Below, piece after piece: positions 1-43,535 of a stretch of DNA of 43,535 nt. Positions within the stretch are counted from its first letter, which is position 1. Each line of letters opens with the position of its first letter. The translations under genes and the position numbers were made by a program. The DNA comes from Pseudomonadota bacterium (lineage in GTDB: Bacteria; Desulfobacterota; Desulfovibrionia; Desulfovibrionales; Desulfovibrionaceae), in assembly GCA_018817515.1 (NCBI GenBank), contig JAHIUD010000051.1:1-43535 (forward strand), in the 5' to 3' direction. The notes under the pieces are model-generated. The model was not told the DNA's origin and made no database searches. It saw only the letters and a list, made by a program, of their open reading frames with translations.

Positions 1-7
1 GGGCAGC

Positions 8-571
8 GTGAGCCGCCCGGCTGTCCACAAGGAGGCGCGGGAGCTGGCCCGGCACATCCGGCGCATGGCCATGCTGGTGCGTGCCGCCGCCGATCTGACG
101 GTGGCCCACCGCGCGCTGGGCCGGGATGCCGGTGGGGATGCCGGTGGGAATGCCGGGGACGAAGCTTCTGGGGGCGGCTGTGCTTCGGGCGGCTGTTCGT
201 CGGGCGGATGTTCGTCGGGCGGCTGCGCATCCGGGGGGTGCTCGTCTGGCGGTTTTGCCGAGGCGGAGGCCGAGCAGGAGCGGGCAGACAGCGGCCGTGG
301 CTGGTGGGTGCTGGCCCAGGGCGGTCCGCTGGACGAGAACGATTTCCAGGCGCGTGAGGCCGCGCGCGAGGCCCTGCTTGAGCGGGTCCGCCGGGCGGGC
401 ATCCTGGTGGGCGAGAACGTCTGGGTCTGGGATCTGTCGGGCCGGGCGCAACTGGTGCTGACCACGCTGCCCACGCTGGAGCGCGCGCGCAAGGTCGCCA
501 AGCGCCTGCGCGAGAAGGGCCTGGCCATCGTGGTGCGCCGGGAGATGCCCGAGGGGCCTACGCGGCGCTGA
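8..571 (+). CDS. Cys/Gly pentapeptide-repeat protein, unknown function
   Basis: I do not recognise this family. The frame opens at a GTG near the window edge and has no upstream stop inside the window, so the true start may lie outside. The protein has three parts. Residues 1-40 are basic and helical-looking. Residues 41-83 are low complexity: a short AGGD/AGGN run, then five copies of a five-residue unit of the form (A/S)SGGC, with cysteines at 58, 63, 68, 73 and 78. Residues 95-187 look like an ordinary folded alpha/beta domain. The repeat DNA has a 15-base period and has probably grown by slippage. Regularly spaced cysteines could bind metal or form disulfides, but that is inference. There is no signal peptide. 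Coding potential is well supported by codon use and by the absence of a better frame. Confidence 0.7.
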   Translation: MSRPAVHKEARELARHIRRMAMLVRAAADLTVAHRALGRDAGGDAGGNAGDEASGGGCASGGCSSGGCSSGGCASGGCSSGGFAEAEAEQERADSGRGWWVLAQGGPLDENDFQAREAAREALLERVRRAGILVGENVWVWDLSGRAQLVLTTLPTLERARKVAKRLREKGLAIVVRREMPEGPTRR

Positions 572-608
572 ATCACTGCTGCGGGGCCCGGGCCTGGCGC
601 GAACTCCG

Positions 609-1010
609 CTAGGCGATGAGCCCCAGCTTGCGCAATTCCTCGTGGATCTGTCCCGCCCGGAAGGGCTTGGTCATGTACGAAAGTGCCTGGCCCTGGATGA
701 AGGCGCGCGAGGCGGTCCGGTCGTCGTCCAGCCCGGTGGTGACGATGACCGGCACGCGCTTGTCCTGCGGGACCTCGTGCCTGTCCTCCAGTGCGCGCAG
801 CTGCTCCAGGGCCTGCAGGCCGTTTATGCCGGGCAGAAGGATGTCCAGGAAGATCACGTCAAAGGGCTGGTTCAGCTCCAGCGCGTCCTGCTGGGCCAGC
901 ACGGCGTCCTCGCCGCAGGCCACGGCCTTGCAGTCGCCCAGGCCGCGCAGGCAGAGCAGCAAAAGCTCCCGGTTCACGGGCTCGTCTTCTACGATCATGA
1001 TGCGCAGCAT
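609..1010 (-). CDS. Single-domain CheY-like response regulator
   Basis: This 133-residue protein is a bare receiver domain with no output domain, so it probably acts by protein-protein contact, like CheY or Spo0F. The acidic pair is in IVEDE (residues 6-10), the phospho-acceptor is Asp56 in FLDILLPG, the switch Thr is near 92, and the conserved Lys is 115 in MTKPF. I chose the ATG at 1010 because GGAGG lies five bases upstream and translation then begins directly on strand beta1; ATGs at 1028 and 1067 are possible longer starts. It is transcribed leftward, just downstream of and on the same strand as the gmhA-like gene, with an 88-base gap. No histidine kinase is adjacent, so its partner is unknown. 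Confidence 0.9.
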   Translation of the reverse strand: MLRIMIVEDEPVNRELLLLCLRGLGDCKAVACGEDAVLAQQDALELNQPFDVIFLDILLPGINGLQALEQLRALEDRHEVPQDKRVPVIVTTGLDDDRTASRAFIQGQALSYMTKPFRAGQIHEELRKLGLIA

Positions 1011-1098
1011 CTTCCCCTCCGAGCTCATCTTGCGCCCCCTGTGGAGGGCTGGCGCCCACGTGCGCACACCAGGACAGTCGCGGCCCGTCAGGCGACGA

Positions 1099-1713
1099 TC
1101 AGCCCTGGGGACGTGCGGAGAGCTCCATCACCGACTCGAAGAGGAAGTGGTCCACCACGTGGCAGAGCATGTGCCCGGCCGCGATGTGCACCTCCTGCAC
1201 CTGGGGGGTGTCCTTGCTGCCCACGCTGATGAGGTGGTCGCACACGGGCTCCATCTCGCCCGTCATTGCTCCGCACATGCCGATGGTGGTCAGCCCGCGC
1301 GCCTTGGCCTCGCGCAGGGCCGCCAGCACGTTGCGGCTGGTGCCGGAGGTGGAGAGGCCGATCAGGATGTCTCCGGCCTGGCCCAGGGCCTGAACCTGCT
1401 TCACGAAAACGAGGTCGAAGCCGTAGTCGTTGCCGATGGCGGTGATGATGGAGGTGTCGGTGGTCAGCGCGATGGCCGGCAGCGGCGGGCGCTCCAGCTT
1501 GAAACGGTTGACGAACTCGGCGGCCAGATGCTGGCAGTCGGCGGCGCTGCCGCCGTTTCCGCACAACAGCACTTTGCCGCCCTCGGTGAGGCACAGGGCC
1601 ATGGCGCGGGCGATGTCGACCAGGTGCGCGGCGTGCTCTTCAAAGAAGGCTTCGCGGACGCGCAGGCCCTCGCGCGCGTGATCCAGAACCTTGCGGATGG
1701 CTTTTTCGGACAT
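1099..1713 (-). CDS. gmhA: Phosphoheptose isomerase (SIS domain, GmhA type)
   Basis: This 204-residue cytoplasmic protein is predicted to convert sedoheptulose 7-phosphate to D-glycero-D-manno-heptose 7-phosphate, the first step in ADP-heptose supply for the lipopolysaccharide core. The SIS fold is clear: a phosphate-binding GNGGSAAD segment at 52-59, Glu66 in AAEF, LTTDTS at 83-88, the sugar-phosphate loop STSGTS at 121-126, and the QEVHI...H segment with His176 and His181. Length matches the GmhA family. The start at 1713 has GGAGA seven bases upstream. A much longer frame runs on antisense to livK, but that extension is a shadow. No other heptose gene is nearby. A different SIS-family sugar isomerase is possible but less likely given the conserved GmhA residues. 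Confidence 0.9.
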   Translation of the reverse strand: MSEKAIRKVLDHAREGLRVREAFFEEHAAHLVDIARAMALCLTEGGKVLLCGNGGSAADCQHLAAEFVNRFKLERPPLPAIALTTDTSIITAIGNDYGFDLVFVKQVQALGQAGDILIGLSTSGTSRNVLAALREAKARGLTTIGMCGAMTGEMEPVCDHLISVGSKDTPQVQEVHIAAGHMLCHVVDHFLFESVMELSARPQG

Positions 1714-1941
1714 GTGATGGTCTCCGGTGGGTCGGGCGATGTTTCGCAAACCACGCAGTTGATACACGGTTTCGCCCAGGCAGGCAACGTGCGCCCCCCT
1801 GGTGCCCGGCGAATAATGTTCGGTGCTTTGGGCCGACTGATATTCTGCAAGAAATGCTTTGAACTCCCGTCCTGATTCAGGTAAAGGCTGAGGACATAGG
1901 TTTGGGTTGCACAATTTTCTACAATTTTGGAGGAGGATCGG

Positions 1942-3126
1942 ATGAAACGGATGACCATCAAAGTGCTGCTGGTGGTTCTTGCCATGGCTCTGGGCGCCTT
2001 CGCGCTCATGGGTTGCGGCCAGGACAGCAACGTGATCAAGATCGGCTTCAATTTGGAGCTCACGGGCGACATCCCGAAGGTCGGCGAGGCGTCCAAGTTC
2101 GCCGCCGAGATGCTGAAGGAAGACATCAACTCCAAGGGCGGCCTGGAAGTGGGCGGCAAGAAGTACAAGCTCGAGTTCGTCTACCAGGACAACGAGGCCA
2201 AGGCTGACAGCGCCGTCAACGCCGCGCTCAAGCTCATCACCCAGGACAGCGTCGTGGCCATCGTCGGCCCCAACTCCTCCAAGCAGGCCATCCCCGCTGG
2301 CGGCGTTTGCAACGACAACCAGACCCCCATGGTCAGCCCCTGGTCCACCAACCCCGACACCACCAAGGACCGCCCCTGGGTCTTCCGCGCCGCCTTCCTC
2401 GACCCCTTCCAGGGTCCGGTTGCCGCGAACTTCGCTGCCAAGCAGTTTGGCGCCAAGACCGCTGCGGTGCTCTTCGACATCGCCAACGACTACTCCAAGG
2501 GCCTGGCCGAGATCTTCAAGACCGAGTGGGAAAAGAAGGCCGGCGCCGGCACCGTGGTGGCTTTCGAGTCGCACGGCACCAAGGACCAGGACTTCTCTGC
2601 CCAGCTGACCAAGATCGTGGCCGCCAAGCCGGACTTCATCTTCGTGCCTGACAACTACAATCAGGTCGCGCTGATCATCAAGCAGGCCCACGACCTGGGC
2701 TACAAGGGCCCCTTCATGGGCTCCGACGCCTGGGGCTCCGCTGAGCTCATGACCCTGTGCGGCAAGGACTGCATCGGCCAGTTCTTCAGCACCCACTACG
2801 CCGCCGCTGGCGCCCAGGGCGCCACCAAGGAATTCATCGACCGCTACAACACCAAGTACAAGTACGTGCCCGACGATGTGGCCGCCCTGACCTGGGACGC
2901 CACCCGCCTGGTGCTTCAGGCCATCCAGGAAGCTGGCAAGGTCGAGAAGGACATCAAGGCCGAGCGCAAGCTCGTGCGTGACGCCCTGGCCAACATCAAG
3001 GAATTCGCCGGCATCACCGGCACCATGAAGTTCCACGGCACCGGCGACCCGGACAAGTGCGCCGTGGTTGTCCAGATCAGCCCCGAGGGCAAGTTCGAGT
3101 TCAAGGAATCCGTCTGCCCCCAGTAG
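1942..3126 (+). CDS. livK: Branched-chain amino acid ABC transporter, substrate-binding lipoprotein
   Basis: This 394-residue protein is a periplasmic binding protein of the leucine/isoleucine/valine type and delivers ligand to LivHM. It begins with a lipoprotein signal: basic MKR, a hydrophobic stretch, then a lipobox ALMGC that places the lipid-modified Cys at 25. The mature part starts with IKIGFNLELTG, the hallmark first strand of type I periplasmic binding proteins, and contains VAIVGPNSS (ligand-loop region) and later TWDATRL. The start is the ATG at 1942, preceded by GGAGGAGGA; the in-frame TTG at 1927 lies upstream of that ribosome-binding site and is unlikely. It is first in a five-gene operon. 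The true ligand may be another amino acid or a small carboxylate, since this family is versatile. Confidence 0.95.
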   Translation: MKRMTIKVLLVVLAMALGAFALMGCGQDSNVIKIGFNLELTGDIPKVGEASKFAAEMLKEDINSKGGLEVGGKKYKLEFVYQDNEAKADSAVNAALKLITQDSVVAIVGPNSSKQAIPAGGVCNDNQTPMVSPWSTNPDTTKDRPWVFRAAFLDPFQGPVAANFAAKQFGAKTAAVLFDIANDYSKGLAEIFKTEWEKKAGAGTVVAFESHGTKDQDFSAQLTKIVAAKPDFIFVPDNYNQVALIIKQAHDLGYKGPFMGSDAWGSAELMTLCGKDCIGQFFSTHYAAAGAQGATKEFIDRYNTKYKYVPDDVAALTWDATRLVLQAIQEAGKVEKDIKAERKLVRDALANIKEFAGITGTMKFHGTGDPDKCAVVVQISPEGKFEFKESVCPQ

Positions 3127-3307
3127 CCGGATAAGCGTATGAAGCGTGGCGGGGACCAGTGGGTCCCCGCCCGCCTTGTTTTTCTTCAAGCGGACCACAA
3201 CCCTGTGGCCCTCCCCGAATCGGCCGACTGGCCACTGCCCGAAGGGCAGAGCGGTCCAACCGGCCCGGCAGGGCCCGATAGCGCAGCCCCAAGGCAAGGT
3301 GTCCCCG

Positions 3308-4228
3308 GTGGAATTCTTTCAGCATATCTTGAACGCGTTGCAGTTCGGCAGCTTCTACGCCCTCATCGCCCTGGGCTACACCCTGGTGTACGGCGTGCTG
3401 CGCCTGATCAACTTCGCCCACGGCGACATCTTCATGGTCGGCGCGTACATCGCCTATTTCGTGGCCGTCCTGCTGCTCGGCGGCGAGGGCATGCACGGCC
3501 TGGGCCTATCGCCCGCGCTGACGCTGGCCATCACCGTGCCCGTGACCATGATCCTGACCTCGCTCGTGGGCGTGACCCTTGAGCGCACCATGTACCGCCC
3601 GCTCAGGCGCAAGGGCGCCGACAGGCTCTACGTGGTCATCACCGCGCTCATGGCCGGGCTGATGCTGGAAAACGGCAACCTGGCCCTGCTCGGCGCCAGC
3701 CGCAAGAGCTTTCCCGAACTCATGGAGAAGGTCGTCTGGACCTTTGGCGGCGTGTCCGTGACCAACCTGAAGGTCGTCGTCATCGTGGCGGCCATCGTGG
3801 TCTTCGTGCTGCTTGAGTTCATCGTCACCAAGACCAAGATCGGCATGGCCATGCGCGGCATCAGCTACGACAAGTTCGCCATCCCGCTCATGGGCATCCC
3901 GCTGGACACCATCATCGTGGTCACCTTCATCCTGGGTTCGAGCATGGCCGGCCTGGCCGGAATCCTCTACGCCATGAGCTACCCCATCCTGGAGCCTTAC
4001 ATGGGCGCGCTCATCGGCTGGAAGGCCTTCATCGCCGCCGTTGTGGGCGGCATCGGCGACATTCGTGGCGCCATCGTGGGCGGGTTCTTGCTCGGCTTCA
4101 TCGAGATCGGCGTGGTGGCCGTGTTCCCCAGCACCCTGCGCGACCTGTTCGCCTTCTCGGTGCTGCTGGGCATCCTGTGGCTCAAACCCACCGGTCTCTT
4201 CGGCGTTGCCCAGACCACGAAGATCTAG
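3308..4228 (+). CDS. livH: Branched-chain amino acid ABC transporter permease LivH
   Basis: This inner-membrane permease (306 residues from the chosen start) forms the translocation channel with LivM. It shows about eight hydrophobic segments and the typical LivH opening, FGSFYALIALGYTLVYGV followed by NFAHGD. The C-terminal half has GWKAFIAAVVGGIGDIRGA, the cytoplasmic coupling region that contacts the ATPases. The frame is open much further upstream, to 3146, but the residues coded there are low complexity and not membrane-like. I chose GTG at 3308 because AAGGTG sits six bases upstream and the encoded protein starts as LivH proteins do; GTG at 3299 is the alternative. The 181-base gap after livK shows no strong hairpin, so one transcript is likely. 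Confidence 0.93.
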   Translation: MEFFQHILNALQFGSFYALIALGYTLVYGVLRLINFAHGDIFMVGAYIAYFVAVLLLGGEGMHGLGLSPALTLAITVPVTMILTSLVGVTLERTMYRPLRRKGADRLYVVITALMAGLMLENGNLALLGASRKSFPELMEKVVWTFGGVSVTNLKVVVIVAAIVVFVLLEFIVTKTKIGMAMRGISYDKFAIPLMGIPLDTIIVVTFILGSSMAGLAGILYAMSYPILEPYMGALIGWKAFIAAVVGGIGDIRGAIVGGFLLGFIEIGVVAVFPSTLRDLFAFSVLLGILWLKPTGLFGVAQTTKI

Positions 4229-4239
4229 TGGTATAAGCC

Positions 4240-5253
4240 ATGCAGAAACACACCTTCACCATCTCGCTCTTCGCGGGCATCTTCCTGCTCACGGTGTTGG
4301 CCCAGTTCGGCGTCATCAACCAGTACCTGGTTTCGGTGATCATGCTCATGGGCGTGAACATCATCCTCTCCACCAGTCTGAACCTCGTCAACGGCTACAT
4401 GGGCGAGTTCTCCTGCGGGCACGGCGGGTTCATGTGCGTGGGCGCGTATGTGTCCTCGGTGGTCACCGTGCTGTGCTTCAGCAAGAACCACATCCTGGGC
4501 GCGCCGCTTTTGCCGCCGTCCCTGGCGCTTCTGGCCTTCCCCCTGGCGCTCGCGGCCGGGGCCGCCGTGGCCGCCGTGGCCGGGCTGGTGGTGGCCATCC
4601 CCTCGTTCAAGACGCGCGGCGACTACCTGGCCATCATCACGCTGGCGGCCAACTACATCGTCATCTCGGCCATCGACAACATGGAGATCATCGGCGGTCC
4701 GCGCGGCTTCATGGGCATGAACGCCACGGTCAACGGCATGGAGGGCCTGCTGGACATCCCCTGGATGCTCCTGTGGGTGCTCTCCGGCACGGTGTTCACC
4801 GTGTGGCTGCTCAGGCGCTTCGTGTCCTCCACGCTCGGCAAGGGCGTTCCGGCCATCGCCCAGGACGAGATCGCCGCCGAGATCATGAGCGTGGACACCA
4901 ACCGCATGAAGCTCATCGCCTTCATGCTCTCCTCGGGCCTGGCGGGCCTGGCGGGCGGCCTGTTCGCGCACATCCTGGGCTACGTGAACCCGCACTCGTT
5001 CGACATCATGAAGTCCACCGAGGTCATGGTCATGGTCTACCTGGGCGGCATGGGCTCGCTTTCGGGCGCCACGCTCTCCGCCATCCTGTTCACGGTGCTG
5101 CTGGAGGTCCTGCGGCCGCTGGAGATCTGGAAGTGGGTGGTCATCCCCCTGCTCTTGATCCTGCTCATGCAGTTCAGGCCCGAGGGCATCATGGGCAACA
5201 AGGAGTTGTCCGACCTCTTCCCCAAGCTCAAAAAGTACTATTCGTTCAAATAG
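4240..5253 (+). CDS. livM: Branched-chain amino acid ABC transporter permease LivM
   Basis: This 337-residue polytopic membrane protein is the second permease subunit. Features include NIILSTSLNLVNGYMGEFSC and HGGFMCVGAY near residues 45-70, matching the LivM consensus in which the N-terminal half resembles LivH. KTRGDYLAIITLAANYI lies near 125-141. The coupling segment EVMVMVYLGGMGSLSGA lies near 262-278. The protein ends just after the conserved RPEGIMG motif. It starts 11 bases after livH, with only a weak ribosome-binding site, consistent with translation coupled to livH. Confidence 0.95.
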   Translation: MQKHTFTISLFAGIFLLTVLAQFGVINQYLVSVIMLMGVNIILSTSLNLVNGYMGEFSCGHGGFMCVGAYVSSVVTVLCFSKNHILGAPLLPPSLALLAFPLALAAGAAVAAVAGLVVAIPSFKTRGDYLAIITLAANYIVISAIDNMEIIGGPRGFMGMNATVNGMEGLLDIPWMLLWVLSGTVFTVWLLRRFVSSTLGKGVPAIAQDEIAAEIMSVDTNRMKLIAFMLSSGLAGLAGGLFAHILGYVNPHSFDIMKSTEVMVMVYLGGMGSLSGATLSAILFTVLLEVLRPLEIWKWVVIPLLLILLMQFRPEGIMGNKELSDLFPKLKKYYSFK

Positions 5254-5268
5254 GCCCCTGGAGAGAGC

Positions 5269-6036
5269 ATGCCCCTTCTTGAAGCAAAAGGACTCACGCG
5301 CCGCTTCGGCGGCCTCATCGCCGTCAATGATTTCAACATCGAGCTTGGCGAGCGCGAGATGGTGGCCTTGATCGGCCCCAACGGCGCGGGCAAGACCACG
5401 GTGTTCAACCTCGTCTCCGGCTTCTACCAGCCGAGCGAGGGCGCAATCACCATCAACGGCCGCGACACGCGCGGCATGCGTCCGCACCAGGTGACCAGCC
5501 TGGGCGTGGCGCGCACCTTCCAGGGCATCCGCCTCTGGGGCGAGATGACCGTGCTGGACAACATCCGCGTGTCGCAGCACTACCGCGCGGGCTACAGCCT
5601 GCTGGACTGCTTCCTGCGCACCAAGAAATACATGATCCGCGAGAAGGAGATCGAGCGCGTGGCCTGGGAGCTTCTGGAAGCCATGGAGCTCAAGGAGTAC
5701 GCCCTGGAGCTGCCGCGCAACCTCTCCTACGGCTTGCAGCGCCGGGTGGAGATCGCCCGGGCCATGAGCCTCAAGCCCTCGCTCTTGCTTCTCGACGAGC
5801 CCGCCGCAGGCCTGAACTCCGCCGACGTGGAGGGCCTGATCAAGCTGGTGCGCTGGATCCACGACACCTTCCCGGTGACCATCTGGATGATCGAGCACCA
5901 GATGAAGGTGGTCATGAGCCTGTGCACGCGCATCAAGGTCGTGGACTTCGGAGCCACCATCGCCGATGGCACGCCCGAGGAGATCCAGAACAACCCCGCG
6001 GTCATCAAAGCCTACCTGGGAGACGACACGATTTGA
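5269..6036 (+). CDS. livG: Branched-chain amino acid ABC transporter ATPase LivG
   Basis: This 255-residue ATPase powers uptake together with LivF. The Walker A motif is GPNGAGKT at 36-43, the Q-loop lies in RTFQGIRLW, and Walker B is LLLLDEP. The ABC signature is LSYGLQRR, a known LivG-type variant in place of LSGGQ. The switch His is in IEHQM. A ribosome-binding site GGAGA precedes the ATG. Its stop codon overlaps the start of livF by four bases, so the two ATPases are probably translationally coupled and made in equal amounts. Confidence 0.96.
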   Translation: MPLLEAKGLTRRFGGLIAVNDFNIELGEREMVALIGPNGAGKTTVFNLVSGFYQPSEGAITINGRDTRGMRPHQVTSLGVARTFQGIRLWGEMTVLDNIRVSQHYRAGYSLLDCFLRTKKYMIREKEIERVAWELLEAMELKEYALELPRNLSYGLQRRVEIARAMSLKPSLLLLDEPAAGLNSADVEGLIKLVRWIHDTFPVTIWMIEHQMKVVMSLCTRIKVVDFGATIADGTPEEIQNNPAVIKAYLGDDTI

Positions 6037-6767
6037 ACACGCTTCTCGAAGTCAAGAACCTCAAGGTTCGCTACGGCAATATCGAGGCCCTGCACGGCAT
6101 CTCCTTCGACGTGAAGGAGGGCGAGATCGTGACCTTGATCGGCGCCAACGGCGCTGGCAAGTCCACGACGCTTCTGTCCATCTGCCGCCTGCCACCCCCG
6201 GAGGCCCCGCGCGTCATCGAGGGCGACATCCTGTTCAAGGGCCAGAGCATCCTGAACATGCCGCCGCACAAAATCGTCAGCGAGCTGAACATGGCGCTGG
6301 TGCCCGAGGGCCGCAGGATTTTCGGCAACCTCACGGTGGAGGAGAACCTGAAGCTGGCCACCTACGCCCGTACCGACGGTGCCGAGGCCATCGAGCGGGA
6401 CTTCGAGCGCGTGTTCACGCTGTTCTCGCGCCTGGCCGAGCGCCGCAAGCAGCGCAGCGAGTCGCTCTCCGGCGGCGAGCAGCAGATGCTGGCCGTGGGC
6501 CGCGCGCTCATGAGCAAGTGCAGCTTCATCATGCTCGACGAGCCCAGCATGGGCCTGGCCCCGCTTCTGATGTACGACATGTTCCGCACGCTCAAGGTGC
6601 TGAACCAGGAGGGCATGACCATCCTCTTGATTGAGCAGAACGCCAACCTGGCCCTGCGCTTCGCCCACCGGGGCTACGTGCTGGATACCGGCGAGATCGT
6701 GGCGAGCGGCTCCTCGGAAGAGCTTTTGGCCGACCCGGAGGTCAAGAAGGCCTATCTGGGTGGGTAG
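6033..6767 (+). CDS. livF: Branched-chain amino acid ABC transporter ATPase LivF
   Basis: This 244-residue ATPase is the partner of LivG. It has Walker A GANGAGKS, signature LSGGEQQ and Walker B FIMLDEPSMGL, followed by LLIEQN with the Q/H switch region usual in LivF. The start I choose is a TTG at 6033 that overlaps the livG stop in the sequence TTGA, with GGGAG ten bases upstream; the protein then begins NTLLEVKNL as in homologues. Annotation programs that avoid TTG may place the start inside livG, adding about 37 unrelated residues. It is the last gene of the liv operon and is followed by an intrinsic terminator. Confidence 0.94.
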   Translation: MNTLLEVKNLKVRYGNIEALHGISFDVKEGEIVTLIGANGAGKSTTLLSICRLPPPEAPRVIEGDILFKGQSILNMPPHKIVSELNMALVPEGRRIFGNLTVEENLKLATYARTDGAEAIERDFERVFTLFSRLAERRKQRSESLSGGEQQMLAVGRALMSKCSFIMLDEPSMGLAPLLMYDMFRTLKVLNQEGMTILLIEQNANLALRFAHRGYVLDTGEIVASGSSEELLADPEVKKAYLGG

Positions 6768-6805
6768 GGCGCTGGCGCCAAAAGCGTCGTTTTGCTGAAA
6801 ATGTA

Positions 6806-6834
6806 AGGGGGGGCTTTGGTCCCCCCTTTTTTTG
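6806..6834 (+). terminator. Intrinsic terminator of the liv operon
   Basis: A G-run of seven and a C-run of six can form an AAGGGGGG/CCCCCCTT stem around a short CTTTGG-type loop. It is followed directly by seven T. It lies 39 bases after the livF stop and points rightward. Confidence 0.92.
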
Positions 6835-6853
6835 CGCCGAACGGTATGCGCTG

Positions 6854-7642
6854 CTAGCCGGTTGCGTCGGCCTCCTCAAAGGCTTCGCGGATTGCGGCCA
6901 GGCCATTCAGGGCCGCCGGGAAGCCTGCGTAGCTCGCCATCTGCATGGCTACCTCCACGATTTCCTGGCGCGCCAGACCCACGTTCAGCCCGGCCTTGAC
7001 GTGGACTTTCAGTTGCGGACGCATGGTGCCGCGCGCGATGCTGGCGGCGATCATGGCCAGTTCCTTGCGCCGGGGCGAGAGGCCCGGGCGCGAGATGATG
7101 TCGCCGTAAGAGAAGTCCAGGATGAAGCGGGCCATGTCCGGGGCGGTGTCGGCCAGCATGTCCACCACGGCCTGGCCCGCGCCCCGGCTGGTGGCCTCCA
7201 GCGCGGCCAGCCCGCGCTCGTGGCGGGCGGAGTCTGCTGGGGCGGGCGGGATGTCGGGCTTTAGGCCGCGCTCCTGGAACACCGCGCGGGCGCAGGCCAG
7301 AGCATTCAACCCCGCCGGAAAGCCCGCGAACACGGTGGTGACGTAGATGGTCTCCACCACCTCCTGTGGGCTCAACCCCACGTTCAGGCCGCCGTCGATG
7401 TGGAACCGAAGCTGGGGCTCGGCGTTGCCCAGGGCGGTGAGCGCCGCGATGGTCGCCACCTGCCGGTCGGGCAGGCCCAGGCCGGGCCGGGCCATGATGT
7501 CGCCATAGCCGAAGGCCACGACCATCTCCACCATGTCTGGGGCGATGTCGCCAAAGGCCAGGCGCAGATTCTCCTCGGCCTTGGGATTCAGCTTGACCAG
7601 AGCCTCGCGGCCCGCGCTCAGTCTGTCGTCCATCATGCTCAC
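6854..7642 (-). CDS. Carboxymuconolactone decarboxylase (CMD/AhpD-like) family protein, tandem domains
   Basis: This 262-residue protein contains two copies of the CMD helical domain, roughly residues 25-125 and 150-255. Each carries the repeated pattern (F/Y)GDI...RPGL, then A-x-I-A-A, then H(I/V)-x-(G/A)GLNVGL followed by A-x-x-AGFPA-x-LN. Neither copy has the CxxC of peroxidase-type AhpD, so a redox role is not supported. Family members include decarboxylases and many uncharacterised proteins, so I give no reaction. The start is a GTG at 7642 with AGGAA just upstream; an ATG at 7636 is almost as good. It stands alone, convergent with the liv operon. Confidence 0.9.
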   Translation of the reverse strand: MSMMDDRLSAGREALVKLNPKAEENLRLAFGDIAPDMVEMVVAFGYGDIMARPGLGLPDRQVATIAALTALGNAEPQLRFHIDGGLNVGLSPQEVVETIYVTTVFAGFPAGLNALACARAVFQERGLKPDIPPAPADSARHERGLAALEATSRGAGQAVVDMLADTAPDMARFILDFSYGDIISRPGLSPRRKELAMIAASIARGTMRPQLKVHVKAGLNVGLARQEIVEVAMQMASYAGFPAALNGLAAIREAFEEADATG

Positions 7643-7701
7643 CGTATTCCTTTCCCGGCCAGGCGTCGCGCCTGGGAAGGGGTTGCGTTAATCAAGCCGG
7701 A

Positions 7702-7738
7702 ACAAAAGCAAAGGGCGGAGCCAAGATTGGCCCCGCCC
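7702..7738 (-). terminator. Intrinsic terminator after the PEP-CTERM-like gene
   Basis: GGGCGG-A-GCCA and TGGC-C-CCGCCC form an 11-position stem with one mismatch and an AGAT loop (7713-7738). Read leftward, it is followed by a T-rich stretch, TTTGCTTTTGTT. It lies 25 bases after the stop of the gene at 7763-8368. Confidence 0.8.
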
Positions 7739-7762
7739 CCGCGGACAGTCAAGAAAAGGATG

Positions 7763-8368
7763 CTAGGCCTTGCGCTTGCGCTTGAAGCCGATGAGGCCCA
7801 CCAGAGCCGAGCCCAAGAGCCACACGGCTCCGGGGACCGGGGTGGGGCTGGTCTGAAGCAGGGAGATGTTGTCCACCAGGGCGCCGTAGGAGTCGCTCTT
7901 GCCGGTGCCGAGGAGGTAGAGGATCTCGCTGGGCGAGGAGCCCTTGTACACGAAGGAGGTCGTCAGGGTCGTCCACTGGGTGCCCAGGGCGCTGGTTTCG
8001 TAGGAGTAGTCGCCGATGAGCACCTGCATGGACCCGGAGGTGGTGCTTTGCTGGCGGTTGAAATAGTCGAAGGAAAGCTGGTAGGTGGCGCCCGTGGTCA
8101 GGTTGACGCTCTGGCCGATGCGGATGTTTTTGTTGGCGTCGAGCTCGACGTAGTTGGTCGGGTTGCTGTTGCCGAACATGCCCTTCTGGACCTCGACCTC
8201 GCCTGAGTAGAGGTTCCAGCCCTGCAGCGTGGAGTAGATCGTCCAGCTCCCGTTGTTCAGGTTCCAGGGCGTGGTCTCGAAGTCGCCGTTGGTGATCAGG
8301 TTGGCCTGGGCGGACCCTGCGCCGCATAAGAGCACCAGCAGGAACAGGGCTAAGGTCAGTCGCTTCAT
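7763..8368 (-). CDS. Exported protein with PEP-CTERM-like sorting signal
   Basis: This 201-residue protein has an N-terminal signal peptide (MKRLTLALFLLVLL..., cleavage expected after SAQA). The middle domain begins LITNGDFE, typical of carbohydrate-binding-like beta-sandwich modules. The C-terminal tail is PVPGAVWLLGSALVGL followed by FKRKRKA. That tail is the three-part signal recognised by exosortase/archaeosortase systems: a short VP-x-x motif, a hydrophobic helix and a basic end. Such proteins are usually sorted to the envelope or exopolysaccharide layer. No exosortase or polysaccharide locus lies in this window. Start 8368 has an AGGGG site; a promoter-like element lies upstream and a terminator downstream, so it is a single-gene unit. 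The ligand is unknown. Confidence 0.88.
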   Translation of the reverse strand: MKRLTLALFLLVLLCGAGSAQANLITNGDFETTPWNLNNGSWTIYSTLQGWNLYSGEVEVQKGMFGNSNPTNYVELDANKNIRIGQSVNLTTGATYQLSFDYFNRQQSTTSGSMQVLIGDYSYETSALGTQWTTLTTSFVYKGSSPSEILYLLGTGKSDSYGALVDNISLLQTSPTPVPGAVWLLGSALVGLIGFKRKRKA

Positions 8369-8424
8369 GTGTGGTTCCCCTTGGCGCGGCTTGGTATCGT
8401 CCAGCCTGATGCCATTGTGAAAAA

Positions 8425-8453
8425 TATCTATCCTGTTGCCCGTTCAGCGTCAA
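8425..8453 (-). promoter_or_regulatory. Promoter-like element for the PEP-CTERM-like gene
   Basis: On the minus strand TTGACG (8448-8453) is separated by 17 bases from TAGATA (8425-8430). The -35 box matches 5 of 6; the -10 box is weaker. It lies about 60 bases before the start at 8368. Confidence 0.45.
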
Positions 8454-8625
8454 CACCGTTCTGCGCAGCTGGTGCGCTTCGGGGTAGGAACGGGCGTCTT
8501 GGACATTCTTGCCCACTGGTTCCCTCTCGTTCCTTTCTGCACAATGCTTGCCAAATTCTCCGGGCGGATTATAGGAGATATGCCGCGCGGCGATTTCCGC
8601 CACGCATACGCGCCAAGCGCAAGCA

Positions 8626-9849
8626 ATGAGAACCCGCATGCCCCGCAGCAAGAAGCCAGCATCCGCCGCCGCCCGGGCCTGCCCGGTACCGCCCCAGCCC
8701 ATCCGCCAGGAGTTGATGGACATCATGGCTGCGGCCCCGGCCCCCGTGCGCCGCGCCCTGTGCGATCTCCTGCTCTCCATCAAGGCCGGGCTCGCCGCCG
8801 CCAACCAGACGCCCAAGTTCGTGGACGCCCGGGCCAAGGTCTTTGACTGGCGCAACCTCCTGCCCATGCTCACCGACATCCGCGCCAAGCTCGACCGGCC
8901 CGTGGCCGCCCGGCTGCGCCGCCGGGGCAAGGCCAAGGCCGAGCTGCTGCGCCTGGACGAAAAATTTATGCTCCTGCGCCGGGCGCACGAGCGCATGTCG
9001 CTCATGGTCCAGATCACCTACGCCCTGGTCAACGTGGGCGGGGAGTTCCAGACCTCCGAGGAGGTGCTGGAGCAGAGCGCCGAGGTGCTCATCGAGCTGC
9101 TTGAAGCCGACCTCTTTGTCTGTCGCCTGCGCGACGAGTATGAGGAGTGGGTCAACGTGGCGGCCAACACCCAGCATGGCGCGAGCACGCCGATCCTGGT
9201 GCGCGCCATGGAGGAGAACATCCCCGGCCACCCGGTGATGCAGGCCGTGGCCAGCAAGCAGTGGAGCTACGTGCTCTCCAACAACCTCATGAGCTCCGAG
9301 CGCGGGGGCGAGTCTTACGACTGCGTGGCCTACCAGGAGGGCTACCGCTCGCGCCTGGCCTTCATCCTGCGCGGGCACGACACCCGCCCCTTCGGCCTGA
9401 TCATGCTCTATTCGCGCTCCGAGGGGTTCTTCAGCGGCTACGACCACCAGTTCCTGGCCGACTGCTCGCGCATCGTCTCGCTCACCGTGGGCTCGCGCCT
9501 GGAGGTGGGCCGCGACGCCCTGGCCAAAGCCTCTGGAGGCATGGCGCACGTGGGCAACAACGCCCTGTCGGTGATCAAGAACTGCCTGGAGCTGGTCAAG
9601 GAGGACATGGAGGCGGGCATCCTGGCCGGGGCCACGCCCATGCTGCGCAGGCTGAACTCGCCCTTTGACCTGGCGCGCGAGATCGAGCTCATAGGCTGCG
9701 CCCTGGGCGGGGCCGAGCGTCTGCGCGGGGCCATCGCCAACCTGCTGGACGCCGTGGACCACCCGCGCATCATGCACTACATCCGTGGCGAGGAGGTTCT
9801 CGACCTGGATCCGCAGGTCCCCACCCCACCCCACAAAGGCGACGACTAG
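8626..9849 (+). CDS. GAF-domain protein with histidine-kinase-like H-box but no ATPase domain
   Basis: This 407-residue cytoplasmic protein has a basic helical N-terminus. A coiled region near 100-130 leads into a GAF sensor domain at about 145-290. After it comes ASGGMAHVGNNALSVI, with His308 placed as in the HisKA pattern GxxHxxNNxLxxI. What should follow in a kinase, namely the N, G1 and G2 boxes of the ATP-binding domain, is absent. The last 100 residues are instead helical and predict a pseudo-kinase or a dimerisation/phosphotransfer module. The ATG at 8626 has only a weak ribosome-binding site; an ATG at 8638 is also possible. It is monocistronic. Signal and partner are unknown. The GAF assignment rests on fold pattern rather than a diagnostic motif. 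Confidence 0.75.
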   Translation: MRTRMPRSKKPASAAARACPVPPQPIRQELMDIMAAAPAPVRRALCDLLLSIKAGLAAANQTPKFVDARAKVFDWRNLLPMLTDIRAKLDRPVAARLRRRGKAKAELLRLDEKFMLLRRAHERMSLMVQITYALVNVGGEFQTSEEVLEQSAEVLIELLEADLFVCRLRDEYEEWVNVAANTQHGASTPILVRAMEENIPGHPVMQAVASKQWSYVLSNNLMSSERGGESYDCVAYQEGYRSRLAFILRGHDTRPFGLIMLYSRSEGFFSGYDHQFLADCSRIVSLTVGSRLEVGRDALAKASGGMAHVGNNALSVIKNCLELVKEDMEAGILAGATPMLRRLNSPFDLAREIELIGCALGGAERLRGAIANLLDAVDHPRIMHYIRGEEVLDLDPQVPTPPHKGDD

Positions 9850-9911
9850 TCCGCTATCTCCCGGCCAGCCTCCTCAAGGGACGGACCGGCGCGCCCTTTT
9901 CCGCTTCCAGA

Positions 9912-9940
9912 TTGCCAGGTTTGCCTGCTTCGGGTATGGC
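9912..9940 (+). promoter_or_regulatory. Promoter-like element before the 38-codon frame
   Basis: TTGCCA (9912-9917) and TATGGC (9935-9940) are separated by exactly 17 bases. They match the sigma-70 consensus at 5 of 6 and 3 of 6 positions. The small frame begins 37 bases downstream. Confidence 0.4.
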
Positions 9941-9977
9941 TTGAACAAAGTCCCCCCGCACAAGCAAGGAGGCGCTC

Positions 9978-10094
9978 ATGCGCCCATGCCAACACCTGCG
10001 GACCCTGCGCCCGGCCCTGACCTTCGCCCTTGCCGCAGCCAAGACCGGCGGCACCCGCGTCAAGGTCGGCAGCTTCAAGGGCGGCGGCCAGTAG
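9978..10094 (+). CDS. Small protein, 38 residues, unknown function
   Basis: The frame codes for a basic 38-residue peptide that begins MRPCQHLRTLRPALTF and ends KVGSFKGGGQ. I know no family for it. Three signals support it as a gene. A near-perfect AAGGAGG ribosome-binding site lies five bases before the ATG. A promoter-like pair lies upstream. A clean 8-bp terminator hairpin follows 26 bases after the stop. The N-terminal half is weakly amphipathic (LRTLRPALTFALAAA), so membrane association or a leader-peptide role are both possible. It sits alone between the GAF-protein gene and the convergent efflux operon. The whole 329-base interval 9850-10178 contains only this unit. Confidence 0.55.
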   Translation: MRPCQHLRTLRPALTFALAAAKTGGTRVKVGSFKGGGQ

Positions 10095-10120
10095 CCCACG
10101 GAAAGAATGGAACAAGCGAA

Positions 10121-10147
10121 GAGGCGGGGTGTCCCGCCTCATCTTTT
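10121..10147 (+). terminator. Intrinsic terminator after the 38-codon frame
   Basis: GAGGCGGG (10121-10128) pairs perfectly with CCCGCCTC (10133-10140) across a GTGT loop. It is followed by ATCTTTTG. Confidence 0.8.
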
Positions 10148-10178
10148 GTGCTTTGCGCGCCCCTCGGGCAAGTGGGCC

Positions 10179-11405
10179 CTACTCGTAGCGCAGGGCGTCG
10201 ATGGGGTTCAGTCCGGCGGCCTTGCGCGCCGGGTAGAAGCCGAAGAAGATGCCGATGGCGCTGGAGAAGGCCACGGCAAGGCCGATGGCCTGGCTGGAGA
10301 TGAGCGTGGGCCAGCCGAAGATGCCGGAGATGGTGTAGGCCCCGGCCACGCCGAGCACGATGCCGATGAACCCGCCGAGCATGGTCAAGAGCACGGCCTC
10401 GGCCAGGAATTGCAGCAGGATGTCGCGCTCCTTGGCCCCGATGGCCATGCGGATGCCGATCTCTCGGGTGCGCTCGGTGACGCTGACGAGCATGATGTTC
10501 ATGATGCCGATGCCGCCCACGATGAGCGAGATGGAGGCCACCGCGCCCAGCAACATGCTCATGGTCTTGGCCGATTGCTGCGCCACGGCCAGGATTTCCG
10601 AGAGGTTGCGCACGGTGTAGTCGCGCTCCTTGTTGGCGCCCACGTGATGGCGCTGGTCCAAAAGCGCCAGGATCTCCTCCTGGGCCTGGGTCAGCTTGGC
10701 CTCGCTCACGGCCTGCACCAGAGTGGGGCCGACGGTGCCGGGAAAGGCATTGCCGATGATCTTGCGCTGGGCCGTGGTCACGGGCAGAAACGCCGTGTCG
10801 TCCTGGTCCGTGCCTTGGGCGCTGCGGCCCTTGGCCTCAAGCAGGCCGATGACCTGGAAGGGCACGCCCTTGATGCGCACCTGCTTGCCCACGGGGTCCT
10901 CGTCGCCAAAAAGATTCTCGGCCACGGTGGCGCCCAGGATGCAGACCTTTTGGGCCATGTCCACGTCGTTCTCGGTCATCTCGCGGCCGCTGGCGATCTT
11001 CCAGTCGCGGATGAGCAGGAAATCCGGGGTGGTGCCGATGATGCCCGTGGACCAGTTCATGTTGGCCGCCACCATTTGGGCCGTGCCGCGCTGCTCTGGC
11101 GCCACCCGCAGCACGGCGGGGCATTCGCTGCGGATGGCCTTCACGTCGTCGAAGGTCAGGGTCGGAGCGGAGCCCATGCCGGAATGCGCGCCGCTGCTGG
11201 TGGTGCTGCCGGGCAGGATGATGATGAGGTTGCTGCCCATGGTGGCGATCTGGTCGGAGATCTGCTTGGTGGCGCCGGTGCCCACGGCCACCATGATGAT
11301 GACCGCGCCGATGCCGATCATGATGCCGAGCATGGTCAGAAACGAGCGCATGAGGTTCACGCGCAGGGCGCGGGCCGCGATTTTGATGGGCAGCAGGATG
11401 TCCAC
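10179..11405 (-). CDS. MacB-like ABC exporter permease (FtsX fold)
   Basis: This 408-residue inner-membrane protein has one transmembrane helix near residues 20-40, a large periplasmic domain (about 45-280), and three C-terminal helices. That is the MacB/LolC/FtsX topology. Recognisable segments are RALRVNLMRSFLTMLGI near the N-terminus and VTERTREIGIRMAIGA, the coupling helix region, near 330. The protein ends GLNPIDALRYE, as MacB-type permeases do. It starts with GTG directly after the TAG of the ATPase gene, so translation is coupled. MacB of E. coli is one polypeptide; here permease and ATPase are separate. The likely role is tripartite export of a peptide, lipid or antibiotic with the upstream membrane-fusion protein. 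Confidence 0.93.
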   Translation of the reverse strand: MDILLPIKIAARALRVNLMRSFLTMLGIMIGIGAVIIMVAVGTGATKQISDQIATMGSNLIIILPGSTTSSGAHSGMGSAPTLTFDDVKAIRSECPAVLRVAPEQRGTAQMVAANMNWSTGIIGTTPDFLLIRDWKIASGREMTENDVDMAQKVCILGATVAENLFGDEDPVGKQVRIKGVPFQVIGLLEAKGRSAQGTDQDDTAFLPVTTAQRKIIGNAFPGTVGPTLVQAVSEAKLTQAQEEILALLDQRHHVGANKERDYTVRNLSEILAVAQQSAKTMSMLLGAVASISLIVGGIGIMNIMLVSVTERTREIGIRMAIGAKERDILLQFLAEAVLLTMLGGFIGIVLGVAGAYTISGIFGWPTLISSQAIGLAVAFSSAIGIFFGFYPARKAAGLNPIDALRYE

Positions 11406-12119
11406 CTAGGCCTCCGCCCCGGGGAAGGGGATGACCGCCGGGCCGGTGTCATCGATGATGAGGCCGTCCTTGAAGGTGATGCGCCTGCTGGCATGGGCGG
11501 CGATGTCCGGCTCGTGGGTCACCATGATGATCGTTTTGCCCTTTGAATTAAGGTTCTTGAAGATGTCCATGATCTCTTCGCTCATATGCGAGTCCAGGTT
11601 GCCGGTGGGCTCGTCGGCCAGGATGAGGGCCGGGTTGCCCGCCAGGGCGCGGGCTATGGCCACACGTTGCTGCTGTCCGCCGGAGAGCTGGTTGGAGAGG
11701 TGCCCAGCGCGTTCGCCCAGGCCCACCATATCCAGGGCCTCCATGGCGCACTGGCGGCGCTTATTGGGCGGCATCCCGCCGTAGACAAGCGGCAGCTCGA
11801 CGTTGTCCAGCGCGCTGGTGCGCGAGAGCAGGTTGAAGCCCTGGAACACGAAGCCCAGCTTCTTGTTGCGGATCTCGGCCAGCTCGTTCTTGCCCATGTT
11901 CTCCACGGCCACTCCGTCCAGGACATACTGGCCGCTGGTGGGGCGGTCCAGGCAGCCCAGGATGTGCATGCAGGTGGATTTGCCGGAGCCGCTGGAGCCC
12001 ATGATGGCCACGAACTCGCCCTGGCTGACGGTGAGCGACACCCCGCGCAGGGCGTGCACGGTTTCCTCGCCCATCTGGTAGACCTTGGTGATGCCTTCAA
12101 TGCGGACGATAGCGTTCAT
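11406..12119 (-). CDS. MacB/LolD-like ABC exporter ATPase
   Basis: This 237-residue ATPase has Walker A GSSGSGKS, a Q-loop in VFQGFNLL, signature LSGGQQQRVAIARAL, Walker B LILADEPTGNLDS and switch His in VTHEP. These are the features of the MacB/LolD branch (family names by motif, not by search). It sits 16 bases after the membrane-fusion protein gene and abuts the permease gene. The strand order (regulator, fusion protein, ATPase, permease) marks a single leftward operon. Confidence 0.95.
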   Translation of the reverse strand: MNAIVRIEGITKVYQMGEETVHALRGVSLTVSQGEFVAIMGSSGSGKSTCMHILGCLDRPTSGQYVLDGVAVENMGKNELAEIRNKKLGFVFQGFNLLSRTSALDNVELPLVYGGMPPNKRRQCAMEALDMVGLGERAGHLSNQLSGGQQQRVAIARALAGNPALILADEPTGNLDSHMSEEIMDIFKNLNSKGKTIIMVTHEPDIAAHASRRITFKDGLIIDDTGPAVIPFPGAEA

Positions 12120-12135
12120 GCCACGATCCCCCAGC

Positions 12136-13365
12136 CTAGCGCGGCGGTCCCATGCCGGGGCCTCTGGCCGAGCCCATGGGGTTGGTGGTCGTCTTTGCCG
12201 CAGCGCTGCTCAGGCCCAGGGCCTCCAGCACGATGTCCGCGCCCTCGGCCAGATCGCCGCCAGTGACTTCGGTCTCCTTGTCGTTGCCGATGCCCACCGT
12301 GATGACGTGGTCCTTGAGCATGCCGTTTTGCAGGGTGTAGACGCGCTTCTTTCCGGTATCCAGCCGGGCCGTCTCCACCTTCTTCCCGTCCGCGTCCTTG
12401 GGGTGGAAGCGCAGGGCCGCCGTGGGGATCTTGAGGGCATTCTCGCGGGTGTTGGACACGAAGGTGACGCTCGCCGTCATGCCGGGCTTGAGCTTCAGCT
12501 CGGAGTTGTCCACGCCGACGACCACCGTGTACGTGACCACGTTTGAGACCGTGGTGGCGGCGTTGCGCACCTGGGTCACGGTGCCGTTAAACCGGGCCTC
12601 GGGGTAGGCGTCCACGGTGAAGGTGGCGTTGCCGCCCTCATGCACCTTGCCGATGTCCGACTCGTCCACCGTGGCGTAAATCTGCATCTTGGTCAGGTCC
12701 TGGGCGATGGTGAACAGGGTGGGCGTGGTGAAGCTGGCGGCCACGGTCTGGCCCACGTCCACCGCGCGCGAGATGACGATGCCGTCCACCGGCGAGCGGA
12801 TGGTGGCGTAGTCGAGGTTGGTCCTGGCCTGATCAAAACTGCCCTTGGCCTGGGCCATGGAGCCCTGAGCGGCGCCAAGGGCGGCTCTGGCCGAGGCGGC
12901 GGCGGTGGCGTAGGTGTCGTAGTCGCTCACCGAGACCGAGCCGTCGCGCACCAGATCCTTGTAGCGGTTCATGGTGCGGGTCGCGTCGGCCAGGGTCACC
13001 TTGGCCTTTTCCATGTTGGCCTGGGCGGCCAGGTAGTTGCCCTTGCTCTGCTCCACCTGGGCGCGGAAGGTGGCCGGGTCGATCTGGGCGATGACCTGGC
13101 CCTTCTTCACCGGGGAGTTGAAGTCCACGAAAAGCTCCTTGATGGTGCCCGAAACCGCCGCGCCCACGCTGACGCTGACCACGGGGTTGATGGTGCCCGA
13201 GGAGGTGACTGTGGAACTGAGCGTGCCGCGCGCGGCTTTGGACGTGCGGTAGCTCTCGGTCTGCTTGCCGCCGCGCAGGAAGGAGTACGCCCCGCCCGCC
13301 AGGGCCAGGATCAGCAGGGCCGCCGCAGCGAGCTTGAGGGGCCTTTTATCGGTGAGGGTAGACAT
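12136..13365 (-). CDS. MacA-like periplasmic membrane-fusion protein (HlyD family)
   Basis: This 409-residue protein is the periplasmic adaptor of a tripartite exporter. One N-terminal membrane anchor (about residues 12-29) is followed by a biotinyl-lipoyl-like half motif (TSSGTINPVVSVSVG...VSGTIKELFVDFNSPVKKGQ), a long helical hairpin (about 100-190), the second lipoyl half (TIRSPVDGIVISR...) and beta-barrel domains. The C-terminus is glycine/proline rich. Its ATG immediately follows the TAG of the MarR gene. No outer-membrane factor gene of the TolC type is in the window, so it must use one coded elsewhere. Confidence 0.93.
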   Translation of the reverse strand: MSTLTDKRPLKLAAAALLILALAGGAYSFLRGGKQTESYRTSKAARGTLSSTVTSSGTINPVVSVSVGAAVSGTIKELFVDFNSPVKKGQVIAQIDPATFRAQVEQSKGNYLAAQANMEKAKVTLADATRTMNRYKDLVRDGSVSVSDYDTYATAAASARAALGAAQGSMAQAKGSFDQARTNLDYATIRSPVDGIVISRAVDVGQTVAASFTTPTLFTIAQDLTKMQIYATVDESDIGKVHEGGNATFTVDAYPEARFNGTVTQVRNAATTVSNVVTYTVVVGVDNSELKLKPGMTASVTFVSNTRENALKIPTAALRFHPKDADGKKVETARLDTGKKRVYTLQNGMLKDHVITVGIGNDKETEVTGGDLAEGADIVLEALGLSSAAAKTTTNPMGSARGPGMGPPR

Positions 13366-13887
13366 CTAGAGGCACTCCTGGGAGGCGATTTCAGGGTGTT
13401 CGGCCACGGCGGTCCAGGGGGTGGCCCCGGCCGCGAAAATTGTGGTCAGCACGTCAAAGGCTGTGGAAAGCGCGGACAGGGACGCCGCATCCAGCCCCGC
13501 AAGCTGCGCATCAAACTGCGCCAGGGCCAGGGTGTGGGCATTATCCAGCACGCGCTGGCCTGCCGGAGTCAGGGCGATGGACACCTGCCTGCGGTCGACC
13601 ACGCCTGTTCTGCGCGCCAAAAGACCGCGCAACACGAGGGTCTCCACCATGCGCGAGGCCGTGGCCGTGGACACGCCCAGGGGCTCTGTCAGCTGGTTCA
13701 GGGTTGCCCCAGGGCGCAGGCAGGCGTGTACGAGCACGCGGAACTGCGGCACCGAGAGCTCGGGCACGAGCCCGCCGCGCATGCTCAGCCGCAGTGCCTG
13801 CATGAGCGCCGGGGTCAGGGCCAGCAGGGCCTCGGAACAGTGGCGGATGTCTGGCGAGGGGGTGGTTTTGTCTACTGATTGTTGCAT
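13366..13887 (-). CDS. MarR-family transcriptional regulator
   Basis: This 173-residue protein has the MarR winged-helix pattern: LSVPQFRVLVHACLRPGATL, then LTEPLGVSTATASRMVETLVLRGLL as the recognition helix, then R.DRRQVSIALTPAGQRVL as the wing. It is the first gene of the efflux operon and very probably represses it, releasing DNA when a ligand of the pump is bound. An inverted repeat lies just four bases upstream of its ATG. There is no ribosome-binding site before the ATG, so the message may be leaderless, or a GTG further in may be used. Confidence 0.93.
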   Translation of the reverse strand: MQQSVDKTTPSPDIRHCSEALLALTPALMQALRLSMRGGLVPELSVPQFRVLVHACLRPGATLNQLTEPLGVSTATASRMVETLVLRGLLARRTGVVDRRQVSIALTPAGQRVLDNAHTLALAQFDAQLAGLDAASLSALSTAFDVLTTIFAAGATPWTAVAEHPEIASQECL

Positions 13888-13890
13888 ATA

Positions 13891-13913
13891 CTAACTATTG
13901 GTTTGAACGTTAG
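13891..13913. promoter_or_regulatory. Candidate MarR operator (inverted repeat)
   Basis: CTAAC (13891-13895) and GTTAG (13909-13913) form the outer arms of an AT-rich imperfect palindrome with a 13-base centre. It is located immediately before the marR start, where autorepressor sites of this family usually lie. Confidence 0.5.
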
Positions 13914-14221
13914 TCCGGTCTTGCTGCACAATGTCACCTCAAAGCGAGAACCGTGCCAACAAAACTTTGACGAAAATGCCTGTAATTCAGGGGGATGCTG
14001 TCAGTTCTGTGCAGGAATTGGCACAAATTCGTGCAAGGTGTTGCGCCGTGTGGAGGCCGGGCTTGCTGAACGGGGATTTCATCTGGCCTTGGCGTCGCGT
14101 GGTATGCTAGAGTTCGCAATAGTTCGGGCGCTCAAGCCTCGGCTTTCTCCACGTCCAATCAAAGCAAGACGCAGGAACCGGTCTTGTGGTTACCGGAGCA
14201 TCATTCAACGGCGAGGGCGCC
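13914..14221. other. Intergenic region between marR and the MFS gene
   Basis: This 308-base region separates two divergently read genes. Base composition is less GC-rich than the genes. I see a TATGCT at 14102-14107 that could be a -10 box for the rightward MFS gene, without a convincing -35, and an imperfect GCAC/GTGC inverted repeat near 14018-14035. No convincing gene is present. Confidence 0.4.
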
Positions 14222-15475
14222 ATGCATCCTCTTTCCGCCATGACGGGCATAAACGCAGTGGGCTTCTTGGCCCGGTTCTCATACGCCCTGGCCAGAAATC
14301 CGGTGCTGCCGCTGTTCGCCCTCTTTCTGGGCGCCGGGCCGGAGGCCGTGGGCTTGGCCGTGGGCATCTCCACGGTTACGGGCATCATCTTCAAGATGCC
14401 CGCCGGGGCGCTGTCCGACGTTGTGGGCCGCAAGCACACCATGCTGGCCGGGCTGTTCGTGTTCGGCCTGCTGCCCTTCGCCTACCTCTTCATCACCAAC
14501 TACGAAGCACTGGTGGCCGTGCGCTTCATCCATGGCCTGGCGACGGCCATCTATGGACCCGTGGCCATGGCCGTGGTGGCCGAGATGGCGGGCGAGCGCC
14601 GGGGCGAGATGCTCTCCTGGTTTTCCTCGGTGATGATCGTCGGCACGCTTTTGGGCGCGCCCCTGGGTGGCTTCATACTGCACCACGCGCCGGGCGCTCC
14701 CGCCCCCGGCCTGTGGGACTTCCGGCTGGTCTTCCTGGTCAGCGGAGCGGCGGGAATGTCTGCGCTGCTGCTTGGCCTGTGGCTCCTGCGTGGGCCGGAG
14801 GTCCATGCCTCCACCGGGGCCAGCCTGGCCGAGCGGTTGGCGAAGTTCCGCCAGGGTATCCGTGAGGTGGTGGCCGACCGCCGGGTGCTGCTGACCTCGG
14901 CCATGGAGGGCGTGCAGAACATGGGCATGGGCGCTCTGGAGGCCTTTCTGCCTGTGTACGCAGTGACCCGTGCGGGGCTGAACGAACTGGAGGCCGGGAT
15001 GCTCTGGGCCGTGCAGATCGCGGTGACCATGGTGGCCAAGCCCGTTTTGGGGCGGCTTGGCGATATCCACGGGCGCAAGGCTCCAATCACCGTGGGTCTG
15101 GCCTGCTGCGCCTTGGGGCTGGCGGCGGTGCCCTGGCTCGCGAGTTTCTGGACTCTGGCCGCGGCGGCGCTGGTCTTCGGCCTGGGCGAGGCGCTCGTTA
15201 CCTCGTCCTCGGCGGCCCTGGTGGCCGACCTATGCCGCAAGCGCCATTACGGCGCGGCAATGGGCACCTTCGGCACCATCTTCGACGTGGGCCACGCCTC
15301 TGGCCCCATCCTGGGCGGGGTGCTCGTGGCATGGCTGGATTTCCGGCTGGCCTTTGCGGTGCTCGCCGTGGTATTGCTGGCGGCGATCCCGGTGTTTCTG
15401 GCCGGGGTGAGCCTGGATGACCTCTCAAAGGATAATGAAGGCGACAGCGCCGATGACCGTGCGGCCTCCGCATAG
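14222..15475 (+). CDS. Major facilitator superfamily exporter
   Basis: This 417-residue protein has 12 hydrophobic segments in two halves of six. The loop between helices 2 and 3 carries GALSDVVGRKHTMLAG, the MFS signature; the second half repeats it as GRLGDIHGRKAPITVGL. The drug/proton antiporter branch is most similar by pattern, but no substrate can be named. I start it at the ATG at 14222, which has GAGGG upstream; GTG at 14186 adds 12 non-hydrophobic residues. It is the first of three closely spaced rightward genes (rhodanese and ChrA follow), so an export role linked to oxyanion or thiol stress is possible. Confidence 0.9.
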   Translation: MHPLSAMTGINAVGFLARFSYALARNPVLPLFALFLGAGPEAVGLAVGISTVTGIIFKMPAGALSDVVGRKHTMLAGLFVFGLLPFAYLFITNYEALVAVRFIHGLATAIYGPVAMAVVAEMAGERRGEMLSWFSSVMIVGTLLGAPLGGFILHHAPGAPAPGLWDFRLVFLVSGAAGMSALLLGLWLLRGPEVHASTGASLAERLAKFRQGIREVVADRRVLLTSAMEGVQNMGMGALEAFLPVYAVTRAGLNELEAGMLWAVQIAVTMVAKPVLGRLGDIHGRKAPITVGLACCALGLAAVPWLASFWTLAAAALVFGLGEALVTSSSAALVADLCRKRHYGAAMGTFGTIFDVGHASGPILGGVLVAWLDFRLAFAVLAVVLLAAIPVFLAGVSLDDLSKDNEGDSADDRAASA

Positions 15476-15493
15476 CAAACAATGGGAGCAACA

Positions 15494-15811
15494 ATGAGCA
15501 AGAATACCGTGACCCCGGATGAATTGCGGCAGGAGATGGCCTCGGCCACGCCCCCGCTGGTCATAGACGTGCGACGGGTTGACGACCATGAGGGCGGCCC
15601 GGAGGGCATCCCCGGCGCGGACTGGCGCGCCCCGGCGCTCCTGGAGGATTGGGCGGGCGGCATCCCCGAGGGGGCTGACGTGGTTGTCTACTGCGTGCGC
15701 GGCGGCTCGGTGAGCCAGAGCGTGCAGGCGGCGCTTGATGAGCGCGGGGTCAAGGCCCGCTTCGTCGAGGGCGGGCTTGAGGCCTGGCAGGCCTTGGACA
15801 AGAAAGGCTAA
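15494..15811 (+). CDS. Rhodanese-domain protein, cytoplasmic
   Basis: This 105-residue single-domain sulfurtransferase-like protein has IDVRR(V)DD at 24-31 and the active-site loop YCVRGGSVSQ with Cys67, the expected persulfide carrier. The loop CVRGGS is of the six-residue kind used by sulfur-specific rhodaneses. The start at 15494 has GGGAG upstream. It lies 18 bases after the MFS gene and 28 before chrA. Rhodaneses next to chromate transporters are common, and a role in thiol or sulfur supply during oxyanion stress is plausible but not shown. Confidence 0.9.
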   Translation: MSKNTVTPDELRQEMASATPPLVIDVRRVDDHEGGPEGIPGADWRAPALLEDWAGGIPEGADVVVYCVRGGSVSQSVQAALDERGVKARFVEGGLEAWQALDKKG

Positions 15812-15839
15812 AGCGTCCCGCGCAGCGCACAGGGAGCAT

Positions 15840-17210
15840 ATGGACACCCCGCCCCCCCCCACCGGCAGCGCATCCGGCCCGACCGATCAGCCTGTCGCGC
15901 AACCCGCTTTCCGCGAGTTCTTCCGCTACTGGCTGCGCCTGGGCTTCATCAACTTCGGCGGCCCGGCCGGGCAGATCGCCATGATGCACAAGGACATCGT
16001 GGACGAGCGCGGCTGGGTGCGGGAGAAGCTCTTCCAGCGCGCCCTGGGCTTCTGCATGCTGCTGCCCGGGCCCGAGGCGCACCAGCTGGCCGTGTACCTG
16101 GGCTGGCGCCTGCACGGCTATACCGGCGGCATCGTGGCCGGGCTGTTCTTCCTGCTGCCGTCCGTGGTGCTGATGCTCGCGCTCTCCTGGCTGGCTGCGG
16201 CCCACGGCGGGGTGCCGCTCATCCAGGGCGTGTTCCGGGGCATCGCCGGGGCGGTGGTGGCCATCGTGGCCCAGGCCGTGTGGCGCATCGCCAAGAAATC
16301 CCTGAAGCACCCGGTGCTCTATGGTTTTGCTGCGGCCAGCTTCCTCATGGGCTACGCGCTGCGGCTCAAATTTCCGGGCATCGTGGTGGCCGCCGGGCTC
16401 CTGGGCCTGTGGCTGGGCCAGGTGCGGCCCGACATCTTTTGCCCCAAAGGCGTGTGCGAGCCCGATGACGTGGCCGAGGACCTGGCCGCCGCGCCCGCTG
16501 CCCGGCCCTGGCGGCACCTGGCCCGCGTGGGCGGCGTGGGCCTGGCCCTGTGGCTGGCCGTGGCCCTGCCGGTGTACCTGTTGTCCGGGCCGGACTCGCT
16601 GCTGCCGAAAATCCTGAGCTTTTACTCCCGCGCCAGCTTCGTGACCTTCGGCGGGGCCTACGCGGTCTTGTCCTACGTCTCGGACATGGCCATGCGCCTG
16701 GGCTGGGTGGGGCAGGAGCAGCTGGTGCTGGGCCTGGGCCTGGCCGAGACCACGCCCGGCCCGCTGATCATGGTCACGCAGTACGTGGGCTTCCTCACGG
16801 CCTGGAACCATCCGGGCGCGCTCACCCCGCTCACGGCGGGCATCCTGGGCGGGCTCTTGACCACCTTCGGCATGTTTCTGCCGAGCTTCCTGCTGGTGCT
16901 GGCGGGCGCGCCGTTCATCGAGGCCCTCACCGCCAACCCCCGGCTGCGGGCCGCGCTCACGGGCATCACGGCGGCGGTGGTGGGGGTGATCCTGAAGCTC
17001 GGCGTGGTCTTCGCCCTGGCCACCTTCTGGCCCAAGGCAGCAGGCGGCGCCGGGTTCGTGGGCGGCATTGGCTTTGCGGGGGGGCTGGACGCCTTCGCCG
17101 TGGCCGTGGCCCTGGCCTGCGCGTTGGCCCTGTGGCGCTGGAACACCGGGGTGCACTACCTGGTTCTGGCCTGCGGCGCGCTGGGCGCTGCACTCATCCT
17201 GGTGGGATAG
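15840..17210 (+). CDS. chrA: Chromate transporter ChrA, two-domain form
   Basis: This 456-residue membrane protein has two homologous CHR domains. The first (about 20-200) carries the family motif FINFGGPAGQIAMM and GPEAHQLAVYLGW; the second (about 240-456) carries FVTFGGAYAVLSYV and TTPGPLIMVTQYVGF. Some 10-12 hydrophobic segments are visible. Family members export chromate, using an antiport mechanism. I place the start at 15840, where AGGGAG precedes the ATG; the frame is open upstream over the rhodanese gene. Sulfate-reducers face chromate as a sulfate analogue, which fits. Confidence 0.95.
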   Translation: MDTPPPPTGSASGPTDQPVAQPAFREFFRYWLRLGFINFGGPAGQIAMMHKDIVDERGWVREKLFQRALGFCMLLPGPEAHQLAVYLGWRLHGYTGGIVAGLFFLLPSVVLMLALSWLAAAHGGVPLIQGVFRGIAGAVVAIVAQAVWRIAKKSLKHPVLYGFAAASFLMGYALRLKFPGIVVAAGLLGLWLGQVRPDIFCPKGVCEPDDVAEDLAAAPAARPWRHLARVGGVGLALWLAVALPVYLLSGPDSLLPKILSFYSRASFVTFGGAYAVLSYVSDMAMRLGWVGQEQLVLGLGLAETTPGPLIMVTQYVGFLTAWNHPGALTPLTAGILGGLLTTFGMFLPSFLLVLAGAPFIEALTANPRLRAALTGITAAVVGVILKLGVVFALATFWPKAAGGAGFVGGIGFAGGLDAFAVAVALACALALWRWNTGVHYLVLACGALGAALILVG

Positions 17211-17327
17211 GGCGCCCTGCTGCCAGAAATTGCCTTTCGCCGGAGCTTGGCGTAGAAGCCGGACTGCGCGGTTCCACCCTCTGACGTTCGGGGCCGCGCT
17301 CAGAGTTCACCAGCACTGGAGAGCATC

Positions 17328-18011
17328 ATGCGCCTTGTTCCAAGAATCCTCGGCCAGTCTTTGGGCCTACTGGCCCTGTCCGCGCTCTTCGCCTTCGGCG
17401 TCAACGCCGCCCGGCCCGATGGCCTGCCCCTGGCCCAGGCCGCAGCCAAGCCCGCGCCCAGCGCCGTGCAGCTCACCGAGGCCAGCGGCGAGATCGCGCT
17501 CAAGGACGCCGCCATGCTGTTCCTGTCCGGCCGCGCCGTGTTCCTCGATGCGCGCTCGGATTTCGAGTATCAGCTGGGCCACATCCAGGGGGCCATCAAC
17601 CTGCCGGTGCGCAATTTCGCCTCGGAATTCCAGGACATCAAGCCCCGGCTGGCGGGCAAGGACGCGGTCATCGCCTATTGCGACGGCGCGGGATGCCCCT
17701 TGAGCCACGCCCTGGCCAAGCACCTGCGCGAGGCCGGAGTCAAGAACGTCTACGTGCTGAAGAACGGCTGGTCCTTGTGGCAGGCCGAGAAGCTGCCCGT
17801 GGCCAAGGGCGTTGACGGCGCTCCGAGTTCGCCGACCACTCCGGGCGCTGCGGCCCCGGCCACCAAGGCCCAGCTCGCGCCCGAGAGGACCGCGTCCTCC
17901 CCGCTGAGCAAGGCCAAGGCCCCCCGGCTGAGCAAGGCCCCCCAGATGAGCACCGCCACCCCAGCCAAGGCCAACGGCCAGGACAAGCTGTGCACCGACT
18001 GCACCAACTGA
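17328..18011 (+). CDS. Secreted rhodanese-domain protein with C-terminal CxxC
   Basis: This 227-residue protein has a signal peptide or anchor at residues 1-39 (SLGLLALSALFAFGV, possible cleavage after AQAAA). A rhodanese domain spans about 55-160: FLDARSDFEYQLGHI, then catalytic Cys118 in YCDGAGC, with a second Cys at 123. A Pro/Ala/Ser-rich tail leads to a terminal LCTDCTN, a CxxC that could bind metal or act in disulfide chemistry. Its TGA overlaps the ATG of the next gene by one base (TGATG), so translation is coupled. A periplasmic sulfur-transfer or thiol role with the MauE-like partner is the most likely reading. It follows chrA by 117 bases. Confidence 0.9.
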   Translation: MRLVPRILGQSLGLLALSALFAFGVNAARPDGLPLAQAAAKPAPSAVQLTEASGEIALKDAAMLFLSGRAVFLDARSDFEYQLGHIQGAINLPVRNFASEFQDIKPRLAGKDAVIAYCDGAGCPLSHALAKHLREAGVKNVYVLKNGWSLWQAEKLPVAKGVDGAPSSPTTPGAAAPATKAQLAPERTASSPLSKAKAPRLSKAPQMSTATPAKANGQDKLCTDCTN

Positions 18012-18463
18012 TGCCTGTGCCCGCGCGCGCTGCGGACTTCGCGCTGCGCTTCGCCCTGGCGTTGGTGCTGTTCTACGCCAGCGCGGACAAGCTGCTGCAC
18101 CCGCAGGACTTCGCAGCCATCGTCAAGGGCTACCATGTCCTGCCGGACGCGCTCATCAACCCGGTGGCCATCTGGCTGCCGTGGCTGGAGCTGGCGCTGG
18201 GCCTAAGCCTGGTGTCCGGGTTCTGGAGCGAGGGCGCGGCAACGCTGACCGCCGGGCTGTTCGGGGCGTTCTGGCTGCTGATGATCGTGAGCTGGGCGCG
18301 CGGCATCGACGTGGGCTGCGGCTGCTTTTCCACCAAGCCCGCCGACCCCGGCGCGGAACCGGTCTCCATGCTCTACTACATCGGCCGCGACGCCGTGCTC
18401 TTCGGGCTGGCGCTGTTCACTGCCTGGGTGCGGCTCAAGGCGGTGGGAGAGGGCGGCGAGTAG
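18011..18463 (+). CDS. MauE/DoxX-family membrane protein
   Basis: This 150-residue protein has four transmembrane segments and the DoxX/MauE pattern: RFALALVLFYASADKLLHP, then YHVLPDALINPVAIWLPWLELALG, then GIDVGCGCF. The GCGCF motif supplies two cysteines near a membrane edge, typical of MauE-like proteins that cooperate with thiol-disulfide partners. The start at 18011 overlaps the stop of the secreted rhodanese. Together they resemble a two-gene sulfur/thiol module widespread in proteobacteria; its biochemical role is not established. Confidence 0.88.
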   Translation: MPVPARAADFALRFALALVLFYASADKLLHPQDFAAIVKGYHVLPDALINPVAIWLPWLELALGLSLVSGFWSEGAATLTAGLFGAFWLLMIVSWARGIDVGCGCFSTKPADPGAEPVSMLYYIGRDAVLFGLALFTAWVRLKAVGEGGE

Positions 18464-18557
18464 CTTTTCGCCAGCCCCTTCCATTCGCGCTTTACGTCCA
18501 CCCCTTCTGTCCACCCCTTCCGTCCGCCAATACGGGCCGCTCTCCGTTTGACGCTCC

Positions 18558-19394
18558 TTACTTAACGAACGTCCCGTCCTGATACTCGCGGAAGGCCGTC
18601 TGGATCTCCTCCTGCGTGTTCATGACGATGGGGCCGCGCCAGGCGATGGGCTCGCCCAGGGGCTGGCCCGTGAGCAGCAGGAAGCGCACGCCGTCGCCCT
18701 CGCCCTGCACGGCCAGCTCGTCGCCGTCCTCGAACAGCACCAGGGTGCGGTCGACCACGGGCGTGCCGTTCACCAACCCCTGCCCCCCGATGACGTAGAT
18801 AAAGGCCGTGTACCCGCGCCGGGTGGGATGCGTGAACTCAACGCCGCCGGGCACTGCGCAGTCCAGGTACTCCGGGTCGATGACGATCTCTTCCATGGGG
18901 CCGCGCACGCCGCCCAGCTCGCCCGCGATGACCTTCACGCGCACGCCGCCAGGCAGCGCCACCTCGGGGATGTCCGCCGCCGTGATGCCCCGGTAGCGCG
19001 GGGGCATCATCTTCTGGGTTGCTGGCAGGTTGGCCCAGAGCTGGAAGCCGTGCATGGAGCCGTGCGCGTCGCCCTTGGGCATCTCCTGGTGGATTATGCC
19101 GCTGCCTGCGGTCATCCACTGCACGTCGCCGGAGGAGATGACGCCCTGGTTGCCCATGCTGTCGCCGTGCTCCACGTCGCCCTTGAGCACGTAGGTGATG
19201 GTCTCGATGCCGCGATGCGGGTGCCAGGGGAAGCCTTTGAGGAAGTCCGCCGGGTTGTCGGCGCGGAAGTCGTCGAGCATGAGGAAGGGGTCAAAGGCCG
19301 GGGCCTCGTAGTAGCCGAACATGCGGTGCAGGCGCACGCCAGCGCCCTCGGTGACGCCCTCGCCCCTGTAGATGTCTTTGATGGCCCTGCGCAT
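18558..19394 (-). CDS. Pirin family protein
   Basis: This 278-residue bicupin has the pirin metal ligands His58 and His60 (in WHPHRG) and His102 and Glu104 (in IIHQEMP), followed by MHGFQLWANLP. Pirins bind iron and include quercetin dioxygenases and redox-sensing regulators; the role here is unknown. The start at 19394 follows GGGAGGG. The frame continues upstream but that extension has no ribosome-binding site. It is a single-gene unit. Confidence 0.93.
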   Translation of the reverse strand: MRRAIKDIYRGEGVTEGAGVRLHRMFGYYEAPAFDPFLMLDDFRADNPADFLKGFPWHPHRGIETITYVLKGDVEHGDSMGNQGVISSGDVQWMTAGSGIIHQEMPKGDAHGSMHGFQLWANLPATQKMMPPRYRGITAADIPEVALPGGVRVKVIAGELGGVRGPMEEIVIDPEYLDCAVPGGVEFTHPTRRGYTAFIYVIGGQGLVNGTPVVDRTLVLFEDGDELAVQGEGDGVRFLLLTGQPLGEPIAWRGPIVMNTQEEIQTAFREYQDGTFVK

Positions 19395-19489
19395 GGCGGT
19401 CCCTCCCGTCTTGGGGTTGCGGTTTCCTGATCGGTTCAGGATAGGCGCGCGGGCCGGGATGTCAACGGGCGGGCGTTTACGTGGGCATA

Positions 19490-19532
19490 AATGACAAGCC
19501 CCGCCACCATCCATCGGACAGCGGCGGGGCTT
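19490..19532 (-). terminator. Intrinsic terminator of the ykgJ-like/terC operon
   Basis: AAGCCCCGCC (19496-19505) pairs perfectly with GGCGGGGCTT (19523-19532). Read leftward the hairpin is followed by TTGTCATTT. It lies about 95 bases after the terC stop. Confidence 0.75.
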
Positions 19533-19626
19533 AAAGGCAGATTCACTCCAGCAATTGCAAAAAACGCTGCTCCACCCGCGCACTTGAGCCGGGCCGCACG
19601 GGCGGACTGCATTCTTCAGCCGGGGG

Positions 19627-20634
19627 CTATTTCCCGGCGTCCTTGTCCTGCGGCTTTTCCTTGGCCGGGCTTAGGGGCACCCAGCCCGTGAAGGCCTCCT
19701 CCGCTGCTGCCTCGGGCGCCAGCTTGCGCGTGCGGGCCAGCGAGAGCACCACCGAGCCGCCGATGATCAGCAGCGTCAGGAGCAGCGCCGCCTCCGTCGG
19801 GATCACCGGGCCGAAGTAGCCGTTGATGACCATCTTAAGCCCCACCACCACCAGCACGATGGACAGCCCGTACTTCAGGAAATGGAAGCGGTGGATGATG
19901 CCCGCCAGCGCGAAGAACAGCGCCCGCAGGCCCAGGATGGCGAAGACGTTGGACGTGTAGACCAGAAAGGGATCCTTGGTGATGGCGAAGATGGCCGGGA
20001 TGGAATCCAGCGCAAAGACCACGTCGGAGACCTCCACCAGCACCAGCACGATCAAAAGCGGGGTGATGAAGAGCTTCCCGGCCTGGCGCTGGAAAAAGCG
20101 CTCGCCCACGTAGTCCGCGGTGACGCGGAAGTGCTTGCGCATGAACTTCGTCACGCGGTTGCCGGAGAGGTCCGGCTCGTCGTTGATGGTCATGAGCATC
20201 TTGATGCCGGTGACGATGAGGAAGCCCCCGAAGATGTAGATGACCCAGTGGAAGGCGTTCAAGATGGCCGAGCCAGCCAGGATCAGGCTCATGCGCATGA
20301 TAAGCGCGCCCAGAATGCCCCAGAACAGCACCGTGTGCTGCGATTTGGCGGGCACCTGGAAGTGGGCGAAGATGAGCACGAACACGAAGATGTTGTCGAT
20401 GCTCAGGCTCTTTTCAATGAGGTAGCCGGTGAGGAACTCATACCCGGCCTGGCGGCCCTCGAAGTGGAAGATGACCCCGGAAAAGCACAGGGCCAGCACG
20501 AAGTAGCCGAAGCTGAGCCAGAGGGATTCCTTGATGCTGACCTTGTGGTGGTCGCGGTGCAGCACGCCCAGGTCAAAGGCCAGGAGAACGAGGACGAGCA
20601 GGTTGAAGCCCGCCCAGTGCCACCATTGGGTCAT
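19627..20634 (-). CDS. terC: TerC-family integral membrane protein
   Basis: This 335-residue protein has about nine hydrophobic segments and the TerC/Alx signature SLSIDNIFVFVLIF near residue 92-105, with acidic residues in membrane helices. VEVSDVVFALDSIPAIFAITKD lies near 210-231, and the conserved FALAGI(I)HRFHFLKYGL near 256. Members are implicated in manganese export or metallation of exported proteins. Start 20634 has AAGGAG. It is third in a leftward operon. I looked for, and did not find, a yybP-ykoY manganese riboswitch ahead of the operon. Confidence 0.94.
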   Translation of the reverse strand: MTQWWHWAGFNLLVLVLLAFDLGVLHRDHHKVSIKESLWLSFGYFVLALCFSGVIFHFEGRQAGYEFLTGYLIEKSLSIDNIFVFVLIFAHFQVPAKSQHTVLFWGILGALIMRMSLILAGSAILNAFHWVIYIFGGFLIVTGIKMLMTINDEPDLSGNRVTKFMRKHFRVTADYVGERFFQRQAGKLFITPLLIVLVLVEVSDVVFALDSIPAIFAITKDPFLVYTSNVFAILGLRALFFALAGIIHRFHFLKYGLSIVLVVVGLKMVINGYFGPVIPTEAALLLTLLIIGGSVVLSLARTRKLAPEAAAEEAFTGWVPLSPAKEKPQDKDAGK

Positions 20635-20670
20635 CGTGAGTCTCCTTGAAGGCCCTGTGCGGGCTTTCGG

Positions 20671-20928
20671 CTATTCGTCGGCCAGCAGGCGCTCGGCCAC
20701 GCTGACGTCGTACAGGCTGGTGGGGTCGCTGGCCTTGCCGCTGGCCTTGAACATGGCCGCGGCCTGCGCGATGACCTCATAGGGCAGCCAGTTGTGCTTG
20801 TCCCACACGCTCTGGTCGCCCTGGTGCCACATGCGGAACTCCACGCGGCCGCCGAAGCGGCGCACGTACATGCGCGCCTCCGGGTGCTGCGGGTTGGGAT
20901 AGTAGTAGAGGCCGAGCTGGTCTTTCAT
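20671..20928 (-). CDS. Conserved small protein, 85 residues, unknown function
   Basis: I cannot name this family. The protein is soluble, rich in aromatic residues (GLYYYPNPQHPEARMYVRRF, then EFRMWHQGDQSVWDKHNWLPY), and ends with a short helical tail. The start codon overlaps the stop of the YkgJ-like gene in the sequence ATGA, with GGAGA upstream, so it is translationally coupled. Its position between a metal-cluster protein and TerC hints at metal handling, but nothing in the sequence shows this. Confidence 0.85.
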   Translation of the reverse strand: MKDQLGLYYYPNPQHPEARMYVRRFGGRVEFRMWHQGDQSVWDKHNWLPYEVIAQAAAMFKASGKASDPTSLYDVSVAERLLADE

Positions 20929-21695
20929 GGCGTGTTCTCCGGCTGAGGTGGCAGGGGCGCTGGCGAAGGCGTCGACTGGCCCAGGGGGTCGGCCTGCACG
21001 CGCAGGCCGGTGCGGGCGTCGGGGCGCAGGGACAGCCCGGCTGCGGCGAACAGCACACTGGCGTCGCGGCCCAGGAAAAATTCGTGGAACTCCGGCCCGA
21101 TGCCAGCCCGCTCGGCCAGGCCCGTGCGGAAGGCGCGGTCGGCCAGGGCCATGCGCGTCAGCTCGTCCTGGGCGTCCAGCGACTCCACGCCGCCTGTGCG
21201 CAGGAGCGCGGCCAGGGGGGCTATGCGCGCCACCGGGACCAGGGCCTCGTGCTCGGCCATGACGGCGAGCAGGCCGTGCCCGGCGGGCAGGAAATCGGCG
21301 CGGGTGAGCCGCCCGGACTCATACATGGCGGCCAGGGGCGCGGTGTCCTGGCAGGACAGCACGCGGCACTCTTCCGGGCGGCGGTCATACAGGGCGCAGG
21401 CGTTGCCGGGCTGGGTCAAGAGCGCGCAGGCCCAGCCGTTGCCTCCGGTGATGCGGTGGGCGCTGGCCGTGCCGCCGCGCAGCTTGAGCACCTCGGCGGT
21501 CAGGGGCAGCAGGCGGCCCTTGGGCTGGTCGAAACACAGCTCGCCTGCGCGCAGGGTGACCACCATGGCCAGGCTGAGCGCACCCTGGCCCTCGAACAGG
21601 TGCATGTCCTGGTCGTGCAGGGCCGGGCCGCCCTTTTGGCAGCAGGTGCCGCAGCGGCGGCAGGAGGCATCGGTGGGATCGGCTGCAGTTTTCAA
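20925..21695 (-). CDS. YkgJ-family putative Zn/Fe-cluster-binding protein
   Basis: This 256-residue protein begins with the YkgJ pattern CRRCGTCCQKGGPAL, giving Cys12, 15, 18 and 19. Further cysteines (CALLTQPGNACALYDRRPEECRVLSC, given here by its key residues: Cys near 90, 100, 109 and 114) complete the usual eight. Such proteins are thought to carry a metal centre; the function is unknown. The best start is a TTG at 21695, with no clear ribosome-binding site, so the N-terminus is uncertain by a few residues. A Pro-rich tail ends the protein. It is divergent from dsrA and shares the 369-base upstream region. Confidence 0.85.
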   Translation of the reverse strand: MKTAADPTDASCRRCGTCCQKGGPALHDQDMHLFEGQGALSLAMVVTLRAGELCFDQPKGRLLPLTAEVLKLRGGTASAHRITGGNGWACALLTQPGNACALYDRRPEECRVLSCQDTAPLAAMYESGRLTRADFLPAGHGLLAVMAEHEALVPVARIAPLAALLRTGGVESLDAQDELTRMALADRAFRTGLAERAGIGPEFHEFFLGRDASVLFAAAGLSLRPDARTGLRVQADPLGQSTPSPAPLPPQPENTP

Positions 21696-21823
21696 AATTT
21701 TGATTGCCTGTGTTCAAGGATTTGCAGTACAGAAATGCCAGTCATCGGGAACCGCTGCTTACCCTGGCGTGGGCCGGAAAGCAACCCGCCGGTGCGGCTG
21801 GAGAAGGTCGCAGGGGAGGAGTA

Positions 21824-21862
21824 ATGCTTGCCGGAGAGTGTGTTTTACCGGATTTATGTTGA
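21824..21862 (+). CDS. Possible 12-residue upstream peptide
   Basis: A 12-codon frame, MLAGECVLPDLC then TGA, follows a very strong GGGGAGGAG ribosome-binding site. It has two cysteines. Its end overlaps the only good -35-like box of the region, so it is in the dsr message only if transcription starts further upstream. It may be chance. Confidence 0.25.
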   Translation: MLAGECVLPDLC

Positions 21863-21888
21863 CAAAGACGGTGGATTTTCCGTAACAG
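21859..21888 (+). promoter_or_regulatory. Candidate dsrAB promoter
   Basis: TTGACA (21859-21864) is a perfect -35 box. A weak TAACAG (21883-21888) lies 18 bases further on. If it is used, the dsr leader would be about 170 bases long and would contain both hairpins described below. Confidence 0.4.
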
Positions 21889-21917
21889 AACAGCAATCAT
21901 GCGCTGGACTTGGACGG

Positions 21918-21935
21918 GGCGGGATTTATCCCGCC
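21918..21935 (+). repeat. Perfect inverted repeat in the dsrAB leader
   Basis: GGCGGGAT-TT-ATCCCGCC is an 8+8 perfect palindrome with a 2-base centre; as RNA it would give a six-pair GC stem with an ATTTAT loop. No T-run follows, so it is not a simple terminator. It lies 130 bases before dsrA and could be a protein operator or an RNA element. Confidence 0.6.
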
Positions 21936-21985
21936 AATTCGTTCTCTAGGCGATTCGCACGATGGAGGAAAAGGCATTCGGCAGA

Positions 21986-22003
21986 GCCCGCGCGCCAGCG
22001 GGC
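21986..22003 (+). repeat. Second hairpin in the dsrAB leader
   Basis: GCCCGC (21986-21991) pairs with GCGGGC (21998-22003) around GCGCCA. It lies 61 bases before the dsrA start. The rest of the 369-base interval 21696-22064 holds no other convincing gene. Confidence 0.45.
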
Positions 22004-22064
22004 AAGGGCTGGATGGTTCTTGGAGTGTGGCAACATCATTAATCAAACAACGGAGGTTAAGGGA

Positions 22065-23378
22065 ATGGCGAAACACAAAACCCCCTTGTTGGACCAGCTG
22101 GAAAGCGGCCCGTGGCCCAGCTTTGTGTCCGACATCAAGCAGGAAGTAGCACACAGATACGCGAATCCGAAGGGAATCGACTTCCAGATCCCTGCGGAGT
22201 GCCCGGACGACCTGCTGGGTGTCCTGGAGCTGTCCTATGTCGAAGGTGAGACCCACTGGAAGCATGGCGGCATCGTTGGCGTGTTCGGTTACGGCGGCGG
22301 CGTCATCGGTCGCTACTGCGACCAGCCCGAGAAGTTCCCCGGCGTGGCCCACTTCCACACCGTGCGCTTGAACCAGCCCTCCGGCATGTACTACAAGACC
22401 GACTTCCTGCGTCAGCTCTGCGACCTGTGGGAACTGCGCGGCTCCGGCCTGACCAACATGCACGGCGCCACCGGCGACATCGTGCTTTTGGGCACCAGCA
22501 CTCCCCAGCTCGAAGAGATCTTCTGGGAAGTGACCCACAACATGAACAACGACCTGGGCGGCTCGGGCTCCAACCTGCGCACCCCGGCCTGCTGCCTCGG
22601 CGAGAGCCGTTGTGAGTACGCCTGCTACGATTCGCAGGAAATGTGCTACAACCTGACCAACGAGTACCAGGACGAGCTGCACCGCCCGGCCTTCCCGTAC
22701 AAGTTCAAGTTCAAGTTCGACGGCTGCTCGCTCGGCTGCGTGGCCGCCATCGCCCGCTCCGACATGAGCTTCATCGGCACCTGGCGCGACGAGATCCGTG
22801 TCGACCAGAAGGCCGTGGCTGCCTACGTCGGTGGCGAATTCGCCCCCAACGCCGGCGCTTACTCCGGTCGCGACTGGGGCAAGTTCGACATCCAGAAGGA
22901 AGTCGTTGAGCGTTGCCCCAGCCAGTGCATCCGCTTTGAAGGCGGCAAGCTGGAGATCAACAACAAGGAATGCGTCCGCTGCATGCACTGCATCTGCGTC
23001 ATGCCCCGCGCGCTCAAGATCGGCAACGACCGCGGCGTGTCCATCCTGGTCGGCGCCAAGGCCCCGATCCTCGACGGCCCGCAGATGGGTTCGCTTGCCA
23101 TCCCCTTCATCAAGGTCGACGACGACTACGCTGGAGTCAAGGAATTCATCGAAGCCACCTGGGACTGGTGGATGGAAGAAGGCAAGAACCGCGAGCGCAT
23201 CGGTGAGACACTGAAGCGCCTCGGCTTCGCCAAGCTGCTTGAAGTTACCGGCACCAAGGCTGATCCGCGCCACGTGAAGGAACCCCGCCACAACCCCTAC
23301 ATCTTCTGGAAGGAAGACGAAGTGGAAGGCGGCTGGCAGCGTGAGATCTCCGATTACCGCTCCAGACACCAGAAATAA
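22065..23378 (+). CDS. dsrA: Dissimilatory sulfite reductase, alpha subunit
   Basis: DsrA with DsrB forms the cytoplasmic alpha2beta2 enzyme that reduces sulfite, passing sulfur to DsrC in sulfate respiration. The protein has 437 residues, the usual length. The siroheme-coupled [4Fe-4S] cluster ligands are in place: Cys177 and Cys183 (ACCLGESRC) and Cys221 and Cys225 (DGCSLGCVA). The inserted ferredoxin domain has Cys284, Cys303, Cys306 and Cys309. The start at 22065 has GGAGG eight bases upstream; the frame is open for 79 codons before it, but those are leader. Codons are strongly biased to C-ending forms, as for a highly expressed gene. Confidence 0.99.
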
Positions 23379-23398
23379 GTAGGACAGGAGGAAACATC

Positions 23399-24544
23399 AT
23401 GGCTTTTATTTCTTCCGGATACAATCCCGCGAAACCGATGGAGGGACGCATCACCGACATCGGACCGCGTCACTTCACCGACTTCCTGCCCCCGGTCCTG
23501 GCCAAGAACAAAGGCGCCTGGGACTACCACGAGATCATTGAGCCCGGCATGCTGCTGCACGTCGGCCTCTCCGGCGACAAGGTCTACACCGTCCGTTGCG
23601 GCGGCGCTCGCCTCATGTCCGTCACGCACATCCGCGAGATCTGCGACATCGCCGACAAGTACTGCGGTGGCCACCTGCGCTTCACCACCCGCAACAACAT
23701 CGAGTTCATGGTCCCCACCCTTGAGGACGCCAAGGCCCTCAAGGCCGACCTGAACGCCCGCAAGTTCGCTGGCGGTTCCAACAAGTTCCCCGTTGGCGGC
23801 ACCGGCGCCGGCGTCACCAACATCGTGCACACCCAGGGCTGGATCCACTGCCACACGCCCGCCACGGACGCCTCCGGCACCGTGAAGGCGACCATGGACG
23901 TGGTGTTCGAAGAGTTCCAGAACATGCGTCTGCCCGCCCCCGTGCGCATCTCCATGGCTTGCTGCCTGAACATGTGTGGCGCGGTGCACTGCTCCGACAT
24001 CGCCATCCTGGGCATCCACCGCAAGCCCCCGATCATCGACCACGAGAGCGTTGACAACATCTGCGAAGTGCCCCTGGCCGTCGCAGCCTGTCCCACCGGC
24101 GCCATCCGCCCGACCAAGATCGAGTTCCAGGGCAAGCAGATCAACACCGTCGCCGTGAAAAACGAGCGCTGCATGTTCTGCGGCAACTGCTACACCATGT
24201 GCCCGGCCATGCCCTTGGCCGACAAGACCGGTGACGGCATCGCCATCATGGTCGGCGGCAAGATCAGCAACCGTATGACGACCCCCAAGTTCTCCAAGGT
24301 CGTCGTGCCCTTCATCCCCAACGAGCCCCCGCGTTGGCCGAAAATGACCAAGGTCATCAAGAAGATCCTCGACACCTACGCCGCCGACGCCCGCAAGTAC
24401 GAGCGCCTGGGCGACTGGGCCAACCGCATCGGTTGGGAGCGCTTCTTCGAGAAGTGCGGCCTGGAGTTCTCGGCTCACTTGATCGACGACTTCCGTGATC
24501 CGGCGTACTACACCTGGCGCCAGACCACCCAGTTTAAGTTCTAG
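23399..24544 (+). CDS. dsrB: Dissimilatory sulfite reductase, beta subunit
   Basis: DsrB, 381 residues, carries the catalytic siroheme site. Ligand cysteines are Cys151 (in [10 protein letters not shown]), Cys188, Cys189 and Cys193 (in [12 protein letters not shown]). The ferredoxin domain cysteines are Cys231, Cys258, Cys261 and Cys264. The sirohaem-binding arginine/lysine segments ([14 protein letters not shown]) are conserved. It follows dsrA by 20 bases with AGGAGG before the ATG, so the two are cotranscribed and translated in near-equal amounts. Confidence 0.99.
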
Positions 24545-24559
24545 CCACAGACTGACAAC

Positions 24560-24587
24560 GGGGCGCGGAGGGCAACCTTCGCGCCCC
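24560..24587 (+). repeat. Intercistronic 12-bp hairpin with GCAA tetraloop
   Basis: Bases 24560-24571 pair with 24576-24587 along twelve positions (one G-T wobble), closing on GCAA, a stable GNRA-type loop. There is no T-run after it, so it is more likely a stabiliser or processing site of the dsrAB/dsrD message than a terminator. Confidence 0.85.
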
Positions 24588-24610
24588 TCACAACAAAAAG
24601 GGGCAACACC

Positions 24611-24853
24611 ATGGCGCTCGTTTACGAAGAAGCCAAGGCCAAGATCATCGAGTTCTGCAACTCCAAGGCCAAAACCAAGAGCAAGTTCTACTTCAACGAC
24701 TTCACCGCCCTTTTCCCCGACGAGAAAGGCCGCGACGTCAAGAAGATCCTCACCGGCATGATCAACGAGGAAGTCCTCGTGTTCTGGTCCAGCGGCAGTA
24801 CTTCCATGTACGGCCTGTCTGGCGCCGGCAAGCACGCCGACGGCGAGGACTAA
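24611..24853 (+). CDS. dsrD: DsrD, small winged-helix activator of sulfite reductase
   Basis: This 80-residue protein matches DsrD of sulfate reducers in length and pattern: lysine-rich KAKTKSKFYFNDFTALFPDE followed by KGRDVKKILTGMINEEVLVFWSSGST. The family has a winged-helix fold but works as an allosteric activator of DsrAB rather than by DNA binding. AAAGGGG precedes the start. It lies 66 bases after dsrB, behind a strong hairpin, and before a strong terminator, which suggests its level is set separately from DsrAB. Confidence 0.97.
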   Translation: MALVYEEAKAKIIEFCNSKAKTKSKFYFNDFTALFPDEKGRDVKKILTGMINEEVLVFWSSGSTSMYGLSGAGKHADGED

Positions 24854-24884
24854 ACTCCTCCCGCCTCAAGGCTGAGTTCGAGGG

Positions 24885-24913
24885 GCCTTGCCCAGGCAAT
24901 GGGCAAGGCTTTT
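24885..24913 (+). terminator. Intrinsic terminator (or attenuator) between dsrD and cobB/dsrN
   Basis: GCCTTGCCC (24885-24893) pairs perfectly with GGGCAAGGC (24901-24909) across AGGCAAT. TTTTCTCGTTTTC follows. It would end the dsrABD message and lower or uncouple expression of the next gene. Confidence 0.9.
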
Positions 24914-24955
24914 CTCGTTTTCGCCGCAGCACAGCACCAGTCAGGCCAAAGCCAC

Positions 24956-26362
24956 ATGACAGCCTTCCCCCGCATCATCCTTGCCGGACTTTCCGGCGGC
25001 TCCGGCAAGACCTTCGTCTCCGCAGGGCTGGCCCGCGCCTTTGCCCGCCGCGGCCTGGCCGTCATGCCCTTCAAGAAGGGCCCGGACTACATCGACGCCT
25101 CCTGGCTGTCCCACGCGGCCAAGGCCACGGCCACGAATCTCGACCCCTTCCTGTTCCCGCAAGGCGTCATCAGCGCCCTGTTCCAGGAAAAGGCCGCGCA
25201 CGCCGACATCTCCATCGTCGAGGGCAACCGCGGCCTGTTCGACGGCAAGGACTTCGAGGGCACCTGCTCCACCGCAGAACTGGCCAGGCAACTTAGCGCT
25301 CCCGTCATCCTCGTCCTCGACGCCACCAAGATGACCCGCACCGCCGCCGCCATCGTGGCCGGATGCCGCGCCTTCGAGCCCGGCCTCAACCTCGCCGGGG
25401 TCATCCTGAACCGCACCGCGGGCGAGCGCCACCGCAACATCCTGAAAGAATGCATTGAGGGCCTGGCCGGGGTGCCGGTGCTGGGCGCGCTGCCAAAATC
25501 CGCGCGAAACCCCATCCCCGAACGCCACATGGGCCTCGTGTCCGACCAGGAGCACGCGGGGCGCGAACAGGCGCTCGACGCCATCGCCGACACTATCGAG
25601 GCCAGCGTCGACGTTGACCGCATCCTCGCCATCGCCCAGAGCGCGCCCAGCCTGGAAAAGGCCCAAAGCGTGCCCTGGCCCGCGTCCGTCGTCTCCCCAG
25701 CCCAGGCCCCGACCATCGGCTACGTCTTCGACGCCGCCCTGTGGTTCTACTACCCCGAAAATCTCCAGGCCCTGGAATGCGCCGGGGCGAAACTCGTTCG
25801 CCTGAGCCTGCTCGACCCCGCGCCCTGGCCCGACATCCACGGCCTGTACCTCGGCGGCGGCTTCCCCGAAACCCAGGCCGAAGCGCTCAGCGCCAATACA
25901 AGTGCGCGCCACCGCGTGCGCGCCCTGGCACAAGCCGGGCTGCCCATCTACGCCGAATGCGGCGGCTTCATGTACCTCTGCCAAAGCCTCGCCCTTGACC
26001 AGGACGGCTGCAACGGCGCCCATGACCTGGCCGGAGTCTTCCCCCTGGCCACGCGGCTGTGCCCCCGGCCCCAAGGCCTGGGCTACGTCGAGGCCCTCGT
26101 GGAGGTCGAAAACCCCTTCCACCCGTTGGGCGCGCACATCACCGGACACGAGTTCCACTACTCCGCCTGCATGGACCCCGCCCTGCCCACCCTTGCGCCG
26201 CCCACAGCCCTCAAAATGCTGCGCGGACAAGGCATGATAGGCAAACGCGACGGTCTCGTCCTGAACAATACCTTCGCCTCCTACACGCATATCCACGCCC
26301 TCGGCACGCCCCACTGGGCACCCAACTTCGTCCGCGCCGCCCTGGCCTACAAGCAAGGCTAA
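24956..26362 (+). CDS. cobB: CobB/CbiA-type amidotransferase, probably DsrN (siroheme amidation)
   Basis: This 468-residue protein has a dethiobiotin-synthetase-like N-terminal domain with P-loop GLSGGSGKT (11-19) and KKGPDYID. Its C-terminal class I glutamine amidotransferase domain has nucleophile Cys335 in YAECGGFMYL. Family members amidate cobyrinate using glutamine and ATP. Next to dsr genes, the homologue called DsrN in phototrophic sulfur bacteria is needed to amidate siroheme to the siroamide of DsrAB; that is the job I infer here. A cobalamin role is the alternative, and both are possible. I use ATG 24956: the ATG at 24899 lies in the terminator loop. Confidence 0.92.
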   Translation: MTAFPRIILAGLSGGSGKTFVSAGLARAFARRGLAVMPFKKGPDYIDASWLSHAAKATATNLDPFLFPQGVISALFQEKAAHADISIVEGNRGLFDGKDFEGTCSTAELARQLSAPVILVLDATKMTRTAAAIVAGCRAFEPGLNLAGVILNRTAGERHRNILKECIEGLAGVPVLGALPKSARNPIPERHMGLVSDQEHAGREQALDAIADTIEASVDVDRILAIAQSAPSLEKAQSVPWPASVVSPAQAPTIGYVFDAALWFYYPENLQALECAGAKLVRLSLLDPAPWPDIHGLYLGGGFPETQAEALSANTSARHRVRALAQAGLPIYAECGGFMYLCQSLALDQDGCNGAHDLAGVFPLATRLCPRPQGLGYVEALVEVENPFHPLGAHITGHEFHYSACMDPALPTLAPPTALKMLRGQGMIGKRDGLVLNNTFASYTHIHALGTPHWAPNFVRAALAYKQG

Positions 26363-26477
26363 GACAAAGACCTGGGATGCCTCCGGCGGCCTGGGGCCTG
26401 AGGCCCCCGGACCCCCCCCATTGGCCTGGGCCGGGGTTGGCCTGGGCAGGGGCGTCGGCTTGGCTGGCCCTGGCAAT

Positions 26478-26519
26478 GTGCGCGAGTTTTTGAGCGGGGA
26501 CGCTCAAAAACTCGCGCAC
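26478..26519. repeat. 19-bp perfect inverted repeat with GGGA loop
   Basis: The left arm (26478-26496) begins GTGCGCGAG and contains TTTTTGAGCG; the right arm (26501-26519) is its exact reverse complement. The four-base GGGA centre is a GNRA-type loop. Confidence 0.9.
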
Positions 26520-26590
26520 GGTTGGCCCTTTTAAGAGGGTTGGTGAAGAGGCCAGGAGCAAGACGCTCTCCCGTGGTTCCCCCAAAGAAA

Positions 26591-26635
26591 GCCGAAAGCT
26601 CTGTTTCAGGTTCCTCCTGAAACAGAGCTTTCGGC
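26591..26635. repeat. 20-bp perfect inverted repeat
   Basis: The left arm (26591-26610) begins GCCGAAAGCTC; the right arm (26616-26635) is the exact reverse complement. The five-base loop is TTCCT. Confidence 0.9.
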
Positions 26636-26707
26636 GCTATGGGGATTCCAAAGGGCCTCAGGCCCTTTGGTGGGGGTCCAGGGGGCAACGCCCCCTGGTG
26701 CAGGTGG

Positions 26708-28699
26708 TTATTCCTCGGTCTCGGGTAGGCGCACTGAGCAGACCTCGACCTCCTGGTCGAAGCCTTTGGCCTTGATCTGCGCGTGCTCATTCAAGTTGAA
26801 GTGGTCTTGGACCAGGGCGGCGGTGCGGGCGGAGAGCAGCACGCCGCCTTTGGGCGCGTTGGATTCCAGGCGTTGAGCGAGGTTGACGTTACGGCCGAGC
26901 AGGGTGAACTCGCGGCGCGTCTTGGAGCCCATGTCGCCCACGACGCAGTGGCCGGTGTTGACGCCGATGCGGATGCGGATTTCGTTGCGGCCTTGGGAGC
27001 GCCAGCGTGCGTTGAGGCGTTTGAGGGCGGCCTGCATATCCACGGCTGCGCTTACTGCGGCCACTGCGGAGCGCCGGGCGTTTTCCACGGAGTCCACGCC
27101 GGGCGCTTCGGGGTAGCCGAAGAAGGCCATGATGCCGTCGCCCATGAACTTGTCCACGGCCCCGTTGTGACGGAAGACGCAGGCGGTCATCTCCTCCAGG
27201 TATTCGCCCAGGAAGCGTTGCACCTCGGCGGGTTCCATGTGGTCGCTCAAGTTTGTGAACCCGGCGATGTCGGAAAACAGGATGGACAGGTCCACGCCCC
27301 GGCCTTCCATGATGTCGGTGCCGGAATCGAGGATCTGCCGGGCGATGGACGGGGAGAAGTAGGCTTCCAGCATGCGCTTCTGGCGTGCGCTGTCGCGCGC
27401 GGTGCGGGCCAGGCCGTCGGCCAGCAGGCCGAGGACGAAGACGGCGCAGGCGAGCGTGCTGGCGGTGAGGTTGAGCGCCAGTCCGGAGGCGGCGTAGATG
27501 CCCAGGACGGCGGCTGGGCAAAGCGCAGCGACGCCAAGGCTCACGGGCAGGAAGGTGCGGATGGGCAGGCGCAGGAAGAGCAGGGTCAAGAGCGCCAGGA
27601 AACCGACGGTAAGGGCGGCGGATTGCCAGGCCGGGGCAATGCGCAGGAAGGATTTGTTCAAAAGCATGCTCATGAGGTTGGCGTGCAGGGTGGCCAGTGG
27701 CTCGGCGGCGGAGAGCGGCGTGGCCTTGATGTCCGTGGTGCCGGAGGCGGCCAGGCCCACCAGCGCGATCTTGCCCTTGAGCCCCTGGCGCAGGAAGGCC
27801 AGGCGCGCCGGGTCGGCGGAGGCTTCGAGCAGTTCGGCGTAGGACAGGTGCCAGAATCCGTTGCCCCAGGGCGCGGCGAGGTTCACGGGCAGCAGGCCCT
27901 GGGGGTCGGTGGGCACGCTGATTGATCCACCACCAGTAGGGCCGTCCGGCCAGGTGATGTCGAGGGTTCCGGGCCGGGCTGCGGCAGTGGCGCCCAGGTG
28001 CCGCAGCACAGCGGTCAGGGCCAGGCTGGGCAGGAGCTGGCCGTGGTAGCCGACATAGAGCGGCATGCGCCGGAATACGCCGTCATCGTCCGGGGTGGCG
28101 GCCACGTGGCCCAGGCCGATGGCCTGGCGCGAGAGCCGGGCCAGGGGCAGAAAGGTCCGCTCGGCCTGGAGCAGGTCAGTCACGCGCATCGGACCGGGCG
28201 GCAATAGCGAGGGCAAAAGCGGCATGTCATCGGCCTCGGGGGTCAGGCGGACCACTTCGGGCTCGCTGACAAGCCCCACGCCCACCGGGAGCACCACATG
28301 CCCGTTGCGGGCTATGGCCGCTTCCAGGGCGGCGTCCTCGGCGGGGCCATTTCCACCGGATAACGGGCCGGATGATGGGCCGTGGAACACGATGTCGTAG
28401 GCCACGAGCGACACGCCGCAGTCGGTGAGGATGTCGAGCACCTTGGCGTGGACCGAGCGCGCCAGCGGCCACTTGCCGAAGCGGCGTACCGAGTCGTCGT
28501 CGATGTCCACGAACACGATGTCCTGGTGGGCCGGGGGGCGGGCCGCCATGCGGAAGCGCAGATCGGACAGGGACAGCTCCAGGCGGTTGAACGCGCCGGG
28601 GAAGCCCCAGAGCAGGGCGCAGAAAAGCGCCAGCACGGCGCAGCCGACGCCCAGTCCGCGCGCCTTGCCGGAGGGCAGGATGCCTTTGGGGCCCGGCAT
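26708..28699 (-). CDS. CHASE2-domain class III adenylate/guanylate cyclase
   Basis: This 663-residue membrane protein has one N-terminal helix, a periplasmic CHASE2 sensor domain (about 35-330), three helices (about 345-425) and a cytoplasmic cyclase domain (about 465-655). Metal-binding residues are Asp477 (FSDIAGFT) and Asp521 (MGDG); the base-specifying Lys is 517. The second base position lies in RREFTLLG, where class IIIa enzymes have DYT; a Thr here is typical of class IIIb adenylate cyclases. The transition-state Asn and Arg are in VNLAQRLE. It therefore looks active, most likely making cAMP. It follows a secreted-protein gene by 13 bases on the same strand. Confidence 0.93.
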   Translation of the reverse strand: MPGPKGILPSGKARGLGVGCAVLALFCALLWGFPGAFNRLELSLSDLRFRMAARPPAHQDIVFVDIDDDSVRRFGKWPLARSVHAKVLDILTDCGVSLVAYDIVFHGPSSGPLSGGNGPAEDAALEAAIARNGHVVLPVGVGLVSEPEVVRLTPEADDMPLLPSLLPPGPMRVTDLLQAERTFLPLARLSRQAIGLGHVAATPDDDGVFRRMPLYVGYHGQLLPSLALTAVLRHLGATAAARPGTLDITWPDGPTGGGSISVPTDPQGLLPVNLAAPWGNGFWHLSYAELLEASADPARLAFLRQGLKGKIALVGLAASGTTDIKATPLSAAEPLATLHANLMSMLLNKSFLRIAPAWQSAALTVGFLALLTLLFLRLPIRTFLPVSLGVAALCPAAVLGIYAASGLALNLTASTLACAVFVLGLLADGLARTARDSARQKRMLEAYFSPSIARQILDSGTDIMEGRGVDLSILFSDIAGFTNLSDHMEPAEVQRFLGEYLEEMTACVFRHNGAVDKFMGDGIMAFFGYPEAPGVDSVENARRSAVAAVSAAVDMQAALKRLNARWRSQGRNEIRIRIGVNTGHCVVGDMGSKTRREFTLLGRNVNLAQRLESNAPKGGVLLSARTAALVQDHFNLNEHAQIKAKGFDQEVEVCSVRLPETEE

Positions 28700-28712
28700 G
28701 TCCTGGGCCGCC

Positions 28713-29648
28713 TTAGGGCAGGTCTCGGCTCAAGTCATTGGGCACGGGCAGCCCGGCCTCGCGCCCGGCCGCGCCAGTCATGTTCACCGGCGACTGGGAG
28801 CTCTTCTGACGCAGGGAGCGCTTGGTCATGGGCGCCTGGCCGGGCAGGGCGGTGATGACCTCCACGCATTCGGACACCACGCCTTGCAGGGTGGCGAGCC
28901 GGGGCTTGCCCGCACGGGCCTTGGCCAGGGCCTCGTCCAGATTGGTGGCGATGGCCGGGGCGTACAGCCCGCCGGTGCAGGCCAGCACGCGCAGGGAGGC
29001 CGGTGGGGTGAGCTTTGGCAGGGCCAACTGCATGGGCCTGTCCGGGGCCAGGCGGTAGGCCGCGCCCCCGCCGCCGGGCAGGATGCCGTCCTCCTCGTCG
29101 AGGGCGGAGTCTACGGCGACCATGACCTCGCAGGCGCGGCTGGCCGTCACGGTGATCTGGGGCGTGGCGTCCGTGCCGATGCGCAGCACGGGCAGATCCA
29201 GGGCAGCGGGCGGCGGCTCGGGCAGGGGCTTCAGGCGCAGCTCCACCAGGGCCACGGCGCGCACGGTGGACAGGCCCATGGGTGGGGTGCTGTGGTTGGC
29301 GATGATGCGCATGCCCTTGGGCGAGAGATCCAGAGCCTGGCTGCCGCCCAGGGCCTTGTAGTGCTTGGCGGCCATGAGGCGGGCGGTGTTCAGGGCGTCC
29401 TGCTCGGCTTCCTCGGCGCCCACGCCCTGGCCCACGGCCTTGACCAGGATGTAGCGCGCCGGGCCGGGGGCCAGGCTCCTGTCTTCTTCCTGGGGCGTCT
29501 CGGCCTGGGCAACGGTGGTGGAGAGAAGCAGCACCGCCAGTGCGAGCAGCCAGAGCAGGCTGCGCCGGGTGGTGCCGCTGCAGGCGCGGCCATGCGCGCG
29601 TTCCGGTGCGGAAAGCATGCGGTATGAGACGCAGGGGCAAGGGGTCAT
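28713..29648 (-). CDS. Secreted protein of unknown function, upstream partner of the cyclase
   Basis: This 311-residue protein starts at 29648, where AGGAGG lies five bases before the ATG. A long signal sequence (hydrophobic core LLWLLALAVLLLS, cleavage after VAQA near residue 48) sends it to the periplasm. It has a helical segment resembling LPP20-type lipoprotein domains (GVGAEEAEQDALNTARLMAA), then a beta-rich part (ITVTASRACEVMVAVDS...). It has no catalytic motif I recognise. Being cotranscribed with a CHASE2 cyclase, it may modulate the sensor in the periplasm. That is inference from gene order. Confidence 0.8.
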   Translation of the reverse strand: MTPCPCVSYRMLSAPERAHGRACSGTTRRSLLWLLALAVLLLSTTVAQAETPQEEDRSLAPGPARYILVKAVGQGVGAEEAEQDALNTARLMAAKHYKALGGSQALDLSPKGMRIIANHSTPPMGLSTVRAVALVELRLKPLPEPPPAALDLPVLRIGTDATPQITVTASRACEVMVAVDSALDEEDGILPGGGGAAYRLAPDRPMQLALPKLTPPASLRVLACTGGLYAPAIATNLDEALAKARAGKPRLATLQGVVSECVEVITALPGQAPMTKRSLRQKSSQSPVNMTGAAGREAGLPVPNDLSRDLP

Positions 29649-29835
29649 TGCGGCCTCCTGGGTTGTTCGACATTTTACCCCTAGCGCACATCCGGCGGCA
29701 AGACAATGCGCCGGGGCAGAAGGGCCAGCCGGGGCCTGGAGGCGCAAGGGACGTTGCCCTGTGCGGGCTGGTCTGTTAGGAAGGCGTCAGCGGCGGACAT
29801 GGCCGCCTGAACCATCCACAGAAGGAGTATGCGAG

Positions 29836-30459
29836 ATGCAGCGTCTCTTCCATTCGGCTCTTCGTCCTGCCTTTGTTTCGGCCCTGCTGGCCCTGATGAT
29901 CCTCTCCTTGTCGGGCCTGGCCCTGGCCGCGAGCCCTGTGGCCCCGCAGACCGGCAAGACCCTGGTGAAGCTTGAGACCACCACGGGCGACATCGTGTTG
30001 GAGCTCTACAAGGACAAGGCCCCGCTGTCTGTGGGCAGCTTTCTGGCCCACGCCAAGAGCGGCCACTACGACGGCACCATCTTCCACCGCGTCATCAACG
30101 GCTTCATGATCCAGGGCGGCGGCTTCGACATGACCATGCACGAGAAGCCCACCGGCCCGGTCATCAAGAACGAGGCCGACAACGGGCTGAAGAACACGGT
30201 GTACACCATCGCCATGGCCCGCACCTCGGACCCGCACTCGGCCTCGGCGCAGTTCTACATCAACGTCAAGGACAACCGCTCCCTCGACCATTGGGGCAAG
30301 AGCGAGGCGGGCTGGGGTTACGCTGTGTTCGGCAAGGTCGTGGACGGCAAGCGCGTGGTGGACGAGATCAAGGGCGTGGCCACCGGGACGCGCGGGCCTT
30401 ACAGCGACGTGCCGCTCAAGCCCATCATCATCAAGAAGGTCGTGATCCTCTCCGAATAG
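29836..30459 (+). CDS. Periplasmic cyclophilin-type peptidyl-prolyl isomerase
   Basis: This 207-residue protein has a signal peptide (cleavage after ALAA, near 32). The cyclophilin domain includes TIFHRVINGFMIQGGG, SASAQFYINVKDN and YAVFGKVVDG, with catalytic Arg in FHRV. The short bacterial form is shown by the absence of the eukaryotic WLDGKHVVFG stretch. It catalyses proline isomerisation during folding of exported proteins. GAAGGAG precedes the ATG at 29836 by eight bases. TTGCCC/TAGGAA with a 17-base spacer at 29754-29782 could be its promoter. A terminator follows. Confidence 0.95.
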   Translation: MQRLFHSALRPAFVSALLALMILSLSGLALAASPVAPQTGKTLVKLETTTGDIVLELYKDKAPLSVGSFLAHAKSGHYDGTIFHRVINGFMIQGGGFDMTMHEKPTGPVIKNEADNGLKNTVYTIAMARTSDPHSASAQFYINVKDNRSLDHWGKSEAGWGYAVFGKVVDGKRVVDEIKGVATGTRGPYSDVPLKPIIIKKVVILSE

Positions 30460-30734
30460 CTTCGGCGAGCTTTCAAGCAGCCAGGGCGGTCCTTTAGGGG
30501 GCCGCCTTTTTTTGGGCCCCGGGCCGCCTTGCCCGTCTGGTCGTGGCTGGTAATGTCGTGACTGGCTTTGTCGTGAATGGAAGCGCTGCCGCGCCGGGCC
30601 ACCTCATCAGCCCGGTGGGGCCCGTGGTGCAGGCTGGAGTACAGCAGGCCCACCGGGTGGTGGGGCGTTTTGACGTAGCGGGGAATGTGTGGCGAAGCGG
30701 AACTGGTCTTGGAAGGCGTGCTGGTCTTGCTCAT
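30399..30734 (-). CDS. Small protein A of a paralogous pair (TPHHPVGLLY core), stop lost
   Basis: The frame starts at ATG 30734 with GGAGG eight bases upstream. Its core, TPHHPVGLLYSSLHHG, is shared with the next small gene at 30873-31076 (TPHHPVGLLYTMLRHG), and similarity continues through (D/E)E-x-x-R-x-x-x-x-S-I to a KAA. At that point the paralogue has TAG, whereas this copy has CGG and runs on for about 35 more residues across the terminator and the antisense of the cyclophilin 3' end. The expected unit is therefore about 75 residues and the rest probably a read-through tail. No family is recognised. It is probably cytoplasmic. Confidence 0.6.
   Translation of the reverse strand: MSKTSTPSKTSSASPHIPRYVKTPHHPVGLLYSSLHHGPHRADEVARRGSASIHDKASHDITSHDQTGKAARGPKKGGPLKDRPGCLKARRSYSERITTFLMMMGLSGTSL
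30485..30513 (+). terminator. Intrinsic terminator of the cyclophilin gene
   Basis: GGCGGTCC (30485-30492) pairs with GGGCCGCC (30499-30506; one G-T pair). Seven T follow. It lies inside the tail of the antisense small frame at 30399-30734. Confidence 0.85.
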
Positions 30735-30872
30735 GGTGGGAGCCTCCGGTGTTGGACGGTGGCGCGGGATGCGTTCGTCAGCGCTGCCGTTATGGCAGGG
30801 CCGCGTGACGCCGCAGTGAAGCGGGGGTGACTGTTCGGGCAGGGAGGCCTTCCCTCCGGCCCCGGCCCGACC

Positions 30873-31076
30873 CTAGGCCGCCTTGTCGGGCTGGCCGGCA
30901 ATGGACTCGAAGCTGATGCGGTGTGCCTCCTCGTGCGACAGGCCGCGCCCGTGGCGCAGCATGGTGTAGAGCAGCCCCACGGGATGGTGCGGGGTTGCGC
31001 AGTGGGGGCTTGCTGCGGCGTTGGGGGCTTCGCTTTCAGGACGCAGAGGTAGGGTGGCGGGGGGAACGTTACGCAT
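30873..31076 (-). CDS. Small protein B of a paralogous pair (TPHHPVGLLY core)
   Basis: This 67-residue protein starts at ATG 31076 with GGAGG five bases upstream, a very strong site; an upstream ATG at 31118 lacks one. It has a loose Ala/Pro N-terminus, the core TPHHPVGLLYTMLRHG and a helical end GLSHEEAHRISFESIAGQ. I do not know the family. The same strand and 138-base spacing suggest tandem duplication with its paralogue. The invariant HHP and the LLYxxLxHG helix are the best candidates for a functional core. Confidence 0.65.
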   Translation of the reverse strand: MRNVPPATLPLRPESEAPNAAASPHCATPHHPVGLLYTMLRHGRGLSHEEAHRISFESIAGQPDKAA

Positions 31077-31417
31077 GTCGACCTCCGGTGTGTATCGGGT
31101 TAAATCGTTGTAAGGCAAGAAGCGGACCAGCGTTGCATAATACCGAAATGACTAGATTAAATGATATTGACGGTAGGTGGCGTTGGGCATTTGTAAGCAA
31201 AATTGTCTGTTCGACACTATTGTTTGCACGAAATGGAGCAGGCAAACGCTCCCCTCCCACGAAGGTGCATGCCGGGGCTGTGTGACGGGGGTGTGAAGGG
31301 GGCGCAACGCTTTGACGCTTGCGCCCGCGAGGCGGCACAAACTGCTGGCAGATTGTCGCGCGCATGGAGTAGCTTGTGGGCATTCGTTCACAACAACAAT
31401 CAGTCAGGAGAATCCAC
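31077..31417. other. Divergent promoter region between small protein B and phoA
   Basis: This 341-base region is AT-richer than its flanks over 31077-31240. It contains two 7-base direct repeats TGTGACG and TGTGAAG separated by four bases (31281-31298), the spacing of a PhoB box. I see no convincing gene in it. Confidence 0.4.
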
Positions 31418-33040
31418 ATGCGCCTCAGAAACGCGGCATTCCTCTCGGCGCTGCTTGTGCTGTGCCTGTTCCAGGCAGCGCTGGCGGCAGGCCCGGCCAG
31501 AAACGTCATCGTGCTCATCGCCGATGGCACGGGCGCGGAGCAGTACACCCTGGCCCGCTGGTACAAAGGCGCGCCCCTGGCCCAGGACGCCATCCTCACG
31601 GGCATGGTGCGCACCTTCATCGCCGATTCCGTGGTGGCGGACTCGGCCCCGGCGGCCACGGCCTTCGCCACCGGGGTACGCTCCTCGGACAAGTTCATAA
31701 GCGTCGGCCCCAAGGCCAAGGTGCTCAACGGACAGCCGGTTCCGCCCGAGGCGCTGCGCTACCGCCCCCTGGCCACGGTGCTGGAGGGCGCGCGGCTGCA
31801 GGGCAGGGCCACGGGCATCGTGGCCACCAGCCGCGTGAGCCACGCCACCCCGGCGGCCTATCTGGCCCACGTGCCCAGCCGCGCCATGGAGACCGAGATC
31901 ATGGAGCAGGCCGTGTACCAGGGCGTGGACGTGGTGCTGGGCGGCGGGCGCGGCTACCTGACGCCCAAGGACGCGGGCGGCTCGCGCAAGGACGGCCGCG
32001 ACCTGCTCCCGGTGCTGCGCCAGCGCGGCTACGAGCTGCCGACCAAGGCCGACGAGTTGGCGGCGGCCAAGGGGCCGAAGATCTTCGGCCTGTTCGCCAA
32101 GAGCCACATGGCCGCAGACCTGGACCGCGCGGCCATCGCCGCCGGTGAGCCCGGCCTGGAGGACATGACCGCCAAGGCCATTGCCGTGCTTTCCAAAAAT
32201 CCCAAGGGCTTCTTCCTCATGGTCGAGGGCAGCCAGATCGACTGGGCCGACCACGCCAACGATCCGGCGCACCTGATCTCCGACCTCATGGCCTTTGACC
32301 GCAGCGTGCAGACGGCGCTGGATTTCGCCAAGAAGCGCAAGGACACCCTGGTGGTGGTTGTTTCGGACCACAACACCGGCGGCATGAGCATCGGCAACGC
32401 CAGCACCAGCGGGACCTACTCGCAGATGTCGCTGGAAGCGCTGCTGGAGCCACTGCGCAAGATGCATGTCTCGGGCGAGACCCTGTGGAAGGGCCTGGGC
32501 AAGGAGCCCACCCCGGAGAAGGTGCAGCGCGCCGTGCTGGAGGGCTGGGGCATGGAAATCAGCCCGGAGGAAGCCCGGAAGGTGATCGCGGTGGCCGCCG
32601 CGCGCAAGGAGGACCCTTACTACGCCCTGGGCGAGGTGCTGTGTCCGGAGCATACGCAGCTGGGCTGGACCACCCACGGCCACACCGGCGGCGATGTGCC
32701 TCTGTTCGCCTTTGGCCCCGGCAGCCCCAAGGGGCTCATCACCGGGCCCGACCTGGGCCAGGCCACGGCCCGGGCCCTGGGCATCGACCTTGCGGCGCTG
32801 AACCGCAGGCTGTTCGTGGACGCCGTCGAGGCCTTCCCCGGCCAGACGTCCTTCGCCGGCGGGGTCCTGCGCATCGAGCACAAGGGGAAGCTGGCCGAGC
32901 TGCCCGCCAATGAGAACATCCTGCGCCTGGACGGGCGCGAGATCCGGCTGGAGGGCCTTGTGGTCCACGCGCCGGACACGGGCAAGACCTACATCCCGGC
33001 CCAGGCGGTGCAGAAGATAAAGGGCCGGGCGAAGAAGTAG
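31418..33040 (+). CDS. phoA: Alkaline phosphatase, secreted
   Basis: This 540-residue protein has a signal peptide (cleavage after AALA, near 23). It carries the alkaline phosphatase elements: first metal Asp36 in IADGTGAEQ, nucleophile Ser76 in VADSAPAATA, EGSQIDWADHAND with metal-binding Glu, Asp and His residues, DHNTGG and THGHTGGDV. It releases phosphate from organic phosphates in the periplasm. The C-terminal 80 residues form an extra beta-domain. AGGAG precedes the ATG. It is longer than E. coli PhoA, as in many deltaproteobacterial forms. Confidence 0.95.
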   Translation: MRLRNAAFLSALLVLCLFQAALAAGPARNVIVLIADGTGAEQYTLARWYKGAPLAQDAILTGMVRTFIADSVVADSAPAATAFATGVRSSDKFISVGPKAKVLNGQPVPPEALRYRPLATVLEGARLQGRATGIVATSRVSHATPAAYLAHVPSRAMETEIMEQAVYQGVDVVLGGGRGYLTPKDAGGSRKDGRDLLPVLRQRGYELPTKADELAAAKGPKIFGLFAKSHMAADLDRAAIAAGEPGLEDMTAKAIAVLSKNPKGFFLMVEGSQIDWADHANDPAHLISDLMAFDRSVQTALDFAKKRKDTLVVVVSDHNTGGMSIGNASTSGTYSQMSLEALLEPLRKMHVSGETLWKGLGKEPTPEKVQRAVLEGWGMEISPEEARKVIAVAAARKEDPYYALGEVLCPEHTQLGWTTHGHTGGDVPLFAFGPGSPKGLITGPDLGQATARALGIDLAALNRRLFVDAVEAFPGQTSFAGGVLRIEHKGKLAELPANENILRLDGREIRLEGLVVHAPDTGKTYIPAQAVQKIKGRAKK

Positions 33041-33060
33041 CCTGGCTGTTTTGTGAAGCA

Positions 33061-33093
33061 AAAAAAGGCCCCGCCGAGAGGTGGGGCCTTTTT
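33061..33093. terminator. Bidirectional terminator between phoA and fadD
   Basis: AAAAGGCCCC pairs with GGGGCCTTTT and continues inward through CC/GG to a GAGA tetraloop. An A-run on the left and a T-run on the right let it stop transcription from both sides. Confidence 0.92.
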
Positions 33094-33113
33094 GATGCGC
33101 TGGGTTTGGGGCG

Positions 33114-34841
<1,728 letters not shown>

Positions 34842-35273
34842 GAACCAACCTCTTCGGGGGAGATGAGCAGACGCCTTGAGGCGCTGTGGCACTATAGGGG
34901 CCGTGTGGAAATGAGGCAAGGGGAAATGCTGAACAGGGCCGAAGGGCAGAGTGGGGGAGTAAAGAAACCACGAATTTTGCCGATCTTTCATTGTGTCTAT
35001 GAATGATCCGAGAGATAATTGAACATTATTGGCATGCTGGTCCAGAGCGGTGGCGAGCCGCCGGGATGTTGACAATCCTTGCCTAATGCGGCTAGATGAG
35101 CATGAATTCAAGGTACGGAAATATCCGTAAAATCATTGACCAAGTGAATGATCCGTGTGTGTTTGGCCCGAGGATTGCAAAACAAGATGCGCAGCCCCAG
35201 GCAGGCAGACCTTTCCGCCGCCGCAGGGACCGGAATTGACGGGCCATACCGCTTCACAACAACCATTGGGTAA
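34842..35273. other. Divergent regulatory region between fadD and the winged-helix regulator
   Basis: This 432-base gene-free stretch is clearly AT-richer than the genes. It contains a perfect TACGGA-AATA-TCCGTA palindrome (35114-35129), a direct repeat TGAATGATCCG at 35000-35010 and 35145-35155, and a TTGACA box at 35069-35074 with a weak TAGATG 18 bases further on. I see no gene. Confidence 0.6.
35114..35129. promoter_or_regulatory. Candidate operator, 16-base palindrome
   Basis: TACGGA and TCCGTA are exact inverted arms around AATA. It lies about 15-30 bases beyond a possible -10 box and 145 bases before the regulator start, where a repressor would block transcription. Confidence 0.55.
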
Positions 35274-35894
35274 ATGAACATGCTGCTCGCCGACGGAAAA
35301 TATATCAAGCCAAGTAAGGAAACCAGGGTGCTGGCCATCCTGAACTCCTTGTCGCAGGACTCCGCGCTGTCGCAGATCGAACTCGGCAAGCGCCTGAAGC
35401 TCTCCGGGGCCATGGTCAACCAGTATCTGCGCCTCTTGCAGGAGCAGAATCTCATCGAGTACCGGCCGGTGAACGGCAAGAGCTACCGCTACGTACTCAC
35501 TTCCGGCGGGGAGAAGAGCCGCAGACAGATGTTCTCCGACTATTCCAGCGAAACCATCCGCCTGTACACCAATATCAAGGATTTCATTCTCTCCAAACTG
35601 CGCAGCCTGGAGCGGCGCGGGCGCAAGAAGATCGTCCTGTTCGGGGCCTCGGAGACATGCGAGGTGGTGCTTTCCGCCCTGCGCGACACCGACTTCGTGG
35701 TGGTCGCCGTGGTCGACACCGACCAGGAGAAGCATGGCTCGATCTTCCATGGCTACGTCGTTTCTTCCCCCCTGGTTTTGGAGCATGTCGACTGCCAGTG
35801 CGTGGTCATCACCTCCTTTGGTCGCCAGGACGAAATTTACCAGCAACTGCAGCCCGTTGCCCAGAAGCGCGGACTCGAAATCGTGAGGCTGTGA
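35274..35894 (+). CDS. Winged-helix regulator fused to a Rossmann-type domain
   Basis: This 206-residue protein has an N-terminal winged helix (about 15-75: LSQIELGKRLKLSGAMVNQYLRLLQEQNLIEY, with wing PVNGKSYRYVLT), a linker helix (about 85-112) and a C-terminal alpha/beta domain starting KKIVLFGASETCEVVLSAL (118-136), followed by VVVAVVDTD. The latter resembles the first strands of nucleotide-binding and CoA-binding folds. The layout recalls Rex, but the HTH and family differ. It sits two bases before neuB and is probably its regulator. The ATG at 35274 or the one at 35280 may be used; neither has a good ribosome-binding site. Confidence 0.82.
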   Translation: MNMLLADGKYIKPSKETRVLAILNSLSQDSALSQIELGKRLKLSGAMVNQYLRLLQEQNLIEYRPVNGKSYRYVLTSGGEKSRRQMFSDYSSETIRLYTNIKDFILSKLRSLERRGRKKIVLFGASETCEVVLSALRDTDFVVVAVVDTDQEKHGSIFHGYVVSSPLVLEHVDCQCVVITSFGRQDEIYQQLQPVAQKRGLEIVRL

Positions 35895-35896
35895 GC

Positions 35897-36991
35897 ATGG
35901 CGCACGTCCCTTATATCACTACCCGTTCCGGTCTGCGCATCGGGCAGGGCCAGAGCTGCTTCATCGTGGCCGAGGTTGGCAACAACCACCAGGGCCAGAT
36001 GGACCTTGCCCGGAGCATGGTCGAAGAAGCCGCCCGGGCTGGCGTCCAGGCCGTGAAGTTCCAAAAGCGGCACCTGGAGTCCCTGCTGACCCGCACCGGC
36101 CGCGAGGCTCCCTACTGCGGCGCCAACAGCTTCGGCCCCACCTACGGCGCGCACCGCCTGGCCCTGGAGCTCGACGCCGCGCAGATGGCCGAACTCAAGG
36201 CCCTGGCGGAATCCCTCGGCCTGGTGTTCTTCGCCTCGGCCTGGGACGAGGTCAGCCTGGACGAGATGCTTGCCCTTGACGTGGAGATTCTCAAGGTCTG
36301 CTCCGCAGATCTGGTCAACGTGCCGCTCATGCGCCGCGTGGCCGAGACCCGCCTGCCCGTCATCCTGTCCACGGGCATGAGCAGCCTGGAGGAGATCGAC
36401 GCAGCGGTGGCGCTCATCCGCTCCTACCATGACGATCTGGTGCTCCTGCACTGCAACAGCTCCTACCCCTGCCTCGAAGAGCAGATCGGCCTGCCGGTGA
36501 TGGACACCCTGCGCGAGCGCTACGGTCTGCCCGTGGGCTACTCCGGCCACGAGCGCGGCCTGGCCCCCAGCGTGGCCTCCGTGGCCCTGGGCGCCTGCGT
36601 CGTGGAGCGCCACTTCACCCTGGACAAGAACCAGACCGGCACGGACCACCAGGCCTCCCTGGAGCCCGCCGAGCTTGCGCTTTTGGTGCGCATGGTGCGC
36701 GAGGTGGAGGAGTCCATGCTCCAGAAGGGCAAGAAGGTCTTCCCGGAGGAGCTGGCCGCGGCCAAGAAACTTCGCAAGTGTCTCGTCTTCTCGCGTGACC
36801 TGCCCGCCGGGCATGTGGTAACGTCTGCCGACTTGACGACGCGCAGCCCGCTGGACGGCATCTCCCCGGTACACTGGGACGAGGTGCTGGGCGCGGTGCT
36901 CCTGCGCCCCGTCAAGCACGAGGAGCCCCTGCAGTGGGAGACCCTGAGCCTGCGCGGAGCCGGCACAACGGTGGCCTCCTCGTCTAAGTAG
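35897..36991 (+). CDS. neuB: N-acetylneuraminate synthase family protein (NeuB)
   Basis: This 364-residue protein condenses phosphoenolpyruvate with an N-acetylmannosamine-type sugar to make a nonulosonic acid (sialic, legionaminic or pseudaminic). The TIM barrel (about 15-280) has IVAEVGNNHQGQ, AVKFQKR, ILSTGMSSLEEI, LLHCNSSYPC and PVGYSGHERG. The C-terminal SAF domain (about 295-355) has KCLVFSRDLPAGHVVTSADLTTRSP. It starts two bases after the regulator gene. No other nonulosonate gene is near, so its pathway partners lie elsewhere; the exact sugar cannot be inferred. Confidence 0.93.
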   Translation: MAHVPYITTRSGLRIGQGQSCFIVAEVGNNHQGQMDLARSMVEEAARAGVQAVKFQKRHLESLLTRTGREAPYCGANSFGPTYGAHRLALELDAAQMAELKALAESLGLVFFASAWDEVSLDEMLALDVEILKVCSADLVNVPLMRRVAETRLPVILSTGMSSLEEIDAAVALIRSYHDDLVLLHCNSSYPCLEEQIGLPVMDTLRERYGLPVGYSGHERGLAPSVASVALGACVVERHFTLDKNQTGTDHQASLEPAELALLVRMVREVEESMLQKGKKVFPEELAAAKKLRKCLVFSRDLPAGHVVTSADLTTRSPLDGISPVHWDEVLGAVLLRPVKHEEPLQWETLSLRGAGTTVASSSK

Positions 36992-37100
36992 ATTCAGGCC
37001 AGTAGATTCAGGCGCAGAGCCTGGGCGCGCAAGGTTGACGCGCGGGCCGAGAAGCCATCCGCCGGACCGGCGGCCTGATAACGAAGGAGCCCGACGCGCC

Positions 37101-38054
37101 ATGAACGAGAAGAGCATCCTCCTTGAGAGCGGCACCAACGAGCTCGAGATCATCGAGATGTTTCTGCTTGAGCACGGAGCCGACGGCGCGCTTGAACCGC
37201 AATATTTTGGCGTCAATGTCGCCAAGGTCCTGGAGATCATCGAGGCGCCCGCGCATCTGGAGCCCTCGGCCTCGTCCACCCATCCGAGCTTTCTCGGGGT
37301 CATCCCCCTGCGCGACATGGTCCTGCCCGTGGTGGACCTCTCCATCTGGTTGGGCGTTACCCGCGCCCCCACCCCGCACGAGACCGTCATCGTCACCGAG
37401 TTCAACGGCGTCAAATCAGGTTTTCTGGTCTCCGGCGTGACCATGATCCATCGCGTGGGCTGGGCCGACGTGGAGCCCCCCAGCCGCATGCTGGCCGACC
37501 TGCCGGGCAACTGCATCACCGGCACCGTGCGCCTGGGCGACCATTTCTCCCTGCTGCTCGACCTCGAGCGCGCCCTGGTGGAGCTTGGCGCGGTGAACGT
37601 GGACCTGCCCGAGCACGCCGTGGAGAAGGACGCCGTGCGGCCCCTGCGCATCATGCTGGTGGACGACTCCACCTCGGTGCGCTTCCTGCTCAAAAGAAAT
37701 TTCGAGACAGCCGGGTTCGAGGTCCAGGCCCACAACAACGGCGAGGATGCCTGGAACAGCCTGGTGGAGCTCAAGGCCGAGGCCCTGCTCCAGAAGACGC
37801 CCATCACCACCCTGCTTGACGCCGTCATCTCCGATGTGGAGATGCCGCGCATGGACGGCTACACGCTGACCCGCAACATCAAGGCCGACAGCGAGCTTTC
37901 GCAGTTGCCGGTGGTGCTGTTCTCCTCGCTCATCTCGCCTGCGCTGCTGCACAAGGGCCAAAGCGTGGGCGCAGACGCCCAGATCACCAAGCCGGAATTC
38001 GGCGGCCTGACCGTCCAGGTGCGCGAGATCATCGAAAAGAAGCGCGCGGGCTAG
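37101..38054 (+). CDS. cheV: Chemotaxis protein CheV (CheW-receiver fusion)
   Basis: This 317-residue cytoplasmic protein has a CheW-like domain (about 12-170; FGVNVAKVLEII, GVIPLRDMVLPVVDL) and a receiver domain (183-315). In the receiver the acidic pair is in LVDDSTS, the phospho-acceptor is Asp245 in ISDVEMPRMDG, and the conserved Lys is in QITKPEF. CheV couples receptors to CheA and adapts by phosphorylation. The start at 37101 has GAAGGAG twelve bases upstream, a wide spacing. It stands alone without other chemotaxis genes. Confidence 0.95.
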   Translation: MNEKSILLESGTNELEIIEMFLLEHGADGALEPQYFGVNVAKVLEIIEAPAHLEPSASSTHPSFLGVIPLRDMVLPVVDLSIWLGVTRAPTPHETVIVTEFNGVKSGFLVSGVTMIHRVGWADVEPPSRMLADLPGNCITGTVRLGDHFSLLLDLERALVELGAVNVDLPEHAVEKDAVRPLRIMLVDDSTSVRFLLKRNFETAGFEVQAHNNGEDAWNSLVELKAEALLQKTPITTLLDAVISDVEMPRMDGYTLTRNIKADSELSQLPVVLFSSLISPALLHKGQSVGADAQITKPEFGGLTVQVREIIEKKRAG

Positions 38055-38167
38055 CCAAATCTTTCCCGTCGTCGCGTCGTCTTCTTCAGCCAGGGGCTTG
38101 ACGAACCCCGGCAACCAGAGTTAGGCAGAAATCAGGAACCAAACCCGCAACCTGCGAGACCCATGAC

Positions 38168-38269
38168 ATGAACCGCATCGTCGCCACCGCTCTGAGCCTA
38201 TCCCAGGCCCTCCGCGCCGCCGCCGTTGTTGCGGTCGTCGTAGGAGTCGTAGGCAAACGCGTGTCGTAG
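38168..38269 (+). CDS. ilvBN leader peptide (ivbL-like), 33 residues
   Basis: The frame codes MNRIVATALSLSQALRAAAV, then VAVVVGVVGKRVS, and stops 124 bases before ilvB. Nine of 33 residues are valine, with three leucine and one isoleucine. The cluster at codons 20-28 includes GTT and GTA codons, unusual in this GC-rich DNA and so likely to be sensitive to charged tRNA-Val. The composition and placement match the ivbL leader of the E. coli ilvBN operon. A terminator hairpin follows 27 bases after the stop. The ribosome-binding site is weak (GCGAGACC region). It lies in the 339-base interval 38055-38393, together with TTGACG at 38098-38103 as a possible -35 box. Confidence 0.75.
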   Translation: MNRIVATALSLSQALRAAAVVAVVVGVVGKRVS

Positions 38270-38296
38270 CGGTCAAGGTCCTTTTCAAGGCAACCA

Positions 38297-38335
38297 AAAC
38301 CCCCGTCGGCGCGCGCTGGCGGGGGTTTCGCGTTT
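38297..38335 (+). terminator. Attenuator terminator before ilvB
   Basis: AAACCCCCG (38297-38305) pairs perfectly with CGGGGGTTT (38320-38328), and the inner bases can pair further. TTT then CGCGTTT follow. A small CCTT-TTC-AAGG hairpin at 38280-38290 precedes it, and AAACGCG inside the leader frame (38255-38261) can pair with CGCGTTT (38329-38335), offering alternative folds. Confidence 0.75.
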
Positions 38336-38393
38336 CCGGGGGGAGGCGCCGGGGCCACACCAGCCGCACACGGGGTACCAAAGGAGGTATCTC

Positions 38394-40112
38394 ATGTTCG
38401 AAGGCAACGGCGCGGAACTCGTGATCCGGCTCCTGGAGCGCCAGGGCGTGAAACGTATTCCCGGCATTCCCGGCGGGGCCAACCTGCCGCTTTACGACGC
38501 GCTCGGCGCAAGCCGCAGCATCCGCCACATCCTGGCCCGGCACGAGCAGGGCGCGGGCTTCATGGCCCAGGGCATGGCCCGCACCACCGGCCAACCCGCA
38601 GTCTTCTTCGCCACCTCCGGCCCCGGCGCCACCAACACGCTTACGGCCATCGCCGACGCCAAGCTCGACTCCGTGCCCATCATCTGCATCACCGGCCAGG
38701 TGCCCAGCGCCATGATCGGCACCGACGCCTTCCAGGAGGTGGACATTTACGGGATGAGTTTGCCCGTGACCAAGCACAACTTTCTGGTGCGCAGCGTGGA
38801 CGAGCTGGCCCACGTCATTCCCGAGGCCTTTCGCATCGCCTCGTCCGGCCGGCCGGGGCCCGTGCTTGTGGACATCCCCAAGGACGTGCAGACCGCCCGC
38901 GTGCGCCTGCCCGAGCTGCCCGAGCCCGCCCAGCCGGACCCGGTGGAGGCCCCGGATTCCCAGGCCATCAGTCAGGCCGCGCAGTTGATCAACCAGGCCC
39001 GGCGGCCCATCCTCATGCTTGGCGGCGGGGTGGCCGCCTCCGGGGCCGCCCAGGTGGCCCGCGCCCTGGCCGAGGCCGCCAGCCTGCCCGTGACCATGTC
39101 GCTTTTGGGCCTGGGCGCGCTGCCCGACGCCCACCCGCTGAACCTCGGCATGCTTGGGATGCATGGCACCCGCGCGGCCAACATCCTGCTGGAGGAGTGC
39201 GACCTCCTGATCGTGGCCGGGGCCCGCCTGGACGACCGCGCCACCGGGCGGCTGGAGCGCTTTTGCAGCGAGGCAAAGCTCATCCACATCGACATCGACC
39301 AGAGCGAGCTGGACAAGCTGAAACTGGCGCACCTGGCCATCACCGGCGACGTGGGCGCGGCGCTTACAAGCCTTTTGCCGCTGCTGGACACAAGCGGCCA
39401 GACGGGTGAGCGCGGCCAGTGGCTTGAGCGCGTGGCCCGGTGCAAGGCCGACAACCCGCACACCTTCCCCGGCCTGGACAATCCGCTGACGCCGTACGGC
39501 CTGGTGCGCATCACCGGCGAGCTGCTGCGCTCGGACAAGGCGGGCGGGGGCATCGTGGTCACGGACGTGGGCCAGCACCAGATGCGCGCGGCCCAGGCCT
39601 ACCCGGACCTCCGGCCCCGTGCCTGGCTGACCTCCGGGGGGCTCGGCACCATGGGCTTCGGCCTGCCCACGGCCATCGGCGCGGCCCTGGCCAATCCGGG
39701 CGAGCGGGTGGTCTGCTTCAGCGGCGACGGCTCGCTGCAGATGAACATCCAGGAGCTGGCCACGGCGGCGGAAACCGGGGTCAATGTCACCGTCATCCTG
39801 GCCGACAACGGCGGCCTGGGCCTGGTGCAGCAGCAGCAGGACCTGTTCTACGGGCGGCGCATCTTCGGCTCGGACTACCGGGTGCGCATCGACTTCGTGA
39901 AGATCGCCGAGGGCTTCGGCGTGCGTGCGCTGGACTTGAACGAGAGCCGCGACCCCATGGCCGACCTGGAGCGGGCGCTCAAGCGCGAAGGCCCGTGCCT
40001 GGTGCGCGTGCCGGTCCACGCGGAGGACAACGTGTACCCCATGGTGCCTCCGGGCGCGGCGAATATCGATATGATCGGCGGAGAAGCGTGTGCTGAAAAG
40101 GGAGGGAACTAG
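38394..40112 (+). CDS. ilvB: Acetolactate synthase, large subunit
   Basis: This 572-residue ThDP- and FAD-type enzyme makes acetolactate or acetohydroxybutyrate, the first common step to valine, leucine and isoleucine. It has catalytic Glu51 in RHEQGAGF, GPGATN, TGQVPS, a central domain from about 190, and the ThDP-binding motif GDGSLQMN...ILADN (about 440-470). The start has a perfect AAGGAGGT site. It is followed after two bases by ilvN. The larger size and C-terminal sequence resemble the E. coli IlvB isozyme more than IlvI. Confidence 0.97.
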   Translation: MFEGNGAELVIRLLERQGVKRIPGIPGGANLPLYDALGASRSIRHILARHEQGAGFMAQGMARTTGQPAVFFATSGPGATNTLTAIADAKLDSVPIICITGQVPSAMIGTDAFQEVDIYGMSLPVTKHNFLVRSVDELAHVIPEAFRIASSGRPGPVLVDIPKDVQTARVRLPELPEPAQPDPVEAPDSQAISQAAQLINQARRPILMLGGGVAASGAAQVARALAEAASLPVTMSLLGLGALPDAHPLNLGMLGMHGTRAANILLEECDLLIVAGARLDDRATGRLERFCSEAKLIHIDIDQSELDKLKLAHLAITGDVGAALTSLLPLLDTSGQTGERGQWLERVARCKADNPHTFPGLDNPLTPYGLVRITGELLRSDKAGGGIVVTDVGQHQMRAAQAYPDLRPRAWLTSGGLGTMGFGLPTAIGAALANPGERVVCFSGDGSLQMNIQELATAAETGVNVTVILADNGGLGLVQQQQDLFYGRRIFGSDYRVRIDFVKIAEGFGVRALDLNESRDPMADLERALKREGPCLVRVPVHAEDNVYPMVPPGAANIDMIGGEACAEKGGN

Positions 40113-40114
40113 CC

Positions 40115-40453
40115 ATGGCAGGGAACGGATCGACTCACAACGGCTTCATGGCCCTGCGGCTCACGGTGAACAACCATCCCGGCGTCATGAGCCACGTCTG
40201 CGGACTCTTCGCGCGTCGCGCCTTCAACGTGGAGGGCATCCTGGTCACGCCGCAGCAGGGCGGCGACACCAGCCGCATCTGGCTGGTGGTCAACGCCGAC
40301 GCCCGCCTGGGCCAGATGATCCGCCAGGTGCGCAAGCTGCACGACGTGCTGGAAGTGCTGGCCTTTGAGGCTGACCAGAGCGCGCTTTCGCGCATGGACG
40401 AGTGCATGGCCGGGTGGGAGCAGGCCGGACCCTGCGCCGAGGCCGGGGCGTAA
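40115..40453 (+). CDS. ilvN: Acetolactate synthase, small regulatory subunit
   Basis: This 112-residue protein is a single ACT domain (about 12-85) with LRLTVNNHPGVMSHVCGLFARRAFNVEGIL, abridged here to its key part HPGVMSHVCGLFARRAFNVE. It resembles short IlvN rather than the 160-residue IlvH. It stabilises IlvB and confers feedback inhibition by valine. It is coupled to ilvB with a two-base gap and GGAGGG upstream. The short form paired with a Val-rich leader is the E. coli ilvBN arrangement. Confidence 0.96.
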   Translation: MAGNGSTHNGFMALRLTVNNHPGVMSHVCGLFARRAFNVEGILVTPQQGGDTSRIWLVVNADARLGQMIRQVRKLHDVLEVLAFEADQSALSRMDECMAGWEQAGPCAEAGA

Positions 40454-40509
40454 GCGGCCGGGCACATGGGAGGCGTGGCGCGCCGCCGGGCAGGCGCTCG
40501 GGCAAGGCC

Positions 40510-40986
40510 CTAGGGCTTGCGCGCCATGCCCTCCAGCACCGCAGCCAGGCGCTTCTGGACGCTTTCCTTATGGTCCGGCACGAAGAGGTTGGTGGGGGTC
40601 TTGGCCTTGCTGGTCACCGTGACCTGGGTTCCGCCATCAAGGGGCTGGAAGTACAGGCCCACGTTCTCGCCGTTGGAGAAGGCGCTCAGGCCGTGCTCGG
40701 CCAGGATGTAGTGCCTGGACGGGTCCACCTCGACCACGTCGAGGTCAAGTTGGCGCAGGGCGGTCTGCGCCGCCTGGAACAGCGTTGCCGGACTCTGGGG
40801 GTAGAGCACGGTCAGGCCCTGGGGGATGAGGGTGACATCGCCCGAGGCGTCGGTCTTGACCGTGCTGTCGGGCGCGATGGTCAGCTCGCCGGAGGTGTCG
40901 GCGCCGGGCCGCAGGGTGTCTACGCCGATGCACCCGCCAAGGGCGACCCAGAGGGACAGGGTGAGGAGGAGCGCCTTGCGGTTCAT
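40510..40986 (-). CDS. Outer-membrane-type lipoprotein, BamC-like, unknown role
   Basis: This 158-residue protein has a lipoprotein signal (MNRKALLLTLSLWVALGGC), so Cys19 would be lipid-modified; residues after it do not have Asp at +2. Mature segments LTVLYPQSPATLFQAAQTAL and VEVDPSRHYILAEHG, then VTVTSKAKTPTN, suggest a small alpha/beta fold resembling BamC/NlpB-like domains. I would not claim that role. Start 40986 has AAAGGAGG. It is on the same strand as ribE but after it, so it may be cotranscribed. Confidence 0.85.
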   Translation of the reverse strand: MNRKALLLTLSLWVALGGCIGVDTLRPGADTSGELTIAPDSTVKTDASGDVTLIPQGLTVLYPQSPATLFQAAQTALRQLDLDVVEVDPSRHYILAEHGLSAFSNGENVGLYFQPLDGGTQVTVTSKAKTPTNLFVPDHKESVQKRLAAVLEGMARKP

Positions 40987-41020
40987 GGGGAGCCTCCTTT
41001 GAGTGTGCCTTGTACGGGAG

Positions 41021-41692
41021 CTAGAACCCGTGCTCGCGCAGGAAGTCCATGCTGAGCTTGGAGGCGGGTTTGCCGCCGCCGCCACCTACGCCACTGGCCG
41101 CGAGCCAGGGCCCAAGCATGTTGCGCACATACTTGCCGATGAGGTCGGTCTCCATGTTCACTTTCGTGCCGGGCGTCCAGCCGGAGATGGTGGTCTCGCG
41201 CTGGGTGGCCGGGATGATGTTCACGGACAGAAATTCCGGCCCGCAGTCGTTCACGGTCAGGCTGATGCCGTCGAGCGTGATGGAGCCCTTGGGCACCACC
41301 AGCTGCCCGTATTCCGCCGGGAAGGCGAGGGTGTACACGCGGCTCTCGCCTGCGGGCTTGATGTCGGTGACGCTGGCCAGGCAATCCACATGCCCGCTCA
41401 CCAGGTGCCCGCCCAGGCGGTCGCCCAGGGCCAGGGCGCGCTCCAGGTTGACCTCGGCGCCGGTCTTGAGGGCCCCCAGGCTGGTGTGCTGCAGCGTCTC
41501 GGCGCTGGCGTAGACCGTGAACCAGTTGTCGCCGTAGTTCTCCACGGTGAGGCAGGCCCCGTTGACGGCAATGGACTCGCCCGGCGTGATATTCTTCAGC
41601 TCGAACAGGGCGCGGAGCTTGAGCCTGGTCTCGGCCCCGCGGGCTTCAACAGTTACCACGCGGCCCTTGCCCTGAATCAATCCAGTGAACAT
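41021..41692 (-). CDS. ribE: Riboflavin synthase, alpha chain
   Basis: This 223-residue protein converts two lumazine molecules to riboflavin. It shows the internal duplication of the family: MFTGLIQGKG...VNGACLTVENY...GGHLVSGHVD in the first barrel, then SITLDGISLTVND...LIGKYVRNML in the second. Start 41692 follows GGAGA, two bases from the ribD stop. Extra glycines (GVGGGGG) near the C-terminus are a local insertion. FAD/FMN are needed by many respiratory enzymes of this organism. Confidence 0.97.
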   Translation of the reverse strand: MFTGLIQGKGRVVTVEARGAETRLKLRALFELKNITPGESIAVNGACLTVENYGDNWFTVYASAETLQHTSLGALKTGAEVNLERALALGDRLGGHLVSGHVDCLASVTDIKPAGESRVYTLAFPAEYGQLVVPKGSITLDGISLTVNDCGPEFLSVNIIPATQRETTISGWTPGTKVNMETDLIGKYVRNMLGPWLAASGVGGGGGKPASKLSMDFLREHGF

Positions 41693-41694
41693 GC

Positions 41695-42876
41695 CTATCT
41701 CCGGGGCTTGTAGGTCAGTTTGAGGTCGTCGCCGCAGGAATCGGCCACAGCCAGGCGGAAGTTCAGCGTGTCGTCCATGCTCTGCACGGACTCGCCCGCG
41801 AACAGGCTCTTGCCCTCGGCATCGCCCAGCACGCGGGGGGCAAGGTACAGCACGAACTCGTCCACCAGCTCCTGGCGCGCAAGGCTCAGGGCCAGCTGGC
41901 CGCCGCCCTCGCACAGGGTGCGGTAACAGCCGAAGTCGCGGCGCAGGCGCGCGAAGGCCTCGGCGAAGTTCAGGCCCTCGCCGCCGCCCTGGCGACCGCC
42001 GGAGCGCTCCGGCAGGCCCCAGATGAGCGTGCCGCGCTCGCGCAGCTCCTCGGCCAGCGGGGTCTTGGCCGAGTACTCGCTGGTCCAGAAGAGCACCTGC
42101 TCGGGCCGCTGGCGCAGCAGGTTGAAGGTCGAGTAGGCCTTGGGCAGGGTGCTTGTGACCACCACGGCCATGGGCTGGCAGAAGCCCGCCTTCGAATCGA
42201 GGGGCGTGCCGTCTTCAGCCAGGCGGCAGGTCAGCTGCGGGTTGTCGCCGTAGAAGGTGTTGCCGCCCACGATGACCGCCTGGACCTGGGCGCGAAGCTT
42301 GTGCACATCGGCCTGGGACTCCGGTCCGCTCACGGCCTGGGGACGGCCACCGCGCGCGGCGATCTTGCCGTCCAGCGTGCCCGCCAGCTTGAGGATGCTG
42401 TAGGGGCGCTCGGTGGTCTGCCAGATGCGGAACTCGTCGATCAGGTCCTGGCAGAGGGCTTCCTGCACGCCCAGGATCACCTCGACACCTGCGGCGCGCA
42501 GGACTTCGGCCCCGCCTCCGGCCACATGCGTGTTGGGGTCGGCGCAGCCGATGACCACGCGACGCACGCCCGCGTCCAGGATGGCCTTGGTGCAGGGTGG
42601 GGTCTTGCCCTGATGGTTGCAGGGCTCAAGGGTGACGTAGAGGGTGCAGGCGGCAGGCTCGACGCCCTTCTGGCGCGCGTCGGCCAGGCATTCCACCTCG
42701 GCATGGGGGCCGCCGCAGGCCTTGTGCCAGCCCTCGGCCTTGATCTCGCCGTCCTTGGCCAGCACCGCGCCCACGCAGGGATTGGGTGCTGTCAGGCCGC
42801 GCCCGCGCAGGGCCAGTCTGGCCGCGCGCAGCATGAACCGGTCATGTGGACCGGTAGTCTCCAGGCAGGTAGGCAT
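41695..42876 (-). CDS. ribD: Riboflavin biosynthesis bifunctional deaminase-reductase RibD
   Basis: This 393-residue protein has an N-terminal deaminase domain and a C-terminal reductase domain (about 160-380), catalysing two middle steps of riboflavin synthesis. Zinc ligands are His58 with Glu60 in GPHAEVE, and Cys86 and Cys95 in [23 protein letters not shown] and [11 protein letters not shown] are diagnostic. I choose ATG 42876, because [15 protein letters not shown] then begins as in homologues. This overlaps the dCMP deaminase gene by 35 bases. The inner ATG at 42834 would cut into the first helix. Confidence 0.95.
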
Positions 42877-43306
42877 GTTCCACCCCCGCTTCTTTGAGCA
42901 TGTCGTTGGCCAGTTCGTCCGGGTACTGCTCGGCAAAATAGATGGCCTTGACCTGGCAGTTGATGAGCATCTTGGTGCAGATGAGGCACGGCTCGGTGGT
43001 GCAGTAGATCTCCGCCCCGGCAAGCGACAGCCCGTGCAGCGCGCACTGGATGATGACGTTCTGCTCCGCGTGCAGGCCCCGGCACAGCTCGTGCCGCTGG
43101 CCCGAGGGGATGTTCATGCGCTCGCGGATGCAGCCGACCTCGCGGCAGTGGGCGACGTTTGTGGGGGTGCCGTTGTAGCCGGTGGCGATCATGCGCTTGT
43201 CGCGCACGGCCACGGCCCCGACCATGCGGCGCAGGCAGGTGGAGCGCTCGGCCACGAGGTGGGCGATGCGCATGAAATAGATGGGCCAGGGGACGCGATC
43301 AACCAT
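42842..43306 (-). CDS. Deoxycytidylate/cytidine deaminase family protein (ComEB type)
   Basis: This 154-residue zinc enzyme most likely converts dCMP to dUMP for thymidylate synthesis. Zinc ligands are His79 with catalytic Glu81 (LHAEQN), and Cys107 and Cys110 (EPCLIC). [23 protein letters not shown] and an extra N-terminal Cys/His set (HCREVGC) match the dCMP deaminase branch. It lies between glyA and ribD, with the ribD start inside its 3' end. Placement next to SHMT fits one-carbon and thymidylate metabolism. Confidence 0.93.
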
Positions 43307-43337
43307 GTGCCAAAGCCTCCCTGGGCCGTAGGTTCAC

Positions 43338-43377
43338 GCCGTCCGGCCCGAAGCGCTGCGGCTCCGGGCCGGATGGC
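43338..43377 (-). repeat. 13-bp hairpin between glyA and the deaminase gene
   Basis: Bases 43338-43350 pair with 43365-43377 along 13 positions (one G-T wobble) across a 14-base loop. Read leftward no T-run follows, so it is probably an intra-operon RNA element and not a full terminator. Confidence 0.75.
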
Positions 43378-43401
43378 GGGGATGATTTCTACCAGGCCCG
43401 C

Positions 43402-43535
43402 TTACCAGGCATACAGCGGGAACTCGCGGGCGAAGTCTTCCACCTCAAGGCGGATCTCATCGAGCACGGAGTCGTCGCCGATGTGCTCCAGGGCCGCGGT
43501 GATGGCCTCGGCCACGGCCAGCATGTCTTCTTCCA
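43402..43535 (-). CDS. glyA: Serine hydroxymethyltransferase, C-terminal end (partial)
   Basis: Only the last 43 codons are in the window; the gene continues beyond the right edge. The visible C-terminus reads EEDMLAVAEAITAALEHIGD and then DSVLDEIRLEVEDFAREFPL, ending YAW. It matches the terminal helices of bacterial SHMT, which end in a helix with E-x-x-x-F-P-(L/M)Y. The enzyme interconverts serine and glycine, feeding one-carbon units. It probably heads the operon with the deaminase and riboflavin genes, which fits the Desulfovibrio order. Confidence is limited by the short stretch. Confidence 0.8.
   Translation of the reverse strand, partial: EEDMLAVAEAITAALEHIGDDSVLDEIRLEVEDFAREFPLYAW

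Follow-up and report, generated by a model that had tools for sequence, protein, structure and literature searches.

The window, that is, the whole stretch of 43,535 nucleotides of DNA that was analysed, contains two small leftward reading frames in tandem, copies A and B, that lie between a convergent cyclophilin gene and a divergent alkaline phosphatase gene. The features of the locus are listed here in order of position; genomes compared with it are designated by G numbers.

29836..30459, + strand: cyclophilin-type peptidyl-prolyl isomerase (Pfam), the convergent neighbour
30399..30734, − strand: copy A, the paralogue, 111 aa, its stop codon lost
30483..30508, + strand: intrinsic cyclophilin terminator, crossed by the copy A frame
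30519..30521, − strand: CGG codon of copy A, directly after KAA, where the family has its stop
30743..30747, − strand: Shine-Dalgarno GGAGG of copy A
30805..30832, − strand: PHO box of copy A, AGTCAC-N5-CTTCAC-N5-CGTCAC, 70 nt before the start, score 23.0
30873..31076, − strand: copy B, an intact small protein of 67 aa, MRNVPP...TPHHPVGLLYTMLRHGRGLSHEEAHRISFESIAGQPDKAA, profile E 3.6e-24 (copy B is itself among the sequences building that profile)
30876..30890, − strand: tail PDKAA of copy B, a putative ClpXP degron
30909..30983, − strand: conserved core of copy B, residues 32-56
31082..31086, − strand: Shine-Dalgarno GGAGG of copy B
31282..31309, − strand: PHO box of copy B, CGTTGC-N5-CTTCAC-N5-CGTCAC, 205 nt before the start, score 20.9
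31418..33040, + strand: alkaline phosphatase (Pfam), divergent from copy B (also in G001)
33114..35111, − strand: AMP-binding ligase, the upstream flank of the locus

Both small frames begin with an ATG codon, preceded by ACACCGGAGGTCGAC in copy B and by ACACCGGAGGCTCCCACC in copy A, and they have the string TPHHPVGLLYxxLxHG in common. Copy B ends at a TAG stop codon directly after KAA, and at the same point copy A has K69-A70-A71 followed by CGG (30521-30519), beyond which it remains open for 40 more residues, across the cyclophilin terminator and opposite the final 61 nt of the cyclophilin ORF, in antisense. The initial annotation had described two paralogous frames, each with a GGAGG site, of which one stops at KAA and the other runs on through the terminator, and both the reading frames and the coordinates bear this out. 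The similarity of B to A (E 5.1e-5 in a search within their own genome), together with relatives in the genus that copy B alone as query finds at E values down to 2.9e-16, shows that the likeness is not due to chance. A sigma-70 consensus scan of positions 29700-31420 found no promoter-like site.

By these similarities the two copies are placed in an undescribed family of proteins of about 50-95 aa. An eight-member profile has a match in all 15 genomes of the window's genus (Humidesulfovibrio), and a 23-member profile, applied to 348 genomes of the order, finds the family at E<=0.001 in at least 25, two of them weak and at least 23 clear, the clear ones falling in four genera of one family; the best 18 candidates per genome were scored, and these counts are lower bounds. 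Among those best 18 candidates in each of the 348 genomes there are no clear members outside the genera g1, g34, g43 and g51, and an even sampling of the phylum (395 genomes) gives six matches, all from the same family (Desulfovibrionaceae). At least four of 26 genomes counted earlier (G198, G172, G100 and G204) proved on reading to carry unrelated proteins; they are absent from the result of the 23-member profile and are left out of the family counts. The search among relatives that the initial annotation had called for thus recovers the core throughout the genus and in three other genera of the family, and the shared core is real, but its TPHHPV part is only a local prefix: over the relatives the conserved block is LYTxxRHGxGLSxxEA, in which Y37, T38 and H42 do not vary and R41 hardly does (23 members, copy A left out), with L35, L46 and E50 also nearly invariant (21 members). 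A different N-terminus, MLRLLPxP or MLLLLPAP, occurs in five of the 15 genus genomes (L071, L072, L074, L075, L076); the window copies lack it.

The family is real, and the earlier statement that no known family has this core stands, with Pfam, NCBIfam and PHROGs naming none. No Pfam or NCBIfam family exceeds its cut-off for the members scanned, and no Pfam family is common to two or more of the 21 members scanned at E<=1. DUF7461 (PF24260) reaches 18 bits against a gathering cut-off of 27 and does so for copy B only, one of 21 members; the best PHROGs match, phrog_8497 (unknown function), has E 0.001 over residues 49-67 of copy B only, in a collection that has no cut-offs. We have treated these matches, each to a single member, as chance. 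The DUF1127 profile has no match in the 21 members at E<=1, and the best match among PDB sequences (E 0.18) is unrelated. A phage or plasmid origin was set aside, there being no relative in viral contigs (searched with the profile) or in plasmids or phages (searched with copy B only). A literature search brought up no mention of the family, and the accessible part of a paper on phosphate limitation in D. alaskensis (PMC5193443) has nothing on it.

The features that say most about function, the PHO boxes and the C-terminal Ala-Ala, went unnoticed in the initial annotation. When the upstream regions are compared, two GTCAC-type hexamers 16 nt apart are found before most of the genus copies, and in several of these a third repeat between the hexamers gives three repeats with an 11-bp period. 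A reading of the hexamers as an ECF-sigma promoter (TGTMAC-N16-CGTCAC) was dropped because the middle repeat produces the 11-bp period and pstS has the same element. The boxes of copies A and B are the best and second-best three-repeat sites in the entire 43.5-kb window. PHO boxes have been described as 11-nt direct repeats (PMC4415409), and the PhoB box of D. vulgaris, determined by DAP-chip, is reported as a (c/t)GT(n)AC repeat with a 4-bp spacer between 6-bp repeats (PMC3333781); that spacing corresponds to a period of 10, whereas in the window's genus only a period of 11 works.

All 24 close pstS genes, which come from 21 of the 23 genomes searched (G005 and G014 gave none at E<=1e-30), have a four-unit box of 11-bp period in which unit 1 is CGTCAC throughout and unit 2 is weak. 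Ten PstS matches are more distant, of which six were fetched, one of them having no upstream sequence; the other five have no box within the 400 bp upstream of the match, which agrees with the published observation that the motif is missing from a second pst operon in D. vulgaris (PMC3333781). Because the box matrix was built from pstS boxes only, its use on the small genes is not circular. In the 350 bp upstream, 10 of 17 genus copies score above the maximum of 526 control regions, and with 400 bp this is true of 11 of the 13 testable copies, A and B included, against 524 controls, the control regions being those before mechanically called ORFs of at least 150 aa rather than before curated genes. 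With repeat periods of 8-10 and 12-15 none of the 13 copies exceeds the cut at any setting, while the best of 200 random permutations of the matrix columns lifts nine of the 13 above it.

The 13 testable copies leave out G003 (a run of N upstream), G012 (whose contig begins 185 nt upstream), G013b (a second copy) and G006 (at another locus), and these four have no box in the 350-bp scan. G008 scores −0.03 at 350 bp, where the limit cuts a box lying 338 nt upstream, and 23.0 at 400 bp; G009 and G007 reach no more than 6.5 and 7.1 (empirical p 0.038 and 0.034). For G001 the start was set two codons late (it is likely a TTG), so that its box distance is 6 nt too large. Outside the genus, seven genomes give scores of 10.2, 9.9, 9.9, 9.7, 7.3, 4.3 and 2.3 (p 0.008 to 0.16); these boxes are weak and no more than suggestive.

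Within the genome of the window, the pattern of the copy A box with up to three mismatches has nine matches at six places, and a reversed-pattern control has six matches. The count is thus weak, and it is the places of the matches and not their number that constitute the argument: copy A (no mismatches, by construction), copy B (two), the pstS-pstC operon (two), and sites before a PhoB-like regulator, an EAL-domain gene and a chemotaxis-receptor-like gene. Taken together, these upstream sequences argue for Pho regulation of the small genes, which we regard as well supported at the level of sequence, and their products probably constitute a new small-protein family of the phosphate-starvation response.

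The other sites of the genome merit a brief description. That before the PhoB-like response regulator (L170, G000:C54, 907-933) has three mismatches, lies about 75-100 nt before the gene and has a divergent ORF on its other side; its position suggests autoregulation. Four-repeat PHO-box-like sites are located before the likely starts of the EAL-domain gene (L133, G000:C2:9037-9074) and of the chemotaxis-receptor-like gene (L137, G000:C102:12947-12984). There are three OmpR-type regulators in this genome, and for the two that were examined the best NCBIfam model is PhoB (TIGR02154), at 222 and 237 bits, both below the equivalog cut-off of 296. EAL genes are among the published PhoB targets in D. 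vulgaris (PMC3333781), and the likeness to that regulon extends to the repeat itself and to the targets, which are pst and HD/EAL genes there and pstS and an EAL gene here; the accessible part of that report names no small protein of the present family (PMC3333781).

Could the boxes serve a divergent neighbour, with the small ORFs regulated in some other way? In five genomes the box does lie in a divergent intergenic region, opposite the alkaline phosphatase in the window (where it is the copy B box that is so placed) and in G001, and opposite an arsenite methyltransferase in G002, G008 and G013. In G005, G007, G009, G010, G011 and G014 that side is occupied by the same-strand ligase, and in G004 by another same-strand ORF, such that the box can serve only the small gene. 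Furthermore, the box that scores best lies in the interval from B to A and is available to copy A alone, and both boxes of the window are on the strand of the small genes. This explanation is already disfavoured, and we think there is only the slightest prospect of its being correct.

The arsenite methyltransferase genes that diverge from the small gene and its PHO box are at L078:7749-8609 (G002), L080:8174-9046 (G008) and L082:5839-6702 (G013); the G002 copy is over the NCBIfam cut-off, and those of G008 and G013 are assigned by likeness. A SigZ-type sigma factor then follows in G008 (L080:9058-9654, tested), with a similar one in G013 (L082:5243-5827, by likeness). In these genomes there may be a tie between arsenic defence and phosphate starvation.

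The protein itself appears to be what selection has maintained. Over the 25 codons of the core, mean pN/pS is 0.46 in the close half of the genus (28 pairs), 0.25 in genus g51 and 0.70 in the other half of the window's genus, and the close-half DNA read in the +1 and +2 frames gives 0.97 and 1.49; GGAGG or a close variant precedes the start in all of the copies listed for the start-site comparison. A core pN/pS below that of the alternate frames, along with these Shine-Dalgarno sites, indicates that the small protein is under selection. The A-B pair, for which the initial annotation had proposed a dN/dS comparison, has dN 0.39 and dS 0.51 and is weak evidence of selection by itself; it is the relatives that carry the case. 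The earlier view that the peptides are selected therefore holds for the family (core pN/pS 0.46 and 0.25) but does not extend to copy A, where constraint is relaxed.

The genomic setting is also largely constant within the genus, the small gene being convergent with cyclophilin in 14 of the 15 genomes and having the AMP-binding ligase as its opposite flank in 13 (the contig of G012 ends, and in G006 the gene is at another locus). The convergence raises the possibility that it is the transcript and not the peptide that matters, with a PhoB-driven RNA running into the cyclophilin antisense and lowering cyclophilin under starvation, a proposal with which the finding of no terminator-like site on the − strand in 29700-31420 would also agree. 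The codon-level constraint and the Shine-Dalgarno sites show, to the contrary, that the peptide is selected, and at the six loci tested outside the genus no homologues of the window's neighbour genes were found beside the family; in G061 there is one distant match of another window ORF. We thus consider a role for the transcript very unlikely; as the neighbours were not found at those six loci, the small gene would not depend on them, and a selected peptide is the reading retained here.

In G002, G003, G008, G011, G012 and G013 the cyclophilin-adjacent small gene stops just before the cyclophilin terminator. Because copy A is positioned at that terminator as the copies of close relatives are, it is their positional counterpart, at what would be the ancestral place, with B as the extra copy. 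Tandem copies are also present in G013 and G014, and G008 has a truncated relic, from which it seems that the locus undergoes repeated duplication and decay. In G008 (L080, − strand) the interval from the box (8132-8105) to the intact copy (7766-7575) contains a Shine-Dalgarno sequence and 36 codons without the core, probably the relic of an upstream copy. In G014 (L075:7156-7314 and 7632-7796) a single PHO box precedes a tandem run of three small ORFs, all of which end in Ala-Ala; the core is missing from the first (52 aa, ...RALAA), and the third is a degenerate family member.

Copy A has a mean pN/pS of 0.83 against eight relatives (for the comparison with G002, dN 0.38 and dS 0.36), and T38, L46 and E50, each conserved in 21 relatives, are all changed in it. 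Given 0.83 as compared with 0.46, copy A is probably decaying, although its promoter box and ribosome site are kept, and our best reading of the two sequences is that copy B is the working member here. The loss of the stop codon buries KAA within a longer chain, and with it the putative degron is probably lost. It could instead be supposed that copy A has been converted into a longer, degron-free protein with a new role: its PHO box, Shine-Dalgarno sequence and TPHHPVGLLY have been preserved, and the frame stays open for 111 codons. The three changed residues are ones that are invariant or nearly so in 21 relatives, the pN/pS is that of relaxed constraint, and the 40-residue extension is made of the terminator and cyclophilin antisense, ahead of which the relatives' copies examined at that place have already stopped. 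We find such a conversion improbable; stop loss is most likely a symptom of decay, and conversion to a longer-lived form less likely.

The second informative feature is at the C-terminus. Among the 16 intact genus copies, 15 end in AA, 13 have P at −5 and 13 have K or Q at −3, in a set that leaves out copy A and the degenerate second copy of G014 (which ends RAA); these copies are related to one another, and the AA count is accordingly given without a p value. The distance from the RH motif to the end varies from 24 to 59 residues, and there are 15 distinct strings of the last 15 nt among the 16 copies; an AA end is present in four of 126 long ORFs of the same loci. The tmRNA tag of the window's own genome is ANDYDYALAA.

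Within the SsrA degron, the terminal Ala-Ala is described as what matters most to ClpXP (PMC7652416). A natural precedent is Streptomyces sigma-AntA, which is degraded by ClpXP and has Ala-Ala at the C-terminus in 67 of 71 orthologues (PMC7142297). Like sigma-AntA, the small proteins have a conserved natural Ala-Ala end that is not a product of tmRNA (PMC7142297), whereas sigma-AntA is a sigma factor of another phylum, and the proteins are unrelated to the small family. The Ala-Ala end is probably a ClpXP degron in the genus of the window. Strong ClpXP tails typically have a hydrophobic residue before AA, and the K or Q found here may make for a weaker signal.

The seven copies tested outside the genus end in NAE, LPA, LSA, PTA, LSS, GSR and ASR, and the G001 copy ends RTT; with Ala-Ala absent from all of these, the degron, if real, would be a property of the window's genus. 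They also lend something to a different account, in which the protein is induced by PhoB but stable, serving the starved cell as a durable structural or buffering component (at the nucleoid, ribosome or envelope, for example), with Ala-Ala a habit of the lineage or a binding feature, since the copies outside the genus lack Ala-Ala and keep the core. The retention of AA in 15 of 16 intact copies despite varied linkers and codons, as against four of 126 long ORFs, speaks against it. A stable protein is in our view unlikely, albeit a possibility to be taken seriously, and we continue with the short-lived one.

AlphaFold2, given 23 sequences, predicts two helices, at residues 32-43 and 48-60, after an N-terminus of low confidence (block pLDDT 86, 94 and 89; mean pLDDT 73.6; pTM 0.44). 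Foldseek returned no match at E<=0.001, and VIA-align no Z of 5 or more among 392 chains; the predicted two-helix hairpin is too small for a fold to be assigned. ClpS chains head the non-significant Foldseek list (E 1.9). Identity with the ClpS adaptor was rejected on an hhalign probability of 0.1% (E 0.54) against a ClpS profile of the same genus, itself shallow (8 sequences), and a hairpin shape in common with ClpS in the predicted model is not excluded.

How might such a protein act? We infer induction by PhoB, removal by ClpXP and action through protein contact, and consider it reasonably likely, with due reserve, that copies A and B encode microproteins of this kind functioning in phosphate starvation. 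When phosphate is low, phosphorylated PhoB would bind the three CGTCAC-type repeats of 11-bp period before each copy and switch the copies on together with pstS, steps that are well supported by the upstream sequences. The product, of some 60 aa, is predicted to have a disordered N-terminus followed by the two-helix hairpin, with a near-invariant Y-T-x-x-R-H surface that is supported by conservation. In this genus the P-x-[KQ]-A-A end is probably an SsrA-like ClpXP degron that makes the protein short-lived, and its level would then probably track the Pho signal and drop soon after phosphate returns. Copy B would carry out this function, and copy A, with its promoter and ribosome site, would be decaying, its degron buried by the stop loss. 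Binding of a partner is suggested by the lack of a known catalytic domain and by analogy with other phosphate-related small proteins, which act in this way; to name the partner is a guess.

Two small proteins of other bacteria bear comparison. YtfK of E. coli is an 8-kDa Pho-regulon protein, induced by phosphate starvation, that activates SpoT (PMC6917717); likened by description, it is Pho-regulated, confined to one bacterial lineage and acts on a regulator (PMC6917717), much as is proposed for the small family, and it differs in being gamma-proteobacterial, the small family having no Pfam family in common between members, as given above. DUF1127 proteins are reported to be very small, often under 50 aa, and to bind PhoR (PMC12501420), and are tied to phosphate control via protein-protein contact (PMC12501420), as is proposed for the small family, with the difference that their profile matches none of the small-family members scanned. 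These two, YtfK acting on SpoT and the DUF1127 proteins acting on PhoR, may be taken as the nearest working analogies. A third small protein linked to phosphate starvation and acting by contact is IraP, an anti-adaptor of the RssB/ClpXP pathway that protects another protein from degradation; the likeness is again one of description, and where IraP protects another protein the small family appears itself to carry a degron. A bolder formulation is that of a new class of microproteins, turned on by PhoB and removed by ClpXP as soon as phosphate is restored, whose YTxxRH two-helix surface tunes a partner such as PhoR/PhoU or SpoT, and of which copy A is a longer-lived stop-loss variant; in that complete form we hold it to be doubtful.

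Small proteins of nutrient-stress regulons are easily missed in gene calling, and phosphorus is often scarce in the habitats of sulfate reducers. What the locus provides is a defined family in which the promoter, the core and the tail predict PhoB, a partner and ClpXP respectively, together with tandem copies that display gene birth and decay in one place, the stop loss being a change that would remove the degron. If the degron reading is true, a Pho-induced signal could be shut off fast once its transcription stops.
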